This document shows positions 1-64,000 of a stretch of DNA of 64,000 bases, piece by piece. Source of the DNA: Nocardioides mesophilus (GTDB taxonomy: Bacteria > Actinomycetota > Actinomycetes > Propionibacteriales > Nocardioidaceae). The notes beneath the pieces were generated by a model that saw nothing but the letters and a program-made list of their open reading frames with translations, had not been told where the DNA came from and ran no database searches. The DNA lies in the NCBI RefSeq assembly GCF_014395785.1, contig NZ_CP060713.1:2136501-2200500 (forward strand). The letters are read 5' to 3'. Every line of letters begins with the position of its first letter. Within the stretch, counting starts at the first letter, position 1. The translations under genes and the position numbers were made by a program.

Positions 1-158
1 TGAGCGGCGGCGGCGACCGGTCCGGACTCCACCTCGGGCTCCGGCTCGAAGGTCGGCTCGGAGGTCGGCTGGGGGTGGCGACGGCGCCGACGGCGGAACA
101 GCGAAGGCAGCTCGAGATCCGGCTCCCGGGGCCCCTCGCCGGTTTCCTTGTCCGCCAT
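1..158 (-). CDS. hypothetical protein, N-terminal fragment (runs off the window)
   Basis: An open frame reads leftward from an ATG at 158 and leaves the window without a stop. The 52 visible residues begin MADKETGEGPREPDLELPSL, continue with a run of six arginines, and then become rich in Pro, Glu and Thr. There is no signal peptide or membrane segment in this part. A basic and proline/acid-rich cytoplasmic head of this kind often precedes a membrane or envelope domain, but that domain is not visible, so no function is proposed. Confidence 0.5.
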   Translation of the reverse strand, partial: MADKETGEGPREPDLELPSLFRRRRRRHPQPTSEPTFEPEPEVESGPVAAAA

Positions 159-209
159 GGCCGCAGTCTGCCAGACCTGCGGACGACGGCCGTGCCCGTG
201 CGAGCGGTT

Positions 210-1646
210 TCAGAGGGCCTCTGCCGCGACGTGGTTGCGGCGCCCGGCCACCTTCGAGGCATAGGCCCGCTCGCCGGCGACACGCATCGCCTCGTTGACG
301 TCTCCGTTCGGTTGCACGGCCACGCCGATGGTGACGGTCACGATCGGCACGTCGGGTACGCCGCCGTGCTCGAGCGCCAGAGCCTCGACAGCTCCACGGA
401 TCCGCTCGGCGGCGTCGCGGGCGACGATGCCGTCGGCTTCGGGCAGCACCGCCACGAACTCCTCGCCGCCCTTGCGGAACACGCGGTCCGAGTCACGACA
501 GTTGCCGGTCAAGGTCTGAGCGAGCTGCTGGAGAGCGCCGTCGCCCCGCTGGTCTCCGTGTCGATGGTTGTAGGCACTGAACCGGTCCACGTCGACGAAG
601 AGGACGGATGCCGGCTTCCCCGCGTGGGAGGCGACGAACTCGTCGAGGGCGCGTCTGTTCGGCAAGCACGTGAGGGGGTCGGTGCGCGCCTCGGCGTGAA
701 GCCTGTCCCGCTCAGCACGAAGGGCCGACACGGATACGGCACCGTGCACGTCCTCGCGCAGTGATCGCTCCAGCGCCAGGTCGTAGCGAACGACTCCGTC
801 ACCCCCGGCGGCCTTCACGGCGTACATCGCCAGGTCGGCCTGCCGCAGGGACTCCTCGAGGTCGGTCACCTCGGTCACGCCGACCGAGGCGGTCACCGGA
901 TACTCGACGCCCAGGAACGGTCGGGAGATGTCCTGGCAGACGGCGGCTGCCAGCTTGGTCGCGACGTCGACGGCCGACTCCGGGACGAGCACTGCGAACT
1001 CGTCACCACCAAGTCGCGCGATCGTGGCCGACGAGGGCAACGCCTGCCGAAGCCGTTGCGCGACCTCGAACAGCAGTGTGTCGCCGATCTGGTGCCCGAG
1101 CCGGTCGTTGACCTGCTTGAAGCCATCCATGTCGACCATCATCAGCGCGCCGGACGGCGAGTCCTCGGTGCACACCTGCCGGAGTCGTTCCAGCAGCAGG
1201 GCCCTGTTGGGCAGGCCGGTCAGGGAGTCGTACAGCGCCTGGTGCTCGAGGTCGTTCTCCCGCTGCCGGGCCTCAGTGCTGTCGATCACGGTGAGGACCA
1301 ACAAGCCGGACGGCTGCTGAGGCAGACGGGCGTGGCTGCCGTGCACGTGAACGAAGCGAGCGGCCTCGCCGGGCACCGGGGCGACGTCGGCGGTGAAGAA
1401 CATGCTGGTCGACGTCGTCGACTGCGCCAGCCCGGCGACGTATCCGCAGGCACGCTGTCGGTCGGGCGGGGTGAACAAGGCCTCGAACCGAGATCCGACG
1501 ACGTCCCTCGCAAGGAGGACGTGCGCCTTCTCGTTGGCGAATCGGATCAGCCCCTCCATGTCCAGCACGACGATCGCGGTGGGGCTCCACTCCACCACGG
1601 TCCGGTAGAAGCCCTGCTCGCCGGACACGTCCCCCTGACAGCTCAC
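210..1646 (-). CDS. PAS domain protein with tandem GGDEF (diguanylate cyclase) domains
   Basis: This 478-residue protein probably makes, and may also sense, cyclic di-GMP. Residues about 12-125 form a PAS domain, opening with VEWSPTAIVVLD. Residues about 135-290 form a first GGDEF domain with an intact GGDEF at 213-217. Residues about 318-475 form a second with GGEEF at 393-397. RDSD at 384-387 sits nine residues ahead of GGEEF, which is where the RxxD product-inhibition site lies in PleD-type cyclases. The first domain has no such site. No EAL domain or membrane segment is visible, so the protein should be cytoplasmic. The start is GTG at 1646, because the ATG just upstream is out of frame. 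It is transcribed alone. Confidence 0.9.
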   Translation of the reverse strand: MSCQGDVSGEQGFYRTVVEWSPTAIVVLDMEGLIRFANEKAHVLLARDVVGSRFEALFTPPDRQRACGYVAGLAQSTTSTSMFFTADVAPVPGEAARFVHVHGSHARLPQQPSGLLVLTVIDSTEARQRENDLEHQALYDSLTGLPNRALLLERLRQVCTEDSPSGALMMVDMDGFKQVNDRLGHQIGDTLLFEVAQRLRQALPSSATIARLGGDEFAVLVPESAVDVATKLAAAVCQDISRPFLGVEYPVTASVGVTEVTDLEESLRQADLAMYAVKAAGGDGVVRYDLALERSLREDVHGAVSVSALRAERDRLHAEARTDPLTCLPNRRALDEFVASHAGKPASVLFVDVDRFSAYNHRHGDQRGDGALQQLAQTLTGNCRDSDRVFRKGGEEFVAVLPEADGIVARDAAERIRGAVEALALEHGGVPDVPIVTVTIGVAVQPNGDVNEAMRVAGERAYASKVAGRRNHVAAEAL

Positions 1647-1716
1647 CCGCTCATTGTCCGCACCTTGTGTCGGCGTTGGGGGAGATTGTGAACTCCCGAG
1701 GGGTCGGAACGCAGCA

Positions 1717-1742
1717 GACCCCCACCCGGATGGATGGGGGTC
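1717..1742 (-). terminator. hairpin downstream of tRNA-Pro
   Basis: A perfect 8-bp stem, GACCCCCA (1717-1724) with TGGGGGTC (1735-1742), encloses a 10-nt loop. It lies 20 nt beyond the 3' end of tRNA-Pro in the direction of transcription. No T-run follows, which is common for actinobacterial terminators. It could also separate the tRNA from the GGDEF gene on the same strand. Confidence 0.55.
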
Positions 1743-1762
1743 GCTTCCCTGCGTTTACTCGG

Positions 1763-1836
<74 letters not shown>

Positions 1837-1881
1837 AGAGCCCTTGATCGGCGCGGTGAGTCTACCCGAGCGACGCCCCGG

Positions 1882-2841
1882 CTACGAATCCGGCCCGGCG
1901 GTCAACGTCAGCAAGGTCGCTTCGGGCCGGCAGCAGAACCGCAGCGGCACGTAGGGCGACGTGCCGAGACCGGCGGACACGTGCAGCCACGAGCTGCCGG
2001 GTGTGCCCGGCAGCGAGGTGGCCGGATGCCGGTGCAGCCCCTTCGCGCGCGCCGGCTCGAGGTCGCAGTTGGTCACCAGGGCGCCCTTGCCCGGCAGGCA
2101 CAGCTGGCCGCCATGCGTGTGACCCGCCATCACCAGCTCGTAGCCGTCGGCGGCGAACCGGTCGAGGACCCGCAGGTACGGCGCGTGGGCGACCGCCACG
2201 CGGACGTCGGCCGAGGAGTCGGCGGCCCCGCCGACGGCCGCGAGGTCGTCGTACCCCAGGTGCGGGTCGTCGACGCCGACGAAGGCGAACGAGGTTCCGG
2301 CCACGGCGAGGTTGGCACGGGCGTTGTCAAGGTCGACCCAGCCGCGCTTCTCGAAGCCGGCGACCATCTCGCGCCACGGCAGCTGGGGAGAGCTGGTGTT
2401 GCGGCGCCCGTCGTCGGGCAGCAGGTAGCGGACCGGGTTGCGCGTCGTCGGCGCGAAGTAGTCGTTGGAGCCGCGCACGAACACCCCCGGGACGTCGAGG
2501 AGGTCCCCGAGGGCGTCGAGCAGGACCGGCACGGAGTCGCGGTGCGCCAGGTTGTCGCCGGTGTTGACCACCAGGTCCGGCTGCAGGGACGCGAGGCTCC
2601 GCAACCACTCCTGCTTGCGGTGCTGGGACGGGGTCAGGTGCAGATCGCTGAGGTGCAGCACGGTGAGGTCACGGTGCCCGGGCGGCAGCACCGCGACGGT
2701 CGCGGTGCGCAGCGCGAACCACCTCGCCTCCCACGACGCGTAGGCGAGGCCGGCCACCGCGGTCGCGGCACCGAGCTTCGCGACCCGGGCGATCGGGCGG
2801 GCGACAGGCCTGGCGGGCTGGCTGGCGGCGTGAGGGGGCAT
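1882..2841 (-). CDS. calcineurin-like metallophosphoesterase
   Basis: This 319-residue protein of the YkuE-like phosphoesterase family has the metal-binding series DLH (66-68), GDN (95-97), GSND (124-127, in place of the usual GNHD), a downstream HAP and GHTHGG near the C-terminus. A hydrophobic segment at about 22-36 could anchor the N-terminus. The open frame extends upstream, but ATG 2841 is preferred because the longer version would run into the divergent yqeY gene. The M. tuberculosis homologue (Rv3683) also lies next to ponA2. The substrate is unknown; envelope phospholipid or nucleotide esters are possible. Confidence 0.85.
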   Translation of the reverse strand: MPPHAASQPARPVARPIARVAKLGAATAVAGLAYASWEARWFALRTATVAVLPPGHRDLTVLHLSDLHLTPSQHRKQEWLRSLASLQPDLVVNTGDNLAHRDSVPVLLDALGDLLDVPGVFVRGSNDYFAPTTRNPVRYLLPDDGRRNTSSPQLPWREMVAGFEKRGWVDLDNARANLAVAGTSFAFVGVDDPHLGYDDLAAVGGAADSSADVRVAVAHAPYLRVLDRFAADGYELVMAGHTHGGQLCLPGKGALVTNCDLEPARAKGLHRHPATSLPGTPGSSWLHVSAGLGTSPYVPLRFCCRPEATLLTLTAGPDS

Positions 2842-2866
2842 TGCCCAAGGCTGCCACAATGGCCCG

Positions 2867-3325
2867 ATGAGCGAGCTCAAGGACCGGTTGCGCACCGACC
2901 TCACCGCGGCGATCAAGGGACGCGACGAGGTGACGTCGTCCACGCTCCGCATGGTGCTGACGGCGATCACCAACGCCGAGGTCGCGGGCAAGGAGTCACG
3001 CGAGCTCACCGACGACGACGTCATCGGGGTGCTCAGCAGCGAGGGCAAGAAACGCCGCGAGGCCGCCGAGGCGTTCGCCGACGCCGGTCGCGTCGAGCAG
3101 GCCGCCAAGGAGCGGGCCGAGGCGGAGGTGATCGCCGGCTACCTGCCCGCCCAGCTGACCGAGCAGGAGGTGGCGGACCTCGTCACCTCCACGATCGCCG
3201 CGCTCGGCGTGGCCGACGACGGCATGCGGGCGATGGGCCGCGTCATGGGCGCGCTGCAGCCGCAGGTCAAGGGCCGCGCCGACGGCGGTGTCGTCGCCGC
3301 GGAGGTACGCCGCCAGCTCGGCTAG
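2867..3325 (+). CDS. GatB/YqeY domain protein
   Basis: This 152-residue YqeY-like protein resembles the tail domain of the GatB amidotransferase subunit, which contacts tRNA. It begins MSELKDRLRTDLTAAIKGRD. Typical family sequence includes TLRMVLTAITNAEV, then EGKKRREAAEAFADAGR, then a C-terminal section ending MGRVMGALQPQVKGRADG. The stand-alone form has no firmly established role. It is divergent from the metallophosphoesterase with only 25 nt between the starts, so the two probably share a promoter region. No clear Shine-Dalgarno precedes the ATG, so it may be translated leaderless. Confidence 0.88.
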   Translation: MSELKDRLRTDLTAAIKGRDEVTSSTLRMVLTAITNAEVAGKESRELTDDDVIGVLSSEGKKRREAAEAFADAGRVEQAAKERAEAEVIAGYLPAQLTEQEVADLVTSTIAALGVADDGMRAMGRVMGALQPQVKGRADGGVVAAEVRRQLG

Positions 3326-3333
3326 CCGAGGGA

Positions 3334-5766
3334 TCAGCCGTTCGGGCCGCGCCCGTTGCCGCGGCCGTTGCCCGGCTTGTCGTTGCCGCCACCGCCACCG
3401 CCACCGCCGGTGTTCCCGCCACCGCCGCCGGTGTTGCCGCCGGTGGTCGGCGCGGGCTGCGGCGCCGGCTGCGGGGCCGGCTGCGGCGCCGGCTCCGGGG
3501 TGCCGTTGGAGACGTAGATGGTGATGGTGCTGCCGGTGCCGATCTGGGTGCCGGAGCCGGGAGACAGGTAGGCGACGGTGCCGTAGGAGTTGCTGCTGTT
3601 CACCATCGGCCCGATCACCGGGCTGAAGCCGGCCCGACGCAGCGCCTCCGCGGCCGAGGTCGGGCTGTAGCCGTAGAGCGAGGGGACCGTGGTCATCCGG
3701 CCCATGATGGCGGTGGGGTCAGGAACCGTGAAGTCGGTGTCGGGCAGGAGCCCCTCGACCGCCTTCATGGCGTCGCCCCACATCGGGCCGGCCGTCGTGC
3801 TGCCGTGCGCGGTGTCGATGTAGGTGCCGCCGACGGTCTGGCCGTTCAACGAGATCCACTCGCCGACCGAGTTGGCGCCGGCGATCATCGAGGCGGTGGC
3901 CAGGTTGGGCGTGTAGCCGACGAACCAGACCGCCCGGTTCCCGCTGATCGTGCCGGTCTTGCCCGCGGAGGGCTGGTCGAGATTGATGCCGGCGTCGTAC
4001 CCGAAGCCGCCCGGCTCCTGCACGCCGCGCAGCACGTCGTTGACGGCGTCCGCCTCGGCGGTCTTCAGCAGCTGCTGGCACTGCGCCGGGTAGTCGGCGA
4101 TCTTCTTGCCGGCGCTGTTGAGGACCTCGGTGACCGGCCGTGCGTCACAGTGCAGCCCGCGGGCCGCGAAGGTGGCGTAGGCCTGGGCCATCGTCAGCGG
4201 GTCGGTGTTGGTGACACCGAGCGTGAACGAGGGGACCACCGTCTTGGGGTCGACGTCGATGCCCATCTCCTTGGCCAGCGTCGCCGGCTTGCACAGCCCC
4301 GTGCGCTGCTCGAGCTGGGCGTAGAAGGTGTTCACCGACAGCTGGGTGCCGGCGTAGAGGTCGAAGGTTCCACTCTTGGTGGAGTTCTCCACCGGCCAGG
4401 AGGCGGTGGAGCGGTACATCCCGTCGCAGTCGCGGAACGAGTTCTCGGCCAGGGTGATGGTCGGTGGCGCCGGGATCTGCGTCGACAGCGGGATGCCCTG
4501 CTGGATCGCCGAGGCGAGGACGAACGCCTTGAACGTCGATCCGGCCTGGAAGCCGTTGGCGTCGCCGTACTTCGCCGGCACGACGTAGTTGAGGTAGGTC
4601 TGCCCGGCCTTCCTGTCGTCGCCCATCGGGCGGGACTGGGACAGGGCACGGACCTCGCCGGTGCCGGGTTGCACCATCGCCAGCCCGCCGATGGCCTGGT
4701 CGGTGGGGTTCACGTGCGCACGCACGGAGGCGTCGGCCGCCCGCTGGTAGCGCAGGTCCACCGTGGTCCGGATCGTCAGACCGCCGTTCTTGAGCAGCTC
4801 CCTGCGGTCGTCCTTGGTCTTGCCCAGCGCGGGATCGGCGAGGAGGTACTGGAGCGCGTAGTCGCAGAAGAACGGCGCCGGCGAGTTGACGCAGCCGTTG
4901 CTGGTCGGGCTGACCTTGAGGCCGAGCCGGCGCTTCATCGCCCGGTCCGCCTCCGACTTCGAGATCACGTTGAGCTTGAGCATCGTCTCCAGCACCGTGT
5001 TGCGACGGTTCAGCGCCTCGCCCGGGTTGTTGGTCGGGTCGTAGCCGGTCGGGTTCTTCACCAGACCCGCGAGCAGCGCTGCCTCGTGGAGCTTCAGCTG
5101 GGACGCCGGCTTGGAGAAGTAGTGCTGGGCGGCCGCCTCGATACCGTGCGCGCCGTCGCCGAAGTAGGCGATGTTCAGGTAGCGCTCGAGGATCCAGTCC
5201 TTGGAGTAGTTCTCCTCGAAGGCGATGGCGTAGCGCAGCTCGCGGATCTTGCGGGAGTAGGAGTCCGCGGTCGCCTCCGCCTGCTCCTTGTCGCTGTCGG
5301 CCTGGGCGAGCAGCGTCATCTTGACCATCTGCTGGGTGATCGACGAGCCACCCTGGACCGTCGAGTCGGCCATCTCGTTGGTGACGAACGCGCGGAGCGT
5401 GCCGCGCAGGTCCAGCGCGCCGTGCTGGTAGAACCGGAAGTCCTCGATCGAGATGATCGCCTTGCGCATGATCGGCGCGACCTTGACGAGCGGGACGTTG
5501 ACGCGGTTCTCCTCGTACAACGTGGCCAGCAAGGTGCCGTTCTTCGCCAGCACCCGGGTGCGCTGGGGCAGCGGCTCGGCCTTCAGCTCGGCCGGGATCT
5601 TGTCCATGGTCTGCGCGACGTCGCGAGCCGACAGCCCCACCACGCCCGCGAACGGAACGGCCAGGCCGGCGACGAGGACGCCCATGACGGCGGCGACCGC
5701 CACCATCACGCCCAGGTGGGAGAGGATGGAGGCAGGCTTCAAGGTGTCGGTGCGACGCGCGGACAT
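3334..5766 (-). CDS. ponA2: bifunctional class A penicillin-binding protein with PASTA domain (PonA2 type)
   Basis: This enzyme polymerises lipid II glycan strands and cross-links their peptides outside the membrane. The 810-residue form has a short cytoplasmic N-terminus and a membrane segment at about 15-45. Its GT51 transglycosylase has IEDFRFYQHG (catalytic Glu108) and QGGSSITQQMVK. The transpeptidase triad is S410-TFK, S477-VN and K603-TG. One PASTA domain beginning VPSLYGYSP follows. The tail is Pro/Ala repeats and a Gly-rich stretch ending GNGRGPNG. An alternative ATG at 5787 would add seven residues; the longer open frame to 5898 is unlikely. The gene is divergent from whiB, as ponA2 and whiB4 are in M. 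tuberculosis. Confidence 0.93.
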   Translation of the reverse strand: MSARRTDTLKPASILSHLGVMVAVAAVMGVLVAGLAVPFAGVVGLSARDVAQTMDKIPAELKAEPLPQRTRVLAKNGTLLATLYEENRVNVPLVKVAPIMRKAIISIEDFRFYQHGALDLRGTLRAFVTNEMADSTVQGGSSITQQMVKMTLLAQADSDKEQAEATADSYSRKIRELRYAIAFEENYSKDWILERYLNIAYFGDGAHGIEAAAQHYFSKPASQLKLHEAALLAGLVKNPTGYDPTNNPGEALNRRNTVLETMLKLNVISKSEADRAMKRRLGLKVSPTSNGCVNSPAPFFCDYALQYLLADPALGKTKDDRRELLKNGGLTIRTTVDLRYQRAADASVRAHVNPTDQAIGGLAMVQPGTGEVRALSQSRPMGDDRKAGQTYLNYVVPAKYGDANGFQAGSTFKAFVLASAIQQGIPLSTQIPAPPTITLAENSFRDCDGMYRSTASWPVENSTKSGTFDLYAGTQLSVNTFYAQLEQRTGLCKPATLAKEMGIDVDPKTVVPSFTLGVTNTDPLTMAQAYATFAARGLHCDARPVTEVLNSAGKKIADYPAQCQQLLKTAEADAVNDVLRGVQEPGGFGYDAGINLDQPSAGKTGTISGNRAVWFVGYTPNLATASMIAGANSVGEWISLNGQTVGGTYIDTAHGSTTAGPMWGDAMKAVEGLLPDTDFTVPDPTAIMGRMTTVPSLYGYSPTSAAEALRRAGFSPVIGPMVNSSNSYGTVAYLSPGSGTQIGTGSTITIYVSNGTPEPAPQPAPQPAPQPAPTTGGNTGGGGGNTGGGGGGGGNDKPGNGRGNGRGPNG

Positions 5767-5911
5767 GGGTCCCAGGTTAGAGGACATGTGGGCGGGATAG
5801 CCCGAACAGGCCACACGCGGGCGGCGTCCGGCATCCCACCCGCCACAGGAGCCACTTGGGAGGACAACCCACCCCCCTCCGGGACGAACACCTGCCAATC
5901 GGTCGACTTGA

Positions 5912-5929
5912 GTAGTTCCTTTGGACTAC
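5912..5929. promoter_or_regulatory. imperfect inverted repeat between ponA2 and whiB
   Basis: GTAGT (5912-5916) pairs with ACTAC (5925-5929). An inner CC/GG pair, one bulged T and a TTT loop complete the repeat. It lies in the 277-nt ponA2/whiB divergent region, which is clearly poorer in GC than its surroundings between about 5900 and 6010. It could be an operator for either gene. No convincing promoter hexamers were assigned. Confidence 0.35.
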
Positions 5930-6043
5930 GCCAAGTTGCTCCCTCTGTGTCTGTTTCGCGCCAATACCATTCTTTACCTTTCTACGTGGGATGACTCAAC
6001 GACCTGTGGGTTCAAGCAGGTCCTCTCGGATGGGAGCCGAGCA

Positions 6044-6361
6044 ATGACGTGGAACGAAGACTGGGCAACTGTGGCCCTGTGCAACGAGACCCGGCCGGAC
6101 GAGCTGTTCGTGCGTGGCGCCGCCCAGAACCGGGCGAAGCAGCTGTGCGCGGGCTGTCCGGTCCGCACCGAGTGCCTCGCCGAGGCCCTCGACAACGAGA
6201 TCGAGTGGGGCGTGTGGGGTGGCATGACCGAGCGTGAGCGTCGGGCTCTGCTGCGTCGTCGTCCCAACGTGACCTCGTGGCGGCGGCTGCTCGAGACCGC
6301 GATGGCCGACCACCAGGCCGCCGTGTCGGCCGAGACCACGGTCGTGGCCGTCTCCGCCTGA
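6044..6361 (+). CDS. whiB4: WhiB-family iron-sulfur transcriptional regulator (WhiB4-like)
   Basis: This 105-residue protein has the four cluster-ligating cysteines C13, C35, C38 and C44 in the WhiB pattern C-X21-C-X2-C-X5-C. The GVWGG turn at 56-60 follows, and then the basic stretch RRALLRRRP. WhiB proteins bind [4Fe-4S] and act with the primary sigma factor. ATG 6044 is chosen because it follows GGGAG and begins the conserved domain; the longer frame has no family similarity. The whiB4 assignment rests on synteny with ponA2 and the two ArsA-like ATPases. In mycobacteria WhiB4 is an oxygen- and NO-responsive redox regulator. Confidence 0.9.
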   Translation: MTWNEDWATVALCNETRPDELFVRGAAQNRAKQLCAGCPVRTECLAEALDNEIEWGVWGGMTERERRALLRRRPNVTSWRRLLETAMADHQAAVSAETTVVAVSA

Positions 6362-6393
6362 GCCTGCGAGCCGAAGGTCCTGGAACGGGTTCG

Positions 6394-7593
6394 CTAGGCG
6401 CTGAGCAGCTCGCCGACGCGCCGCAGGCCCTCCAGGTCGTGCACGTCGGTGGACAGCGCCGGCACCACCACGGTGGGCACGTGCGGGTGCACTGCGGAGA
6501 ACCGCTGCCGCAGCCGGCTCTCGCGCGCCACCAGCCGGGCCCGCTCCGCGGCGAGTCGCAGCAGGCCGCTGGTGAGGTGCGCCTCGTCGGCCCCCGAGAG
6601 CCGCTCCGCCGCCGCGAGCGCCTGCTCCCCCGAGATCCCGCCCAGCGGTGAGCGGCTGGCCCGGTTCACCACCAGGCCGGCCAGCGGCATCTGCTCCTCC
6701 TCGAGCCGCTCCACGAAGTACGACGCCTCCCGCAACGCGTCCGGCTCCGGGGCCGCCACCACCAGGAACGCCGTCCCCGGCGCCTGCAGCAGCTCGAACG
6801 TCTTGGTGGCCCGCTGACGGAACCCGCCGAACAGCGTGTCGAAGGCGGTGACGAAGGTGGACAGGTCCTTGAGCACCTGGGCGCCGAGGATCTTGGTGAG
6901 CGCGCCGGTGATCGCCGAGAGGCCGGCCGTCATCAGCCGCGCCGGGCCCCGGGCGGGCGCCAGCAGGATCCGGATGAACCGGCCGTCCAGGAAGCTCGAG
7001 AGCCGCTCCGGTGCGTCGAGGAAGTCCAGCGCCGACCGCGACGGCGGCGTGTCCACGATGATGAGGTCCCAGCGCCCGGTGCGTCGGGCGTCCTTGTGGA
7101 GCTGGCCGAGCTTCTCCATCGCCATGTACTCCTGCGTGCCCGCGAACGAGCTCGAGAGCGCCACGTAGAACGGGTTGGCCAGGATCTGGGCGGCCTTCTC
7201 CGGGCTGGCCTGGCTCTCGACCACCTCGTCGAAGGTGCGCTTCATGTCCAGCATCATCGCGTCGAGCGACCCACCGCCGGTCGGCGCCAGGTGCGGCACC
7301 GGCCGGGGGATGTTGTCGAGTGCCTCGATCCCCATCGACTGGGCCAGCCGGCGGGCCGGGTCGATGGTGAGCACCACGACCTTGCGGCCCCGCTCGGCGG
7401 CGCGCAGCGCCAGCGCGGCCGAGGTCGTGGTCTTGCCCACCCCGCCCGAGCCGCAGCAGACGATGATCCGGGTCGCCGGGTCGTCGAGCAGGGCGTCCAC
7501 GTCGAGCGGCGGGTTGGTGTGCGGGTGCCCCGCCAGCGGGCCGACCCGGCCGCGAGCGTGCTCGCCGTCGTGGATGTCGCGGGGGGCGCTCAT
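6394..7593 (-). CDS. ArsA/GET3-family ATPase (second of a pair)
   Basis: This 399-residue SIMIBI-class ATPase has the deviant Walker A GSGGVGKTTTSAALALR near residue 48, then VVLTIDPARRLAQSMG and the switch sequence IIVDTPPSRSALDFLDAP. It corresponds by position to Rv3680. No arsenite-binding cysteine pair is apparent. The pair probably works as a heteromeric ATPase of the Get3-like branch rather than in arsenite export. In mycobacteria these proteins have been linked to glycerol and nitric-oxide tolerance (recollection). It starts inside the upstream partner's stop (ATGA overlap at 7590-7593), so the two genes are co-transcribed and probably translationally coupled. Confidence 0.85.
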   Translation of the reverse strand: MSAPRDIHDGEHARGRVGPLAGHPHTNPPLDVDALLDDPATRIIVCCGSGGVGKTTTSAALALRAAERGRKVVVLTIDPARRLAQSMGIEALDNIPRPVPHLAPTGGGSLDAMMLDMKRTFDEVVESQASPEKAAQILANPFYVALSSSFAGTQEYMAMEKLGQLHKDARRTGRWDLIIVDTPPSRSALDFLDAPERLSSFLDGRFIRILLAPARGPARLMTAGLSAITGALTKILGAQVLKDLSTFVTAFDTLFGGFRQRATKTFELLQAPGTAFLVVAAPEPDALREASYFVERLEEEQMPLAGLVVNRASRSPLGGISGEQALAAAERLSGADEAHLTSGLLRLAAERARLVARESRLRQRFSAVHPHVPTVVVPALSTDVHDLEGLRRVGELLSA

Positions 7594-8612
7594 GCCATGC
7601 CTTCCTCGACCAGGTCCTCGGCGAGCTCGTAGAGCCCCCCGAGGTCGACGCCGTCGGGCAACCGCGGCAGCTCGTAGGTGGGCACGTCCAGCTCGGCCAC
7701 GCGCTCGCGCATCCGGTCCTCCAGCTCGCGTCGTTCGGCGTGGTCCCGAGCCTCCAGGAGGAGCTCGTCGACGACCTCGGGGGTCACGTCCAGGCCGGCC
7801 TTCTCCAGGTCGGCCTCCACCTGTGCGCGCGGCAGCGTGCCGTCGGCCGCGGCCCGGCGTACGTCCTCGGCCAGGGTGCGTCCGCGGACCAGGTTCACCA
7901 CCACCCCGCCGACCGGCAGGCCGGCGTCGCGGAGCTGGGCGATCCCGTCGGCGGTCTCCTGGACCGGCATGTCCTCGAGCACCGTGACCAGGTGCACCCG
8001 GGTGCGCTTCGATCGGAGCAGGCCCATCACGTTGTCGGCCTGGCTGCGGATCGGGCCGACCTTCGCCAGCCCGGCCAGCTCCTTGTTGACGCCGAGGAAC
8101 TGGGCGATCCGGCCGGTCGGCGGCGCGTCGAGCACCACGGCGTCGTACTCGCGGTGGTTCTTGCCGCGCTTGTTGCGGTAGACCGCCTCGTACACCTTGC
8201 CGGTGAGCAGCACGTCGCGCACGCCCGGGGCGATCGTGGTGGCGAAGTCGATGACGCCGAAGCGGTCGAGCGCCTTGCCGGCCCGCCCGAGGCGGTAGTA
8301 CATCGCGAGGTACTCCATGAGCGCGGACTCCGGGTCGATCGCCAGGGCGTAGACGTGCCCGCCGCCACCACCCTCGCTGTCGGCGCCACTCGCGATCCGG
8401 CGCTCCTCGTAGGGCAGCGGCGGGACGTCGAAGAGCTGGGCGATCCCCTGACGTCCCTCGACCTCGCAGAGCAGCACCTGCTTGCCCCGGCTGGCCAGCG
8501 CCAGCGCCAGGGCCGCGGCCACCGTGCTCTTGCCGGTGCCGCCCTTGCCGGTCACCACGTGCAGACGCACTCCTGGCCAGTCCTCGGCCCCGGGGCCCTG
8601 CTCGTCGCTCAT
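7590..8612 (-). CDS. ArsA/GET3-family ATPase (first of a pair)
   Basis: This 340-residue ATPase has Walker A GKGGTGKSTVAAALALALAS at about residues 22-41. The body contains VVLDAPPTGRIAQFLGVN, the switch region typical of ArsA_ATPase proteins. It is the Rv3679-like member and the promoter-proximal gene of the two-ATPase operon. Start ATG 8612 lies 132 nt from the divergent scoA start. The C-terminus is acidic and helical with no membrane segment. The client or substrate cannot be read from sequence. Confidence 0.85.
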   Translation of the reverse strand: MSDEQGPGAEDWPGVRLHVVTGKGGTGKSTVAAALALALASRGKQVLLCEVEGRQGIAQLFDVPPLPYEERRIASGADSEGGGGGHVYALAIDPESALMEYLAMYYRLGRAGKALDRFGVIDFATTIAPGVRDVLLTGKVYEAVYRNKRGKNHREYDAVVLDAPPTGRIAQFLGVNKELAGLAKVGPIRSQADNVMGLLRSKRTRVHLVTVLEDMPVQETADGIAQLRDAGLPVGGVVVNLVRGRTLAEDVRRAAADGTLPRAQVEADLEKAGLDVTPEVVDELLLEARDHAERRELEDRMRERVAELDVPTYELPRLPDGVDLGGLYELAEDLVEEGMA

Positions 8613-8694
8613 TCGTCGGAGCCTAGCCGGGCGGCGGTGCCGGATTCACGGGTCGGTGTCGAGGGTCACAGCGGATGGCTAGGGTGTGCTGCGT

Positions 8695-8725
8695 CAGCGT
8701 GAACGTCAGCGTGGTCTTCAGCGTG
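8695..8725 (+). repeat. three 12-nt-spaced CAGCGTG direct repeats upstream of scoA
   Basis: CAGCGTG occurs at 8695-8701, 8707-8713 and 8719-8725. The period is exactly 12 nt, and the intervening five bases also resemble each other (AACGT, GTCTT, GTCGT). The array ends 19 nt before the scoA GTG and just ahead of its Shine-Dalgarno. It may be a set of regulator sites at the scoAB promoter or simple tandem duplication. Confidence 0.5.
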
Positions 8726-8744
8726 GTCGTAGGGAGGAGTCGTC

Positions 8745-9512
8745 GTGGACAAGGTCGTGGCAACGGCCGCGGAGGCGGTGGCCGACATCACGAGTGGTGC
8801 GACGGTCGCCGTGGGCGGCTTCGGGCTGTGCGGTGTTCCGGCGGTGCTGATCGATGCGCTGCTCGCCGCCGGCGTCTCGGACCTGCAGGCGGTGTCGAAC
8901 AACTGTGGCGTCGACGAGTGGGGCCTGGGCCGGCTGCTCGCGGAGAGGCGGATCCGCCGGATGATCTCCTCCTACGTCGGGGAGAACAAGGAGTTCGCGC
9001 GGCAGTTCCTGCACGGCGAGCTGGAGGTCGAGCTGACGCCGCAGGGCACGCTCGCGGAGCGGATGCGGGCCGGCGGCTCCGGGATCCCCGCGTTCTTCAC
9101 CGCGACCGGGGTCGGCACCCAGGTGGCCGAGGGCGGCCTGCCGTGGCGCTACGACTCCGACGGCAACGTGCTCGTCGCCTCCCCGCCGAAGGAGGTGCGC
9201 TCGTTCGCCACGGCCGAGGGGGAGAAGGACTTCGTGCTCGAGGAGGCGATCGTGGCCGACTTCGCGCTGGTGCGCGCCTGGAAGGGCGACCGGCACGGCA
9301 ACCTCGTCTACCGGCAGTCGGCGCGCAACTTCAACCCGTTGGCGGCGATGTGCGGTCGGGTCACGATCGCCGAGGTCGAGCACCTCGTGGAGCCCGGCGA
9401 GATCGACGCGGACGACGTACACACCCCCGGGGTGTTCGTGCAGCGAGTGGTGCCCCTGACGCCTGAGCAGGCGGCGGACAAGCGGATCGAGAAGAGGACG
9501 GTGCGTTCCTGA
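8745..9512 (+). CDS. scoA: 3-oxoacid CoA-transferase subunit A
   Basis: This 255-residue family I CoA-transferase alpha subunit moves CoA between succinyl-CoA and a 3-oxoacid such as acetoacetate or 3-oxoadipate. Family features are the CoA-binding [16 protein letters not shown] near the start, then [15 protein letters not shown] and [14 protein letters not shown]. The GTG start follows GGGAGGAG at a good distance. It overlaps the B subunit by one base (TGATG). Which 3-oxoacid is used cannot be decided; scoAB, atoDA and pcaIJ are alike at this level. Confidence 0.88.
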
Positions 9513-10192
9513 TGGCCGGTCACGGGTGGAGCCGCGAGGAGATGGCGGCGCGAGCGGCCTCGGAGCTGACCGACGGGTCTTACGTCAACCTCGGGATCGG
9601 GCTGCCGACCCTGGTGCCCAACTACGTCGCCGAGGACGTGGAGCTGGTGCTCCAGTCGGAGAACGGCATCCTCGGCGTCGGGGCCTACCCGACCGAGGAC
9701 GCCGTCGACCCGGACCTCATCAACGCCGGCAAGGAGACCGTGACGCTGCGCAAGGGGGCGTCGTTCTTCGACTCCGCGATGTCGTTCGGGATGATCCGCG
9801 GCGGCAAGATCGACGCCGCGATCCTCGGGGCGATGCAGGTCTCGGCCTCCGGTGACATCGCGAACTGGATGATCCCCGGGAAGATGGTCAAGGGCATGGG
9901 CGGCGCGATGGACCTGGTCCACGGCGCCAAGCGGGTGATCGTGCTGATGGAGCACGTCGCCAAGGACGGCACCTACAAGATCGTCGAGGAGTGCTCGCTG
10001 CCGTTCACCGGTCGCCGCGTGGTGCAGCGGATCATCACCGACCTCGCCGTCATCGACGTGGTGGACCCCTCGACCGGTCGGCTCGCCACCTCGGGCACCC
10101 ACGGCGAACGCGCGCTGAAGCTGGTCGAGCTCGCGCCCGGTGTCACCGAGGACGAGGTGCGCTCCAAGACCGAGCCGGCCCTCATCACCTGA
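9512..10192 (+). CDS. scoB: 3-oxoacid CoA-transferase subunit B
   Basis: This 226-residue beta subunit carries the catalytic glutamate in SENG (Glu50), within [16 protein letters not shown], where the CoA thioester intermediate forms. [14 protein letters not shown] and the C-terminal section with [19 protein letters not shown] are typical of ScoB/AtoA. It is co-transcribed with scoA. The pair lies between the conserved ArsA pair and the DUF4177/RidA genes, which are neighbours in M. tuberculosis, so it belongs to the accessory segment. Confidence 0.9.
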
Positions 10193-10221
10193 CCGCCGAC
10201 GGCCCCTTCTGCCCCGTGTGC

Positions 10222-10309
10222 CCGCCGATTACCACGGTATGTCGGCTGTTTGATGCTTCCCATGGGCCGCAGCCCATGGGAAGGATCAGAAGACCATGGG
10301 AAGTACGGC
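10222..10309. repeat. left copy of an ~88-bp inverted repeat flanking the DUF559 gene
   Basis: This segment aligns without gaps to the reverse complement of 11392-11479, with about 14 mismatches by eye. Shared blocks include GATTACCACGG, ATGTCGG, GCTTCCCATGGG and AGTACGGCG. Within it, 10251-10266 and 10273-10288 form a 16-bp hairpin with one mismatch around the 6-nt loop CCGCAG. It begins 29 nt after the scoB stop and ends 23 nt before the nuclease-like gene's stop. Confidence 0.8.
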
Positions 10310-10332
10310 GGGGCCGTCTGGGCCCAATCGTC

Positions 10333-11271
10333 TCAGGCGGCCACTCTGAAGAGGTGGCGGATCCGCTCTGCTGTCTCCACCGGCTGGGAAAGGTCGTCCC
10401 ACACGAGTCGCACCATCCCCCAGTTGGTGATCTCGCGCAGCCGGTCCTCGCGGATCTTCTCGCGGAACACCGCGTCGCCCGGTTTCTCGCCGGGACGTAG
10501 CAGACGGCCGTACTTCATCTTGCCGTCGAACTCCCCGAGCAGTCCGAGCTCCGGCCAGGCGAAGTCGGTCACCCCGACCAGCTGGCCACGTCCGTCGTGA
10601 ACCTCGAACTGGAGATCGGGGGCGGGCAGCCGTTGCGCCCAGAAGAGGAACTTCGACCGCGACTCGCCCACCGACTCCGAACGGGGGTCGGACAGGCGCA
10701 GCGCGATGTCGAGTCGGCGGTGTCGCGGCCACCACCGCATCGCCTCGTGCGTCTGCTCGAGCTGCTCCCACGAGCACCCACGCCGACGCACCGCATCGAG
10801 GACCACTACACCGGACTCGGTGCTGCCCATCGAAGCCGTTTCGAGCGCCGCCCGCGCTGGTCGGACGGCGGTGACACCGTCCACCGCGACGGTGTCGTCG
10901 TCGAGACAGAGCCCTTCGTGGTGCTGCACACCGGCCTCAGTCCTACCGGCTCCGCCGTCGGTCCGGGTGACGTGGACGAGGGAGAGATCCACATCGTGCA
11001 CCTCGAGACCGTGGTGCAGGGCGGCGCTGACGTGGCTGGCGACCACTCTTCCCGCGAGCCTGCTGACGACCGAGCGGGAGGTGGTGCGGTGTCGCTCGGA
11101 GGTGTCGGCGCGGGCCCAGAGGTCCGAGAACGTGTAGGCGCCGGGCCGGATCCGGTGCCACAGCTTCGCCCGGACCGCGCGTCTGATCGACTGGTCATCG
11201 TGGCCGGCGCGCAGCGCCTCGGCCCGTGTGAAGAAGCCGCGTGCCTCTGCCAGTGCTCGGAGCTGGTCCAT
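10333..11271 (-). CDS. AbiEi-type winged-helix plus DUF559 (Vsr/PD-(D/E)xK-like) protein
   Basis: The 312 residues have two parts. Residues about 1-50 (RGFFTRAEALRAGHDDQSIR, then LWHRIRPGAY) match the winged-helix head called AbiEi antitoxin domain. Residues about 195-312 form a DUF559 domain of the very-short-patch-repair/restriction fold. Possible catalytic residues are E203, D236 (in VTDFAWPE) and D249-G-K251 (in GEFDGKMKYG). No toxin partner lies next to it. Start ATG 11271 is chosen because it begins the conserved domain; the frame stays open to 11406 inside the right repeat. Such genes are frequent, often multicopy and functionally uncharacterised in actinobacteria. The flanking inverted repeats suggest it travels as a unit. 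Confidence 0.75.
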   Translation of the reverse strand: MDQLRALAEARGFFTRAEALRAGHDDQSIRRAVRAKLWHRIRPGAYTFSDLWARADTSERHRTTSRSVVSRLAGRVVASHVSAALHHGLEVHDVDLSLVHVTRTDGGAGRTEAGVQHHEGLCLDDDTVAVDGVTAVRPARAALETASMGSTESGVVVLDAVRRRGCSWEQLEQTHEAMRWWPRHRRLDIALRLSDPRSESVGESRSKFLFWAQRLPAPDLQFEVHDGRGQLVGVTDFAWPELGLLGEFDGKMKYGRLLRPGEKPGDAVFREKIREDRLREITNWGMVRLVWDDLSQPVETAERIRHLFRVAA

Positions 11272-11391
11272 GCAGCCATGTTCTGCTCGCCGCCGCGCGG
11301 TCGGCAGCCGGTTCGGACGAGCTGTGCAGAGCGGGGGCCGCGCGCCGTTGTGGACATGTCCCGGCGGCAGCACCGAGACGGTCGCCCCGGA

Positions 11392-11479
11392 CGCCGTACT
11401 GCCCATGGTTCTTTGACGCTTCCCGTGGGTTGTCGCCCATGGGAAGCGTCAAACATCCGACATCCCGTGGTAATCCGCG
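11392..11479. repeat. right copy of the ~88-bp inverted repeat flanking the DUF559 gene
   Basis: This is the inverted counterpart of 10222-10309. It contains a long hairpin: TTTGACGCTTCCCGTGGG (11412-11429) pairs with 11436-11453 over 18 bp with a single G-U, around the 6-nt loop TTGTCG. The hairpins of the two copies have the same loop length and the same CCCATGGG core. The rest of 11272-11518 contains no gene. Confidence 0.8.
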
Positions 11480-11518
11480 GCCAGGAGGGGAGAACGGCCC
11501 GCTCGCTCGTCCGGGGGG

Positions 11519-13228
11519 TTAGAGGTCGGGGTGCTTCGCGGCCAGCCGGTAGGCGCCGGAGTGGAACACCAGCGGCTCGCCGCCGGGGGCGTCGTAGGAC
11601 TCGATCTCGCCGAGGAAGACCACGTGGTCGCCGGCGTCGACGCGTTCGGTACGGCGGCACACGAACGTCGCGACCGTGCCCTCGAGCAGCGGCGGGTCGT
11701 CGCCGGCGAGGGCCACCCCGTCGAACTTGTCCGACCCTGAGGTCGAGAACTGCCGGGACAGGTGGTGCTGGTCGGCCGCGAGCACGTTGACCGCGAACCG
11801 GTCCGCGGCCTCGAAGGCCGGCAGCGACGGCGAGGACACCGCGGCCGCCCAGAGCACCAGCGGCGGGTTCAACGACACCGACGTGAACGAGTTGGCGGTC
11901 ATCGCGAACCGCTCCCCGCGGTGGGTGGCGGTGACGACGGTGACGCCGGTGGCGTACTGCCCCAGTGCGCGGCGCAGGTCCCGGGCGTCGAAACGGTTCC
12001 CGGCGGCGGCCCGCTGCTCGGCGAGGAACGCCGCGGAGGCGGCCTCGTCGAACCACCAGGGCTCGAACAGCCGGGCGTCGTCGAAGCCGGCGGCGATCCG
12101 CTCCGCCACCCCGGGCAGCCGGCCGGCCTCGGCGAGCACCGCGAGCTGGTGCGGGGCCCGCGGCTGCAGCCAGTCGTTGGTCCACCGCGTCGCGAACCGC
12201 GCCCAGCCGCGCCAGAAGTGGTCGAAGGTCTGGCCCATCCAGTCCTCGTCGAAGGCCCCGGTGTGGTTGACGATCGCGTCGAGGTAGAACGAGGCCGACT
12301 TCACCGCGGTGTTCGCGCCCTGGCTGGTCACCGGGTCGTTGAGCACCACCGCGTCGGCCATCCCCAGCACCGTCGCCCCGCTGGGCAGGGTGCCGACGGG
12401 GCGCCGGACGACCGGGGTGAAGGTGCCGCGCAGCACCGCCCGGTCGTCGACGAGCTCGGCGCCGGCGATCCGGACCGCCTCGGCGGGGAAGTGCTCGGCG
12501 AGCACGGTGCGGAGCCGGTCGAGGTGCTCGCCGGGGGTCCGCACGTCCTCCCAGACGTCGGCCGGACCGCCCGGGACGCCCTCGACCACCATCACGTCGC
12601 AGGGCCCGTCGACGGTGAGCGCGGGGCAGGTGAAGCACTCGCCGACGCCCTCCACGACGTGGTAGCGCAGCGCCGGGCCGGCCGGGTCCGCCGCCACCCC
12701 GCGCAGGTAGGTGAGGGCGGCGACCCGCCGCGGCGAGGAGTATGGCGTCCGCTCCGCATCGACCTCGAAGAGGTCGGCCAGCCCGCCGCGGCCGGTGGAG
12801 ATGACCACCAGGTCGTGCCGGGCGGCGAGCTCCTCGACGTCCTCGATGCCGGCGTTGCGGACCACGACCTTGCCGCCGAGCCGCTGGACCGCCTCCAGCA
12901 CCGCCGGCAGCTTCAGCCGCAGGTCCACCGACCGGGCCGGCGCCGACAGCGGCGCGTCGAAGGCGCTGGTGGCGCCGTCGGCGGTGCGCAGGTCGAAGGA
13001 GAGCCGGTCGACCGACGGCGCCGCCGGCAGCAGCGCGGTCACGCCGAGCGTGGTCTCGAGGTCGAGCGCGGACTCGAAGGTGACCTGGCTGGACATCACG
13101 GCGCCGTCGCGGATCTCCTCCGCGGTCCGGTCGGTCACCAGGGTCACCTGGCAGCCGTGGCCGAGCAGGCCGAGCGCGAGGGTGGTGCCGGCCGGGCCGG
13201 CTCCGACCACGGCGACGCTGGGGGACAT
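11519..13228 (-). CDS. one-component styrene monooxygenase (StyA-flavin reductase fusion, StyA2B type)
   Basis: The protein has 569 residues. The N-terminal ~410 form a styrene-monooxygenase-like FAD epoxidase with the dinucleotide motif VVGAGPAG (7-14). The C-terminal ~150 (from RRALGQYATGVTVVTATHRG) form an NAD(P)H:flavin reductase of the StyB/HpaC family. Fusions of this kind (StyA2B of Rhodococcus opacus) make their own reduced FAD and epoxidise styrene or oxidise indole and sulfides. No styrene-oxide isomerase or phenylacetaldehyde dehydrogenase is nearby, so the natural substrate is open. It follows the esterase gene by 42 nt on the same strand and is probably co-transcribed. Confidence 0.88.
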   Translation of the reverse strand: MSPSVAVVGAGPAGTTLALGLLGHGCQVTLVTDRTAEEIRDGAVMSSQVTFESALDLETTLGVTALLPAAPSVDRLSFDLRTADGATSAFDAPLSAPARSVDLRLKLPAVLEAVQRLGGKVVVRNAGIEDVEELAARHDLVVISTGRGGLADLFEVDAERTPYSSPRRVAALTYLRGVAADPAGPALRYHVVEGVGECFTCPALTVDGPCDVMVVEGVPGGPADVWEDVRTPGEHLDRLRTVLAEHFPAEAVRIAGAELVDDRAVLRGTFTPVVRRPVGTLPSGATVLGMADAVVLNDPVTSQGANTAVKSASFYLDAIVNHTGAFDEDWMGQTFDHFWRGWARFATRWTNDWLQPRAPHQLAVLAEAGRLPGVAERIAAGFDDARLFEPWWFDEAASAAFLAEQRAAAGNRFDARDLRRALGQYATGVTVVTATHRGERFAMTANSFTSVSLNPPLVLWAAAVSSPSLPAFEAADRFAVNVLAADQHHLSRQFSTSGSDKFDGVALAGDDPPLLEGTVATFVCRRTERVDAGDHVVFLGEIESYDAPGGEPLVFHSGAYRLAAKHPDL

Positions 13229-13270
13229 GCCCCCAGCGTCTCACCACCGCCGAAGCCGGCCGAGCGCGGC

Positions 13271-14086
13271 TCAGCCGGCGGCCGGCCCGGAGGGTGGGGG
13301 TGAGCCGAGCGCGTCGAGCACCGTCGGCCAGGCGGTGGACAGCGGGTCGATCACTTCGAAGTGCCCGGCACCGGGCAGCTCGCGGAGCCCGACATCCGGC
13401 AGCGCGGCGGCCAGCGAGCGGCTCTGCGAGACCGGTACGACGTCGTCGTCGGTGCCGTGCACGAGGACGATCCGGCCGGGGGGAGCCGTGCCGGGGTCCA
13501 GCAGCGTCAGCGGGTCGGCGTCGGCGTAGCGCTCCGGCACCTCGTCGGGACCGCCGCCGAGGAGGTCCTGGGTCGCGCCGTCGCCGAGCCGCTCCCGCGC
13601 GGCCGCGCGCAGGTCCGCGACCGGCGCGAGCGCGACCACCCGGTCGGCCGTGACCCCGGGCCGGGAGGCCAGCCACAGCACGAGGTGGCCGCCGGCGGAG
13701 TGGCCGACCAGCGAGGTGGTCGTGGCGGCCAGCCCGAGCCCGTCCAGCAGGCCGGGCAGCGCGAGCACGGCCGCCTCGACGTCGGTGCCGGTGGTCGGCC
13801 AGCCACCCTCGGCGGGCGGCGGCCCGACCCGGCGGTACTCCACGGCGGCGACCAGGTACCCCTCCTCGACCAGGGCGCGCGCCATCGGCCGGTTGTGCAG
13901 CCGGTCGAAGCCGGCGCGCCAGAAGCCGCCGTGCACCAGCACGACCAGCGGCACCGGCCCGCCGTCCCGTGCCGCCTCCGGCACGTGCACGTCGATGATG
14001 CCGTCGCGGTGCCCGGCGTACCGGAGCACCACCTCGGGCAGGGCGGCCTGCCGGGTGAGCACGTCTCGGGGGTCCACGGCGTTCAT
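13271..14086 (-). CDS. alpha/beta hydrolase (esterase/kynurenine formamidase-like)
   Basis: This 271-residue hydrolase has the oxyanion motif HGGFW (52-56), nucleophile GHSAGG (Ser130), a probable acid in VHGTDDDVVPV and the histidine in GAGHFEVID. The HGG pattern places it in the carboxylesterase / hormone-sensitive-lipase / kynurenine-formamidase-like group. It is cytoplasmic, with no signal peptide. It is the first gene of a likely two-gene operon with the monooxygenase fusion, so it may act on an ester substrate or product of that enzyme (inference). Confidence 0.82.
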   Translation of the reverse strand: MNAVDPRDVLTRQAALPEVVLRYAGHRDGIIDVHVPEAARDGGPVPLVVLVHGGFWRAGFDRLHNRPMARALVEEGYLVAAVEYRRVGPPPAEGGWPTTGTDVEAAVLALPGLLDGLGLAATTTSLVGHSAGGHLVLWLASRPGVTADRVVALAPVADLRAAARERLGDGATQDLLGGGPDEVPERYADADPLTLLDPGTAPPGRIVLVHGTDDDVVPVSQSRSLAAALPDVGLRELPGAGHFEVIDPLSTAWPTVLDALGSPPPSGPAAG

Positions 14087-14118
14087 GGCCGGTCACGGTA
14101 GCCGTTAGGCTCGCGGGC

Positions 14119-14274
14119 ATGACGAAATGGGAGTACATGACCGCGCCGGTGCTCGTGCACGCCACCAAGCAGATCCTCGACAACTTCGGTCAGGACGGCT
14201 GGGAGCTCGTGCAGATGGTGCCGGGGATGAACCCGGAGAACCTCGTCGCCTACTTCAAGCGGCCGCTGTCATGA
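14119..14274 (+). CDS. DUF4177 small protein
   Basis: This 51-residue protein begins MTKWEYMTAPVLVHATKQIL and has the family core DNFGQDGWELVQMVPG, ending YFKRPLS. It matches the small DUF4177 protein that precedes the RidA gene in many actinobacteria (Rv3678A next to Rv3678c). Its stop overlaps the ridA start (ATGA at 14271-14274), so the two are coupled. Its function is unknown. Confidence 0.85.
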   Translation: MTKWEYMTAPVLVHATKQILDNFGQDGWELVQMVPGMNPENLVAYFKRPLS

Positions 14275-14741
14275 GCACCCCCGAGGAGCGGCTGGCCGGG
14301 CTCGGCCTGAGCGTCCCGGAGGTGCCGAAGCCGGTGGCGGCCTACATCCCGGTGCTGCGCAGCGGCAACCTGGTCTTCACCTCGGGGCAGCTGCCGATGC
14401 GCGAGGGCCGGCTGATCACCACCGGCAAGGTCGGTGGCGAGGTCAGCGCCGAGGAGGGCTACGAGTGCGCCCGCCAGTGCGCGCTGAACGCGATCGCCGC
14501 GGTGCGCAGCGAGATCGGTGACCTGTCCGCGGTCAAGCGGATCGTCAAGGTGGTCGCCTTCGTCGCCTCCACGACCGACTTCACCGGCCAGCCGGGCGTC
14601 GCCAACGGAGCCTCCGAGATCTTCGGCGAGGTCTTCGGCGACGCCGGCCGGCACACCCGCTCCGCCGTCGGCGTCCCGGTGCTGCCGCTCGACGCCCCGG
14701 TCGAGGTCGAGCTGATCGTCGAGGTCGAGGCGGCTCCCTGA
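14271..14741 (+). CDS. RidA family protein (YjgF/YER057c/UK114)
   Basis: This 156-residue RidA-like protein belongs to a family that hydrolyses reactive enamine/imine intermediates such as 2-aminoacrylate. Family sequence includes LVFTSGQLPMREG, ARQCALNAIAAVRS, VKVVAFVASTTDFTGQP and GRHTRSAVGV. The last contains the arginine that binds the substrate carboxylate in RidA. It lies in a tight run (DUF4177, RidA, NUDIX, MBL hydrolase) with overlapping stop and start codons throughout. Confidence 0.9.
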   Translation: MSTPEERLAGLGLSVPEVPKPVAAYIPVLRSGNLVFTSGQLPMREGRLITTGKVGGEVSAEEGYECARQCALNAIAAVRSEIGDLSAVKRIVKVVAFVASTTDFTGQPGVANGASEIFGEVFGDAGRHTRSAVGVPVLPLDAPVEVELIVEVEAAP

Positions 14742-15652
14742 TGGAGGCCCGCATCCGGCTGCCCGACACCCTGGTCGAGCACGCCCTGGCCTTCGCCGCG
14801 GGCACCCGGACCCCGTCGGAGCCGCGCTTCGCCTCGACCGTGGTGCTGCTGCGCGAGTCAGCAGGCACGGGCGAGGCCGGCGGGGACGCCGGCGGCCCGG
14901 GATCCCTCGAGGCCTACCTGCTGCGCCGCCACGTCGACATGGCGTTCGCCGCCGGCATGTGCGTCTTCCCCGGCGGCGGCGTCGACCCCCGCGACTTCGA
15001 CCACACGGTCGCCTGGGCCGGCCCGTCCGCGGCCGAGTGGGCGGAGCGGATGGGCGTCGAGGAGGCGCTCGCGCGGGCGCTGGTCTGCGCCGCCGTACGC
15101 GAGACCTTCGAGGAGTCCGGCGTCCTGCTCGCCGGACCGACGGACTCGAGCGTGGTCGCCGACACCACCGGCGCGGACTGGGAGGAGGACCGCCGTGCGC
15201 TCGAGGCGCGCGAGGTCCCCCTCACCGACTTCCTGACCCGGCGCGGCCTGGTGCTGCGCACGGACCTGCTGCGGCTGTGGGGCTCGTGGGTGACCCCGGT
15301 CGTCGAGCCGCGCCGCTACGACACCCAGTTCTTCGTGACCCGGCTGCCGGAGGGGCAGGTGGCGCGCGACGTGTCCACCGAGTCCGACCGGGTGCTGTGG
15401 TCGCGGGTCGACGAGGCGATCCGCGCGGTCGACGCCGGCGAGATGTTCATGCTGCCGCCGACCTACTGCACGCTGCTCGAGCTCTTCGAGTACGGCGCCG
15501 TGGCCGACGCCCTGGTCGCGGCGCAGGGCCGTGACCTGACGCCGGTCGAGCCCGCGGTGGTGCCGGGGAGCGACGGCGACGCGGCGATGTACCTCTCGAT
15601 CCCGGCCCACCTGGTCGACCTCGGGCACGCCGTCCGGGAGCGCCTGGCCTGA
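14741..15652 (+). CDS. NUDIX hydrolase
   Basis: This is a 303-residue NUDIX protein. Residues after about 60 contain the metal site, with MCVFPGGGVDPRD then a Nudix-box end VRETFEESGVLL. The insert between the two halves is longer than in small NUDIX enzymes, as in NUDT8/19-like proteins. It probably cleaves a nucleoside-diphosphate-linked metabolite, but the substrate cannot be inferred. It overlaps both neighbours by one base and is translated as part of the same operon. Confidence 0.83.
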   Translation: MEARIRLPDTLVEHALAFAAGTRTPSEPRFASTVVLLRESAGTGEAGGDAGGPGSLEAYLLRRHVDMAFAAGMCVFPGGGVDPRDFDHTVAWAGPSAAEWAERMGVEEALARALVCAAVRETFEESGVLLAGPTDSSVVADTTGADWEEDRRALEAREVPLTDFLTRRGLVLRTDLLRLWGSWVTPVVEPRRYDTQFFVTRLPEGQVARDVSTESDRVLWSRVDEAIRAVDAGEMFMLPPTYCTLLELFEYGAVADALVAAQGRDLTPVEPAVVPGSDGDAAMYLSIPAHLVDLGHAVRERLA

Positions 15653-16455
15653 TGGGCTGGTCCGGTGGCTCCTTCGGGGAGCGCGCGCAGTGCGTGCTGG
15701 CGCCGAACGCCGACGTCATGACCCTCGACGGCACCAACACCTGGGTGCTGCGCGAGCCGGGGGGTCGCCGCTCGGTCGTGGTCGACCCGGGGCCGGAGAT
15801 CGCCGCGCACCTCGACGCGGTGGCGGCGTACTCCGGCGGCGCCGGTCAGGTCGCCGCCGTGCTCCTCACCCATGGGCATCTCGACCACTCCGAGGCGGCC
15901 CGGACCTTCGCCGAGCGGGTCGGCTGCGGGGTGCGGGCGCTCGACCCGGGGCACCGGCTCGGGTCCGAGGGACTGGTGGACGGCGACGTGGTGGAGGTCG
16001 ACGGCCTGGAGGTGCACGTGGTGGCGACGCCCGGGCACACCTCGGACTCGTTGTCGTTCGTGCTGCCCGCCGAGGGCGCGGTGCTGACCGGCGACACGGT
16101 GCTCGGCCGCGGCACCACCGTCGTCGCGCACCCGGACGGCCGGCTCGGGGCCTACCTGGACTCGCTGCACCGGCTCCGCGACCTGGCCGAGCAGCAGGGG
16201 CTCTCGCACGTGTGGCCGGGTCACGGACCGGTGATCGACGACGCGCTCGGGGCGCTGGACTTCTACCTCGCGCACCGGCGGGAGCGGCTCGAGCAGATCC
16301 GCGCCGCGCTGGCCGACCTGGGTGCGGACCTGCGCGGCGAGGGGCTGGCCCGGCTGATCGTCGAGCGGGTCTACGCCGACGTGGATCCGGTGCTGTGGGG
16401 GGCCGCCGAGCTCAGCGTGCGGGCGCAGCTGGACTACCTCTCCGGCGCCCGCTGA
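15652..16455 (+). CDS. MBL-fold metallo-hydrolase (LACTB2/glyoxalase II-like)
   Basis: This 267-residue metallo-beta-lactamase-fold hydrolase has the dinuclear zinc motif THGHLDHS (H74, H76, D78, H79), followed by TPGHTSDSLSF, LTGDTVLG and WPGHGPVI, which supply the later ligands. The C-terminal helical section (AHRRERLEQIRAAL) is typical of LACTB2-like proteins. It is syntenic with Rv3677c beside crp. It is the last gene of the operon and converges on crp with 6 nt between stops. Confidence 0.87.
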   Translation: MGWSGGSFGERAQCVLAPNADVMTLDGTNTWVLREPGGRRSVVVDPGPEIAAHLDAVAAYSGGAGQVAAVLLTHGHLDHSEAARTFAERVGCGVRALDPGHRLGSEGLVDGDVVEVDGLEVHVVATPGHTSDSLSFVLPAEGAVLTGDTVLGRGTTVVAHPDGRLGAYLDSLHRLRDLAEQQGLSHVWPGHGPVIDDALGALDFYLAHRRERLEQIRAALADLGADLRGEGLARLIVERVYADVDPVLWGAAELSVRAQLDYLSGAR

Positions 16456-16461
16456 GCGGGT

Positions 16462-17139
16462 TCAGCGGGCCCGGCGCCCCAGCCGCTCGATGTCCATGAT
16501 CACGACCGAGCGCGGCTCGAGCCGCAGCCAGCCGCGCGAGGCGAAGTCGGCCAGCGCTTTGTTGACGGTCTCGCGGGAGGCGCCGACCAGCTGGGCGAGC
16601 TCCTCCTGGGTGAGGTCGTGGTGGACGTGCACGCCGTCGTCGGCGGTGCGGCCGAACCGGTCGGCGAGGTCGAGCAGCGCCTTGGCGACCCGGCCGGGGA
16701 CGTCGGAGAAGACCAGGTCGGCGACCACGTCGTTGGCCTTGCGGAGCCGGCCGGCGAGCTGGGCGAGCAGGCCGCGGGCGACGCCGGGGCGGCCGTCGAG
16801 CCAGCGCAGCAGGTCCTCGTGGGAGAGCGAGGAGAAGGTGGTGTCGGTGACCGCGGTGACCGTCGCCGAGCGCGGCCCCGGGTCGAACAGCGACAGCTCG
16901 CCGAACATCTGGCCGGGGCCGAGGATCGCCAGCAGGTTCTCCCGGCCGTCGGAGGAGGTGCGGCCGAGCTTCACCTTGCCCTCGGTGACGACGTACAGCT
17001 TGTCGCCCTCGTCGCCCTCGTGGAAGAGCACCTCGCCGCGACGAAGCCGGGCGTCGGCCATGGACGCACGCAGCGCGGTCGCCGCCTCGTCGTCCAGGGC
17101 GCTGAACAGTGGTGCCTGACGGAGTACGTCATTGTCCAC
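16462..17139 (-). CDS. crp: Crp/Fnr-family cAMP receptor-type regulator
   Basis: This 225-residue regulator has an N-terminal cyclic-nucleotide-binding beta-roll with the phosphate-binding cassette FGELSLFDPGPRSATVTA. A C-terminal helix-turn-helix reads LTQEELAQLVGASRETVNKA. It corresponds to Rv3676 (Crp) and GlxR, the global actinobacterial regulators of carbon and acetate metabolism and resuscitation factors. The start is GTG 17139 after a purine-rich AGAGGA. It is divergent from nth, with two GTCACA half-sites between them. A good Crp-type site lies upstream of the acetate permease operon in this window (27528-27543). Confidence 0.93.
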   Translation of the reverse strand: MDNDVLRQAPLFSALDDEAATALRASMADARLRRGEVLFHEGDEGDKLYVVTEGKVKLGRTSSDGRENLLAILGPGQMFGELSLFDPGPRSATVTAVTDTTFSSLSHEDLLRWLDGRPGVARGLLAQLAGRLRKANDVVADLVFSDVPGRVAKALLDLADRFGRTADDGVHVHHDLTQEELAQLVGASRETVNKALADFASRGWLRLEPRSVVIMDIERLGRRAR

Positions 17140-17186
17140 GAGGGAGTCCTCTCCGTAGCGGGGATCTGCACCGGGAGTCGGCCACA

Positions 17187-17207
17187 GTCACAGTCGTACA
17201 TGTCACA
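17187..17207. promoter_or_regulatory. two GTCACA half-sites in the crp/nth divergent region
   Basis: GTCACA occurs at 17187-17192 and 17202-17207, 15 nt apart in the same orientation. Each is a TGTGAC half-site on the crp coding strand. They are direct rather than inverted, so they are weaker than a true TGTGA-N6-TCACA site. Autoregulation of crp from here is possible but not shown. Confidence 0.3.
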
Positions 17208-17260
17208 TTCTGTCTCATCACGCCGCGCAGCGCCTACGACGCCCCCTCTAGGGTGGGTCC

Positions 17261-17965
17261 GTGCCCGAGACGCGCCCCGACACGAGCCTGGTACGGCGGG
17301 CCCGGAAGATCAACCGGATCCTCGCCGAGACCTACCCCGACGCCCGCTGCGAGCTCGACTTCGAGAGCCCCTTCCAGCTGCTGGTCGCCACGGTGCTCTC
17401 CGCGCAGACCACCGACAAGCGGGTCAACTCCGTGACCCCCGCGTTGTTCGCCGCCTACCCGGACCCGGCCGCGATGGCCGCCGCGGACCGCGAGCACCTG
17501 GAGAAGCTGGTCCAGCCGACCGGGTTCTTCCGCGCCAAGACCGAGTCGGTGCTCAAGCTGTCCCAGGCGCTGGTGGAGCGGTACGACGGGCAGGTGCCGG
17601 CGCGGCTGGAGGAGCTGGTCACCCTCCCCGGTGTCGGCCGCAAGACCGCGAACGTGGTGCTCGGTGACGCGTTCGGGGTGCCCGGGATCACCGTGGACAC
17701 CCACTTCGGCCGGCTGGCTCGCCGCTTCGGGTTCACCGAGGAGACCGACCCGGTCAAGGCCGAGCACGAGGTGGGCGCGCTGTTCCCGCGCAAGGACTGG
17801 GTGAAGCTGTCGCACCACCTGATCTGGCACGGTCGCCGCATCTGCCATGCCCGCAACCCCGCCTGCGGCGCCTGCCCGGTGGCGCGGCTGTGCCCGGCGT
17901 ACGGCGAGGGGCCGACCGATCCGGTGAAGGCCGCCGCCCTGGTCCGCACCGAGGGCCGCGCATGA
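17261..17965 (+). CDS. nth: endonuclease III (DNA glycosylase/AP lyase)
   Basis: This 234-residue enzyme removes oxidised pyrimidines and nicks the abasic site. The helix-hairpin-helix LPGVGRKTA carries the Schiff-base lysine K128, and VDTHFGR carries the catalytic D146. The [4Fe-4S] ligands C195, C202, C205 and C211 follow the C-X6-C-X2-C-X5-C pattern. The start is GTG 17261. Its stop overlaps the start of the downstream thioredoxin-like lipoprotein (ATGA at 17962-17965), as for Rv3674c and Rv3673c. Confidence 0.95.
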
Positions 17966-18621
17966 CCGCGTCGCTGCGCCTCGCGGCCGCGGTCGCCGCC
18001 GCGGTGCTGGCAGCCGGCTGCGCGGCGGCCGGCACCGGGACCGGGACAGGTGCCGGCTCCGGCAGCGAGCAGGTGGAGGTGCCGCACAGCAACGTCGACG
18101 TCGACACCGCGGCGCTGCGCAAGCAGAAGGCAGCGGCCGGCATCGAGGACTGTCCCGCGATCACCCACACCACCGGCGCCATGCGGGCCGCCGGCTCCGG
18201 CGAGTCACTGCCGCAGATCACGCTGCCCTGCCTGGGCGGTGGCCCCGCGGTGGCCCTGGACCGGCTGCGCGGCCCGCTGGTGATCAACCTGTTCGCGCAG
18301 TGGTGCGGCCCGTGCCGCCAGGAGCTGCCCTACTACGAGCAGCTGCACCGGCGCGCCGGGGACCGGCTGGACGTGCTCGGCATCGACTACCTCGACACCC
18401 AGCCCGGCGGCGCGCTCGAGCTGGCCAAGGACAGCGGCGTCACCTACCCGCTGCTCGCGGACCCGGAGGGGCTGCTGCGCACGGAGCTGCGGGTCCGCGG
18501 CCTGCCGGGCATCGTCTTCGTCGACGCGGACGGCCGGGTCACCGAGACGACCTTCGCGGTGGTGCGCAGCTACGACGAGCTCGCCGGCCTGGTCGAGGAG
18601 CACCTCGACGTCACGCTCTGA
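17962..18621 (+). CDS. TlpA/ResA-like thioredoxin-fold lipoprotein
   Basis: This 219-residue exported protein has a short hydrophobic leader and the lipobox LAAGC, so lipidated Cys20 should tether it outside the membrane. The thioredoxin fold contains WCGPC (114-118) and later GLPGIVFVD with the cis-proline. Extra cysteines at about 64 and 90 precede the active site. ResA/TlpA proteins are thiol-disulfide oxidoreductases for cytochrome c maturation or envelope proteins. ATG 17962 is chosen because it alone gives a signal peptide. Confidence 0.87.
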
Positions 18622-18643
18622 CCGCCTGGGTACCCTCGACCCC

Positions 18644-19354
18644 GTGCCTTCCCCACACCCCGCGCTGCCCGACTGGCTCGAGCCGGTCCGCTCCGGCGCG
18701 CTGTCGATGGCCGCGGAGGACCTGTCCAGCTTCGTCCCGCCCGAGGACGCCGTTACCCGCGAGGGCGCGGTGCTGCTGCTCTTCGGCGAGGGACCGGCCG
18801 GCCCCGACGTGCTGCTCACCGAGCGGGCCCACGACATGCGCTCGCACCCGGGCCAGGTCTCGTTCCCGGGCGGCTCGGTGGACCCGGGCGACACCGGCCC
18901 CCAGGCCGCCGCGCTCCGCGAGGCCGAGGAGGAGACCGGCCTGGACCCCGCGGGTGTGGAGGTCTTCGCCTGCCTGCCGCAGCTGTGGTTGCCGCCGAGC
19001 AACTTCGCGGTCACTCCGGTGCTCGGCTGGTGGCGCGAGGAGAGCGAGGTCTCGGTGGTGGACCCGCGCGAGGTGCACGCGGTCTACCGGGTGGCGGTGG
19101 CCGAGCTGCTCGACCCGCAGCACCGGATCTCGGTGGTGCACCCGTCGGGCTGGCGCGGCCCCGGCTTCCTCATCGGCGACGACAAGGACCTGATCCTGTG
19201 GGGCTTCACCGCGGGGATCATCTCCCGGATCTTCGACTACATCGGGTGGGCCCGGCCCTGGGACGACCGGGTCGAGCGGGAGCTGCCGGCGCACATGCTG
19301 GCGGGTCGCCGCGACGCGTCGTCCTCCTCGAGCACCGACCCGCGCGGGCAGTGA
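18644..19354 (+). CDS. NUDIX hydrolase, CoA pyrophosphatase type
   Basis: This 236-residue protein has a complete Nudix box, GGSVDPGDTGPQAAALREAE followed by EETGLD. The preceding RAHDMRSHPGQVSFPGG is the signature of the CoA-pyrophosphatase (NudL/YeaB) group, which cleaves CoA to phosphopantetheine and 3',5'-ADP. The start is GTG 18644. It is syntenic with Rv3672c between the thioredoxin-like gene and marP and lies in the same transcription unit (gaps of 22 and 10 nt). Confidence 0.87.
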   Translation: MPSPHPALPDWLEPVRSGALSMAAEDLSSFVPPEDAVTREGAVLLLFGEGPAGPDVLLTERAHDMRSHPGQVSFPGGSVDPGDTGPQAAALREAEEETGLDPAGVEVFACLPQLWLPPSNFAVTPVLGWWREESEVSVVDPREVHAVYRVAVAELLDPQHRISVVHPSGWRGPGFLIGDDKDLILWGFTAGIISRIFDYIGWARPWDDRVERELPAHMLAGRRDASSSSSTDPRGQ

Positions 19355-19364
19355 GGGCGGGGTC

Positions 19365-20537
19365 GTGAACTTCCTCGACTGGTTCCTGGTCGTCCTGGTG
19401 CTCGCCTACGCCGTCTCCGGCTACTGGCAAGGCTTCATCGCCGGCGTGTTCGCCACCCTGGGCCTGCTGCTCGGCGGGCTGGTCGGCATCTGGGTGGCGC
19501 CCCGGCTCCTCGGCGACATCGACCCCGCGCTGTGGGTCTCGCTGGCGGCGCTGTTCGTGGTGCTGATCTGCGCGTCGTTCGGCCAGGCGGTCCTGCAGTA
19601 CGCCGGCGTCCGGGTCCGCGCCCGGATCACCTGGCAGCCGGCCCGGGCCCTGGACGCCGTCGGCGGCGCGGCCCTGAGCGCGGTCGCGGTGCTGGTGGTC
19701 TCCTGGGCGCTCGGGGTCGCCGTCAGCGGCGCCAGCCTGCCCTGGGTGAGCAACCAGGTCCGCGAGTCCGAGGTGCTCGGCCGCGTCGACGAGCTGATGC
19801 CCGCGCGGGCGGTCACCGCGCTGGACTCCTTCAACGACGTGGTCGGGTCGAGCTTCTTCCCGCGCTACCTCGAGCCGTTCGCCCGCGAGCGGATCATCGA
19901 GGTCGGCCCCCCGCCGGGCCGGATCGGCACCGACCCGGACGTGGTGGCCGCCGCGGCCAGCGTGCTGAAGATCCGCGGGGAGAACTCCTGCAACCGCGGC
20001 GTGGAGGGCACCGGCTTCCTCTTCGCCCCGAACAGGGTGATGACCAACGCCCACGTCGTGGCCGGTGTCGACGACCCCGCGATCATCCTCGAGGACCGTG
20101 AGGTGCCCGCCACCGTCGTCTACTACAACGAGGACCTCGACGTGGCGGTGCTCGCCGTCGACGGCCTGGACCGGCCGTTCCTGCGCTTCGACGGCGGCGG
20201 CCGGGAGAGCCAGCCGGCCGCGGTGCTGGGCTACCCCCAGGACGGCCCCTATAACGTGCAGGCCGCCCGGATCCGCGGCGAGCAGCGGCTGCGCAGCCCC
20301 GACATCTACGGCGACGGCTCGGTGGTCCGCGAGGTCTTCTCCATCCGGTCGCTGGTGCGGCCGGGCAACTCCGGGGGCCCGCTGGTCTCCGGGGACGGCC
20401 GGGTGCTCGGGGTGATCTTCGCGGCCTCGGTCAGCGACGGGGACACCGGCTACGCGCTGACCACCGACCAGGTGAAGGAGTCCGCGGCGCAGGGACTCAC
20501 CTCCGACCGGGAGGTCGACACCGGCCGCTGCGCCTGA
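19365..20537 (+). CDS. marP: membrane-anchored periplasmic serine protease MarP (CvpA-like N-terminus)
   Basis: The 390-residue protein has four hydrophobic segments in residues 5-125 (the CvpA/colicin V production-like domain). A trypsin-like domain outside the membrane carries H230 (TNAHVVAG), D259 (EDLDVAVL) and S336 (RPGNSGGPL). C209 and the penultimate C389 match the disulfide that clamps M. tuberculosis MarP into its active form. MarP is needed for survival at acid pH and processes the peptidoglycan hydrolase RipA (family knowledge). The start is GTG 19365. Confidence 0.93.
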   Translation: MNFLDWFLVVLVLAYAVSGYWQGFIAGVFATLGLLLGGLVGIWVAPRLLGDIDPALWVSLAALFVVLICASFGQAVLQYAGVRVRARITWQPARALDAVGGAALSAVAVLVVSWALGVAVSGASLPWVSNQVRESEVLGRVDELMPARAVTALDSFNDVVGSSFFPRYLEPFARERIIEVGPPPGRIGTDPDVVAAAASVLKIRGENSCNRGVEGTGFLFAPNRVMTNAHVVAGVDDPAIILEDREVPATVVYYNEDLDVAVLAVDGLDRPFLRFDGGGRESQPAAVLGYPQDGPYNVQAARIRGEQRLRSPDIYGDGSVVREVFSIRSLVRPGNSGGPLVSGDGRVLGVIFAASVSDGDTGYALTTDQVKESAAQGLTSDREVDTGRCA

Positions 20538-20539
20538 GG

Positions 20540-21493
20540 TCAGCGGCCGCGCAGGTCCGGCAGGCCGGCCAGCCAGTCGAGCAGAGCCGCGGTGAGCGCC
20601 TCGGGGTCCTCCTCGGGCGCGAAGTGGCCGACCCCGGGCAGCGTCCGCTCGGTCATCGGCCCGGCGACGTAGCGCTGCGAGCGCCGCATCGCCTCCCGGG
20701 GCACGGCCGGGTCGAGCTCGCCGCTGAGGGCCAGCACCGGCTGCCGGACCGGCTCGGCCAGCCTCCGGGCGAACGCCCGCCCGTCGTTGCGCAGCCGGGA
20801 GCGCACCAGCCAGCGGTGGTACTCCAGCGCGCAGTGCGAGGCGGGCCACAGGCTGATCGCGGACTGGTACGTCGTCACCGCCTCCGCGTCGGGGAAGCCC
20901 GACCCCGGCGCGGCCCAGCTGGTCAGGTGGGCCGCCACCCGCCCGCCGTGGGGGTCGGCCAGCTGCCGCTCCGGGAGGAACGGCAGCTGCATCGTCAGCA
21001 CGTGTCGCAGCGCCTCGCCGTGCAGCCCGCGGCGGAACGCGTGCTGCACCACGGTGGGGTGCGGGGCGGAGACGACGGCGAGCGCCGAGACCTCCCGGGG
21101 GTGCAGGACCGCCGCCGCCCAGGCGACGTACCCGCCCCAGCCCTGGCCGACCAGCACCGCCTGCCGCCGGCCGAGCGCCTTGACCACCCCGACCACGTCG
21201 CCGGCCAGGGTGAAGGGGTCGTAGCCGTCGCGGGTCTTGTCCGAGCCGCCGTAGCCCCGCAGGTCCATCGCGACGGCGTGGTAGCCGGCGCCGGCGAGGG
21301 CGGGCAGCTGGTGCCGCCAGCTCCACCAGAACTGGGGGAAGCCGTGCAGCAGCAGCACCAGCGGGGCGTCCGCGGCGACCTGGCCCGGTTCGGACTCGGC
21401 CACGTGGAAGCGGGCGCCGTTGGCGGCGACGTGGCGGTGCGTCCACGGCCCCGGCAGCTCCACGACTCGGGTCAGGTCACCCGGTCGCGCCAT
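20540..21493 (-). CDS. epoxide hydrolase-like alpha/beta hydrolase with altered nucleophile elbow
   Basis: The 317-residue protein has the epoxide-hydrolase oxyanion sequence HGFPQFWWSWR (50-60), MDLRGYGGSDK, a C-terminal acid in SGELDP and the histidine in GVGHFAPEEDPE. The elbow usually reads GHDWGG but is GQGWGG here (116-121), so the nucleophilic aspartate position is Gly118. It may therefore not be an epoxide hydrolase in the usual sense, or may be inactive. It occupies the ephE (Rv3670) position and converges on marP with two bases between stops. Confidence 0.8.
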   Translation of the reverse strand: MARPGDLTRVVELPGPWTHRHVAANGARFHVAESEPGQVAADAPLVLLLHGFPQFWWSWRHQLPALAGAGYHAVAMDLRGYGGSDKTRDGYDPFTLAGDVVGVVKALGRRQAVLVGQGWGGYVAWAAAVLHPREVSALAVVSAPHPTVVQHAFRRGLHGEALRHVLTMQLPFLPERQLADPHGGRVAAHLTSWAAPGSGFPDAEAVTTYQSAISLWPASHCALEYHRWLVRSRLRNDGRAFARRLAEPVRQPVLALSGELDPAVPREAMRRSQRYVAGPMTERTLPGVGHFAPEEDPEALTAALLDWLAGLPDLRGR

Positions 21494-21508
21494 GACAGGG
21501 CAGCAGGG

Positions 21509-21931
21509 TCAGGAGCGCTTGAGAAGGCCCTTGGCCTCCTGCGCCTGGTGGATGGCCCGCTCGGGGGCCCGGACCTTCTTGACCTTCTTGACGCCGACGA
21601 AGGCGAGCAGGGCGGCGATCAGGACGTAGACCGCGAAGACGATGAGGAAGCACCACGCGGGGTGCAGGCCGGTCATCGTGAGGAAGTAGGCGAACGCCAC
21701 CGAGAGCATGACCACGGCGAGGATGACGAGGAACGCGGCGCCCGCGAAGAGCCCGGCGCCGGTGCCGCCGTTCTTGAAGCTGACCTTGAGCTCGGACTTC
21801 GCCAGCGCGATCTCGTTGTGGATCAGGCTGGACAGGTCACGCGTCGCGTCGGCGACCAGACGCCCGATCGTGGGGTCGTCCGGGGACGGCACGTCACCGT
21901 GGGCGGGGTCTGCGGGTGCGATGTGCGACAT
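21509..21931 (-). CDS. holin-like membrane protein (DUF1469/Phage_holin_3_6)
   Basis: This 140-residue protein has an amphipathic N-terminal helix, DLSSLIHNEIALAKSELKVS, which is typical of DUF1469. Two transmembrane helices follow at about 58-85 and 92-118, then a short basic tail ending LLKRS. It is syntenic with Rv3669. It is not part of a prophage, and the holin label reflects the family name only. It is upstream of the EphE-like gene on the same strand, 15 nt away. Confidence 0.83.
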   Translation of the reverse strand: MSHIAPADPAHGDVPSPDDPTIGRLVADATRDLSSLIHNEIALAKSELKVSFKNGGTGAGLFAGAAFLVILAVVMLSVAFAYFLTMTGLHPAWCFLIVFAVYVLIAALLAFVGVKKVKKVRAPERAIHQAQEAKGLLKRS

Positions 21932-22018
21932 GGGCTCTCCCTTCGGGGACGACCCTACCGGGCCGCGCCTGTCCCATGCGTGCCCGGTCCGGGGCGTGCC
22001 GACACATCGGCCGGGTGG

Positions 22019-23206
22019 TCAGGGGGCCCGGTGCACGCTGTTGCGGCGGCGCAGCAGCAGGGCGGCGAAGATCGCGGAGACCACGGAGCCGAGCAGCACC
22101 GCGGTCTTCGCGGCCTCCCCCTCGTCGCCGGCGTACGAGAGCTCGGCGACGAGCAGCGCCACCGTGAAGCCGACCCCGGCGAGGATCGCGAGCCCCACCA
22201 TGTCGCGCCAGGAGATGTCCGCGTTGAGCTCGGCACGGGTCAGCCGGGTCACCAGCCACGCGCCGCCGAGCACCCCCACCGGCTTGCCGATCATCAGCCC
22301 GGCGAGCACACCGAGCACCACGGGGTCGGTGAACAGCGCCGTGCCCCCGGAGATCACGACGCCGGCCGACATCAGCGCGAAGAACGGCACCGCCACGCCC
22401 GCGGAGAACGGGGTCAGCAGGTGCTCGAGGCGCTCGGCGGGGGAGGCCTCCTCACCCTTGTCGAGGCGGACCCGGGTGAGCAGCCCCATCGCGACGCCGG
22501 CGATGGTCGCGTGGATGCCGCTCTCGTGCACGCACCACCAGATCCCGATCGCCAGCGGGACGTACCAGAGCCAGGACTCGCCCCGGATGTGCTGCAGGAA
22601 CGCGAAGACCCCGAGCAGCGCGACCGCGGCCAGCAGCGGGGTCAGGTGCAGCTCGGAGGTGTAGAACGCGGCGATGATCACGATGACCACCAGGTCGTCG
22701 ACGATCGCCAGGGTGAGCAGGAAGGCACGCAGCTGGCCGGGCAGCGACGAGCCGACCACCGCGAGCACGGCGAGGGCGAAGGCGATGTCGGTGGCGGCGG
22801 GGATGGCCCAGCCCCGCAGGTCCCCACCGCCGCCGAGGTTGATCGCGGTGTAGATCAGCGCCGGGGTGGCGACGCCGGCGAGCGCGGCCACGATCGGCAC
22901 CAGCGCGTCGGCCGGCCGGCGCAACGAGCCGACGACGAGCTCCCGCTTGAGCTCGAGGCCGGCGATGTAGAAGAACACGGCCAGGGCGCCGTCGGCGGCC
23001 CAGTGCTCGACGTCGAGCGGCCCGATGCGGAAGTGCCGGACGTCCTGGTAGAAGTCCGCCCACGGCGAGTTCGCCCAGACGACGGCGATCGCGGCCGCGA
23101 CCAGCACCACCGAGCCGCCGACGGTCTCCTTGCGGAGCATCTCGCCGACGAAGGTGGTCTCGCCGGGGGTCTGCGTGGGGAAGATGAGGCGGCGGGAGGT
23201 GTTCAT
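22019..23206 (-). CDS. nhaA: Na+/H+ antiporter NhaA
   Basis: This 395-residue membrane protein has about twelve hydrophobic helices. The adjacent aspartates of the ion site lie in LAIVDDLVVIVIIAAFY, and the N-terminal ETVGGSVVLVAAAIAVVWAN is typical of NhaA. NhaA expels Na+ in exchange for H+ under salt and alkaline stress. ATG 23206 follows GGAAGG and is preferred to the longer open frame. It stands alone between the holin-like gene and acs. Confidence 0.93.
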   Translation of the reverse strand: MNTSRRLIFPTQTPGETTFVGEMLRKETVGGSVVLVAAAIAVVWANSPWADFYQDVRHFRIGPLDVEHWAADGALAVFFYIAGLELKRELVVGSLRRPADALVPIVAALAGVATPALIYTAINLGGGGDLRGWAIPAATDIAFALAVLAVVGSSLPGQLRAFLLTLAIVDDLVVIVIIAAFYTSELHLTPLLAAVALLGVFAFLQHIRGESWLWYVPLAIGIWWCVHESGIHATIAGVAMGLLTRVRLDKGEEASPAERLEHLLTPFSAGVAVPFFALMSAGVVISGGTALFTDPVVLGVLAGLMIGKPVGVLGGAWLVTRLTRAELNADISWRDMVGLAILAGVGFTVALLVAELSYAGDEGEAAKTAVLLGSVVSAIFAALLLRRRNSVHRAP

Positions 23207-23333
23207 CGAGGGGCCTTCCGGATCCGGGGTCGCTGCAGTCCACGCCGACCAGACTTCCCGGCACACCTCTGCCCGGCGCGCGGAGCGCGGGCGGCCCCAG
23301 CCTATCGGTGCTCGCCGTCCCCCGGGACGACGA

Positions 23334-23363
23334 ACCGCGCCCGTCCCGGAGGACGGACGCGGT
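23334..23363 (-). terminator. terminator hairpin after acs
   Basis: ACCGCG (23334-23339) and CCGTCC (23341-23346) pair with GGACGG (23351-23356) and CGCGGT (23358-23363). There is one internal C/A mismatch and a 4-nt loop. It starts 18 nt after the acs stop. It is a strong GC hairpin without a U-run. The remaining 23207-23333 is the upstream region of nhaA. Confidence 0.7.
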
Positions 23364-23380
23364 CCGATGCGGTCGGGCTG

Positions 23381-25372
23381 CTACTCCTCCGTGGGCTTGC
23401 CGCCCTGCAGGTTCGAGGAGATCAGGTCCATCACCGTGGAGTCGGCCAGCGTGGTGACGTCACCGACCTGCCGGTCCTCGGCGACGTCCTTGAGCAGCCG
23501 GCGCATGATCTTGCCGGAGCGGGTCTTCGGCAGCTCGGGAACGATCATGATCTGGCGCGGCTTGGCGATCGCGCCGATCTCCTTGGCGACGTGGGTGCGC
23601 AGCTCGGCGACGATGTCGGCGTTGTCGCCACCGTCGCCGACGACCTCGTCGCGCAGGATCACGAACGCGCACACCGCCTGGCCGGTCATCTCGTCGGCGG
23701 CCCCGACCACCGCGGCCTCGGCCACCTTGGGGTGCGAGACCAGCGCCGACTCGATCTCGGTGGTGGAGAGCCGGTGGCCGGAGACGTTCATGACGTCGTC
23801 GACGCGGCCGAGCAGCCAGATGTCGCCGTCGTCGTCCTTTTTGGCCCCGTCGCCGGCGAAGTAGTAGCCCTGGCTGCGGAACCGGGACCAGTAGGTGTCC
23901 TTGAACCGCTCGTCGTCGCCCCACAGCGTGCGCAGCATCGAGGGCCAGGGCTCGGTCAGCACCAGGAAGCCGCCGGAGCCGTTCGGGACCGGCTTCCCCT
24001 CGTCGTCGACCACGTCGGCGGCGACGCCGGGGATCGCCTTCATCGCCGAGCCCGGCTTGCCGTGGGTCACGCCGGGCAGCGGGCTGATCATGATCGCGCC
24101 GGTCTCGGTCTGCCACCAGGTGTCCACCACCGGGGTCTGTCCGGCGCCGATCGTCTCGCGGTACCAGATGTAGGCCTCGGGGTTGATCGGCTCGCCGACC
24201 GAGCCGAGCAGCCGCAGGCTGGAGAGGTCGAACTTCGCCGGGATGTCCGAGCCCCACTTCATGAAGGTCCGGATCGCGGTCGGCGCGGTGTAGAAGAGGG
24301 TCACGCCGTACTTCTCGATGATCTCCCACCAGCGGCCCTTGTGCGGGCTGTCCGGGGTGCCTTCGTACATCACCGAGGTGGTGCCGTTGGCCAGCGGGCC
24401 GTAGACCATGTAGCTGTGCCCGGTGACCCAGCCGATGTCGGCGGTGCACCAGTAGACGTCGGTCTCCGGCTTGAGGTCGAAGATCCCCCAGTGGGTGTAG
24501 GCCGAGCCGACCAGGTAGCCGCCGGTGGTGTGCAGGATGCCCTTGGGCTTGCCGGTGGTGCCGGAGGTGTACATGACGTAGAGCGGGTGCTCGGAGTCGA
24601 AGGACTCCGGGGTGTGCTCGGCGGACGCGGAGTCGACGGCGTCGTGCCACCACACGTCGCGGGTGTCGTCCCAGCCGGCGTCGCCGAGGTCCTGGCCGGT
24701 GCGGCGTACCACCAGCACCTTGCGGACCACGTCGCCCGACTTCGCCACGGCCTCGTCGACCGCGGGCTTGAGCGCGGAGGGGGCGCCGCGGCGGTAGCCG
24801 CCGTCGGCGGTCACCACGACGTGCGCCTCGCAGTCCACGATCCGGCTGGCCAGCGCGTCGGCGGAGAAGCCGCCGAAGACGACCGTGTGCGGGGCGCCGA
24901 GACGGGCGCAGGCGAGCATCGTGACCACGGTCTCGGGGATCATCGGCATGTAGATCGCCACCCGGTCCCCGGTGCGCACGCCCAGCTCGGTCAGGGCGTT
25001 GGCGGCCTTGCAGACCTCGTCCTTGAGCTCGGCGTACGTGATCGACCGGGCGTCGTCCTCGGGCTCACCCACCCAGTGGAACGCGACCTTGTCGCCGCGG
25101 CCCGCGTCGACGTGCCGGTCCACGCAGTTGACCGAGGCGTTGAGCTTGCCGCCCACGAACCACTTGGCGAACGGCGGGTCGTCCCAGTCCAGCACCCGGT
25201 CCCACGGCTGGTCCCAGTGGAGGCGTCCGGCCTGCTCGGCCCAGAACGCGACCCGGTCCTCGGCTGCCTTGTCGTACCAGTCGGCGGTGACGTTGGCCTC
25301 CGCGGCCAGCGCCTCGGGCGGTGCGAACCGCCGCTCCTCCCGGCTCAGGTTGGACAGGGTCTCCTCGCTCAC
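23381..25372 (-). CDS. acs: acetyl-CoA synthetase (AMP-forming)
   Basis: This 663-residue ligase activates acetate through acetyl-AMP to acetyl-CoA. Adenylation motifs are YTSGTTGKPKGILHTTGG, WWQTETGAIMISPLPG and the hinge/C-terminal section with KTRSGKIMRRLLK. The lysine of that last motif is the site reversibly acetylated in Acs enzymes. Length is normal for the family. The start is GTG 25372, which follows GAGGAG; the frame runs further upstream without similarity. It lies next to the acetate permease operon, with a strong terminator between them. Confidence 0.96.
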   Translation of the reverse strand: MSEETLSNLSREERRFAPPEALAAEANVTADWYDKAAEDRVAFWAEQAGRLHWDQPWDRVLDWDDPPFAKWFVGGKLNASVNCVDRHVDAGRGDKVAFHWVGEPEDDARSITYAELKDEVCKAANALTELGVRTGDRVAIYMPMIPETVVTMLACARLGAPHTVVFGGFSADALASRIVDCEAHVVVTADGGYRRGAPSALKPAVDEAVAKSGDVVRKVLVVRRTGQDLGDAGWDDTRDVWWHDAVDSASAEHTPESFDSEHPLYVMYTSGTTGKPKGILHTTGGYLVGSAYTHWGIFDLKPETDVYWCTADIGWVTGHSYMVYGPLANGTTSVMYEGTPDSPHKGRWWEIIEKYGVTLFYTAPTAIRTFMKWGSDIPAKFDLSSLRLLGSVGEPINPEAYIWYRETIGAGQTPVVDTWWQTETGAIMISPLPGVTHGKPGSAMKAIPGVAADVVDDEGKPVPNGSGGFLVLTEPWPSMLRTLWGDDERFKDTYWSRFRSQGYYFAGDGAKKDDDGDIWLLGRVDDVMNVSGHRLSTTEIESALVSHPKVAEAAVVGAADEMTGQAVCAFVILRDEVVGDGGDNADIVAELRTHVAKEIGAIAKPRQIMIVPELPKTRSGKIMRRLLKDVAEDRQVGDVTTLADSTVMDLISSNLQGGKPTEE

Positions 25373-25458
25373 GAAACGTCTCCTCACGGTGGGGCTGGCG
25401 TGCTCGGGCTCAGTGCTGCGGTGGTGCGGCCGTCCTGGGTCGCAACCTACCCCTGCGA

Positions 25459-25502
25459 CGGTGCCCGCACGACCCTGCGGGGCAGGGAGCGTGCGGGCAC
25501 CG
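25459..25502 (-). terminator. strong terminator between the acetate permease gene and acs
   Basis: CGGTGCCCGCACG (25459-25471) pairs perfectly with 25490-25502 over 13 bp. The loop contains a second 6-bp stem, CCCTGC with GCAGGG. It begins 14 nt after the permease stop. There is no U-run on the transcribed strand. Confidence 0.8.
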
Positions 25503-25515
25503 GTCGGGGTTACTG

Positions 25516-27120
25516 CTAGTGCGTGACGGCTCCCTCGGCGCCGGCCCCGGTCAGGGACCGGACCTCCAGCTCCTCGTACGCCGCCACCGCCGCGGGGTCG
25601 TTCGAGGTGACCGTGCCGAGCCAGCCGAACAGGAAGCCGGCCGGGATCGAGATGATCCCGGGGTTGCTCAGCGGGAACCACGACCAGTCGTGGCCGGTGA
25701 ACAGCGCGGTCTCGCTGCCGGAGACCACCGGCGAGGAGGCGACCAGCACCAGCGAGGTGAGCAGTCCGCCGTAGATCGCCCAGGTGGCGCCGCGGGTGTT
25801 GAACCGGCGCCAGAACAGGTTGAACAGCAACGACGGCAGGTTCGCCGAGGCGGCGACCGCGAAGGCCAGCGCCACCAGGAACGCGATGTTGAGCTTCTGC
25901 GCCGGGATCGCCAGCGCGATGGAGATGCCGCCGATGACGAACGCGGCGATCCGGGCGACCTTCACCTCGTCCTTCTCCGACGCGGTGCCGCGCTTGAAGA
26001 CGCTGGCGTAGAGGTCGTGCGCCACCGACGACGCCGAGGTCAGCGTCAGGCCGGCGACCACCGCGAGGATGGTCGCGAAGGCGACCGCCGAGATCAGCGC
26101 GAGCAGCACCGCGCCGCCGGTCGTCCCGGCTCCGCCGCCGACAGCCTCGGCCAGCAACGGTGAGGCCAGGTTGCCGCCGCTCTTGGCCACGGCGCTCTCC
26201 GGGCCGGTGTCGAGCAGGGCCGCGGCACCGAAGCCGAGGACCAGCGTCATCAGGTAGAACAGGCCGATGAGGGTGATCGCCCACAGCACCGAGGTCCGGG
26301 CGTCCTTGGCCGTCGGCACCGTGTAGAACCGGATCAGGATGTGCGGCAGGCCGGCGGTGCCGAGCACCAGGGCCAGGGCCAGGCTGATGAAGTCGATCTT
26401 GCTGGTCAGGTTCACGCCGTACTTGAGACCCGGGTTGAGGAACGCGTCTCCCTTGCCGGTGTTCTGCGCCGCGGCGCCGAGCAGGTCGGAGATGTTGAAG
26501 TTGAACTTCGCCAGCACCAGGACGGTGATCAGGATGGTGCCGGCCATCAGCAGCACGGCCTTGACGATCTGCACCCAGGTGGTGCCCTTCATGCCGCCCA
26601 CGGTGACGTAGAAGATCATCAGCAGGCCGACGCCCACGATCGTGAAGTTCTTCAGCGACTCGCTCTCCACCCCGAGCAGCAGCGCCACCAGCGAGCCGGC
26701 GCCGACCATCTGGGCGAGCAGGTAGAAGACCGAGACCACCACGGTCGAGGTCGCCGCCGCGGTGCGCACCGGGCGCTGACGCATCCGGTAGGCGAGCTGG
26801 TCGGCCATCGTGTAGCGGCCGGAGTTGCGCAGCAGCTCGGCGACGAGCAGCAGTGCCACCAGCCAGGCGACCAGGAACCCGATCGAGTACAGGAAGCCGT
26901 CGTAGCCGTTGAGCGCGATCGCGCCGGAGATGCCCAGGAACGACGCGGCCGACATGTAGTCGCCGGAGATCGCCATGCCGTTCTGGACGCCGCTGAACGA
27001 GCGGCCGCCGGCGTAGAAGTCCGCCGCGCCGCTGGACTGGCGGCTCGCCCAGAAGGTGATGCCGACCGTGATCGCGACGACCACGAGGAACAGCACGGTG
27101 GTGAGGTGCTCGGTGCTCAT
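25516..27120 (-). CDS. actP: cation/acetate symporter (SSS family, ActP-like)
   Basis: This 534-residue sodium:solute symporter has about thirteen hydrophobic helices, with family sequence FYAGGRSFSGVQNGMAISGD and YMSAASFLGISG near the N-terminus. ActP imports acetate and other short carboxylates. ATG 27120 overlaps the stop of the DUF485 gene (ATGA), the usual coupling of this pair. The open frame continues upstream but lacks similarity. Context with acs and an upstream Crp-type site supports acetate as substrate. Pyruvate or propionate cannot be excluded. Confidence 0.9.
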   Translation of the reverse strand: MSTEHLTTVLFLVVVAITVGITFWASRQSSGAADFYAGGRSFSGVQNGMAISGDYMSAASFLGISGAIALNGYDGFLYSIGFLVAWLVALLLVAELLRNSGRYTMADQLAYRMRQRPVRTAAATSTVVVSVFYLLAQMVGAGSLVALLLGVESESLKNFTIVGVGLLMIFYVTVGGMKGTTWVQIVKAVLLMAGTILITVLVLAKFNFNISDLLGAAAQNTGKGDAFLNPGLKYGVNLTSKIDFISLALALVLGTAGLPHILIRFYTVPTAKDARTSVLWAITLIGLFYLMTLVLGFGAAALLDTGPESAVAKSGGNLASPLLAEAVGGGAGTTGGAVLLALISAVAFATILAVVAGLTLTSASSVAHDLYASVFKRGTASEKDEVKVARIAAFVIGGISIALAIPAQKLNIAFLVALAFAVAASANLPSLLFNLFWRRFNTRGATWAIYGGLLTSLVLVASSPVVSGSETALFTGHDWSWFPLSNPGIISIPAGFLFGWLGTVTSNDPAAVAAYEELEVRSLTGAGAEGAVTH

Positions 27121-27467
27121 CGGCCGACCTCCGCGTCGTAGCGCCGCTCCAGGGTCCGCGCCAGTGGGTCGAGCGCCTTCGCGGCGTGCCGGGAGTAGAG
27201 CCAGGCGATGAGGAACGTCGAGGCGAACTGCAGCAGCCCGAGCACGAGGGCGACGTTGATGTTGCCGACGACCTTGAGGGACATGAAGTCGTTGGCCCAG
27301 ATCGAGAGGATCACGTAGAGCAGGTACCAGGCGAGGAAGGCGACGGTCCACGGGATCGCGAACGCGCGGTAGGCCTTGCGGAGCCGGTGGAACTCGTCGG
27401 TGGCGGCGAGGTCGCGGTAGACCGCGTGCCCCGAGGTCTGGTGCGGTGTCTGGGTGGGTTCGGCCAC
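27117..27467 (-). CDS. DUF485 membrane protein (YjcH-like partner of ActP)
   Basis: This 116-residue protein has a cytoplasmic head with the family sequence FHRLRKAYRAFAIPWTVAF, two transmembrane helices and a tail ending ERRYDAEVGR. DUF485 proteins are encoded directly ahead of ActP-type symporters and probably assist them. The start is GTG 27467. A Crp-type palindrome lies 61-76 nt upstream. Confidence 0.88.
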   Translation of the reverse strand: MAEPTQTPHQTSGHAVYRDLAATDEFHRLRKAYRAFAIPWTVAFLAWYLLYVILSIWANDFMSLKVVGNINVALVLGLLQFASTFLIAWLYSRHAAKALDPLARTLERRYDAEVGR

Positions 27468-27527
27468 GGAGGATCACTCCAATCTCGGGCTCCGGCCGGG
27501 CGCAGGCGCGCCGGACCGTGGTGAGCT

Positions 27528-27543
27528 TGTGACGCGAGTCACG
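27528..27543. promoter_or_regulatory. Crp/GlxR-type site upstream of DUF485-actP
   Basis: TGTGACGCGAGTCACG fits the cAMP-receptor consensus TGTGA-N6-TCACA in nine of ten half-site bases. It is also an internal perfect palindrome, GTGAC-GCGA-GTCAC. It lies in the 197-nt gap between the second symporter and the DUF485 gene. The rest of 27468-27664 shows no gene. Confidence 0.6.
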
Positions 27544-27664
27544 CTAGGAGCCCGCGGGACCCGCGGACACGACCGGCGCGCGCCGCTGCGGCCAGCGGAA
27601 CGACCGTTGCGCCGTGCGGCGCCCCGACGGCGACGAGCGGTCGGCGCCTGCGAGGGCGCAGAGG

Positions 27665-29194
27665 TCAGCGCGGTGAGGGACCTCGGTCCAGGTCGACGGT
27701 CTCCGGGGTGTGCAGCCGCACCATCGTCCGGGCCACGTTGCGGGGCAGCCGGTGCGGGGTGGCGAGCGAGACCAGCGCCATCGTCGCGAAGGCGATCGGC
27801 ACGGTGGCGGCGGCCGGCTGGGAGACCAGGGCGCCGGCCAGCCCCGCGGGGGTCGCCTCGGCCAGCGTGACCACGACCGCCCCGCCGGACAGGCAGCCGC
27901 CGACCAGCAGCCCGGCGATGGCGCCGGCGTCGGTGAGCCGTCGCCACCAGATCCCGAGCACCAGCAGCGGGCAGAACGTCGAGGCGGCGACGGCGAAGGC
28001 CAGGCCGACCGCGCGGGCCACCCCGACCCCCTCGGCGAGCACCGCGAGCAGCAGCGGCACCGTCACGGCCACGACGGCCGCGGCCTGGAAGGAGCGCACG
28101 CCGCGGAAGGTGCGCCCCATGACGTCCTGGCTCAGCACGCCCGCCACCGCGATCGTCAGGCCGGAGGAGGTGGAGAGGAACGCCGCGAACGCGCCGGCCG
28201 TGGTCAGCGCCGAGAGCAGGTCCCCGCCGAGCCCCGGCACCATCCGCGACGGCAGCTCGAGCACCACGGTGTCGGTCGCGCCGCCGGCGATCAGGTCCGG
28301 GGCGTAGAGCCTCCCGAGGGCGCCGTACACGGGCGGCAGCACGTAGAACAGCCCGAGCAGCGCGAGCACCACCAGCGTCGTACGACGTGCGGTCCGCCCG
28401 TCCGGGTTGGTGTAGAAGCGGACCACCACGTGCGGGAGGCCCATCGTGCCGAGGAAGGTGGCCACGATGATCGAGTAGGTGGTGTAGAGCGGGTAGGCGC
28501 TCGCGGAGTCCAGCGGCGAGGCCCACAGGTCGCCGTGCACGCCGTTGGTGACCGTCGTGGCGTCCGCCGGCGAGGTGGCCCCGTCGCCGACCCACACCGA
28601 GAGCAGGAACATCGCCGGCACCAGCAGCGCGGTCAGCTTGAGCCAGAACTGGAACGCCTGCACGAACGTGATGCTGCGCATGCCGCCGAAGAACACGTTG
28701 ACCAGCACGACCACCCCGACGGCGACCCCGCCGACCCAGGGGCGGGTCCCGGCGACCGTGCCCAGCGAGAGGCCGGCACCCTGGAACTGCGGCATCAGGT
28801 AGAGCCAGCCGATGGCGACCACGAGCACCGAGGAGATGGTCCGCACCGGGCGGGACTCCAGCCGGGCCTCGGCGAAGTCGGGCAGCGTGTAGGCGCCGGA
28901 GCGGCGCAGCGGGGCCGCCACCAGGACCAGCAGCACGAGGTAGCCGGCGGTCCAGCCGACCGGGTACCACAGCATGTCCGCGCCGAAGGCGAGCACCAGC
29001 CCGGCCACGCCGAGGAAGGAGGCGGCGGAGAGGTACTCCCCGCCGATCGCGGAGGCGTTGAGGGCCGGGCGCACCGACCGGGAGGCGACGAAGAAGTCGC
29101 TGGTGGTGCGCGAGAACCGCCACCCGTAGGCACCGATCCCCAGCGTGGCGACCGCCACCAGCACCACCGCGCTCAGCGCCCAGCCCGAGCCCAT
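27665..29194 (-). CDS. sodium:solute symporter (SSS family), second copy
   Basis: This 509-residue transporter has about thirteen hydrophobic helices and the SSS sequences FFVASRSVRPALNASAIGGE and YLSAASFLGVAG. It is related to the acetate permease but clearly distinct in sequence. It is the last gene of a run that includes a LytS-type kinase, a LytTR regulator and a small membrane protein. This resembles systems where LytS/LytTR pairs control a carboxylate transporter. The substrate is probably a short carboxylate (inference). Confidence 0.87.
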   Translation of the reverse strand: MGSGWALSAVVLVAVATLGIGAYGWRFSRTTSDFFVASRSVRPALNASAIGGEYLSAASFLGVAGLVLAFGADMLWYPVGWTAGYLVLLVLVAAPLRRSGAYTLPDFAEARLESRPVRTISSVLVVAIGWLYLMPQFQGAGLSLGTVAGTRPWVGGVAVGVVVLVNVFFGGMRSITFVQAFQFWLKLTALLVPAMFLLSVWVGDGATSPADATTVTNGVHGDLWASPLDSASAYPLYTTYSIIVATFLGTMGLPHVVVRFYTNPDGRTARRTTLVVLALLGLFYVLPPVYGALGRLYAPDLIAGGATDTVVLELPSRMVPGLGGDLLSALTTAGAFAAFLSTSSGLTIAVAGVLSQDVMGRTFRGVRSFQAAAVVAVTVPLLLAVLAEGVGVARAVGLAFAVAASTFCPLLVLGIWWRRLTDAGAIAGLLVGGCLSGGAVVVTLAEATPAGLAGALVSQPAAATVPIAFATMALVSLATPHRLPRNVARTMVRLHTPETVDLDRGPSPR

Positions 29195-29200
29195 GGCTGC

Positions 29201-29578
29201 CTACTCGCGCTCGACGACGTCGGCGAAGTCCCGCTCGTTGCGCTCCGCGGCCCGGACGTAGAACCAGGCCAGCGCGAACAGGAACGGGTAGACGGCGAAC
29301 GCCAGCAGCACCCAGGTGACCGGCATCCCCAGCAGCCGGGCGTCAGTCAGCGCCGGCACCGCCCGGAACAGCAGCGGCAGTGCGCCGACGGTGAGCGCGA
29401 GCGAGGCCAGGACCAGGGCGGCCAGCCGGCCCTGGGCGCGCAGCAGCGAGGACATGTAGACCTCGCCGAGCTGGGTCTGGGCGTCGATCTCCGAGGTGGC
29501 CTTGGACCGGCGCGGGCGCACCGCGTCGGTGCGCGGGCTGGTGACCCGGACCCGGCGCGGCGGGTCGGCCGGCGTCAC
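29201..29578 (-). CDS. small membrane protein, two transmembrane helices (symporter partner)
   Basis: This 125-residue protein has a basic N-terminus (RRVRVTSPRTDAVRPRRSKA), two hydrophobic helices at about 55-75 and 85-108, and the tail AAERNERDFADVVERE. The layout and position directly ahead of an SSS transporter resemble DUF485 partners, but sequence similarity is not obvious. GTG 29578 overlaps the LytTR regulator stop by four bases. The symporter start lies 6 nt beyond the TAG stop. Confidence 0.75.
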   Translation of the reverse strand: MTPADPPRRVRVTSPRTDAVRPRRSKATSEIDAQTQLGEVYMSSLLRAQGRLAALVLASLALTVGALPLLFRAVPALTDARLLGMPVTWVLLAFAVYPFLFALAWFYVRAAERNERDFADVVERE

Positions 29579-30324
29579 CGGCCGGTCCCGCCCGGCCGGG
29601 CCCGGCGCACCAGCAGGTCGCGCAGCTCGCGGGTGTGCCGGCGGCTGACGACCAGCTCCCGGGTCCCGACCAGCACGCTGCACCGGCCGCCGTCCATCCG
29701 GACCTCGACGATGTGCGGCAGCGAGACCAGCAGCGAGCGGTGGATCCGCACGAACCCGGCGGGTCGCCACTGCTCCTCCAGGGTGGTCAGCGGGCTCCGG
29801 ATCAGGTGGCTGCCGCCGGCGGTGTGGAGCCGCGCGTAGTCGCCGTGCGCCTCGACGTACTGGACCTCCGAGCGGGAGATGAACCGGGTGACCCCGCCGA
29901 GCTCGACCGGGATGCTGTCGTCCTCGTCGCGGGACTCGGGCGTGCCGGTCGACTCCACCACCCGGCGGACCGCCTCGGCGAGCCGGTCCTCGCGCACCGG
30001 CTTGAGGACGTAGTCGACCGCGTTCAGCTCGAAGGCGTCGACCGCGTGCTCGTCGTGGGCGGTGATGAAGACGACCGGGGGCGGGGTTCGGAACCGCGAG
30101 AGCACCTTGGCCAGCTCGAGCCCGGACAGGCCGGGCATCCGGATGTCGGTGAAGACCGCCCCGACCCCGCCGACCTGGAGCACCCGCAGCGCCTCGGCGG
30201 CGTTGTCGGTGGTGGTGACCGTGCCGATCCGGGGGTCGCGCTGGAGCAGCCAGGACAGCTCGTCGAGGGCAGGCTGCTCGTCGTCGACGACGAGAACGTC
30301 GAGCAGGACGGGATTTCCGGTCAC
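29575..30324 (-). CDS. LytTR-family response regulator
   Basis: This 249-residue regulator has a receiver domain (1-125) with the acidic pair D14/D15, phosphoacceptor D60 in TDIRMPGLSG, and K108 in VLKPV. A LytTR DNA-binding domain occupies the C-terminal ~100 residues (FISRSEVQYVEAHGDYARLH, then IHRSLLVSLPHIVEVR). LytTR proteins bind paired direct repeats. It overlaps the kinase gene by four bases. The symporter downstream is the likely target. Confidence 0.92.
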   Translation of the reverse strand: MTGNPVLLDVLVVDDEQPALDELSWLLQRDPRIGTVTTTDNAAEALRVLQVGGVGAVFTDIRMPGLSGLELAKVLSRFRTPPPVVFITAHDEHAVDAFELNAVDYVLKPVREDRLAEAVRRVVESTGTPESRDEDDSIPVELGGVTRFISRSEVQYVEAHGDYARLHTAGGSHLIRSPLTTLEEQWRPAGFVRIHRSLLVSLPHIVEVRMDGGRCSVLVGTRELVVSRRHTRELRDLLVRRARPGGTGR

Positions 30325-31445
30325 GGGTGGACTCCAGGGGCGTATTTCGGCACTCGAACGATAACCTTCGTCCCGGCCGAGGGGGCGGTCTCCACCACAA
30401 GTCCGTAGTCGTCACCGAACGCCGAGCGCAGCCGTGCGTCCACGTTGCCGAGCCCGACCGAGTCGGTCTCGGGGTCCCCGGCGAGCACCCGGCGCACCTT
30501 CTCGGGGTCCTCCCCGACCCCGTCGTCCTCCACCGAGATCATCGCCTCGCTGCCGTTGTCCTCGGCGATGATCGAGATCCGGCCGGAGCCGGCCTTCTGC
30601 TCCAGCCCGTGGCGTACGGCGTTCTCCACCAGCGGCTGCAGCGACAGGAACGGGACGACCACCGGCAGCACCTCCGGCGCGACCCGCAGGACCACGGTCA
30701 GCCGGTCGCCGAACCGGGCCTTCTCCAGCACCAGGTAGCGCTCGATCGAGTTCAGCTCCTCGGCCAGGGTGGTGAACTCGCCGTGCCGCCGGAACGAGTA
30801 GCGGGTGAAGTCGGCGAACTCCAGCAGCAGCTCGCGGGCCCGCTCGGGGTCGGTGCGCACGAACGAGGCGATCGCGTTGAGGGAGTTGTAGACGAAGTGC
30901 GGGCTGATCTGGGCCCGCAGCGCCCGGACCTCGGCCTCCATCAACCGGGTCCGGGAGGCGTCGAGCTCGGCGAGCTCGAGCTGGCCGGAGACCCAGCCGG
31001 CCACCTCCTCCGCGGCCCGGACCAGGGCGGCCGAGGCGGAGGGGACGAACACCTGGAAGGTGCCGATCACCCGCTCCTCCACGGTGAGCGGGGCGACGAT
31101 CACCTGCCGCAGGGGACAGCCCGGGTGTCCGCAGGGGATCGCGTCGCGCTGCAGCACCACGGTGCCGCCCTCGGCCACCACTCCCTGCGCGAGCGGGCCG
31201 GCCTGGTCCTGGTGGTGGTGCTGGCCGCCGTCCCAGGCGAGCAGCCGCTCCCGGTCGGTCAGCGCCACCGCCGGTGAGGCGAGCAGGCTGCGCAGGTGCC
31301 GCACGGAGCGCTGGGCGGAGGCCTCGGTCAGCCCGGCTCGCAGCGCCGGGGTGGCCAGCGCGGCGGTGTGCAGGGTGCGGAAGGTCGCCCGGTCCGCCTC
31401 GGTGCCGAGGTGTCCGCGGCGCAGCCAGCCGGGCCAGCCCGCCAT
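30321..31445 (-). CDS. LytS-type sensor histidine kinase without membrane segments
   Basis: This 374-residue kinase has an N-terminal GAF-like region and the HisKA_7TM/LytS dimerisation sequence ALRAQISPHFVYNSLNAIAS with phosphoacceptor H183. A HATPase domain contains VPFLSLQPLVENAVRHGL and DNGSEAMISVEDDGVG. No transmembrane helix is visible, so it senses a cytoplasmic signal. CGHPGCP at about 105-111 offers paired cysteines that might bind metal or respond to redox. It starts 1 nt after the methyltransferase stop. Confidence 0.9.
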   Translation of the reverse strand: MAGWPGWLRRGHLGTEADRATFRTLHTAALATPALRAGLTEASAQRSVRHLRSLLASPAVALTDRERLLAWDGGQHHHQDQAGPLAQGVVAEGGTVVLQRDAIPCGHPGCPLRQVIVAPLTVEERVIGTFQVFVPSASAALVRAAEEVAGWVSGQLELAELDASRTRLMEAEVRALRAQISPHFVYNSLNAIASFVRTDPERARELLLEFADFTRYSFRRHGEFTTLAEELNSIERYLVLEKARFGDRLTVVLRVAPEVLPVVVPFLSLQPLVENAVRHGLEQKAGSGRISIIAEDNGSEAMISVEDDGVGEDPEKVRRVLAGDPETDSVGLGNVDARLRSAFGDDYGLVVETAPSAGTKVIVRVPKYAPGVHP

Positions 31446-31446
31446 C

Positions 31447-32313
31447 TCAGGAGAAGTCGATCAACAGGGAGCCGGAGCCGTCCTCGCGGGGCGGCTCGAC
31501 CGGCTGGGGGCCACGGTCGGTCCGGCTCCCGCCGGGGCGCGGCGCGGGGGGCTCCTCCAACGCCGGGGCCCGGACCGTCGAGGCGAAGCACCTGGTCAGG
31601 TAGGGCAGCAGCATCCCGTCGTGGCCGCGCCCGTAGTCGTCGTAGAAGGCCTGGACCTTCTCCAGCACCCGTTCGCGCTCGGCGGCCGGCTTGACCGCCA
31701 CCGAGGAGCGGGAGAGCACCAGGTCGCGCAGCCGGCCGGGGTCCAGCGGCTGCCAGAACCGGAACGTCGAGGTCTCCACGAAGCCGAACCACTGCGAGGC
31801 GACGAGCAGCTGGGTCGGGTCGGTGTCCTGCTCCTGGGTGTCGAGCAGGGCGCCGAGCCGGCGTACCCAGGGGATCCGCTCGTCGCGCAGGTTCCAGGCC
31901 AGCGCGAGCCGGCCGCCGGGACGGAGCACCCGGGCGATCTCGGGCAGCGCCCGCTCCACGTCGAACCAGTGGAAGGCCTGGGCGCTGACCACCACGTCGA
32001 CGCTGCGCGCCGGCAGCGGGATGGCCTCGGCGGTGGCCACCGCGGTCGGGCAGTCGGGGTGGTGGTCGCGGAGCCGGTGCAGCATCTCCGGGAGCGGGTC
32101 GGTGGCGATCACCTCGTGCCCGAGGGCGAGCAGCTCGCCGGTGAGCTTGCCGGTGCCGGCGCCGAGCTCGAGGACCCGCACCGGGTGCGGTCCGGTGAGC
32201 CAGCCGGCCGCCTCGCGCGGATAGCTGGGCCGGGCCCGGTCGTAGGCGTCCGCGACCCCGGCGAACGACAGGGCGTGCGCGGAGTGGTCGGGGGTCCCGG
32301 AGATCGAGGTCAT
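31447..32313 (-). CDS. class I SAM-dependent methyltransferase
   Basis: This 288-residue protein has the SAM-binding motif VLELGAGTGKLTGELLALGH, motif II ATDPLPEML and post-motif sequence VVSAQAFHWFDVERALPEI, as in Methyltransf_11 proteins of small-molecule type. The last ~40 residues are Pro/Arg-rich and unlike the family. The methyl acceptor is unknown. ATG 32313 is chosen; the frame upstream is non-coding. It leads the operon into the LytS kinase and is divergent from the RHH-like gene. Confidence 0.85.
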   Translation of the reverse strand: MTSISGTPDHSAHALSFAGVADAYDRARPSYPREAAGWLTGPHPVRVLELGAGTGKLTGELLALGHEVIATDPLPEMLHRLRDHHPDCPTAVATAEAIPLPARSVDVVVSAQAFHWFDVERALPEIARVLRPGGRLALAWNLRDERIPWVRRLGALLDTQEQDTDPTQLLVASQWFGFVETSTFRFWQPLDPGRLRDLVLSRSSVAVKPAAERERVLEKVQAFYDDYGRGHDGMLLPYLTRCFASTVRAPALEEPPAPRPGGSRTDRGPQPVEPPREDGSGSLLIDFS

Positions 32314-32368
32314 CGGGCCCGAGGCTACCAACGTCCGGCGCCGCCCCTTGAAGCCGCAGGAGTGACGA

Positions 32369-32390
32369 GTAATGATGATTACATGATTAC
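32369..32390. promoter_or_regulatory. AT-rich palindrome overlapping a start codon (candidate operator)
   Basis: GTAAT (32369-32373) and ATTAC (32378-32382) form an inverted repeat with a 4-nt centre. A second ATTAC follows at 32386-32390. The ATG of the downstream gene (32383-32385) lies between the two ATTAC copies. The AT content is striking in this genome. Autoregulation by the encoded RHH-like protein is plausible. Confidence 0.5.
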
Positions 32391-32904
32391 TAACGAACAG
32401 CTGGAACGGGTGCGGGGCTGGTTCGCCGGCCGCCTGCCCGAGGAGTGGCGGGTCGCGCCGGCCGAGGTCACGGTCGACCGCGACGAGATCACCGTGGTGC
32501 TGACCATCGGTGACGTGGACCTGGCGGACGGTACGGCGGCCGCGGAGGTCGAGGAGGCCCGGATCGGCCGGGCCAAGGGGTTCCGGGAGAACACCCGGGA
32601 GGCGCGGATGGCGATCGCCCGGGAGGCCGAGCGCCGCTACGAGCGCAAGGTGTCGTGGGGCGTCCGGGTCGGCGAGCACCGGGAGCTCTTCACCCACCTC
32701 GCCGCCCCGGTGATGACCCGGCTCCGGCAGCCGCAGCGGCAGGTGCTCGACACCCTGGTCGACGCCGGCGTGGCCAGGTCCCGGTCCGAGGCGCTCGCCT
32801 GGTGCGTGCGCCTGGTCGGCCAGCACGAGCAGGACTGGCTGGCCGAGCTGCGCGAGGCGATGACCCACGTCGCCGAGGTGCGCCACAACGGCCCCGCGGC
32901 CTGA
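32383..32904 (+). CDS. hypothetical protein with ribbon-helix-helix-like C-terminus
   Basis: The 173-residue protein is not recognised as a named family. The N-terminal half (MITNEQLERVRGWFAGRLPE, then EEARIGRAKGFRENTREARM) is charged and helical. The C-terminal half, VLDTLVDAGVARSRSEALAW, resembles the beta-helix-turn-helix of RHH/CopG-like repressors. No toxin-like partner adjoins it. There is no Shine-Dalgarno, and the ATG sits inside an AT-rich palindrome, so leaderless translation and self-repression are likely guesses. Confidence 0.7.
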   Translation: MITNEQLERVRGWFAGRLPEEWRVAPAEVTVDRDEITVVLTIGDVDLADGTAAAEVEEARIGRAKGFRENTREARMAIAREAERRYERKVSWGVRVGEHRELFTHLAAPVMTRLRQPQRQVLDTLVDAGVARSRSEALAWCVRLVGQHEQDWLAELREAMTHVAEVRHNGPAA

Positions 32905-32957
32905 GGCTCGACGGGCCGGCGCCCGCCCGCCCGCAGCGGCCCGACTACGCTGCGGGC

Positions 32958-33686
32958 GTGCCTGACATCGACCCGCTGGCCCGGCTCGCCTCGCTCGAGG
33001 GGGTCGGCTCCGCGATGGCTGCCACCCGTGACGGCATCGACGCGCTGCTGCGGGACCGCGGTCTGCGCCGCACCCCGCCTGAGACCACCGGGGAGTCCCT
33101 GCTCCGCGGGGCCGTGGCCAGCGCCGTGCTCGAGGGGGCACAGGCCACGGTGGACGAGGTCCGCTCCGGGGGCGGAGGACCGGTCGCGCTGGCCGCCGTA
33201 CGGGTGAGCGCGGAGCTGCTCGGGCTGGCGCCGGTGCTGGCCACCGCGCCGCTGCAGGCGCTGGCCCGGATCCACACGCTGGCCGCCAAGGGGGAGGTGC
33301 CCGAGGCCGACCTTGGCCGTCCCCGCGCCGCCGAGGCGGCCGCCCGGCTCCAGGACCTGGCGGCGACGCTGTCGGCGACCACGAGCGCGCCCGCGCTGGT
33401 GGTCGCCGCCGTCGCGCACGCCGAGATCGTCACCGCGGCGCCGTTCGTGTCGCACAACGGCATCGTGGCCAGGGCGGCCGAGCGGCTGCTGATCGTCTCC
33501 CGCGGGGTCGACGCGACCTCGCTGACGGTGCCCGAGGCCGGCCACCTCGCGCTGCGCCGGGAGTACGAGTCCAACCTGCGTGCCTACCGCGACGGTGGCC
33601 GGGCGGGGGTGCAGGCCTGGCTGCTGTACGCCGCCGAGGCCTACGCCAAGGGGGCCGAGGCGAGCCCGCTGGTCGAGCCCCGCTGA
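32958..33686 (+). CDS. degenerate Fic-family protein
   Basis: The 242-residue protein keeps the Fic fold sequence around the active loop. Where active Fic AMP-transferases have HPFxxGNGRxxR, it reads APFVSHNGIVAR (161-172), so the catalytic His, the first Gly and the first Arg are lost. The N-terminal inhibitory helix motif [S/T]xxxE[G/N] is present as S55-AVL-E59-G60. It is therefore unlikely to transfer AMP and may bind a nucleotide or a partner. It sits where Rv3662c does relative to the HAD phosphatase. The start is GTG 32958. Confidence 0.75.
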   Translation: MPDIDPLARLASLEGVGSAMAATRDGIDALLRDRGLRRTPPETTGESLLRGAVASAVLEGAQATVDEVRSGGGGPVALAAVRVSAELLGLAPVLATAPLQALARIHTLAAKGEVPEADLGRPRAAEAAARLQDLAATLSATTSAPALVVAAVAHAEIVTAAPFVSHNGIVARAAERLLIVSRGVDATSLTVPEAGHLALRREYESNLRAYRDGGRAGVQAWLLYAAEAYAKGAEASPLVEPR

Positions 33687-33699
33687 GCACACATGCGAA

Positions 33700-33732
33700 C
33701 GGCACTCCCGCCTCGAGGAGGTCGGAGTGCCG
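33700..33732. terminator. terminator hairpin shared by the Fic-like gene and the Ms1-like RNA
   Basis: CGGCACTCC (33700-33708) pairs perfectly with GGAGTGCCG (33724-33732) around a 15-nt loop that contains CCTCGAGG. It lies 13 nt after the Fic-like stop on the plus strand. It also forms the 3' end of the structured RNA predicted on the minus strand, so it can act in both directions. Confidence 0.8.
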
Positions 33733-33870
33733 CCGCTGACACGTGAGACGCCGGCTACCAGGCGTGCACCGAAGATGTTGCCGCGGGAGTCCCGAGGACA
33801 ACGCCCATAGGAAGGGTAGGTCGCCGCGTGGGTACCAGGCTCACGTGCGGGTTGTTCAGTTGTGCTTCTG
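33700..33870 (-). ncRNA. ms1: probable Ms1-type (6S-like, RNA polymerase-associated) small RNA
   Basis: The 269-nt gap between the Fic-like gene and the HAD phosphatase holds a strongly folded segment. CACGTGAG (33740-33747) pairs with CTCACGTG (33840-33847) to close a domain containing ACGCC/GGCGT (33748-33765), GTTG/CAAC (33777-33802) and CGGG/CCCG (33784-33794). On the minus strand it lies downstream of a TTGTGG-N17-TACAAA promoter and ends in the 33700-33732 hairpin. In M. tuberculosis the Ms1 homologue MTS2823 lies between Rv3661 and Rv3662c in the same orientation as Rv3661, the position seen here. Ms1 binds core RNA polymerase. The assignment rests on synteny and structure, not on sequence comparison. 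Confidence 0.6.
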
Positions 33871-33875
33871 TCCTC

Positions 33876-33904
33876 TTTGTACGCCCGGCGAGGGATGGCC
33901 ACAA
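33876..33904 (-). promoter_or_regulatory. candidate promoter of the Ms1-like RNA
   Basis: On the minus strand TTGTGG (33904-33899) and TACAAA (33881-33876) are separated by 17 nt. Transcription would start near 33869. The -10 lacks the final T of the consensus. Confidence 0.4.
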
Positions 33905-33955
33905 GGGCCAGGGGCAATGGTCTAGTGGGCCCAGGCGGCCGGCTGCCGCGGTGGT

Positions 33956-34780
33956 CTAGGAGAGGCCGCGGGCGACACGCCGACGGGCGGCGTAGTAGAC
34001 CGCCCCGCCGACGGCCAACGACGTACCCAGGGCCAGCGCGGCCAGCGTCGGTGCGCTCTGCGGCAGTCGCACCCGGCTCCGCAGGGTGACCGGCCGGGCG
34101 AAGACCAGCACCGGCCAACCGCGCTCGAGGGCCTTGCGCCGCAGCTCCCGGTCGGGGTTCACCGCGTGCGGGTGCCCGACCACCTCGAGCATGTGCAGGT
34201 CGGTGATCGAGTCGCTGTAGGCGTAGCTGCGGGACAGGTCGTAGCCCTTCTCGCGCGAGAGCTCGCGGACCGCCTCGGCCTTGTTCTCGGCGTAGGCGTA
34301 GTAGTCGATCTCGCCGGTGTAGCGGCCCTCGGCGATCCGCATCCGGGTCGCGACCACGCCGTCGGCGCCCAGCATCTCCCCGATCGGCTCCACGACCTCG
34401 GTGCCGGAAGCGGACACGATGATCACGTCGTGCCCGGCGAGCTGGTGCTCCTCGATCAGGGAGACCGCCTCGTCGTAGACCAGCGGGTCGACGATGTTGT
34501 GCAAGGTGTCGGCGACGATGTCGCGGACCGTCTGCACGTCCCACCCGGCGCACATGTCGGAGAGGAACTGGCGCATCTTCTCCATCTGGTCGTGGTCCGC
34601 CCCGCCCACCAGGTAGACGAACTGGGCGTACGCGCTGCGCAGCACCGCGCGCCGCGAGATCAGCCCGCCGGCCTGGAAGGGGCGGGAGAACGCCAGCGTG
34701 CTCGACTTGGCGATGATCGTCTTGTCCAGGTCGAAGAAGGCAGCGGGGCGGCCGGTGGCGCGCTCGACACCGTCGGACAT
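33956..34780 (-). CDS. HAD-superfamily IB phosphatase (SerB-like) with C-terminal membrane anchor
   Basis: The 274-residue phosphatase has the HAD motif FFDLDKT (nucleophile D17, acid D19), motif II in IIVSASGTE and motif IV in SYAYSDSITDLHML. Residues after about 245 contain a hydrophobic helix (TLAALALGTSLAVGGAVYYA), so it is membrane-tethered. Family members act on phosphoserine-like or lysophospholipid phosphates; the substrate is unknown. ATG 34780 follows AGGAGAGG. It corresponds to Rv3661 and is flanked by two small RNAs, Ms1-like downstream and 6C upstream. Confidence 0.88.
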   Translation of the reverse strand: MSDGVERATGRPAAFFDLDKTIIAKSSTLAFSRPFQAGGLISRRAVLRSAYAQFVYLVGGADHDQMEKMRQFLSDMCAGWDVQTVRDIVADTLHNIVDPLVYDEAVSLIEEHQLAGHDVIIVSASGTEVVEPIGEMLGADGVVATRMRIAEGRYTGEIDYYAYAENKAEAVRELSREKGYDLSRSYAYSDSITDLHMLEVVGHPHAVNPDRELRRKALERGWPVLVFARPVTLRSRVRLPQSAPTLAALALGTSLAVGGAVYYAARRRVARGLS

Positions 34781-34890
34781 TAGGGGCCGCCTCTCCTGGT
34801 TCGGGCACCAGCATAGGAGGGCGACATCGGGTAAAGGACGCGCTACCATCGAAGTGGCCCTTGTGGCCCGCTTTCTCGGGAGCGACATCC

Positions 34891-34996
34891 TGTGCGGATC
34901 CCAGCGGCATTCCCCCCAGCCGCTGGATGGGTCCGGCTCATCCCCCCGAGCCCGGACCTGGCGGCCTCCGGTCATCCCCCGGCCGGGGGCCGCACC
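34891..34996 (+). ncRNA. actinobacterial 6C small RNA
   Basis: Two C-loop hairpins identify it. Stem 34901-34908/34919-34926 carries loop ATTCCCCCCA. Stem 34930-34939/34948-34958 carries loop ATCCCCCC with one bulged C. A terminator hairpin follows at 34961-34993. The M. tuberculosis 6C RNA (B11) lies between Rv3661 and Rv3660c on the ssd strand, which is the position and orientation here. The C-rich loops are thought to pair with G-rich mRNA regions. A possible promoter is GCGACA (34821-34826)-N17-TACCAT (34844-34849). The exact 5' end is uncertain, and the remaining gap up to 35167 shows nothing else. Confidence 0.85.
34961..34993 (+). terminator. terminator of the 6C RNA
   Basis: GCGGCC (34961-34966) pairs with GGCCGC (34988-34993), with an inner CCGG/CCGG pairing. 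It is followed by the pyrimidine-rich ACCCCCTCTCTCTCGATTT. This is the closest approach to a U-tail terminator in the region. Confidence 0.7.
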
Positions 34997-35167
34997 CCCT
35001 CTCTCTCGATTTGCCGGTGCCGGTCGTCCCGCCGCCGCTGCCGGTCGCCGCTGCCCGCCGCCGGTGCCGACCGGATTCCGTCCACAGCCGGGCCCGGACC
35101 CGGACTCGTCCACAGCCTGCGCCCGGGTGCGGGCGCAGGCGGGGCCGGCGCCAGCAGGCTGGCGGCC

Positions 35168-36322
35168 ATGTCCACCTCGTCGAGCATGTCGCACCGTCCG
35201 GTCCCGTCCGCGGCGAACCGGACCGGGCCGTCCGGGCCGCCCGGGCCGGTCGGGATCAGGCCCCTGCTGGCCACCTGCGACGAGGAGCTGCTCGGCGACG
35301 TGCTGCGCCTGGCGGCCGCCGCCGGGGTCCAGCTCGACGTCGCGCACGACCCCGGGTCGGCGGCCCGGGCCTGGGCCGGCGCGCCGGTGGTGCTGGTCGG
35401 CGCGGACCAGGCGGCCACCCTGGGGGAGCGCCGCCCGGCCCGCAGGGACGCCGTCCACGTCGTCGGTCGTGGCCCGGTCGACGACCCGGTCTTCCGCAGC
35501 GCCCTCGCCCTCGGCGCCCGTGAGGTGCTCGAGCTGCCGGACGCCGACGCCTGGCTGGTCGAGCTGCTCGCCGACGCCGCGGACGGCGGCCGGACGGTGG
35601 CGCCGACCCTCGGCGTCGTCGCCGGCTCCGGCGGCGCCGGGGCGAGCACGTTCGCAGCCGCCCTGGCCCTGGGGGCGGCCCGGGCCGCCCCCGCCCTGCT
35701 GCTCGACCTCGACCCGTGGGGGCCGGGCCTCGACCAGCTGGTCGGCTTCGAGGAGCTGCCCGGGGTGCGCTGGGACGGACTGGTCGGCGCCGAGGGCCGG
35801 CTGGGCTCCCGGTCGCTGCGGGCGGCGCTGCCGCAGCGCGACGGGCTGGCGGTGCTCGCCTGGGGGCCGGCCGGAGCCGGGACCACGAGCCTGCCGACGG
35901 CCGGTGTCGCGGTCGAGGTGCTCTCGGCCGCCCAGCGCGGAAGCGACGTCGTGGTCGTGGACCTGCCCCGGGCGCTGGACCAGGTCGCCACCGAGACCGC
36001 TGCCCGGTGTGACGTGGTGGTGCTCGTCTGCGAGTCCTCGGTGCCCTCGGTCGCCGCCGCCGGCAAGGTGGCGGCCCACCTGCGGAGGGCGCACTCCGAG
36101 ATCGGCCTGGTGGTGCGCACCACGGCGACCAGCCTGGGTCCGGACCAGGTGGCCGAGGCGCTCGACCTGCCGCTGCTGGCGCACTACCCGACCCGGCGGC
36201 GGGTGGCCGAGCAGGTGGACCTCGGGCTCGGGCCGGTGCGCAGCCCCCGCTCACCGTTGGCCCGAGCCGCCCGCGAGGTGCTCGCCGGCCTGCTCGACGA
36301 CAGCGGACGGCGACGGCCATGA
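35168..36322 (+). CDS. ssd: Ssd/CpaE-like MinD-family ATPase of the Tad locus
   Basis: This 384-residue protein has an N-terminal receiver-like region (about 30-135) and a MinD-type ATPase. Its P-loop GSGGAGAST (153-161) has alanine in place of the usual lysine, a feature common in CpaE-like proteins. LLLDLDPWGPGLDQLVG and VVVDLPRALDQVATE complete the fold. It is syntenic with Rv3660c (Ssd, septum-site protein) and probably localises the Tad machinery. ATG 35168 follows the 6C RNA, which may be cotranscribed by read-through. It overlaps tadA by four bases. Confidence 0.87.
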   Translation: MSTSSSMSHRPVPSAANRTGPSGPPGPVGIRPLLATCDEELLGDVLRLAAAAGVQLDVAHDPGSAARAWAGAPVVLVGADQAATLGERRPARRDAVHVVGRGPVDDPVFRSALALGAREVLELPDADAWLVELLADAADGGRTVAPTLGVVAGSGGAGASTFAAALALGAARAAPALLLDLDPWGPGLDQLVGFEELPGVRWDGLVGAEGRLGSRSLRAALPQRDGLAVLAWGPAGAGTTSLPTAGVAVEVLSAAQRGSDVVVVDLPRALDQVATETAARCDVVVLVCESSVPSVAAAGKVAAHLRRAHSEIGLVVRTTATSLGPDQVAEALDLPLLAHYPTRRRVAEQVDLGLGPVRSPRSPLARAAREVLAGLLDDSGRRRP

Positions 36323-37500
36323 CCTCCCTGCTGCGCTCACGGGTCCAGCCCGAGGTCGTCGAGGCGGTCCGGGAGCAGCTCGCCCGGCTCGGTGCGGAGG
36401 TCACCCCCGACCTGGTGGCACGGGCGCTGCGCGACCAGGGCCGGCCGGTCGGCGACGCCACCGTCCTCGCCGTCCACGACCTGCTCCAGGAGGACGTCCG
36501 CGGCGCCGGGCCGCTCGAGCCGTTGCTGCGCCGGCCGGGGGTGACCGACGTGCTGGTCAACGGACCCGGCGCGGTGTACGTCGACCGCGGGGCCGGCCTG
36601 GAGCTGACGGAAGTGCGCTTCCCCGACGACGACGCCGTGCGCCGGCTGGCCCAGCGGCTCGCGGGCGCGGCCGGTCGCCGCCTGGACGACGCGACCCCGC
36701 ACGTCGACCTCCGGCTGCCCGACGGCACCCGCTTCCACGCGGTCCTCGCCCCGCTGGCCCGGCCCGGGACGAGCATCTCGCTGCGGGTCCCGCGGGGCCG
36801 GGCATTCACGCTCGCGGAGCTGGTGGCCGCGGGCACGCTGCACCGGTCCGGCGCGGAGCTGCTCGGCCAGGTCGTCGCCGCCCGGCTCGCCTTCCTGGTC
36901 AGCGGCGGCACCGGGTCCGGCAAGACCACGCTGCTCTGCGCTCTGCTCGGTCTGGTGGACCCGGGGCACCGTCTGGTGGTGGTCGAGGATGCCAGCGAGC
37001 TGCGCCCCGACCACCCGCACGTGGTCGGCCTGGAGACGCGGCCGGCCAACGTCGAGGGGGCCGGCGAGATCCCGATGCGTGTGCTGGTGCGCCAGGCCCT
37101 GCGGATGCGGCCGGACCGGCTGGTCGTCGGTGAGGTCCGTGGCGAGGAGGTGACCGACCTGCTCGCCGCGCTGAACACCGGTCACGAGGGCGGCTGCGGG
37201 ACGTTGCACGCCAACTCCGCCGCCGACGTGCCGGCGCGCATCGAGGCGCTGGCGATGGCCGCCGGGCTGCCGCAGGCCGCGGTGCACAGCCAGCTCGCCT
37301 CCGCGCTCGACGTGGTCGTGCACCTGGGCCGCGACCCCGACGGGCACCGCCGGGTCGCGGAGCTCGGCTGCCTGGAGCGGGGCCCCGACGGCCTGGTGCG
37401 GGTGGTGCCGGCGGTCCGCTTCCCCCGGGAGGGTCCTCCCGAGGAGCTGGCCGCCGCCGGCGCCCTGGGCGCGCTGCTGGCGGATCGGCTGCGCCGATGA
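36319..37500 (+). CDS. tadA: TadA/CpaF-type secretion ATPase
   Basis: This 393-residue type II/IV secretion ATPase has an N-terminal helical domain, then Walker A GGTGSGKTT (196-204), an Asp-box-like VVVEDASELRPDHPHVVGL and Walker B RPDRLVVGEVRGEEVTDLL. His-box sequence lies in NTGHEGGCGTLHANSA. It powers Flp/Tad pilus assembly at the cytoplasmic face. It is syntenic with Rv3659c. It overlaps the upstream and downstream genes by four bases each. Confidence 0.93.
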   Translation: MTSLLRSRVQPEVVEAVREQLARLGAEVTPDLVARALRDQGRPVGDATVLAVHDLLQEDVRGAGPLEPLLRRPGVTDVLVNGPGAVYVDRGAGLELTEVRFPDDDAVRRLAQRLAGAAGRRLDDATPHVDLRLPDGTRFHAVLAPLARPGTSISLRVPRGRAFTLAELVAAGTLHRSGAELLGQVVAARLAFLVSGGTGSGKTTLLCALLGLVDPGHRLVVVEDASELRPDHPHVVGLETRPANVEGAGEIPMRVLVRQALRMRPDRLVVGEVRGEEVTDLLAALNTGHEGGCGTLHANSAADVPARIEALAMAAGLPQAAVHSQLASALDVVVHLGRDPDGHRRVAELGCLERGPDGLVRVVPAVRFPREGPPEELAAAGALGALLADRLRR

Positions 37501-38300
37501 GCGCCGGTGCCGCGGCGTTGGTGGGCGTCCTGGCCGGCACCGCCCTCCTGCTCGGCAGCGGACCGGGACGGGTCCGGCTGCCGCGGCCCGCAGGCGCGCG
37601 TCGGTCGAGCACGGGAGCGCACCGGGCCGCCGGGGTCGCGGTGCTCTCGTCCGTGGCCGCCGGGCTCGTGCTCTTCCTGGACGGCACCACCCTGGCGCTG
37701 GCCGTGATCGTCCTGCTCTGCTCCGTCGCCGCCGCGCTGACCTGGCGCCGCGGCCGCGAGCAGGTCCGCTGCCGGCAGCGCCGCGCCAAGGTCGTCGAGG
37801 TCAGCGAGGCCCTGGTCGGTGAGCTGCGCGCCGGGCAGCCTGTGATCGGGGCGCTGGACAGGTGCTGCGGTGTCTGGCCGCCGTTCGCGACGGTGGCGGC
37901 CGCGGCCCGGTTGGGGGCCGACGTGCCGGCGGCCATGAGACGCGCCGCAGAGCTGCCCGGGGCCGAGGGGCTGGGTCGGCTGGCCTCCGCCTGGCAGGTC
38001 TCCCAGCGCACCGGCTGCCCGCTGGCCGGGGTGGTCGACCAGGTGGCCGTCTCGGCGCGCGCCGAGCTGGCGGCGGCCCGGCTGGTCCGCGCCGAGCTGG
38101 CCTCGGCCCAGGCGACCGCCCGGCTGGTGGCGCTGCTGCCGCTGGGCACGTTGGCGATGTCGGCCGGTATCGGCGGCGACCCCTGGGGCTTCCTGCTCGG
38201 GCACCCGGTCGGGCTGTCCTGCCTGGCAGCGGGGACCGCCCTGGTCTTCGCCGGGCTCTGGTGGATCGACCGCATCGCCGCGTCGGTGACCCGGCCGTGA
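37497..38300 (+). CDS. tadB: TadB-like type II secretion F-domain membrane protein
   Basis: This 267-residue inner-membrane platform protein has two N-terminal helices. A cytoplasmic T2SSF domain contains VVEVSEALVGELRAGQPVIG and GRLASAWQVSQRTGCPLAGV. Two C-terminal helices follow. It partners TadA to extrude pilin and corresponds to Rv3658c. It is shorter than proteobacterial TadB. It overlaps its neighbours by ATGA/GTGA. Confidence 0.85.
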   Translation: MSAGAAALVGVLAGTALLLGSGPGRVRLPRPAGARRSSTGAHRAAGVAVLSSVAAGLVLFLDGTTLALAVIVLLCSVAAALTWRRGREQVRCRQRRAKVVEVSEALVGELRAGQPVIGALDRCCGVWPPFATVAAAARLGADVPAAMRRAAELPGAEGLGRLASAWQVSQRTGCPLAGVVDQVAVSARAELAAARLVRAELASAQATARLVALLPLGTLAMSAGIGGDPWGFLLGHPVGLSCLAAGTALVFAGLWWIDRIAASVTRP

Positions 38301-39055
38301 GCGCTGCCGCCTGGTGCGCCGGCCTGCTGACGGCGCTCGCGGTGCTCGGCGCGCTGCGACCGCCCCGGCGGCTGCCGGGTCGGGGTGCGCCGGTCCCGGC
38401 CGCCGGCGGGGGACCGGGCGGGCCACCGGCCGACCTGCCGAGCGGCACCGACGGCACCGCCTGGATGCGCGCGGCGGTGGGCCTCTCGGGCGCTCTCGTC
38501 GCCGGCCTCTTCGTCGGCGGCGGGCTGGCGCTTCCCGCGGCCCTGGTCGCGGGAGTCGGGTGCTGGGTGGCGGTCGGCCGGATGGAGCCGCCCGCGCGGC
38601 GCCGGCACCGGGAGCGGCTCGAGGCCGACCTTCCGCACGCCGTCGACCTCCTGGCCGCCTGCCTGGTCGGTGGGCAGTCGCCCGGGATGGCGGTGGGGCA
38701 CGTCGCCGCAGCGCTCGACGGCCCGGTGGCCGGCGAGCTCGCCGTGGTCGCGGCGCGGCTGCGGCTCGGGGTCGACCCGGTCACGGTGTGGCGCGACGTG
38801 GCCTGGCATCCGCAGCTCGGCCCGCTCGGCCGCTCGGTGGCCCGGGCTCTGGACAGCGGCGCGTCGGTGGCCGAGGCGATGGGCCGGCTGGCCGACGACC
38901 TGCGCCGCGACGCGCGGGCCCGCGTCGAGGGCAGGGCCAGGGCGGTCGGGGTCAAGGCGGCGTTGCCGCTCGGCGTGTGCCTGCTGCCGGCCTTCGTGCT
39001 CACCGGGGTGGTGCCGCTGGTCGCCGGGTCGGTGAGCGGGCTGCTGCACCCCTGA
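38297..39055 (+). CDS. tadC: TadC-like type II secretion F-domain membrane protein
   Basis: This 252-residue platform protein has hydrophobic N-terminal helices, a T2SSF domain (LPHAVDLLAACLVGGQSPGM, then VARALDSGASVAEAMGRLAD) and a C-terminal pair of helices ending AGSVSGLLHP. It corresponds to Rv3657c. GTG 38297 overlaps the tadB stop (GTGA). A hairpin follows at 39068-39100. Confidence 0.85.
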   Translation: MSAAAWCAGLLTALAVLGALRPPRRLPGRGAPVPAAGGGPGGPPADLPSGTDGTAWMRAAVGLSGALVAGLFVGGGLALPAALVAGVGCWVAVGRMEPPARRRHRERLEADLPHAVDLLAACLVGGQSPGMAVGHVAAALDGPVAGELAVVAARLRLGVDPVTVWRDVAWHPQLGPLGRSVARALDSGASVAEAMGRLADDLRRDARARVEGRARAVGVKAALPLGVCLLPAFVLTGVVPLVAGSVSGLLHP

Positions 39056-39067
39056 CCCAGGCCTTCC

Positions 39068-39100
39068 GGGGAGCCGGATCTGCTCCACATCCGGGGCCCC
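39068..39100 (+). terminator. hairpin between tadC and the pilin gene
   Basis: GGGG (39068-39071) and CCGGAT (39074-39079) pair with ATCCGG (39089-39094) and CCCC (39097-39100). An AG/GG internal loop and a 9-nt loop complete it. It may attenuate read-through or protect processed pilin mRNA. The rest of 39056-39222 leads to a strong AGGAGG. Confidence 0.55.
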
Positions 39101-39222
39101 GGCCGCACGGTCCCCAGTCGACGGATCGGTCGGTCGCCGGCAGGCCCGGAACGGCGAGAGTCGTCGGGTCAACGCACCCACAGCCCGGCCCAGCCGGCCG
39201 GCGCCTTCTTCAGGAGGTCCCC

Positions 39223-39405
39223 ATGACCGCATCACCCGTTGCCCGCCTGCGCGCGCAGCGCGGAGTCGCCTCGGCGGAGTACGCCGTCGCGACCGCTGCC
39301 GGCTGCGGCTTCGCCGCCGTGCTCATCAAGCTGCTCACCAGCGACTGGGGCCAGGCCCTGCTCAAGACCCTGTTCGACCTCGTCCTGAAGATGATCGGGA
39401 TCTGA
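39223..39405 (+). CDS. DUF4244 Flp-like pilin
   Basis: This 60-residue protein has a basic head, the segment RGVASAEYAVATAAGCGFAA with the glutamate-tyrosine pair of Flp prepilins, and a hydrophobic helix to the C-terminus. It is the likely major pilin subunit and corresponds to Rv3656c. The perfect AGGAGG at 39212-39217 suggests high expression compared with the ATPase genes upstream. Confidence 0.88.
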   Translation: MTASPVARLRAQRGVASAEYAVATAAGCGFAAVLIKLLTSDWGQALLKTLFDLVLKMIGI

Positions 39406-39407
39406 GC

Positions 39408-39809
39408 GTGCCGCGAGGGTCGACCCGGGGGGCGCGCAGCACCGTGCTGCGCGCCCCCGCGTCCCGCGAGCGGGGAGCCGCGAGCGCCGAAGCCGTGATG
39501 GTGCTGCCGGTGCTGGTGGCCGTGACGCTCGGACTGGTGTGGCTGCTCGCCCTGGCCGCGACCCAGGCCCGGGTCGTGGACGCGGCCCGGGAGGTGGCCC
39601 GGGCGCTGGCGCGCGACGAGCCCCGCGGCGCCGCCCTCGAGCTCGGTCGTCGGATCGCGCCGGAGGGCTCGCAGTTCCTCGTGGAGCAGAGCGGGTCGAC
39701 CGTGCAGGTGCGGGTCACCTCGTCGGTGCGCGGTCCCGGTGGGCTGTTCGGCTTCGTGCCCCGGGTCGACGTCGACGCCGAGGCAGTCGCGGCCCGGGAG
39801 CCCCGATGA
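39408..39809 (+). CDS. TadE-like minor pilin
   Basis: This 133-residue protein has a basic N-terminus, RERGAASAEAVMVLPVLVAV as a pseudopilin cleavage and membrane segment, then a mostly extracellular domain ending VDAEAVAAREPR. It corresponds to Rv3655c. The start is GTG 39408, two bases after the pilin stop. It overlaps the next gene by four bases. Confidence 0.83.
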   Translation: MPRGSTRGARSTVLRAPASRERGAASAEAVMVLPVLVAVTLGLVWLLALAATQARVVDAAREVARALARDEPRGAALELGRRIAPEGSQFLVEQSGSTVQVRVTSSVRGPGGLFGFVPRVDVDAEAVAAREPR

Positions 39810-40216
39810 CCCGGCGCTGTCGTCGGGGTCTCCCCGTGCGGGCCGGGCGTGCCGACGAGCGGGGCACCGCGACGGTCCTCGCGCTCCCCATGCTGGGCGC
39901 ACTCCTGCTGGTCGCCGTGCTGCTCTCGGTGCTCGGCGGTCTCGTCGTCGCCCAGCGCCGGGCCCAGTCAGCCGCCGACCTGGCGGCGCTCGCCGGCGCC
40001 GTGTCGGTGCAGCGCGGTCAGGACGCCTGTGCGGCGGTGGCCGCGCTCGTGCGACGCAACGACGCCGAGCTGCGCTCCTGCACGGTGGCCGGGAGGGAGG
40101 TGCAGGTCGTGGTCGCTCTGACGGTGGAAGCGCCGGCCGGGCGCCGCCTGCGGGTCGACGCCGACGCCCGGGCCGGGCCGGTGGACGCCGTCCCGGCCCT
40201 CACCGCGGTCCCGTGA
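39806..40216 (+). CDS. TadE/TadG-like pilus-associated protein (Rv3654c type)
   Basis: This 136-residue protein has DERGTATVLALPMLGALLLV as an N-terminal TadE/G-like membrane helix. Then comes AQRRAQSAADLAALAGAVSV, the Tad-type motif, and a pair of cysteines at about 72 and 90 that could form an external disulfide. It ends the Tad operon, with its stop adjoining the convergent membrane protein gene. Confidence 0.83.
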   Translation: MTRRCRRGLPVRAGRADERGTATVLALPMLGALLLVAVLLSVLGGLVVAQRRAQSAADLAALAGAVSVQRGQDACAAVAALVRRNDAELRSCTVAGREVQVVVALTVEAPAGRRLRVDADARAGPVDAVPALTAVP

Positions 40217-40558
40217 TCAGAGGCGCTCGGTGCTGTCGCCGGGCTGACGTTGCTCGGCGACCCGGTCGTTCTCGACCGCGCGCTTCTCCGACTCCTGCCG
40301 CTGCACCGTCTTCGAGAGCCGGTTCAGCTCCTTGCGGTCGCGACGCCGCTGGCGCGCGCGCAGCAGACCGGTGCGCATCACCGAGAAGCCGAGCACCAGG
40401 AGCAGGGTGGCGGCCGCGCCGAGCAGGAACACCGCGAGCGTGCTGAGCTCGGCGTTGACGACGCCCACGTCGAGCTGGGCGGTGTCGTTTGCTCCGCCGA
40501 GCGCCACCCCGAACACTCCGACCGCGAGCAGCACCAGGATCAGTCCGAGCACGAACAT
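40217..40558 (-). CDS. two-helix membrane protein with charged tail (LapA/DUF1049-like)
   Basis: This 113-residue protein has helices at about 2-22 and 40-63. A strongly basic and then mixed-charge cytoplasmic tail (RARQRRRDRKELNRLSKTVQ) is probably coiled. The layout fits LapA-domain proteins, but the match is only by shape. ATG 40558 is chosen as the first start before the hydrophobic segment. It is convergent with the Tad operon and 53 nt downstream of the helicase gene on the same strand. Confidence 0.72.
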   Translation of the reverse strand: MFVLGLILVLLAVGVFGVALGGANDTAQLDVGVVNAELSTLAVFLLGAAATLLLVLGFSVMRTGLLRARQRRRDRKELNRLSKTVQRQESEKRAVENDRVAEQRQPGDSTERL

Positions 40559-40611
40559 GGGTGGTTCCTTCCGTCGGGACGGCCAGAGACCGCCGCTACC
40601 GCCAGCGTAGG

Positions 40612-42930
40612 TCAGCGGCAGAGCAGGACGTCGAGCAGCGCCACGGCGACGTGCTTGTCCAGCGGGTTGTTCTGGTTCCCACATTTCGGGGACTGCACAC
40701 ACGAGGGGCAGCCGGCGTCGCAGCGGCAGGAGGCGATCGCGTCCCGGGTGGCGGTGAGCCAGGGGCGGGCCGCGTGGAAACCCCGCTCGGCGAAGCCGGC
40801 GCCGCCGGGGTGGCCGTCGTAGACGAACACCGTGAGCTGCCCGGTGTCGGCGTGCAGCGCCGTCGACACCCCGCCGATGTCCCACCGGTCGCAGGTCGCG
40901 AACAGCGGCAGCAGGCCGATCGCCGCGTGCTCGGCGGCGTGCGCGGCCCCGGGGAGGTCGCGGGTGGCGAGGCCGGCCGCCTCGAGGGCCGCCGCGGGCA
41001 GCGTCCACCACACCGCACGGGTGTCCAGCACCCGTTCGGGAAGGTCCAGCGGCTCCTCGCCGAGCACCTCCCCGGAGGGCAGCCGCCGCCGGAGGAAGGA
41101 GACCACCTGGTGGGTCACCCGGACGCTCCCGTAGCTGACCCGGGCCGGTCCCCAGCCGACGTGCAGCTCCTCGGCGCTGATCTCGATGTCGGTGATCTCG
41201 CGCGCCGAGGTCGAGTAGTCGGGGTCGGACCGGGCCACCACCGCGACGTTCTCGTCGAGGTCGAGCGTGCCCACCAGGTAGGTCTCGCCCTGGTGCAGGT
41301 AGACCGCGCCGGCGTGCACCGTCCCGTGGGCCGAGGACTGGTCGACGGTGCCGAGCATCCGGCCGGTCGCCTCCTCGACGAGCCGCACCGGGCTGCCTCC
41401 GGACGAGCGGATGTCGGCGAGGTCGCTGGCGCGCCTGCGGTCGGTCCAGAACCAGCCGCGGGGCCGCCGCCGCAGCAGCCCCGCCGCGGTCAGCGCCTCC
41501 ACCCCGGCCTGCGCGCCCGGGCCGAACAGCTCGAGGTCGGCGGTCGTGAGCGGGATCTCCTCGGCGGCGGCGCACAGGTGCGGGCCCAGGACGTAGGGGT
41601 TGTCGGGGTCGAAGACGTTGGCCTCGACCGGCGGCCCGATCAGCATCTCCGGATGCGTCACCAGGTAGGTGTCGAGCGGGTCGTCGCGGGCGACCAGCAC
41701 CCCCAGCGCGTCCTGGCCGCCACGGCCGGCCCGGCCCACCTGCTGCCAGAGGGCGGCCCGGGTGCCCGGGAACCCGGCCATCAGCACCGCGTCGAGACCG
41801 GCCACGTCGATGCCGAGCTCCAGCGCGTTGGTGGCGGCCACGCCCAGCAGCGTCCCGTCGCGCAGCGAGCGCTCCAGCTCGCGCCGGTCCTCGGGGAGGT
41901 AGCCGCCCCGGTAGGCGGCCACCCGGTCAGCCAGGCCCGGCCCCACCTCGTCGAGCAGCCGCCGCGTCGTCATCGCGACCGACTCCGCACCACGGCGCGA
42001 CCGGACGAAGGCGAGGGTGCGCACCTGCTCGACGACCAGGTCGGTGAGCAGGTCGGCGACCTCGGCGGTGGCCGAGCGGCGCACCGGCGCGCCGTTCTCG
42101 CCGGCGTAGGCGGTGAACGGCGGCTCCCACAGGGCCAGCGCCACCTGGCCCCGGGCGGACCCGTCGTCGGTGACCGCGCTGACCTCGAGCCCGGTGAGCC
42201 GGGCTCCCGACACCTCCGGCTCGGCGACGGTGGCCGAGGCCAGCAGGAAGGTCGGCGAGGCGCCGTACGCCGCGCACACCCGGCGCAGCCGGCGCAGGAT
42301 CTGGGCGACGTGGGCGCCGAACACGCCGCGGTAGTGGTGGCACTCGTCGACGACGACGTAGCGCAGCGAGCCGAAGAACCGCGCCCACCGCGCATGGCCC
42401 GGCAGCAGCGACCGGTGCAGCATGTCGGGATTGGTCAGGACGTACTCCGCGTGGTCGCGGGCGAACTCCCGCTGCTCGCGTGGCGAGTCCCCGTCGTGGG
42501 TGGTGGCCGCCAGCCCCGGGACGCCCAGGCTGTGCAGGGAGCTCAGCTGGTCCTGGGCGAGGGCCTTGGTGGGGGAGAGGTAGAGCACCGTGGCGCCCCG
42601 CCGCCCGCCCGGACCCCGGGCCTCGAGGACCTCGGTCAGCGCCGGCATCAGGTAGCCCAACGACTTGCCCGAAGCGGTGCCGGTGGCCTGCACCACGTGC
42701 CGCCCGGCCCGGGCCAGCTCGGCGGCCTGGACCTGGTGGCTCCAGGGCAGCTCGATGCCGCGTGCCTGCCAGGCGGTGACCAGCTCGGGGGGCAGCCACT
42801 GCGGCCAGTCCGTCCGTCGTCCCGGGCGCGCCGGCAGCACCTCCAGGTGGGTCAACCGCTCGTCGTGGCCGCCGCGGGCAGCCAGCCGACGCACCAGCCC
42901 GGGCGCGTCGAGGACGGGGGTGGGGCTCAC
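40612..42930 (-). CDS. DEXH-box helicase with DUF1998 zinc domain (MrfA-like)
   Basis: This 772-residue superfamily 2 helicase has Walker A in QATGTASGKSLGY, VLTNPDM, the DEXH box VVVDECHHYRG, a motif III SAT (LLASATVAEPE) and motif VI QQVGRAGRGG. The C-terminal DUF1998 domain has a four-cysteine site in CRCDAGCPSCVQSPKC. Bacillus MrfA of this family repairs mitomycin C damage. It is syntenic with Rv3649. GTG 42930 is preferred over the longer frame. It is divergent from bldG. Confidence 0.9.
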   Translation of the reverse strand: MSPTPVLDAPGLVRRLAARGGHDERLTHLEVLPARPGRRTDWPQWLPPELVTAWQARGIELPWSHQVQAAELARAGRHVVQATGTASGKSLGYLMPALTEVLEARGPGGRRGATVLYLSPTKALAQDQLSSLHSLGVPGLAATTHDGDSPREQREFARDHAEYVLTNPDMLHRSLLPGHARWARFFGSLRYVVVDECHHYRGVFGAHVAQILRRLRRVCAAYGASPTFLLASATVAEPEVSGARLTGLEVSAVTDDGSARGQVALALWEPPFTAYAGENGAPVRRSATAEVADLLTDLVVEQVRTLAFVRSRRGAESVAMTTRRLLDEVGPGLADRVAAYRGGYLPEDRRELERSLRDGTLLGVAATNALELGIDVAGLDAVLMAGFPGTRAALWQQVGRAGRGGQDALGVLVARDDPLDTYLVTHPEMLIGPPVEANVFDPDNPYVLGPHLCAAAEEIPLTTADLELFGPGAQAGVEALTAAGLLRRRPRGWFWTDRRRASDLADIRSSGGSPVRLVEEATGRMLGTVDQSSAHGTVHAGAVYLHQGETYLVGTLDLDENVAVVARSDPDYSTSAREITDIEISAEELHVGWGPARVSYGSVRVTHQVVSFLRRRLPSGEVLGEEPLDLPERVLDTRAVWWTLPAAALEAAGLATRDLPGAAHAAEHAAIGLLPLFATCDRWDIGGVSTALHADTGQLTVFVYDGHPGGAGFAERGFHAARPWLTATRDAIASCRCDAGCPSCVQSPKCGNQNNPLDKHVAVALLDVLLCR

Positions 42931-43031
42931 TCCAGAAGTCTCGCAAACGCCTCCCCCCGGATGCCCCGGCGCCGTTGTCGCGGGCTCGTCGCGGGCCTCC
43001 ACGGGGCGGTGCTGACGCGCAGGATCTGCCA

Positions 43032-43049
43032 GTGCATGATTGAATGCAC
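43032..43049. promoter_or_regulatory. 18-bp inverted repeat upstream of bldG
   Basis: GTGCAT (43032-43037) and ATGCAC (43044-43049) form a perfect inverted repeat with the spacer GATTGA. It lies 58 nt before the bldG GTG in the helicase/bldG divergent region. It is poorer in GC than the surrounding DNA and is a good operator candidate. Confidence 0.5.
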
Positions 43050-43106
43050 CGAGGCGGCTTCCGGGGGCCTCTGAACCGACCAGTCGAATCGACGAGGGAG
43101 TACGGC

Positions 43107-43445
43107 GTGGACCTGTCACTTGAGACGCGCCACGAGGATGGGCACACCATCATCGAGGTGGGCGGCGAGATCGACGTCTACACCGCACCCAAGCTGCGCG
43201 ACAAGATCACCGAGCTCGTCGGGAACGGCGAGTACAACCTCGTCATCGACATGGAGAAGGTCGACTTCCTCGACTCCACCGGTCTCGGTGTCCTGGTCGG
43301 CGGGCTGAAGAAGGTCCGCGCCCACGACGGGTCGATGCGCCTGATCTGCAACCAGGAGCGCCTGCTCAAGATCTTCCGGATCACCGGGCTGGCCAAGGTG
43401 TTCGTGATCCACGCCTCGCAGGCCGACGCCCTCGCCGAGCACTGA
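43107..43445 (+). CDS. bldG: anti-sigma factor antagonist BldG (STAS domain)
   Basis: This 112-residue STAS protein has the phosphorylatable serine Ser57 in [18 protein letters not shown], the same residue number as in Streptomyces BldG. The rest ([20 protein letters not shown]) is typical of SpoIIAA-like antagonists. BldG controls anti-sigma factors that govern development and stress. The start is GTG 43107 after GGGAG. It is followed 4 nt later by an anti-sigma-type ATPase gene and divergent from the helicase, the same arrangement as SCO3549/SCO3548. Confidence 0.92.
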
Positions 43446-43449
43446 CGGC

Positions 43450-43860
43450 GTGGCCACCGACGTGGCCCGGTCGACGGGCATCACGGTCTCGATCGCCCGC
43501 GACCCCGCGCTGGTGCGCACCGTCCGGCTCGTCGCCGCCGCTGTCGCCCGCCGCGCCAGCCAGGACGAGGAGTTCGTCGAAGAGGTCCGGCTCGCCGTCG
43601 GCGAGGCCTGTGCGCTGATGGTCGGCAACGACCCGAAGGCCGCCACCGGTCTGGACACGCCGGTGACCATCACGCTCTCCCTCGACGACCGGCTGCGCGT
43701 GGACGTCGAGTCCGACGCCGTCGTGGCCCGCGACGACTCCGGCTCCGGGGACGTCGACGGGGTCGAGCCGTGGGCGCTGCTGCGGGGGCTGATCGACGAC
43801 CTCGAGCTCACCGAGGACGGCGCGCACACCATGCTCTCGATGTCCTGGTCCCTGTCCTGA
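43450..43860 (+). CDS. anti-sigma factor-like ATP-binding protein (partner of BldG)
   Basis: This 136-residue protein has the HATPase_c_2 fold of RsbW/SpoIIAB-like anti-sigma kinases. The N-box is in EEVRLAVGEACALMV. The G1 region is weak, as the middle contains an acidic Gly/Asp insert (RDDSGSGDVDGVEP) in place of a clear DxGxG. Kinase activity is therefore uncertain. It is syntenic with SCO3548. The start is GTG 43450. Confidence 0.83.
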   Translation: MATDVARSTGITVSIARDPALVRTVRLVAAAVARRASQDEEFVEEVRLAVGEACALMVGNDPKAATGLDTPVTITLSLDDRLRVDVESDAVVARDDSGSGDVDGVEPWALLRGLIDDLELTEDGAHTMLSMSWSLS

Positions 43861-44073
43861 CCCCGGCCTGATCTCCGGCGCCGTGAGGCGCTGTCGAGAA
43901 ATGTGTGCCACGCCACACCTCGCGCCACCCCAATGAAGTGACGCGTCAGTAGACTCCCGCTCACCAACGCGTGCGTGAGGGCGGTCACAGACCGCTCGTT
44001 CCGGCTCCTTCTGACTTGGGTGCACGCGCTCGAAAGACGAGGGGCGTCTGAGCGCCCAAACGGAGGAGGACAT
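43861..44073 (+). promoter_or_regulatory. leader region of the H+-pyrophosphatase gene
   Basis: The 213-nt gap has no gene. It contains the palindrome GCGGTC-ACA-GACCGC (43981-43995) and a small hairpin GGGCG/CGCCC (44042-44057) just before a strong GGAGGAGG ribosome-binding site (44062-44069). It also holds a lone -10-like TAGACT near 43951. It may carry the promoter and a structured 5' untranslated region. Confidence 0.35.
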
Positions 44074-46371
<2,298 letters not shown>

Positions 46372-46410
46372 TCGACCGGCACCACCCAGCACGATCCGGC
46401 ACGACCCAGC

Positions 46411-46453
46411 AAGGGGCCGCCCGACGCCGTACCCCGGCCCCGGGCGGGCCCTT
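46411..46453 (+). terminator. terminator hairpin after hppA
   Basis: AAGGGGCCGCCCG (46411-46423) pairs with CGGGCGGGCCCTT (46441-46453) at 12 of 13 positions. It lies 39 nt after the hppA stop. It is strong and lacks a long U-run. Confidence 0.75.
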
Positions 46454-46499
46454 CGCCGTCCCGTCGGCGCGGTCGGGAGCGTGCGCGCGACGAACTAGG

Positions 46500-48020
46500 G
46501 TGAGCGGCGTGGACGACCCAGCTGCGGACCTGCTCGCCCCCGACGTCGTACGCCGGCTCGCCGAGGCGCTGCGGGCCGCCGGGTTCGGCTACGACGCCGT
46601 CGCCGGGCTGCTCGGCCCGGTGGCCCACGCCGCGCTGTCGCGCAACGAGACCACTCCCGGCCTGCGGGCCACCACGGGTGGCTCGCCGCTCGCGACGCTG
46701 ACCCGGCTGTGGCCGCTGCAGGCGACGGTCGCGGTCGCGGACGCCGAGCGCGCGCTGCCCGGCCTCGTCGACGACCTGTGCCGGGCCGGGCTGCTCGAGC
46801 GCAGCGTCGGCGAGGTCAGGGCCCGGGTCGACCTGCGTCCCTACGCCGACGACAGCCGGGACTGGTGGGTGGTCAGCGACCTCACGCCCGGCCTGGACGG
46901 CGCCGGCGTCCGGGTCTCGGCCGACCACGTCCTCGGGATCAGCTCCGCCTCCTCCTCGCTGGCCCAGCTGACCGTCCGCGAGCCCGTGCTCCGGGCCCTC
47001 GACCTGGGCACCGGCTGCGGCGTGCAGGCGCTCCACCTCGCCGAGCACGCCCGCGAGATCGTGGCCACCGACGTGAACCAGCGGGCGCTGGCGATGACCC
47101 GGCTCAACGCCGCCCTCAACGACGTGCAGGTCGACGTCCGCCCCGGCAGCCTCTACGAGCCGGTGGCCGGCGAGCTGTTCGACCTGGTCGTCACCAACCC
47201 GCCGTTCGTGGTCTCCCCGGCCACCGGCGAGCGGCTGGTCTACCGCGACTCCGGCCTGCCGGGCGACGAGATGGTCCGCCGGGTGGTCACCCAGGCCCCG
47301 CGGCACCTCGCCCCCGGCGGGATCGCCCAGGTGCTGGCCAACTGGGTGCACCGGCGCGGCGAGCCCTGGCAGGAGCGCATCGAGGGCTGGCTGGCCGGCA
47401 CCGGTGTCGACGCGTGGGTGGTGCAGCGTGAGGTCGCGGACCCGGCGGCGTACGTCGAGCTGTGGCTCAAGGACGCGGGCCTGCACGGCGCCGCGGACTA
47501 CCTGCGCCGCTACGACACCTGGCTGTCGTGGTTCGAGGAGCAGGGCATCGAGGGGATCGGCTTCGGCTGGCTGCACCTGCGCCGGCCCGCGACCGACCGG
47601 GAGCCGGTGCGGCACCTGGAGGAGTGGCCCTACGAGGTCGAGCAGCCGCTCGGCGCCGAGGTGGCCGACCGGTTCCGGCGCGGCGACCGGCTGCGCGATC
47701 TCGGCACGGACGAGGGGCTGCTGGCCGCCCGGCTCGTCGTGCGCGCCGACGTCCGCGAGGAGACCGCCGGCCGCCCCGGGCAGGCCGACCCGGAGACGAT
47801 CGTGCTGCGCCAGCAGCGGGGGATGCGCCGGGCGCACCAGGCCGACACCGTCCTCGCCGGGCTGGTCGGCGCCTGCGACGGCGAGCTGACGCTCGGGCAG
47901 ATCCTGGACGCGCTCGCCACCCTGCTCGACCACGACGCGGCGATGCTGCGGGAGGGGTACCTCGACGAGGTCCGCGGGCTGGTCGCCGACGGGTTCCTCG
48001 AGGTGGCGCTGCCGGGTTAG
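46500..48020 (+). CDS. class I SAM-dependent methyltransferase (RsmC/HemK-like)
   Basis: This 506-residue protein has an N-terminal helical region, a SAM-binding motif ALDLGTGCGVQALHL near 165 and NPPF in DLVVTNPPFVVSP. Such enzymes methylate base or glutamine nitrogen. The last ~150 residues form an added domain, as in the topA-linked actinobacterial methyltransferases (SCO3545 type). The start is GTG 46500 or GTG 46509; both fit. The target is unknown, with rRNA or a translation protein possible. Confidence 0.83.
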   Translation: MSGVDDPAADLLAPDVVRRLAEALRAAGFGYDAVAGLLGPVAHAALSRNETTPGLRATTGGSPLATLTRLWPLQATVAVADAERALPGLVDDLCRAGLLERSVGEVRARVDLRPYADDSRDWWVVSDLTPGLDGAGVRVSADHVLGISSASSSLAQLTVREPVLRALDLGTGCGVQALHLAEHAREIVATDVNQRALAMTRLNAALNDVQVDVRPGSLYEPVAGELFDLVVTNPPFVVSPATGERLVYRDSGLPGDEMVRRVVTQAPRHLAPGGIAQVLANWVHRRGEPWQERIEGWLAGTGVDAWVVQREVADPAAYVELWLKDAGLHGAADYLRRYDTWLSWFEEQGIEGIGFGWLHLRRPATDREPVRHLEEWPYEVEQPLGAEVADRFRRGDRLRDLGTDEGLLAARLVVRADVREETAGRPGQADPETIVLRQQRGMRRAHQADTVLAGLVGACDGELTLGQILDALATLLDHDAAMLREGYLDEVRGLVADGFLEVALPG

Positions 48021-48146
48021 GCCGGGGACCGCCGTACTCTCGTGAGCAGTCCGTGCTGCGGGGAGCGGACGGCGCCGTTGACAGGGAGCGTTACCGTGTC
48101 TGGCGCGGAAGCAGACCCGCACCGACCCCGAGGGAGCACATCACAC

Positions 48147-50834
48147 GTGGCAGGCAAGAACGGAACCGGGAGCAAGCTCGTCATCGTCGAGTCGCCGGCC
48201 AAGGCGAAGACGATCGCGGGCTACCTCGGCAACGGCTACGTGGTCGAGTCGAGCATCGGGCACATCCGCGACCTGCCGCAGAGCGCCGCGGACGTCCCGG
48301 CCAAGATCAAGGGCGAGCCGTGGGCCCGGCTCGGGGTCGACGTCGACCACGACTTCACCCCCTACTACGTGGTCTCCCGCGACAAGAAGTCGCACATGAC
48401 CAAGCTCAAGGGCCTGCTCAAGGACGCCGACGAGCTCTTCCTCGCCACCGACGAGGACCGCGAGGGCGAGGCCATCGCCTGGCACCTCCTCGACGAGCTG
48501 AAGCCCAAGGTGCCGGTGCACCGGATGGTCTTCCACGAGATCACCAAGCCCGCCATCCTGGCCGCGGTCGAGAACCCCCGCCAGATCGACATGGACCTCG
48601 TCGAGGCGCAGGAGGCCCGCCGGATCCTGGACCGCCTGTACGGCTACGAGGTCTCCCCGGTGCTGTGGAAGAAGGTCATGTCCGGCCTCTCCGCGGGCCG
48701 GGTCCAGTCCGTGGCCACCCGGCTGGTCGTGGACAAGGAGCGCGAGCGGATGGCGTTCCGCAGCGCGTCCTACTGGGACCTCGAGGGCACCTTCGACGCC
48801 GGCGCCAAGCACGAGGACCGGATGTTCCCGGCCAAGCTGCACTCGGTCGACGGCGCCCGCGTGGCCCGCGGGTCCGACTTCACCCAGCAGGGCGTGCTCA
48901 AGGACGGCAGCAACGTCGTGCACCTCGACCGCAACCGGGCGCAGGCCCTGGCCGGGGCGCTCGAGGAGGCCACCTTCGAGATCCGCTCGGTGGAGGCCAA
49001 GCCCTACACCCGGCGGCCCTACGCGCCGTTCCGCACCACCACGCTGCAGCAGGAGGCCTCGCGCAAGCTCGGCTTCGGCGCCTCGCGCACCATGCAGGTC
49101 GCGCAGCGGCTCTACGAGAACGGCTTCATCACCTACATGCGCACCGACTCCACGACGCTTTCGGAGTCCGCGGTCGCCGCGGCCCGCGAGCAGGCGCGTG
49201 AGCTGTACGGCGCGGAGTACGTCCCGGACAAGCCGCGCACCTACGCCTCGAAGGTGAAGAACGCCCAGGAGGCGCACGAGGCGATCCGGCCCGCGGGGGA
49301 GAGCTTCCGCACCCCGGCGCAGACCGGCCTGACCGGCGAGCAGTTCCGGCTCTACGAGCTGATCTGGATGCGCACCGTCGCCTCGCAGATGAAGGACGCC
49401 GAGGGCCGCAGCGTCACCGTCCGGCTCGGCGGCGGCGCCGCCACCGGCGAGGACGTGGTGTTCTCCGCCTCCGGCCGGGTGCTCACCTTCCACGGCTTCC
49501 TCAAGGCGTACGTCGAGGGCCGCGACGACGAGGGCGACCCGGAGGGCGGCGGCCCCGACGACCGCGAGACCCGGCTGCCCGCCGTCGCAGAGGGCGACGC
49601 CGTGACCGCGGCGACCCTGCAGGCGGCCGGCCACGAGACGAAGCCGCCGGCGCGCTACACCGAGGCCACGCTGGTGCGCGAGCTCGAGGAGCGCGAGATC
49701 GGCCGGCCGTCGACGTACGCCTCGATCATCGGCACGATCCTCAACCGCGGCTACGTGTACAAGAAGGGCACCGCGCTGGTGCCGGCCTGGCTGGCCTTCT
49801 CGGTGATCCGGCTGCTCGAGGAGCACTTCTCCCGGCTGGTGTCCTACGAGTTCACCGCGAGCATGGAGGACGTCCTCGACGAGATCGCCGGGGGGCGCCG
49901 CGACCGCAACAGCGAGCTGGCGGCGTTCTACTTCGGCGACGCCGACGTGGAGGGCCTGAAGAAGCTCGTCGGCGAGCTCGGCGACATCGACGCCCGCGAG
50001 CTGGCGACGTTCCCGATCGTGGACGGGATCGACCTGCGCGTGGGCCGCTACGGTCCCTACATCGAGACCCCCGACGGGACCCGCGCGAACGTCCCCGAGG
50101 ACCTGCCGCCCGACGAGCTGACCGAGGCCAAGGCCCGGGAGCTGCTGGAGAACCCGGCGGGCGAGGAGGCCCGGCTGGGCCAGGACCCGGAGAGCGGCCT
50201 GGAGATCGTGGCGAAGAACGGCCGCTTCGGTCCCTACGTGACCGAGGTGCTGCCCGAGGACGCCCCGAAGTCGCGCAGGCCGCGCACCTCGTCGCTGTTC
50301 AAGTCGATGAACCTCGACACGATCACCCTCGACGACGCGCTCCGGCTGCTGACCCTGCCGCGGGTGGTCGGCGCCGACCCCGAGAGCGGCGACGAGATCA
50401 CCGCCCAGAACGGCCGCTACGGGCCGTACCTGAAGAAGGGCACCGACTCCCGGTCGATCGACGCCGAGGAGAAGCTGCTGACCATCACGCTCGAGGAGGC
50501 GCTGGCGATCTACGCCCAGCCCAAGCAGCGTGGCCGGGCAGCGGCCGACCCGGGCCGCGAGCTCGGTGACGACCCGGTCAGCGGCGCCAAGGTGACGGTC
50601 AAGAGCGGTCGGTTCGGCCACTACGTCACCGACGGTGAGTACAACGCGACCCTGCGCGACGGCGACGACGAGAAGACGGTGACGCTCGAGCGGGCCGCCG
50701 AGCTGCTCGCGGAGCGGCGCGCCAAGGGTCCGGCCAAGAAGGCGGCGAAGAAGGGCGCCAAGAAGGCCGCCAAGAAGTCGCCGGCGAAGAAGACGGCCAA
50801 GAAGGCCGCCGTGAAGAAGACCGCCGCCAAGTGA
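48147..50834 (+). CDS. topA: DNA topoisomerase I
   Basis: This 895-residue type IA topoisomerase relaxes negative supercoils. A TOPRIM domain begins KLVIVESPAKAKTIAGYLG, with acidic residues later in ATDEDREGEAIAWHL. The catalytic tyrosine is Y330 in ITYMRTDSTTLSE. The C-terminal repeats (RFGPYVTE, RYGPYLKK, RFGHYVTD) replace zinc fingers, and the tail is Lys/Ala-rich (AKKAAKKSPAKKTAKKAAVK) as in actinobacterial TopA. GTG 48147 is preferred because it starts the conserved domain; the frame is open back to 48042. Confidence 0.97.
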   Translation: MAGKNGTGSKLVIVESPAKAKTIAGYLGNGYVVESSIGHIRDLPQSAADVPAKIKGEPWARLGVDVDHDFTPYYVVSRDKKSHMTKLKGLLKDADELFLATDEDREGEAIAWHLLDELKPKVPVHRMVFHEITKPAILAAVENPRQIDMDLVEAQEARRILDRLYGYEVSPVLWKKVMSGLSAGRVQSVATRLVVDKERERMAFRSASYWDLEGTFDAGAKHEDRMFPAKLHSVDGARVARGSDFTQQGVLKDGSNVVHLDRNRAQALAGALEEATFEIRSVEAKPYTRRPYAPFRTTTLQQEASRKLGFGASRTMQVAQRLYENGFITYMRTDSTTLSESAVAAAREQARELYGAEYVPDKPRTYASKVKNAQEAHEAIRPAGESFRTPAQTGLTGEQFRLYELIWMRTVASQMKDAEGRSVTVRLGGGAATGEDVVFSASGRVLTFHGFLKAYVEGRDDEGDPEGGGPDDRETRLPAVAEGDAVTAATLQAAGHETKPPARYTEATLVRELEEREIGRPSTYASIIGTILNRGYVYKKGTALVPAWLAFSVIRLLEEHFSRLVSYEFTASMEDVLDEIAGGRRDRNSELAAFYFGDADVEGLKKLVGELGDIDARELATFPIVDGIDLRVGRYGPYIETPDGTRANVPEDLPPDELTEAKARELLENPAGEEARLGQDPESGLEIVAKNGRFGPYVTEVLPEDAPKSRRPRTSSLFKSMNLDTITLDDALRLLTLPRVVGADPESGDEITAQNGRYGPYLKKGTDSRSIDAEEKLLTITLEEALAIYAQPKQRGRAAADPGRELGDDPVSGAKVTVKSGRFGHYVTDGEYNATLRDGDDEKTVTLERAAELLAERRAKGPAKKAAKKGAKKAAKKSPAKKTAKKAAVKKTAAK

Positions 50835-50836
50835 CG

Positions 50837-50865
50837 CCGCGCGGCGGGCGCCGCCCGCGGCGCGG
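50837..50865 (+). terminator. terminator hairpin after topA
   Basis: CCGCGCGGCGGGC (50837-50849) pairs with GCCCGCGGCGCGG (50853-50865) at 12 of 13 positions around a 3-nt loop. It begins 3 nt after the topA stop. Confidence 0.7.
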
Positions 50866-50906
50866 GGTCGACGCTCTCCGGGACCGGTCGCTGCGGTGAC
50901 CGTAGG

Positions 50907-53087
50907 GTGAGCGCTGTGAGCGTGCCGCACCCGTCCGGAGTCGACGAGCTGCGTCATGCCCCGACGAACTCGCTGTCGGCGGTGCTGCGGATCCCCGACT
51001 TCCGGCGGCTCTGGATCGGGCTGGGGCTCTCCAGCCTCGGCGACTGGATGGGTCTGCTGGCGCTGACCGCGATCGCCAACGCCAGCGCCGACTCCTACGC
51101 GGCCCGCAACTACGCGATCGCGGGCGTGCTCTTCCTGCGGGTGCTGCCGGCGCTGATCATGGGGCCGATCGCCGGGTACGTCGCGGACCGGCTCGACCGC
51201 CGCCACGTCCTGATCTGGGGCGACTACATCCGCGGGGCGCTGTTCATCACCATCCCGATCGTCGACCGGCTCTGGTGGATCTTCGTGGTCACCGTGCTGG
51301 TCGAGTCCGTGTCGCTGGTGTGGGGGCCGGCGAAGGACGCGACGGTGCCGAACCTGGTGCCGCGCCACCGGCTCGAGGCGGCCAACCAGATCAGCCTCGC
51401 GACGACGTACGGCTCGGCGCTCCCGGCCGCCCTGGTCTTCTCCGGGCTGACCCTGGTCGACAAGCTCTACAGCAACCTGTTCAGCTTCTTCGACAAGGGA
51501 CCGATCGACCTGGCGCTGTTCTTCAACGCCGGCACCTTCATCATCTCGGGGCTGGTCATCGCCACCCTGAAGCACATCCCGCGCGGGCCCGCCGACACCG
51601 ACGGGGACGGCAGCGTCTGGTCGGTCGTCGTCGAGGGCTGGAAGTACGTCAGCACCACCCGGGTCGTGCGCGGCCTGGTGATCGGCATCATCGGCGCGTT
51701 CGCGGCCGGCGGCGTGGTGATCGGGCTGGCCCGGACCTTCGTGGCCGACCTCGGCGGCGGCGACCCCGGCTACGGCATCCTGTTCGGGGCGGTCTTCCTG
51801 GGCCTGGGTGTCGGCATGTGGCGCGGGCCGCGCCTGCTGCACGGGCTGTCCCGACGCCGGCTCTTCGGCATCTCGCTGACCACGACCGGGCTGCTGCTGT
51901 TCCCGCTCGCGCTCACCCAGCAGCTGGAGATCGTCACCGCGCTGACGCTGCTGCTCGGCTTCAGCGCCGGGGTGGCCTGGATCGTCGGCAACACCATGCT
52001 GGGCCTGGAGGTCCCCGACGAGGTCCGCGGCCGCACCTTCGCCTTCGTCGGCTCGATGATCCGGCTCTCGCTGGCGCTCGTGCTCGCCGTGGCCCCGCTC
52101 GTCGCCGGCGTGATCGGCACCCACGACTTCGGCCCGGTGGACGAGTTCGGGCGCCCGTTCCTGGTCTACAACGGCGCCGCCTTCACGTTCCTGATCGCCG
52201 CCGTGCTCATGACCGCTGTCGGTGTCACCTCCTACCGTCAGATGGACGACCGAAAGGGCATCTCCCTGCTCAGCGACCTGCGCCACGCCTTCTCCGGCAC
52301 GACCGGCATCTACGCCGCGACCGGCTGCTTCGTCGCGCTCGAGGGCGGTGAGGGCGCGGGCAAGTCGACGCAGGCCCGCCGGCTCCAGGCCTGGCTGCGC
52401 CAGGAGGGGTACGACGTGCTGCTCACCCACGAGCCAGGGGCCACCGACGTGGGCAGCCGGCTGCGCAAGATCGTCCTCGACCCGGCCACCGGCGCCATCT
52501 CCGACCGCACCGAGACGCTGCTCTACGCCGCCGACAAGGCCGAGCACGTCGAGGCGGTGATCGCCCCGGCGCTGGCCCGCGGGGCGGTGGTCGTCACCGA
52601 CCGGTACGTCGACAGCACGCTCGCCTACCAGGGGGCCGGCCGCGCCCTGGTGGACCGCGAGGTCGAGCGGATCGCCCGGTGGGCCACCGAGGACCTGCGG
52701 CCGCACCTGACCGTGGTCCTCGACCTGCCGCCGCAGCACGGGCTGACCCGCTTCGAGGAGCGCGACCGCATCGAGAGCGAGTCGCTGGCGTTCCACGAGC
52801 GGGTCCGGGAGATGTTCCTGCAGCTCGCCTCCGCCCAGCCGGAGCGCTACCTGGTCGTCGACGCCCGGCGGCCGGTCGAGGAGGTGGAGGCGGAGATCCG
52901 CCAGCGGCTGGAGCCGCTGCTCGAGGGCGCCACCCGGCTCACCACCGAGGACCTCCGCGCCACCGAGGCCGGGGCCCACGGCCTCGCGGAGCCCGAGTCG
53001 CCGGAGCCTCAGCTGGAACCGGAGCCGCACGAGGCGCCGGGGCCGCGCGAGTCCACCGCCGCCGAGCCCGGCGAGGGAGGCCGCTGA
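50907..53087 (+). CDS. tmk: MFS-like membrane domain fused to thymidylate kinase
   Basis: This 726-residue fusion has an N-terminal MFS/transporter-like domain (1-about 455) with about twelve hydrophobic helices, including IMGPIAGYVADRLDRRHVLI. A complete thymidylate kinase follows (about 468-690) with P-loop ALEGGEGAGKSTQARRL, DRYVDSTLAYQGAGR and a LID region RFEERDRIESES. The last ~50 residues are acidic and Pro-rich. Tmk makes dTDP from dTMP. MFS-Tmk fusions occur in other actinobacteria (SCO3542). The start is GTG 50907 or 50916. It is coupled to holB by TGATG. Confidence 0.9.
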   Translation: MSAVSVPHPSGVDELRHAPTNSLSAVLRIPDFRRLWIGLGLSSLGDWMGLLALTAIANASADSYAARNYAIAGVLFLRVLPALIMGPIAGYVADRLDRRHVLIWGDYIRGALFITIPIVDRLWWIFVVTVLVESVSLVWGPAKDATVPNLVPRHRLEAANQISLATTYGSALPAALVFSGLTLVDKLYSNLFSFFDKGPIDLALFFNAGTFIISGLVIATLKHIPRGPADTDGDGSVWSVVVEGWKYVSTTRVVRGLVIGIIGAFAAGGVVIGLARTFVADLGGGDPGYGILFGAVFLGLGVGMWRGPRLLHGLSRRRLFGISLTTTGLLLFPLALTQQLEIVTALTLLLGFSAGVAWIVGNTMLGLEVPDEVRGRTFAFVGSMIRLSLALVLAVAPLVAGVIGTHDFGPVDEFGRPFLVYNGAAFTFLIAAVLMTAVGVTSYRQMDDRKGISLLSDLRHAFSGTTGIYAATGCFVALEGGEGAGKSTQARRLQAWLRQEGYDVLLTHEPGATDVGSRLRKIVLDPATGAISDRTETLLYAADKAEHVEAVIAPALARGAVVVTDRYVDSTLAYQGAGRALVDREVERIARWATEDLRPHLTVVLDLPPQHGLTRFEERDRIESESLAFHERVREMFLQLASAQPERYLVVDARRPVEEVEAEIRQRLEPLLEGATRLTTEDLRATEAGAHGLAEPESPEPQLEPEPHEAPGPRESTAAEPGEGGR

Positions 53088-54253
53088 TGAGCGCCACCGC
53101 CCCCGTCACCTCGGTCTGGTCCGGCCTGGTCGGGCAGCGGCACGTCGTGGAGACGCTCAGCCGGGCCGTCGCCGGGCAGGGCATGACGCACGCCTGGCTG
53201 TTCACCGGCCCGCCCGGCTCCGGCCGCTCGAACGCCGCGATCGCCTTCGCGGCGGCGCTGCAGTGCCCGCGCGGCGGCTGCGGGACGTGCGCCGCCTGCC
53301 AGACGGCGCTCGCCGGCACGCACCCGGACGTGAGCGTGACCCGCTCGGAGACCGCGGTGCTCTACATCGACGACATGCGCGAGCTGGTGCACCGCTCCGC
53401 GCTGGCACCGGTCGACCGGCGGTGGCAGGTGATGGTCGTCGAGGACGCCGACCGGCTGGGCGAGCGCACCGGCAACACCCTGCTCAAGGCGATCGAGGAG
53501 CCGACGCCCAAGACCGTGTGGCTGCTGTGCGCGCCCACCGTCGAGGACGTGCTGCCGACCATCCGGTCCCGCTGCCGCAACGTCGCGCTCACCACGCCGA
53601 CCGCCCAGGAGGTGGCGCGCTTCCTCCAGGACGCCGACGGGACCCCCGACGCGCTCGCGGCCTTCGCGGCGCGTGCCAGCCAGGGCCACATCGGGCGGGC
53701 CCGGGCGCTGGCCCGTGACGAGCGCACCCGCAACCGCCGCCGCGAGGTGGTCTCGCTGCCGGCGCGGCTGTCCACGCTGGTCGACTGCCTCAACGCCGCG
53801 TCGAACCTGCTCGCCATCGCCAAGGACGAGACCGCGGCGATCACCGAGACCTCCAACACCCGCGAGCTCGGCGACCTCGACACCACCTACGGCGACGACC
53901 GCAAGAGCCACGCCTCCCGGGCCTACCGGGCGGCGCTGCGCGAGCTGACCCACCACCAGACGCAGCGGGAGAAGCGCCGGGTGATGGACGTCATCGACCG
54001 GAGCCTGATGGACCTGATGTCGGTCTACCGTGACGCGATCGCGGTGCAGACCGGTGCCCGCGGGGCGCTGATCAACGAGGAGATGCGCGCCGACATCGTG
54101 CAGATCGCCCGGCGCTCGACGCCGGAGGGCAACCTGCGCCGCATCGACGCCATCTTCGCCGCCCGCGACCAGATGATGGAGTTCAACGCCAACCGGGAGA
54201 TGACCCTCGAGGCGATGATGGTCGCGCTCCGCCTCACCGACCCGGCCCGGTAG
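53087..54253 (+). CDS. holB: DNA polymerase III subunit delta'
   Basis: This 388-residue clamp-loader subunit has a zinc module with C60, C65, C68 and C71 (CPRGGCGTCAAC). The nucleotide loop GPPGSGRS (41-48) has arginine in place of the Walker lysine, consistent with delta' not hydrolysing ATP. VVEDADRLGERTGNTLLKAI followed by EEP and IRSRCRNVAL (the SRC motif) are typical. The C-terminal ~170 residues are helical and extend beyond the E. coli length. It follows tmk, as in most bacteria. It corresponds to Rv3644c. Confidence 0.93.
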   Translation: MSATAPVTSVWSGLVGQRHVVETLSRAVAGQGMTHAWLFTGPPGSGRSNAAIAFAAALQCPRGGCGTCAACQTALAGTHPDVSVTRSETAVLYIDDMRELVHRSALAPVDRRWQVMVVEDADRLGERTGNTLLKAIEEPTPKTVWLLCAPTVEDVLPTIRSRCRNVALTTPTAQEVARFLQDADGTPDALAAFAARASQGHIGRARALARDERTRNRRREVVSLPARLSTLVDCLNAASNLLAIAKDETAAITETSNTRELGDLDTTYGDDRKSHASRAYRAALRELTHHQTQREKRRVMDVIDRSLMDLMSVYRDAIAVQTGARGALINEEMRADIVQIARRSTPEGNLRRIDAIFAARDQMMEFNANREMTLEAMMVALRLTDPAR

Positions 54254-54277
54254 GCCCCGGTGCCTAGAGTGGGCGGC

Positions 54278-55843
54278 GTGACCCTCCTCGCACCGGCCCG
54301 TCACCGGCTCGGCCGTGTCCTCGCGGTGGCGTTCGTGCTGCCGCTGGCGCTGGCCGGCTGCGACTCCGTCACCGACGCCGAGCAGCCCCGCGCCACGTTG
54401 AGCCCGGCCCCGATCCAGTCCGCCGCCGGCAGCGAGACGCCGGCGCCGGCCCAGGCCGGGCTACGCCGCTTCTACGACCAGAAGCTCGCCTGGAAGGGCT
54501 GCGAGGGCGGTGACCAGTGCGCCACGCTGCGGGTGCCGCTGGACTACGCCGACCCGGCCGGCCGCGCCATCACGCTGAGCCTGCTGAAGGTCCCGGCCCG
54601 CGACCAGGACCGCCGGGTCGGCTCGCTGGTGGTCAACCCCGGCGGTCCCGGCGGCTCCGGCGTGGACTACGCCGCCAGCGCGACGACGTACTTCGGCACC
54701 GAGCTGCTCAACGCGTTCGACGTCGTCGGCTTCGACCCGCGCGGCGTCGGCCGGAGCACCCCGGTGCAGTGCCTCAGCGACGCCGAGCTCGACGACTTCG
54801 TCGCCTCCGACCCGGACCCGGACACCGCCGCCGAGCTGGCCACCTCCGACCGGCTGCTGCGCGACTTCGGGCAGGGGTGCGTCGCGGAGAGCGGGGCGCT
54901 CGCCGCACACGTCTCCACCGAGGAGGCGGCCCGCGACATCGACATCCTCCGGGCCGCGCTCGGCGACGACCGGCTGAGCTACTTCGGCGCGTCCTACGGC
55001 ACGTTCCTCGGGGCGACGTACGCCGAGGAGTTCCCGCAGCGCGTGGGCCGGATGGTCCTCGACGGCGCGCTGGACCCCTCGGTGAGCTCACTGGAGCTCA
55101 ACCTCACCCAGGCCAAGGGCTTCGAGACGGCGCTGCGGGCGTACGTCGGGGCCTGCGTCGACCGCGGCGACTGCTTCCTCGGCGACAGCGTGGACGCCGG
55201 GGCGGCCCGGGTCCGCGCGCTGCTCGACGACATCGAGCGGGACCCGCTGCAGGTCGGGGACCGCACCCTGGAGGCCGGCAACGCCGTGCTCGGGGTCTGG
55301 GCGCCGCTCTACAACAAGAGCTACTGGCCGATCCTCGACGGCGCGCTGAAGACGGCGATCGACGGGGACGGCCAGACCCTGCTCGCGCTCTCGGACGCCT
55401 ACACCTCCCGCGGCGCCACCGGCTACAAGGACAACTCGCTCGAGGCGCTCTACGCGGTGAACTGCCTCGACCACGACGACGCGATCCCCAGCTCGCAGGT
55501 CGCGCGCTACATCCCGCGCTTCGAGAAGGCCTCCCCGACGTTCGGCGCGATCTTCGCCTTCAGCCTCTCCAGCTGCGCGCAGTGGCCGATCGACACCGGC
55601 CGGGTGCCGCAGGAGATCCACGCCCGCGGCGCCGCGCCGATCCTGGTGGTCGGCACCACCCGCGACCCGGCCACCCCACTGGAGTGGGCGGCCTCGCTGG
55701 CCGACCAGCTCGACTCCGGGGTGCTGGTGCGCCGTGACGGCGACGGCCACACCGGCTACCTTGCGGGCAACAAGTGCGTGGACAGCACCGTGGAGAGCTA
55801 CCTGGTCTCCGGCAAGGTGCCCGAAGGGACGGTGAACTGCTGA
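54278..55843 (+). CDS. TAP-like alpha/beta hydrolase lipoprotein (tripeptidyl aminopeptidase family)
   Basis: This 521-residue exported hydrolase has a signal peptide ending in lipobox LALAGC (lipidated C28) and the sequence VVNPGGPGGSGVDYA around the oxyanion hole. The nucleophile is Ser239 in YFGASYGTFLGATYAEEFP. The TAP-like C-terminal domain carries the acid in VGTTRDPATPLEWA and the histidine in GDGHTGY. Family members such as Streptomyces SlpD/SlpE cleave small peptides outside the cell. GTG 54278 is preferred because it gives a normal signal peptide. It overlaps the next start by one base. Confidence 0.9.
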   Translation: MTLLAPARHRLGRVLAVAFVLPLALAGCDSVTDAEQPRATLSPAPIQSAAGSETPAPAQAGLRRFYDQKLAWKGCEGGDQCATLRVPLDYADPAGRAITLSLLKVPARDQDRRVGSLVVNPGGPGGSGVDYAASATTYFGTELLNAFDVVGFDPRGVGRSTPVQCLSDAELDDFVASDPDPDTAAELATSDRLLRDFGQGCVAESGALAAHVSTEEAARDIDILRAALGDDRLSYFGASYGTFLGATYAEEFPQRVGRMVLDGALDPSVSSLELNLTQAKGFETALRAYVGACVDRGDCFLGDSVDAGAARVRALLDDIERDPLQVGDRTLEAGNAVLGVWAPLYNKSYWPILDGALKTAIDGDGQTLLALSDAYTSRGATGYKDNSLEALYAVNCLDHDDAIPSSQVARYIPRFEKASPTFGAIFAFSLSSCAQWPIDTGRVPQEIHARGAAPILVVGTTRDPATPLEWAASLADQLDSGVLVRRDGDGHTGYLAGNKCVDSTVESYLVSGKVPEGTVNC

Positions 55844-56844
55844 TGAGCAGGTATGGCGCGCAGTACGGACCCGATCTCACCTTCCTCGGCATCGACCGCT
55901 GCGACCTCGCCGAGCCGGAGACGTTCGCGGACGCCGACGTGGTCATCGTCGGGGCGCCGTTCGACGGCGGCACCTCCCACCGGCCCGGCACCCGGTTCGG
56001 GCCGATGGCGATCCGGCAGGCCTGCTACCTGCCCCACGACGGCTCCCGGCCGCACCTCGCGCTGCGCACCGACGCGCTCCAGGACCTGCGGGTCGTCGAC
56101 GCCGGCGACGTGGAGATGTACTCCGGCGACGTCGAGCGCTCCATCCACGACCTCGAGGCCGCCGTGTTCACGGTCGCGCAGGCCGGCGCCGTACCCCTCA
56201 TCCTGGGCGGCGACCACACCATCGCGCTGCCCGACGCGACCGGCGTCGCCCGGCACCACGGGATGGGCCGGGTCTCGATGCTGCACTTCGACGCGCACGC
56301 CGACACCGGCGACATCGAGTTCGGCTCGCTCTACGGCCACGGCCAGCCGATGCGCCGCCTGATCGAGTCCGGGGCGCTGCGCGGGGACCGGTTCCTGCAG
56401 CTCGGGCTGCGCGGCTACTGGCCGGGGCCGGAGACGCTGGCGTGGATGGCGCAGCAGCGGATGCGCTCGTTCGAGATGACCGAGATCGGCAAGCGCGGGC
56501 TCGACGACTGCCTCGACGAGGCTTTCGGGATCGCCACGGACGAGTGCGAGGGCGTCTTCCTCTCCGTCGACGTCGACGTCTGCGACCCCGGGCACGCGCC
56601 GGGCACCGGGACGCCCGAGCCGGGGGGCCTGTCCGCGCGACAGCTGCTCGACGCCGTACGCCGGATCTGCCTGGAGCTGCCGGTGGTGGGGATCGACATC
56701 GTGGAGGTCTCGCCGCCCTACGACCACGCCGAGATCACCGCGTTCCTGGCGAACCGGGTCGCGCTCGAGGCGCTCTCGGCGATGGCGGCGCGGCGCAACG
56801 GGATCAGCCACGACCCGGCCGGCCCGCTGCTCGAGGGCCGCTGA
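55843..56844 (+). CDS. speB: agmatinase/ureohydrolase-family enzyme
   Basis: This 333-residue ureohydrolase has the binuclear manganese motifs GGDHT, HFDAHADTG and SVDVDVCDPGHAPGTGTPEP. The family includes agmatinase (agmatine to putrescine and urea), guanidinobutyrase and related guanidino-acid hydrolases, which are hard to separate by motif. The longer-than-arginase loops fit SpeB-like rather than arginase enzymes. It is coupled to the lipoprotein hydrolase by TGATG, a possible peptide-to-amine route (speculative). Confidence 0.88.
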   Translation: MSRYGAQYGPDLTFLGIDRCDLAEPETFADADVVIVGAPFDGGTSHRPGTRFGPMAIRQACYLPHDGSRPHLALRTDALQDLRVVDAGDVEMYSGDVERSIHDLEAAVFTVAQAGAVPLILGGDHTIALPDATGVARHHGMGRVSMLHFDAHADTGDIEFGSLYGHGQPMRRLIESGALRGDRFLQLGLRGYWPGPETLAWMAQQRMRSFEMTEIGKRGLDDCLDEAFGIATDECEGVFLSVDVDVCDPGHAPGTGTPEPGGLSARQLLDAVRRICLELPVVGIDIVEVSPPYDHAEITAFLANRVALEALSAMAARRNGISHDPAGPLLEGR

Positions 56845-56899
56845 GGCTCCGGCGGCGCGCGGGGGTCGCTGCCCCAGGCCGGCCCCGGGCGCGGCCCGG

Positions 56900-58147
56900 T
56901 CAGGCGTGGTCCGACAGATCCCGCAACCGGCGCACCGGGCTGAGCCACAACGGCACCAGCGGCACGAACGCGGCGGCCGCGGTGAGCCACAGCGCGGTGC
57001 GAGGCCCGAGCAGCTGGGCGGTCGCGCCGGCCGCGAGCGCGCCCGCAGGGATGGCGCCCCAGGAGACGAAGCGGACCGTGGCCATCACCCGGGCGAGGAG
57101 CTCGGGCGGGCTCTCGGTCTGCCGGTAGGTGCGGGTGTTGATGCTCAGGATCACGACGCCGGTGGCGAACCCGGCGTTGCCGAGCGCGAACATCACCATG
57201 CCCGTCACCCCGCTCCCGAGCGGCATGAGCAGCGCCAGGCAGGCGCCGACGAGCCCGGCGAGCAGGATCGAGCGGGCACTGCCCAGGGTCCGGGTCAGGC
57301 GGGGCGTGACGGCGGCGCCGAGGAGCGCTCCGATCCCCTCGGTCGCGATCAGGATCCCGACCAGCGCCGCGGGAGCGTCGAGCACCCGCACGAGGTAGAG
57401 CGGAGCCAGGGCCATCAGCGCGCCGCAGGCGAAGTTGACCGCGGTCGCCGCCCACGTGCAGGGACCGACGACCGGGTGGCGGCTGACGAAGTGCCAGCCC
57501 TCGCGGATCATGGCGCCGACGCGGGCCTCGCGGGGCGGCTGCGGCACCTCGCGGGCGGGCAGCCGGCCCAGCAGCACGGCGGACACCAGGTAGCTCACCG
57601 CGTCGACGAGCACGGCCGCCACGGCACCGACCAGCTGCACCAGGAGGCCGCCGAGTGCCGGGCCGCCCATCTGGGTGGTCGCGTGGGTGGCCGACATCAG
57701 ACTGTTGCGGTTGTTCAGCTCCTCCCGCGGCACGATGGCCGGCAGGAAGGTGGTGTTGCCGACCGAGAAGACCACGTTGGCGAAGCTGATGACCAGCGCG
57801 ACCAGCAGCAGGTGCACGAAGGTCAACGAGCCGAGCCACCCGGCGAGGGGCAGGCTGACCAGAGCGGCGGCCCGGACAAGGTCCATGGCCACCTGGGTGC
57901 CGCGCAGCGGGAGCCGGGTCACGACCACCCCGGCGGGCAGGCCGATCACCAGCCAGGCGACCCAGGACGCCGCGGCCAGCACACCCACCTCGAGCGCCGA
58001 GGCGTGCAGCGCGGTGACGGCGACCAGCGGCAGGGCCACCGAGGTGACGGCGTCCCCGACGCTGCTGACGGTGCCCGCGCTCCAGTAGGTCCAGAAGATC
58101 CGGTGCGTCGAGGTGGTGCGCTCCCCCGTGAGCGAGTCAGTTCCCAT
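56900..58147 (-). CDS. MFS transporter (drug efflux-like)
   Basis: This 415-residue transporter has about twelve helices and typical MFS loop sequence such as LPAGVVVTRLPLRGTQVAMD and LVQLVGAVAAVLVDAVSYLV. It resembles MDR-type exporters of the Enterobactin/MacrolideMFS group common in actinobacteria. The start codon ATG 58147 lies inside the palindrome GTTCCC-ATA-GGGAAC. The divergent gene encodes an HxlR-peroxiredoxin regulator, so redox-controlled expression is likely (inference). Confidence 0.85.
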   Translation of the reverse strand: MGTDSLTGERTTSTHRIFWTYWSAGTVSSVGDAVTSVALPLVAVTALHASALEVGVLAAASWVAWLVIGLPAGVVVTRLPLRGTQVAMDLVRAAALVSLPLAGWLGSLTFVHLLLVALVISFANVVFSVGNTTFLPAIVPREELNNRNSLMSATHATTQMGGPALGGLLVQLVGAVAAVLVDAVSYLVSAVLLGRLPAREVPQPPREARVGAMIREGWHFVSRHPVVGPCTWAATAVNFACGALMALAPLYLVRVLDAPAALVGILIATEGIGALLGAAVTPRLTRTLGSARSILLAGLVGACLALLMPLGSGVTGMVMFALGNAGFATGVVILSINTRTYRQTESPPELLARVMATVRFVSWGAIPAGALAAGATAQLLGPRTALWLTAAAAFVPLVPLWLSPVRRLRDLSDHA

Positions 58148-58164
58148 AGGGAACGGACTATAGT
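58140..58164. promoter_or_regulatory. palindromic operator and -10 between the MFS pump and the HxlR-peroxiredoxin gene
   Basis: GTTCCCATAGGGAAC (58140-58154) is a perfect palindrome with a 3-nt centre. It covers the MFS start codon. TATAGT (58159-58164) is a near-ideal -10 for the rightward regulator gene, and two more GAAC half-sites follow at 58165-58174. A regulator bound here would block the pump and affect its own promoter. Confidence 0.6.
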
Positions 58165-58195
58165 GAACCGGAACCGTCGATGAGAAGAGACCACC

Positions 58196-59074
58196 GTGAA
58201 GTACGCCGACCTCGCCGATGCCGACTGCGCGATCGCGCAGGCCCTCGGCGTGGTCGGTGAGTGGTGGTCGCTGCTGGTGGTCCGCGACGTCGCCGGAGGC
58301 CTGCACCGCTTCGAGGAGCTCCAACGAGAGCTCGGGATCAGCCGCAAGGTGCTGACCCAGCGGCTCACGACGCTCGTGGAGCACGGCGTGCTCGAGCGCC
58401 GGCCCTACTCCGCCCACCCGCCGCGCCACGAGTACCACCTCACCGACAAGGGCCGCGGCCTGCTGCCGGTGCTGGTGGCGCTGCAGGACTGGGGAACGCG
58501 GCACGTGCTGGGTGACGGCTCGCTCACGGCCACCAGCGCCCCGACGTCACCGGAGGCCGCCCGGGTGCAGGATCTGGTCGGCAAGCGCCTCGAGGTGACC
58601 GCGTTGACCGCGCACACCGGTGTGCCGGTCGATCCGGTCGGGCGCTCGGCGTGGACGGTCCTCTACTGCTTCCCCGGGGCCGACGCCCCGGGCGGCCGGT
58701 TCTACCCGCCCGGCTGGGGCGAGATCCCCGGCGCCGCCGGTTGCACCCTGGAGTCGACGACCCTCCGGGACCGGTACGCCGACTTCGCCGCGGCCGGCGT
58801 CACGGTGCACGGCGTGAGCACCCAGCGGCCCGACCAGCTGGCCGCCTTCGCCGAGCACACGGGGCTGCCGTTCGAGCTGCTGTCCGACGTCGACCTCGAG
58901 CTTGCGGCGTCGCTGCGACTGCCCACCTTCCGGGCCGCCGGCACGGACCGGCTCAAACGGCTGACCCTGCTGCTCGACGTCGGCCGCGTGGTCCGCGACG
59001 TGCTGTTCCCGATCACCGACCCGGCCGGCTCCGTCGACGACGTACTGGCGCTGGTGAGGGCGCGCTCGGGGTGA
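58196..59074 (+). CDS. HxlR-type winged-helix regulator fused to a peroxiredoxin-like domain
   Basis: This 292-residue protein joins two domains. Residues 1-105 form an HxlR winged helix (LGVVGEWWSLLVVRDVAGGL, then LGISRKVLTQRLTTLVEHGV) with the conserved N-terminal cysteine C11. Residues about 125-292 form an AhpC-TSA/BCP-like domain, with a candidate peroxidatic C183 in PGAAGCTLEST, C158 nearby, VHGVSTQRPDQLAAFAEHTG and LPFELLSDVDLELA. HxlR regulators such as HypR sense oxidants or aldehydes through cysteines. A covalently attached peroxidase could act as the sensor. The start is GTG 58196. Confidence 0.85.
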   Translation: MKYADLADADCAIAQALGVVGEWWSLLVVRDVAGGLHRFEELQRELGISRKVLTQRLTTLVEHGVLERRPYSAHPPRHEYHLTDKGRGLLPVLVALQDWGTRHVLGDGSLTATSAPTSPEAARVQDLVGKRLEVTALTAHTGVPVDPVGRSAWTVLYCFPGADAPGGRFYPPGWGEIPGAAGCTLESTTLRDRYADFAAAGVTVHGVSTQRPDQLAAFAEHTGLPFELLSDVDLELAASLRLPTFRAAGTDRLKRLTLLLDVGRVVRDVLFPITDPAGSVDDVLALVRARSG

Positions 59075-59213
59075 CGAACCGCCGCGGCAGACCCGGGCGG
59101 AGCATGTACGGGGTGCCGACGGGACGCGGGCACTGCCGCCCGGTAGGCCTGGCGAGGGCGCACGGGCTCGGCGGTCTCCTGGACCCGCCCGGCCAAGTTT
59201 TCTCCCTCGCCGG

Positions 59214-59240
59214 TCAACCGGGAGCCGTCCGCCGCGCGAC
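59214..59240 (+). promoter_or_regulatory. possible ECF-type promoter of the sigma factor gene
   Basis: TCAACC (59214-59219) and CGAC (59237-59240) are separated by 17 nt and lie just ahead of the ATG at 59249. They resemble the -35 AAC and -10 CG(A/T)C elements of ECF promoters, and would give a leaderless, possibly autoregulated transcript. The remaining gap 59075-59213 shows no gene. Confidence 0.3.
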
Positions 59241-59248
59241 TATCGGGT

Positions 59249-59821
59249 ATGCGGATCGTTCGGCTGCCTCGCGGTGAGGTGCTCCAGCTCGTGGACGGCG
59301 CCGTGGACGTCGGCGGCGAGGGCCACGGGGCGAACGACGCCGACGACTTCGAGTCGTTCTACCGCCGGGAGTACCCGCACCTCCTGGTGCTGGCCCGGGT
59401 GATGGCCGGCCCGGCGGTGGCCGACGACGTGGTCCAGGAGACCATGCTGACCGCCTACCACCAGTGGGAGGACGTGCAGAGCTACGCCTCGCCGGTGGGC
59501 TGGCTCCGCACCGTGTGCCTGCGGAAGGCCGTGAACGTGGTGCGGCGGCGCTCCGTCGAGCGGCGGGTGCTCGGAGTGCTGCGCAACCAGCCGGCGGCGC
59601 CGGTGGCCGACGTCGGTGACGGTGAGGCCTTCTGGTCGCTGGTCCGGACCCTGCCGCAGCGGCAGGCCCAGGTCGTCGCGCTGCACTACGCCCTCGACCT
59701 CGGCGTCGCCGAGATCGCGAGCACGCTCGGCTGCGCCGAGGGGACGGTCAAGGCGCACCTGTCCCGGGCTCGGGCGGGGCTCGCGGAGAAGCTCGGGACC
59801 AGCGAGGAGGACCCCCGATGA
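59249..59821 (+). CDS. ECF sigma factor (SigE-family, TIGR02983 type)
   Basis: This 190-residue sigma-70-family protein has region 2 from FESFYRREYPHLLVLARVMA to VVQETMLTAYHQWED and region 4 from LPQRQAQVVALHYALDLGVA to AEGTVKAHLSRARAGL. The first ~30 residues are extra. It overlaps the downstream membrane protein gene by four bases, which suggests that the partner regulates it. There is no zinc-binding anti-sigma HxxxCxxC motif in that partner, so the mechanism is open. Confidence 0.88.
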   Translation: MRIVRLPRGEVLQLVDGAVDVGGEGHGANDADDFESFYRREYPHLLVLARVMAGPAVADDVVQETMLTAYHQWEDVQSYASPVGWLRTVCLRKAVNVVRRRSVERRVLGVLRNQPAAPVADVGDGEAFWSLVRTLPQRQAQVVALHYALDLGVAEIASTLGCAEGTVKAHLSRARAGLAEKLGTSEEDPR

Positions 59822-60633
59822 GCATCGAGGAGCTGGCGCGTCGCGCCGCCGCGGACACCGCGGAGGCCGTGGCGCTCGAGGCGGACGTGGACGCCGCGCT
59901 GGTGTCCTTCCACGCCCGCCGGCGGCGCCACGCCTCGGCCCGGGTGCTCGGCGTCCTGGTGGCGCTCGCCGCCGCGGCCGCGGTCGCTTTCTTGCTCATC
60001 GCCCCGCCGACCCCGTCAAGCACACCGCCATCCGTGACCCGGGGCGGCTGGTGCGGCTCGGACCCCGCGGTGCGGTGCCTGCCGGGCTCCGTCGTCGAGG
60101 TCGACGCCGCGACGCCGTACAGCTTCGAGGTCCCGCCCTCCTTCTGGCCGTCCCTGATGGTCGTCAAGGACGGGAGCACCGTCGAGGCCTACCAACGGCA
60201 GTCCGGCGTCAAGGCCGGTGTCACCGTCCTCCAGGACGTCCGGCCGGTCGGGGCCGGTGACCGGCTCGCCGGGGCCGAGGAGATGGCCACCTGGGTGGCG
60301 AGCAGGCGCTTCCTCGACACGTCCGCGGCCAAGCCCGTGGTCGTGGGCGGGCTGCTCGGCTGGCAGGTGGACGTGGCGTTGCGACCGTGGCGGGCGGGCG
60401 CTCCGCACCCCTCGTGCAACGTGGTGCAGGGCTCGTGCCGTCCGCTGCTCGAGCAGGACGCCGGCGCGACAGCGTGGCAGACCGGGCCGTGGCAGGGCAT
60501 GGTGAGCCGCTACACCTTCCTCGACTCGGACGCCGGGCCGGTGGTGATCTGGTCCTGGGCGTTCCGCGGCGACTGGAAGGCGCTCGCCGTCAACGACGAG
60601 CTGGTCGCAAGCGTGGAGCTCGGAGCTGGGTGA
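59818..60633 (+). CDS. membrane protein of unknown function, partner of the ECF sigma factor
   Basis: This 271-residue protein has a cytoplasmic head (about 1-40), one transmembrane helix (VLGVLVALAAAAAVAFLLIA) and an external domain. Its head is acidic (AEAVALEADVDAALVSFHAR) and could bind the sigma factor. Cysteines at about 79, 86, 201 and 208 could form external disulfides. No named domain is recognised. Position and topology suggest an anti-sigma-like regulator. Confidence 0.75.
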   Translation: MSIEELARRAAADTAEAVALEADVDAALVSFHARRRRHASARVLGVLVALAAAAAVAFLLIAPPTPSSTPPSVTRGGWCGSDPAVRCLPGSVVEVDAATPYSFEVPPSFWPSLMVVKDGSTVEAYQRQSGVKAGVTVLQDVRPVGAGDRLAGAEEMATWVASRRFLDTSAAKPVVVGGLLGWQVDVALRPWRAGAPHPSCNVVQGSCRPLLEQDAGATAWQTGPWQGMVSRYTFLDSDAGPVVIWSWAFRGDWKALAVNDELVASVELGAG

Positions 60634-60661
60634 GCGGGAGTCAGATCCGGGTGCCTGCCGG

Positions 60662-61594
60662 TCAGCGGGGGTGGACGGGCTCGGCGATCTCCTGGATCCG
60701 CTTGGTGGCCAGCTCGATCATCAGCTGCGCGGCGGGGGAGAGGCTGGCGTCGGCCCGGTGCACGATCGCCAGGACGTCGTATTGGCGCGGGCGCAGCGAG
60801 ACCCAGCCGGCCTGCGGCGCCAGCCGGGGCAGCAGCTGCTCGGCGGCGCCGCGCGGCACCACCGAGTCCGCGAGGCCCATGCCGACCAGCTCGACGGCGG
60901 TCTCCACGTCCTCGACCTCGATCCGGGTCTGTGGGTTCCGGCCGGTCTCGTGGAGCATCTGTCGCAGCACGATCCGGGTGGAGTCGTCGGCGCGCCAGGT
61001 GGTCTCCGGCATCACCAGCGACGCCTGGGACAGCCGGTGCGCGGTGACCGGGCTCCTCAGCTTCTCCGGGTCGCTGCTGATGTAGACCAGCTCGTCGCGC
61101 GCGACCGGGGTGACCGCCATGCCCTCGCTGCTGACGGTGGGCACGGCGATCATCGCGGCCTCGATCCGGCCGCGGCGCAGGGACTCCTGGACGTCGCTGG
61201 AGTTCTGGCCGATCAGCTCCACCCGGACGCCCGGGTGCCGGGCCAGCACGTCGGCCACCAGGCCGGCTCCGGCGTATAGCCGGGCGGTGCCGAACATGCC
61301 GAAGCGAATCGTCCCGGTCTCGAGTGCCGTCACCTCCTGGGCGACGCGGCGGGCCTCCTCCGCGGCGGCGATGGCGCGCTCGGCGTAGGGCCGCATCGTC
61401 TCCGCGGTCGGGGTCGGCACCACCCCGCGCCCGACCCGGATGAACAGCGGGGTGCCGAGCGAGCGCTCGAGGGTGCGGATCTGCTCCGAGACCGATGGCT
61501 GGGCGTAGCCGAGCTGCTCGGCAGCGGCGGTCAGGGACCCCTGCTCGTAGGCGGCCAGGAAGCAGCGGAGCTGATGCAACGACAACATAGGCAT
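60662..61594 (-). CDS. LysR-family transcriptional regulator
   Basis: This 310-residue regulator has an N-terminal winged helix (LHQLRCFLAAYEQGSLTAAA, then YAQPSVSEQIRTLERSLGTP) and a periplasmic-binding-protein-like effector domain beginning TIRFGMFGTARLYAGAGLVA. The effector is unknown. It is divergent from the zinc-ribbon gene with 96 nt between starts and convergent with the sigma-factor partner. The intergenic region holds a TAGG...CTA-like imperfect dyad, but no clear T-N11-A site was assigned. Confidence 0.9.
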   Translation of the reverse strand: MPMLSLHQLRCFLAAYEQGSLTAAAEQLGYAQPSVSEQIRTLERSLGTPLFIRVGRGVVPTPTAETMRPYAERAIAAAEEARRVAQEVTALETGTIRFGMFGTARLYAGAGLVADVLARHPGVRVELIGQNSSDVQESLRRGRIEAAMIAVPTVSSEGMAVTPVARDELVYISSDPEKLRSPVTAHRLSQASLVMPETTWRADDSTRIVLRQMLHETGRNPQTRIEVEDVETAVELVGMGLADSVVPRGAAEQLLPRLAPQAGWVSLRPRQYDVLAIVHRADASLSPAAQLMIELATKRIQEIAEPVHPR

Positions 61595-61690
61595 TCCCTT
61601 GAAGATGTCTAGGAAACCGAGGCTACCCCTATGGCTGCCGACCCGTCATCCTGAACTTGCACACATCCATGTCCTTCGAGGGAGGTCGCC

Positions 61691-61873
61691 ATGTTCGATC
61701 ACATCTGCCCCGCCTGCAACAAGCGCCAGCTCATCTTCCCGAGCCAGGTGACCTCGGTCGTCAACAGCGACCAGGGCATCGAGGTCTCCTACACCTGCTG
61801 GTGCGGCTCCTCCCAGACCTGGGTCACCGGCCGCGCCGTGACCGAGAAGGCCCAGGTGGCTGCGGCGGCCTGA
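61691..61873 (+). CDS. small zinc-ribbon-like protein
   Basis: This 60-residue protein has two cysteine pairs, CPAC (6-9) near the start and CWC (36-38) in SYTCWCGSSQTWVTG, so it can form a treble-clef or zinc-ribbon knuckle. The C-terminus is alanine-rich. GGGAGG lies 6 nt before the ATG. No named family is assigned. It is divergent from the LysR gene and could be its target. Confidence 0.7.
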   Translation: MFDHICPACNKRQLIFPSQVTSVVNSDQGIEVSYTCWCGSSQTWVTGRAVTEKAQVAAAA

Positions 61874-61913
61874 GCCGTTTCGCGCCGTCGGCCGGTTGTC
61901 CGTATACTTCGAC

Positions 61914-61956
61914 GCGCTGCCCGGGGCCGACGTACTGCCGGCGTGCCGGGCAGCGC
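61914..61956 (+). other. 11-bp inverted repeat in the tRNA-Thr leader
   Basis: GCGCTGCCCGG (61914-61924) pairs perfectly with CCGGGCAGCGC (61946-61956) around a 21-nt loop. The 3' arm ends at the base before the tRNA 5' end, so the stem stacks directly on the RNase P cleavage site. A TATACT at 61903-61908 could be the -10 of the tRNA promoter. Confidence 0.7.
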
Positions 61957-62029
61957 GCCGCCTTAGCTCAGTCGGTAGAGCGTCTCACTCGTAATGAGAA
62001 GGTCGTCGGTTCGATTCCGACAGGCGGCT
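61957..62029 (+). tRNA. tRNA-Thr (anticodon CGT)
   Basis: A complete cloverleaf is present: acceptor GCCGCCT/AGGCGGC with discriminator T, a D-arm with AGTCGGTAG, anticodon stem TCTCA/TGAGA with loop CTCGTAA (anticodon CGT), and T-arm GTCGG-TTCGATT-CCGAC. The 3' CCA is not encoded. The 3' end adjoins an integrase pseudogene, so it is the likely attachment site of the integrated element. Confidence 0.95.
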
Positions 62030-62099
62030 CCGGTGAAAGCCCAGGTCAGCGGCCCCTTTTCGGCTGGTGGCCTTGGTGTTTCCAAGCCGGGGGGCCCTG

Positions 62100-62123
62100 G
62101 GTAAGCCAATCGGTAAGCCAATG
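62100..62123 (+). repeat. two 12-bp direct repeats next to the integrase 3' end
   Basis: GGTAAGCCAAT occurs at 62100-62110 and 62112-62122, each followed by one further base (C or G), a period of 12 nt. It ends four bases before the integrase stop. Such repeats near int and att are often arm-type integrase or excisionase sites. The rest of 62030-62099 includes a CTTGG-TGTTT-CCAAG hairpin (62072-62086) and probably the att junction. Confidence 0.55.
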
Positions 62124-62126
62124 CTG

Positions 62127-63264
62127 TCACTGTTCGCTCCATAGGGCCGCCTCCATTCGGTCGGTCGCCACCCGATTCAGCTCGGGGTCGACGTGGGTGT
62201 AGGTGTTCAAGGTGACGCCGATCTGCGAGTGACCGAGAATCTCCATCACGACGCGGGCGGGTACGCCCTGGGCGAGCAGCAGGCTGGCCGCGTGTGCCGG
62301 AGGTCGTGGACGCGGATCCGGCGCAGCCCCGCTCTCTTTGTCAGACTCTGGAACGATCGGTAATCGTTGCGAGGGTGGACGGGAGTGCCCAAGCTGGTGG
62401 TGAACACGAGGTCACTCTCTTGCCACAAGTCGCCAGCTGCCTCGCGCTCCTGGTGCTGGACGTTGCGACGGCGGACCAGAGAAGCGGCCAATGACGGTGG
62501 CATGGGGATCACGCGGTTGGAACGGTCCGTCTTTGTTCGGACCAGCGCGAGAGTCCCATCCGGTTGGCGCTGCAGGGCGCGTTCGACGAAGAGGAGTGAG
62601 TTCTCGAGATCCACGTGCTGCCATCCGAGGCCGAGGACCTCGCCTTGTCGCAGTCCTAGGGAGAGGGCGATCAACCAACGAGCCTCAAGCCGGTCGCGGC
62701 TGGCCGCCTCCAGGAAGCTCCGCGCCTCCGCGACGGTGTAGGGCTTGACCGTCGCTCGGGTCAACGGTGGCGGATCGACCAGCAGGGCCGGATTGGTCGT
62801 GATCAAACCCCACCGCACGGCCACGGTGAGGGCGCGTCGAAGGACGGCATGGATACGACGGACGCTCGCGGGCGCGAGGGTCTTCCCCATCTCGCGGTAG
62901 AACGCCGTTACGTGCTGGGGTCGTCCAGGCGGTACTTGCCGAGCCAGGGGTTGATGTGGAGCTTCGCGAACTGCTCGTAGCTGTGCAACGTGGACGGACG
63001 GACTCGATCAGCGGCCACCTCGCGGAGGTACGTTGCCATCCACTCCTGCACCGTCGGCGAACGGTCGGGGCTGAGTTGTCCAGCCTCAGCAGCGGCGAGC
63101 AGCCGGCGTACCTCGCGCCCCACCTCAGCCTTGGTTCGACGGGTCACCTGTTTGCGCCGGCGGGTGCCTCCATGCCAGCCGAGGTCGACCGCGCCTCGCC
63201 ATCGCCCGTCTGACAACTGATAGATAGAGCCTTCTCCCTTGGCGCGTCGCTGCCGATCAGCCAT
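62127..63264 (-). pseudogene. int: tyrosine-type integrase, broken by two frameshifts
   Basis: Three reading segments together give a ~375-residue phage/ICE integrase. The first (63264-62908) has the N-terminal SAM-like core-binding domain and ends at TAA soon after GKYRLDD. The second (beginning before 62890) holds the catalytic LSLGLRQGEVLGLGW arginine and HDLRHT. The third, in another frame, continues AASLLLAQGVPARVVMEILG and carries the tyrosine in NTYTHVDPELN before TGA at 62127. The first break (near 62920) lacks 1 or 4 nt, and the second (near 62292) lacks one base after the RHT codons. All catalytic residues are present if both are restored. Confidence 0.85.
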
Positions 63265-63574
63265 GTGACCATCCCGGCTCGTCCGGAAGCAGAGGATCCG
63301 GCACTGTTATCCAACTGAGGTCGTCCAGGTGCTGCTGGCAGACGGGGATCCGATCGCCGTCGGTGTCGGGGGCAATGGAGATGGCGTCGAGCCAGCAGCC
63401 GGGACGACAGCACCGCGGAAGCTCAATCAGCTGGACCATCCGGATGCGCCCCTCACTGGCGATGAGGGCTTCTCGCCAGTGGTCTACGCAACTCCTCCGA
63501 TGCAAGCCCTTCGCGTCGCGGATAGTGACGCGCTGAATCATCGTGCAGTCGGGGCGTTCACAGACCTGAATCAT
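63257..63574 (-). CDS. small protein with two CX4C...CX2H zinc knuckles
   Basis: This 105-residue protein sits between the excisionase and integrase genes. Two similar modules are seen: CERPDC (5-10) with CVDHW, and CCRPGCW with VCQQH. Each resembles a C-X4-C/C-X2-H zinc-binding unit. It overlaps the xis gene by four bases (ATGA) and the integrase start by eight, so it is co-transcribed with both. It is not recognised as a known family. A DNA-binding accessory factor of the element is a guess. Confidence 0.65.
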   Translation of the reverse strand: MIQVCERPDCTMIQRVTIRDAKGLHRRSCVDHWREALIASEGRIRMVQLIELPRCCRPGCWLDAISIAPDTDGDRIPVCQQHLDDLSWITVPDPLLPDEPGWSHG

Positions 63575-63756
63575 GACGCCACTAGATTCGCTCTGAGGCT
63601 CTCGACGTAGGCCGTCACGGCGGCCCGGGGGACCCGGCGGCAAGCGCCGATCTGGACCGATTCGAGCGCGCCGGCGCGCATCAGCTCGTAGACCTTCGAG
63701 CGCCCGACGTTCAGGCACTCGGCCACTTCCTCTGGCTTCAACAACATCGACTCCAC
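63571..63756 (-). CDS. xis: excisionase-like helix-turn-helix protein
   Basis: This 61-residue protein has the HTH_17/MerR-like fold of actinobacterial ICE excisionases: LLKPEEVAECLNVGRSKVYE followed by LMRAGALESVQIGACRRVPR and AVTAYVESL. It binds DNA to direct excision. The start is ATG 63756, or ATG 63747. It is the first gene of the xis - small protein - int operon. Confidence 0.83.
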   Translation of the reverse strand: MESMLLKPEEVAECLNVGRSKVYELMRAGALESVQIGACRRVPRAAVTAYVESLRANLVAS

Positions 63757-64000
63757 TGTTTCCTCCGTTGCGAGTGCGGCTTAGCTGTCCGTGGGCGTTT
63801 TCGCTTGTCCACCCAACATCGGACCAGGCCGTGCGCTCGCTCGGCAGAGGGCTGGGGTTGCCGAGGGTTGCCGCAACGGTCGGAAGTTGTTCGCTGCACT
63901 GGCGGCGGAGTGACGCACCTATCACGCCAGGGTGCCGGCCAGCACCCGCTGAATGAGCGACGTCGCGGGTCTGGCGCAAGTGCGTGCGACGTGAACGGAG
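63757..64000. other. element interior without a confident gene
   Basis: The 244 nt to the window edge show no reliable coding frame. They hold two GGTTGCCG copies (63856-63863 and 63867-63874) and the 11-bp palindrome GTTGC-C-GCAAC (63867-63877). These could be operator sites for the xis operon promoter. The element continues beyond the window. Confidence 0.4.

Follow-up and report, generated by a model that had tools for sequence, protein, structure and literature searches.

An AbiEi-Vsr-like nuclease gene of Nocardioides mesophilus lies between inverted copies of a dispersed hairpin repeat

Results

The nuclease locus and its inverted arms

The window analysed here is a stretch of 64,000 nucleotides (positions 2136501-2200500) of the Nocardioides mesophilus genome (G000), which consists of a single contig of 4,488,624 bases (4.49 Mb). 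A gene for a 312 aa protein (10333..11271, minus strand) is found between two convergent genes. The left neighbour (9512..10192, plus strand) encodes a CoA transferase (Pfam CoA_trans, 1.5e-48) and is syntenic in G006, G061 and G003, and the right neighbour (11519..13228, minus strand), also syntenic, encodes a styrene-monooxygenase-like/flavin reductase fusion (Pfam Flavin_Reduct and Smoa_sbd). The first-pass annotation had described inverted hairpin repeats of about 88 bp enclosing the central gene. An inverted-repeat search confirmed these as two arms of 99 nt each (10212..10310, plus strand; 11392..11490, minus strand), which are 82% complementary, are spaced by 1081 nt, and form the longest inverted pair within 9800-11900. 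Both were also recovered by genome BLAST.

Each arm contains a strong hairpin by DNA folding, with core hairpins at 10250..10289 (plus strand) and 11413..11452 (minus strand). The 46-nt cores gave fold z-scores of -7.7 and -8.4, and 0 of 200 shuffles folded as well; the loops are 4 nt in the fold model, compared to 6 nt by the first-pass count. Alignment of the 21 copies of the repeat present in the genome (see below) revealed an outer end motif A (GATTACCACGGGATGTCGG), and on the opposite side of each copy A again in inverted orientation or else a different end motif, B (ACCATGGGAAGTACGG). In the left arm, motif A (GATTACCACGG.., letters checked) is at 10227..10245 and motif B at 10293..10311 (both plus strand); in the right arm, B is at 11392..11409 and A at 11457..11475 (both minus strand). 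The order of the whole element is A-hairpin-B, gene, B-hairpin-A, with motif A facing outward in both arms.

The nuclease gene and its product

A longer ORF of the nuclease gene starts at an ATG within the right arm (11406), and a longer protein beginning there may be made. Judged from the sequence, the start at 11271 is favoured: with this start the AbiEi_4 match opens at residue 2, and the ORF of the closest homologue begins at the same residue. The N-terminal half (residues 1-195; 10687..11271, minus strand) resembles AbiEi antitoxins: Pfam AbiEi_4 matches the protein with an E value of 4.5e-8 (the other match is one sub-threshold family), the PADLOC AbiEi models match at 2.2e-12, and structure comparison finds AbiEi matches of moderate Z and high rmsd. 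The C-terminal half (residues 198-312; 10336..10680, minus strand) shares the Vsr/EDxHD fold, with a Z of 10.2 to Vsr that is level with the 10.1 obtained for a mitoribosomal protein, and this comparison backs the Vsr-like nuclease proposed at first pass. The active-site residues E203, D236, E247, D249 and K253 are invariant in 80 of 80 bracketed loci, a conservation suggesting that this half is likely a DNA-cutting nuclease. We take Lys 253 to occupy the position of the His in the EDxHD motif.

A DUF559 domain had originally been assigned to this protein, and that label was rejected in favour of AbiEi plus a Vsr/EDxHD fold. Pfam DUF559 (PF04480) was not reported for the protein at E<=1, and at E 0.01 none of the 37 homologues used for profile searches (a set from which L047 was removed for an internal stop) matched its profile; the same profile matches three other places of the N. 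mesophilus genome above its cut-off. NCBIfam had no match for the protein or the 37 homologues, PHROGs had none for the protein, and a sequence search of solved structures returned only weak Bax1 matches (E 0.33 and above).

The first-pass statement that no transposase is present holds for the Y1 transposase family (PF01797), to which the genome has 0 matches, and no recombinase was recognised by Pfam in the four neighbouring genes scanned, two per side, which encode CoA transferase subunits, a monooxygenase/flavin reductase and a hydrolase. The AbiEii nucleotidyltransferase toxin was absent (Pfam) from these genes, and PADLOC gave no defence match among them. Close copies of the nuclease gene in its own genome are limited to itself, plus two weak relatives. 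The nuclease is 55% identical between G000 and G006, and the neighbours are 84.7% and 75.8% identical.

A second, weakly related nuclease-like gene of this genome (L033; G000:C1:1469707-1471470) lies within arrays of a different palindromic repeat (GCAACGAGCG..CGCTCGTTGC), which is found at about six other places of the genome.

A dispersed repeat family

A BLAST search with the left arm gave 36 matches in the N. mesophilus genome (37 in a second search). When merged, the 36 amount to 21 separate sites, two of which are the arms and 19 solitary copies, of the kind that the first-pass annotation had proposed to look for. By eye, most solitary copies are single units (A with inverted A, or A with B) that look like one arm and not like two joined arms. 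In the core stem, 330 of the 357 cells across the 21 copies are standard pairs (G-T counted); double changes are few and covariation is weak. Neither a shared flanking target around the 21 copies nor a GTAG tag in their alignment was seen by eye.

Bracketing of homologous genes

Homologues occur in 281 of 294 genomes of the family Nocardioidaceae at E<=1e-15; bracketing was assessed in a list of loci and not in every genome with a homologue. Within the genus, seven genomes were searched, and homologues at E<=1e-20 are present in six of them, that of N. mesophilus included. In 5 of the 6 other loci in the genus, the gene is enclosed by the longest inverted pair; at L036 the second-longest pair does so, the longest being situated within one side. 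Except at L034, the arms in the genus are unlike the N. mesophilus arm in sequence.

Bracketing was scored by comparing the two 400-bp flanks of a gene and taking their best inverted match, with a threshold of 32; three of 80 loci (L074, L087 and L099) and the repeats of genus loci (L120-L124) were left out. Scores above the threshold were obtained for 88 of 109 loci, or 81 of 100 after removal of nine duplicates, recognised by 100% flank matches, and correction of L125. Among 545 cross-paired flanks used as a control, the 99th percentile was 32.1 and the maximum 172, the latter taken to be duplicate loci paired with each other; 272 displaced windows gave a 99th percentile of 27.3 and a maximum of 32. 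A draw of 296 genomes from the phylum contained 11 (that of N. mesophilus included) with matches at E<=1e-40. Outside the N. mesophilus genome, 13 of 17 loci in this draw scored above 32, and 252 cross pairs reached at most 26. Two of the 17 are from Nocardioidaceae, and 11 of the 15 from outside the family are bracketed, with L236 partly of low complexity.

The arms commonly fold as hairpins: z-scores below -3 were found in 112 of 160 arms, compared to 1 of 156 control stretches, and in 64 of 80 loci one or both arms fall below this value. Arm sequences differ between clades. The earlier suggestion that other nuclease genes might lie between the same 88-bp repeats therefore stands for the bracketing, by inverted hairpin repeats in 81 of 100 loci, and falls for the repeat itself, which differs between genomes, each matching its own gene. 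A candidate universal arm motif, GGKATGYHGG, is enriched in arms (1.68/kb, compared to 0.064/kb outside) and was rejected since it is present in only 16 of 87 loci.

Arms above the threshold are lacking in 19 of 100 loci, at least two of which (L042, L103) have a truncated flank. An explanation by loss of the active site was rejected, as the catalytic residues are intact in 20 of 20 readable rows from unbracketed loci (L125 left out). Because the armless loci that were read retain an intact active site, arms are not needed to keep the gene.

Cognate dispersal and likeness of paired arms

The arms of 13 loci from 12 genomes were joined into one query and searched for in those genomes and in G000. 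Among the 150 matches listed, in which the arms are counted too and palindromes can score twice, 147 fall in the arm's own genome; genomes are unevenly represented among them (G237, with 41 matches, contributes one). Totals per genome range from 16 (G002) and 18 (G089) up to 58 (G006) and 59 (G157), and G000, the arm of which was absent from the joined query, had 2. The N. mesophilus arm, searched for in 12 genomes, gave 37 matches in G000, 17 in G006, two weak ones in G061 and none in the nine others. G000, G006 and G061 (the last belonging to another genus) hold an ortholog at the same site with paired arms; among the nine genomes without the arm, the site was compared across both flanks in G001, G002 and G003 only.

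Similarity between the two arms within a locus exceeds that between orthologous arms for 25 of 27 syntenic pairs, which were hand-picked from loci chosen for having like arms and so are biased toward this result. Flank identity in these pairs is about 77-97% (one-sided for two of them). That paired arms are alike is consistent with concerted evolution.

Site history and genomic placement

Empty sites in relatives, to which the first-pass annotation had also pointed, were found for both the main site and solitary copies. Between the two flanking stop codons there are 10 bp in G003, compared to 1326 bp in G000; this gap may represent loss instead of the original state, because G061 shares the site. 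In G001 and G002 (L151, L159), about 1.1 kb of other sequence lies between the same neighbours, and at L151 of G001 a hairpin adjoins the first stop codon. Histories of solitary sites were read for L005, L008 and L012, leaving out L004, L007 and L010. The L005 site is empty in G003, G004 and G005 and has its own diverged hairpin in G006; the L008 site has the element in 0 of 6 relatives, and the L012 element is absent from G002. At the sites compared, no target-site duplication or exact junction was seen, the intergenic flanks being unalignable. The gene stays at one site across species in several groups, extending into a second genus (L031, L040, L125), and different clades have it at different sites.

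Solitary copies are mostly intergenic, and elements are often positioned between convergent genes. By a crude gene caller that misses genes, such a position is seen for 52 of 87 elements with a gene (duplicates included) and for 10 of 18 solitary copies in N. mesophilus, compared to 7 of 41 gene pairs in the window. Of 20 copies fetched from G157, 18 are intergenic and 9 lie between convergent genes; the corresponding figures for G034 are 12 and 5 of 15.

DnaA-box-like sites upstream of the gene

Upstream of the nuclease gene is a DnaA-box-like 9-mer, ATGTCCACA (11349..11357, minus strand), with one mismatch to TTGTCCACA, the high-affinity DnaA box of Streptomyces and Mycobacterium (PMC4285127). 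This box is not significant alone, the window having 9 matches where 5.2 are expected. A search from 220 bp upstream to 30 bp inside the start of the match, allowing one mismatch, found a similar 9-mer in 60 of 101 loci (one duplicate, and L125 at wrong coordinates, included), compared to 2 of 390 control windows, which fall largely in neighbouring genes, and none of the 101 regions downstream. Orientation is strongly skewed, with 68 hits one way and 5 the other. The boxes are mostly about 60-110 bp upstream of the gene, and several loci have two, ~28 bp apart. A box is also present at L032, an unbracketed relative in the N. mesophilus genome. The upstream box may be a putative DnaA site or, equally, an operator for the AbiEi half.

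Discussion

The bracketing, the dispersal of each repeat in the genome of its own gene and the likeness of paired arms, taken with the fold of the protein and the analogy to REPtrons, lead us to infer that the enzyme would recognise and cut the hairpins and so spread them. We consider it likely that this is a partnership resembling that of REPINs and RAYTs, with an AbiEi-Vsr nuclease in place of an HUH transposase maintaining or spreading its cognate hairpins. The AbiEi half would recognise the end motifs of the arms, and the nuclease half would nick or cut at the hairpin. In favour of this reading, an AbiEi antitoxin binds inverted repeats (PMC7319586), and I-Bth0305I, an EDxHD homing nuclease, dimerises on a target of nearly 60 bp (PMC3943268). 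Repair or strand transfer, perhaps tied to replication, could then copy the hairpin unit into new intergenic places, and the same process could keep the two arms alike. On a broader scale, we lean towards the view that AbiEi-Vsr nucleases drive the spread and homogenisation of genome-specific hairpins across Actinomycetota, as a convergent counterpart of REPIN-RAYT systems, with expression possibly tied to replication via the DnaA-box-like sites.

GTAG-type REPs and REPINs are tied to HUH tyrosine transposases (PMC3733652, PMC2817692), and RAYT genes keep the same site across species (PMC2817692). A comparison with RAYT genes between REP palindromes had been drawn at first pass, and it gains support from the solitary copies, the recurrent bracketing and the empty sites. 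The features shared with REPtrons are a gene between two inverted, palindrome-containing repeats, repeats that are dispersed and co-evolve with the enzyme, and a fast-evolving gene with orthologs that stay in place (PMC2817692, PMC8266576). The present enzyme differs in combining AbiEi with a Vsr/EDxHD fold, without an HUH/Y1 domain. The arms are longer, with one or two hairpins and no GTAG tag seen by eye, and the 16 to 59 matches in each genome that had an arm in the joined query contrast with 37 to 427 perfect REP copies in Stenotrophomonas (PMC2817692). The system works like a REPtron but is not one, because the HUH/Y1 domain that defines the enzyme of REPtrons is lacking. TIRtrons likewise have a gene between long inverted repeats able to form dispersed families (PMC3733652), but their TIRYTs are IS200/IS605-type tyrosine transposases.

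Homing-like spread, by which the nuclease would cut element-free sites and repair from an element-bearing copy would insert the element, appears unlikely. Known homing depends on homologous flanks, so the solitary copies at unrelated sites, with no common flanking target seen by eye around the 21 copies, count against it. The C-terminal half shares the catalytic-domain fold of Vsr and of I-Bth0305I; the present protein differs from both in its added AbiEi-like half and its link to dispersed hairpins.

A classic transposon, in which gene and arms would move together, the arms being terminal inverted repeats and the solitary copies derived MITEs, would account for the outward-facing motif A of the inverted arms, the empty site in G003 and the different sites occupied in different clades. 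We regard it as rather improbable, given that the genome has one close copy of the gene, that the gene keeps its site from species to species and even in a second genus, that no target duplication was seen and no recombinase was recognised among the four neighbours scanned, and that the solitary copies resemble, by eye, a single arm and not a joined pair.

A defence or toxin-antitoxin role, with an AbiEi-like regulator and a nuclease acting against phages or plasmids and the hairpins serving as operators, decoys or self-markers, draws on the PADLOC AbiEi match and on the binding of inverted repeats by the AbiEi antitoxin of type IV toxin-antitoxin systems (PMC7319586). The present protein resembles that antitoxin in its N-terminal half by Pfam, PADLOC and fold, but is fused to a nuclease, and its four scanned neighbours have no defence match. 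An operator role leaves both the dispersed copies and the inverted downstream copy unexplained, and we think there is little chance that defence is the function. Least credible of all, and already disfavoured, is that terminator-like hairpins are spread by some other host process with the nuclease gene merely among them: the many copies between convergent genes, in N. mesophilus, G157 and G034, would suit this, but the arms around the gene in 81 of 100 loci, and also in other families, speak against it, as does the distribution of the N. mesophilus arm, which occurs in all 3 genomes with a known ortholog at this site and in none of the 9 others searched.

The partnership of an AbiEi-Vsr nuclease with its hairpins may be a new class of mobile repeat system in bacteria. 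It is called categorically new because such systems are sorted by enzyme and none with an AbiEi-Vsr enzyme was found; titles and the beginnings of abstracts in the open-access literature link no AbiEi, Vsr or DUF559 nuclease to flanking or dispersed hairpins. Sorting by architecture may make it a variant of the REPtron idea. Either way, the layout of REP and REPIN systems recurs around an enzyme unrelated to HUH transposases. If the nuclease does move hairpins, then hairpin-repeat populations evolved at least twice in bacteria, and the question of why bacteria keep them could be tested in a second, independent system.

Some loci depart from the common arrangement. At L127 and L036, the arms take the form of hairpin arrays in which side motifs are repeated, reminiscent of BIME mosaics. 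Four loci of a close clade (L049, L050, L051 and L054) share one site and have an intact active site and no detectable arms, and are possibly a domesticated branch. The flanks of L066 and L076 are similar to those of this clade, but both loci carry arms.
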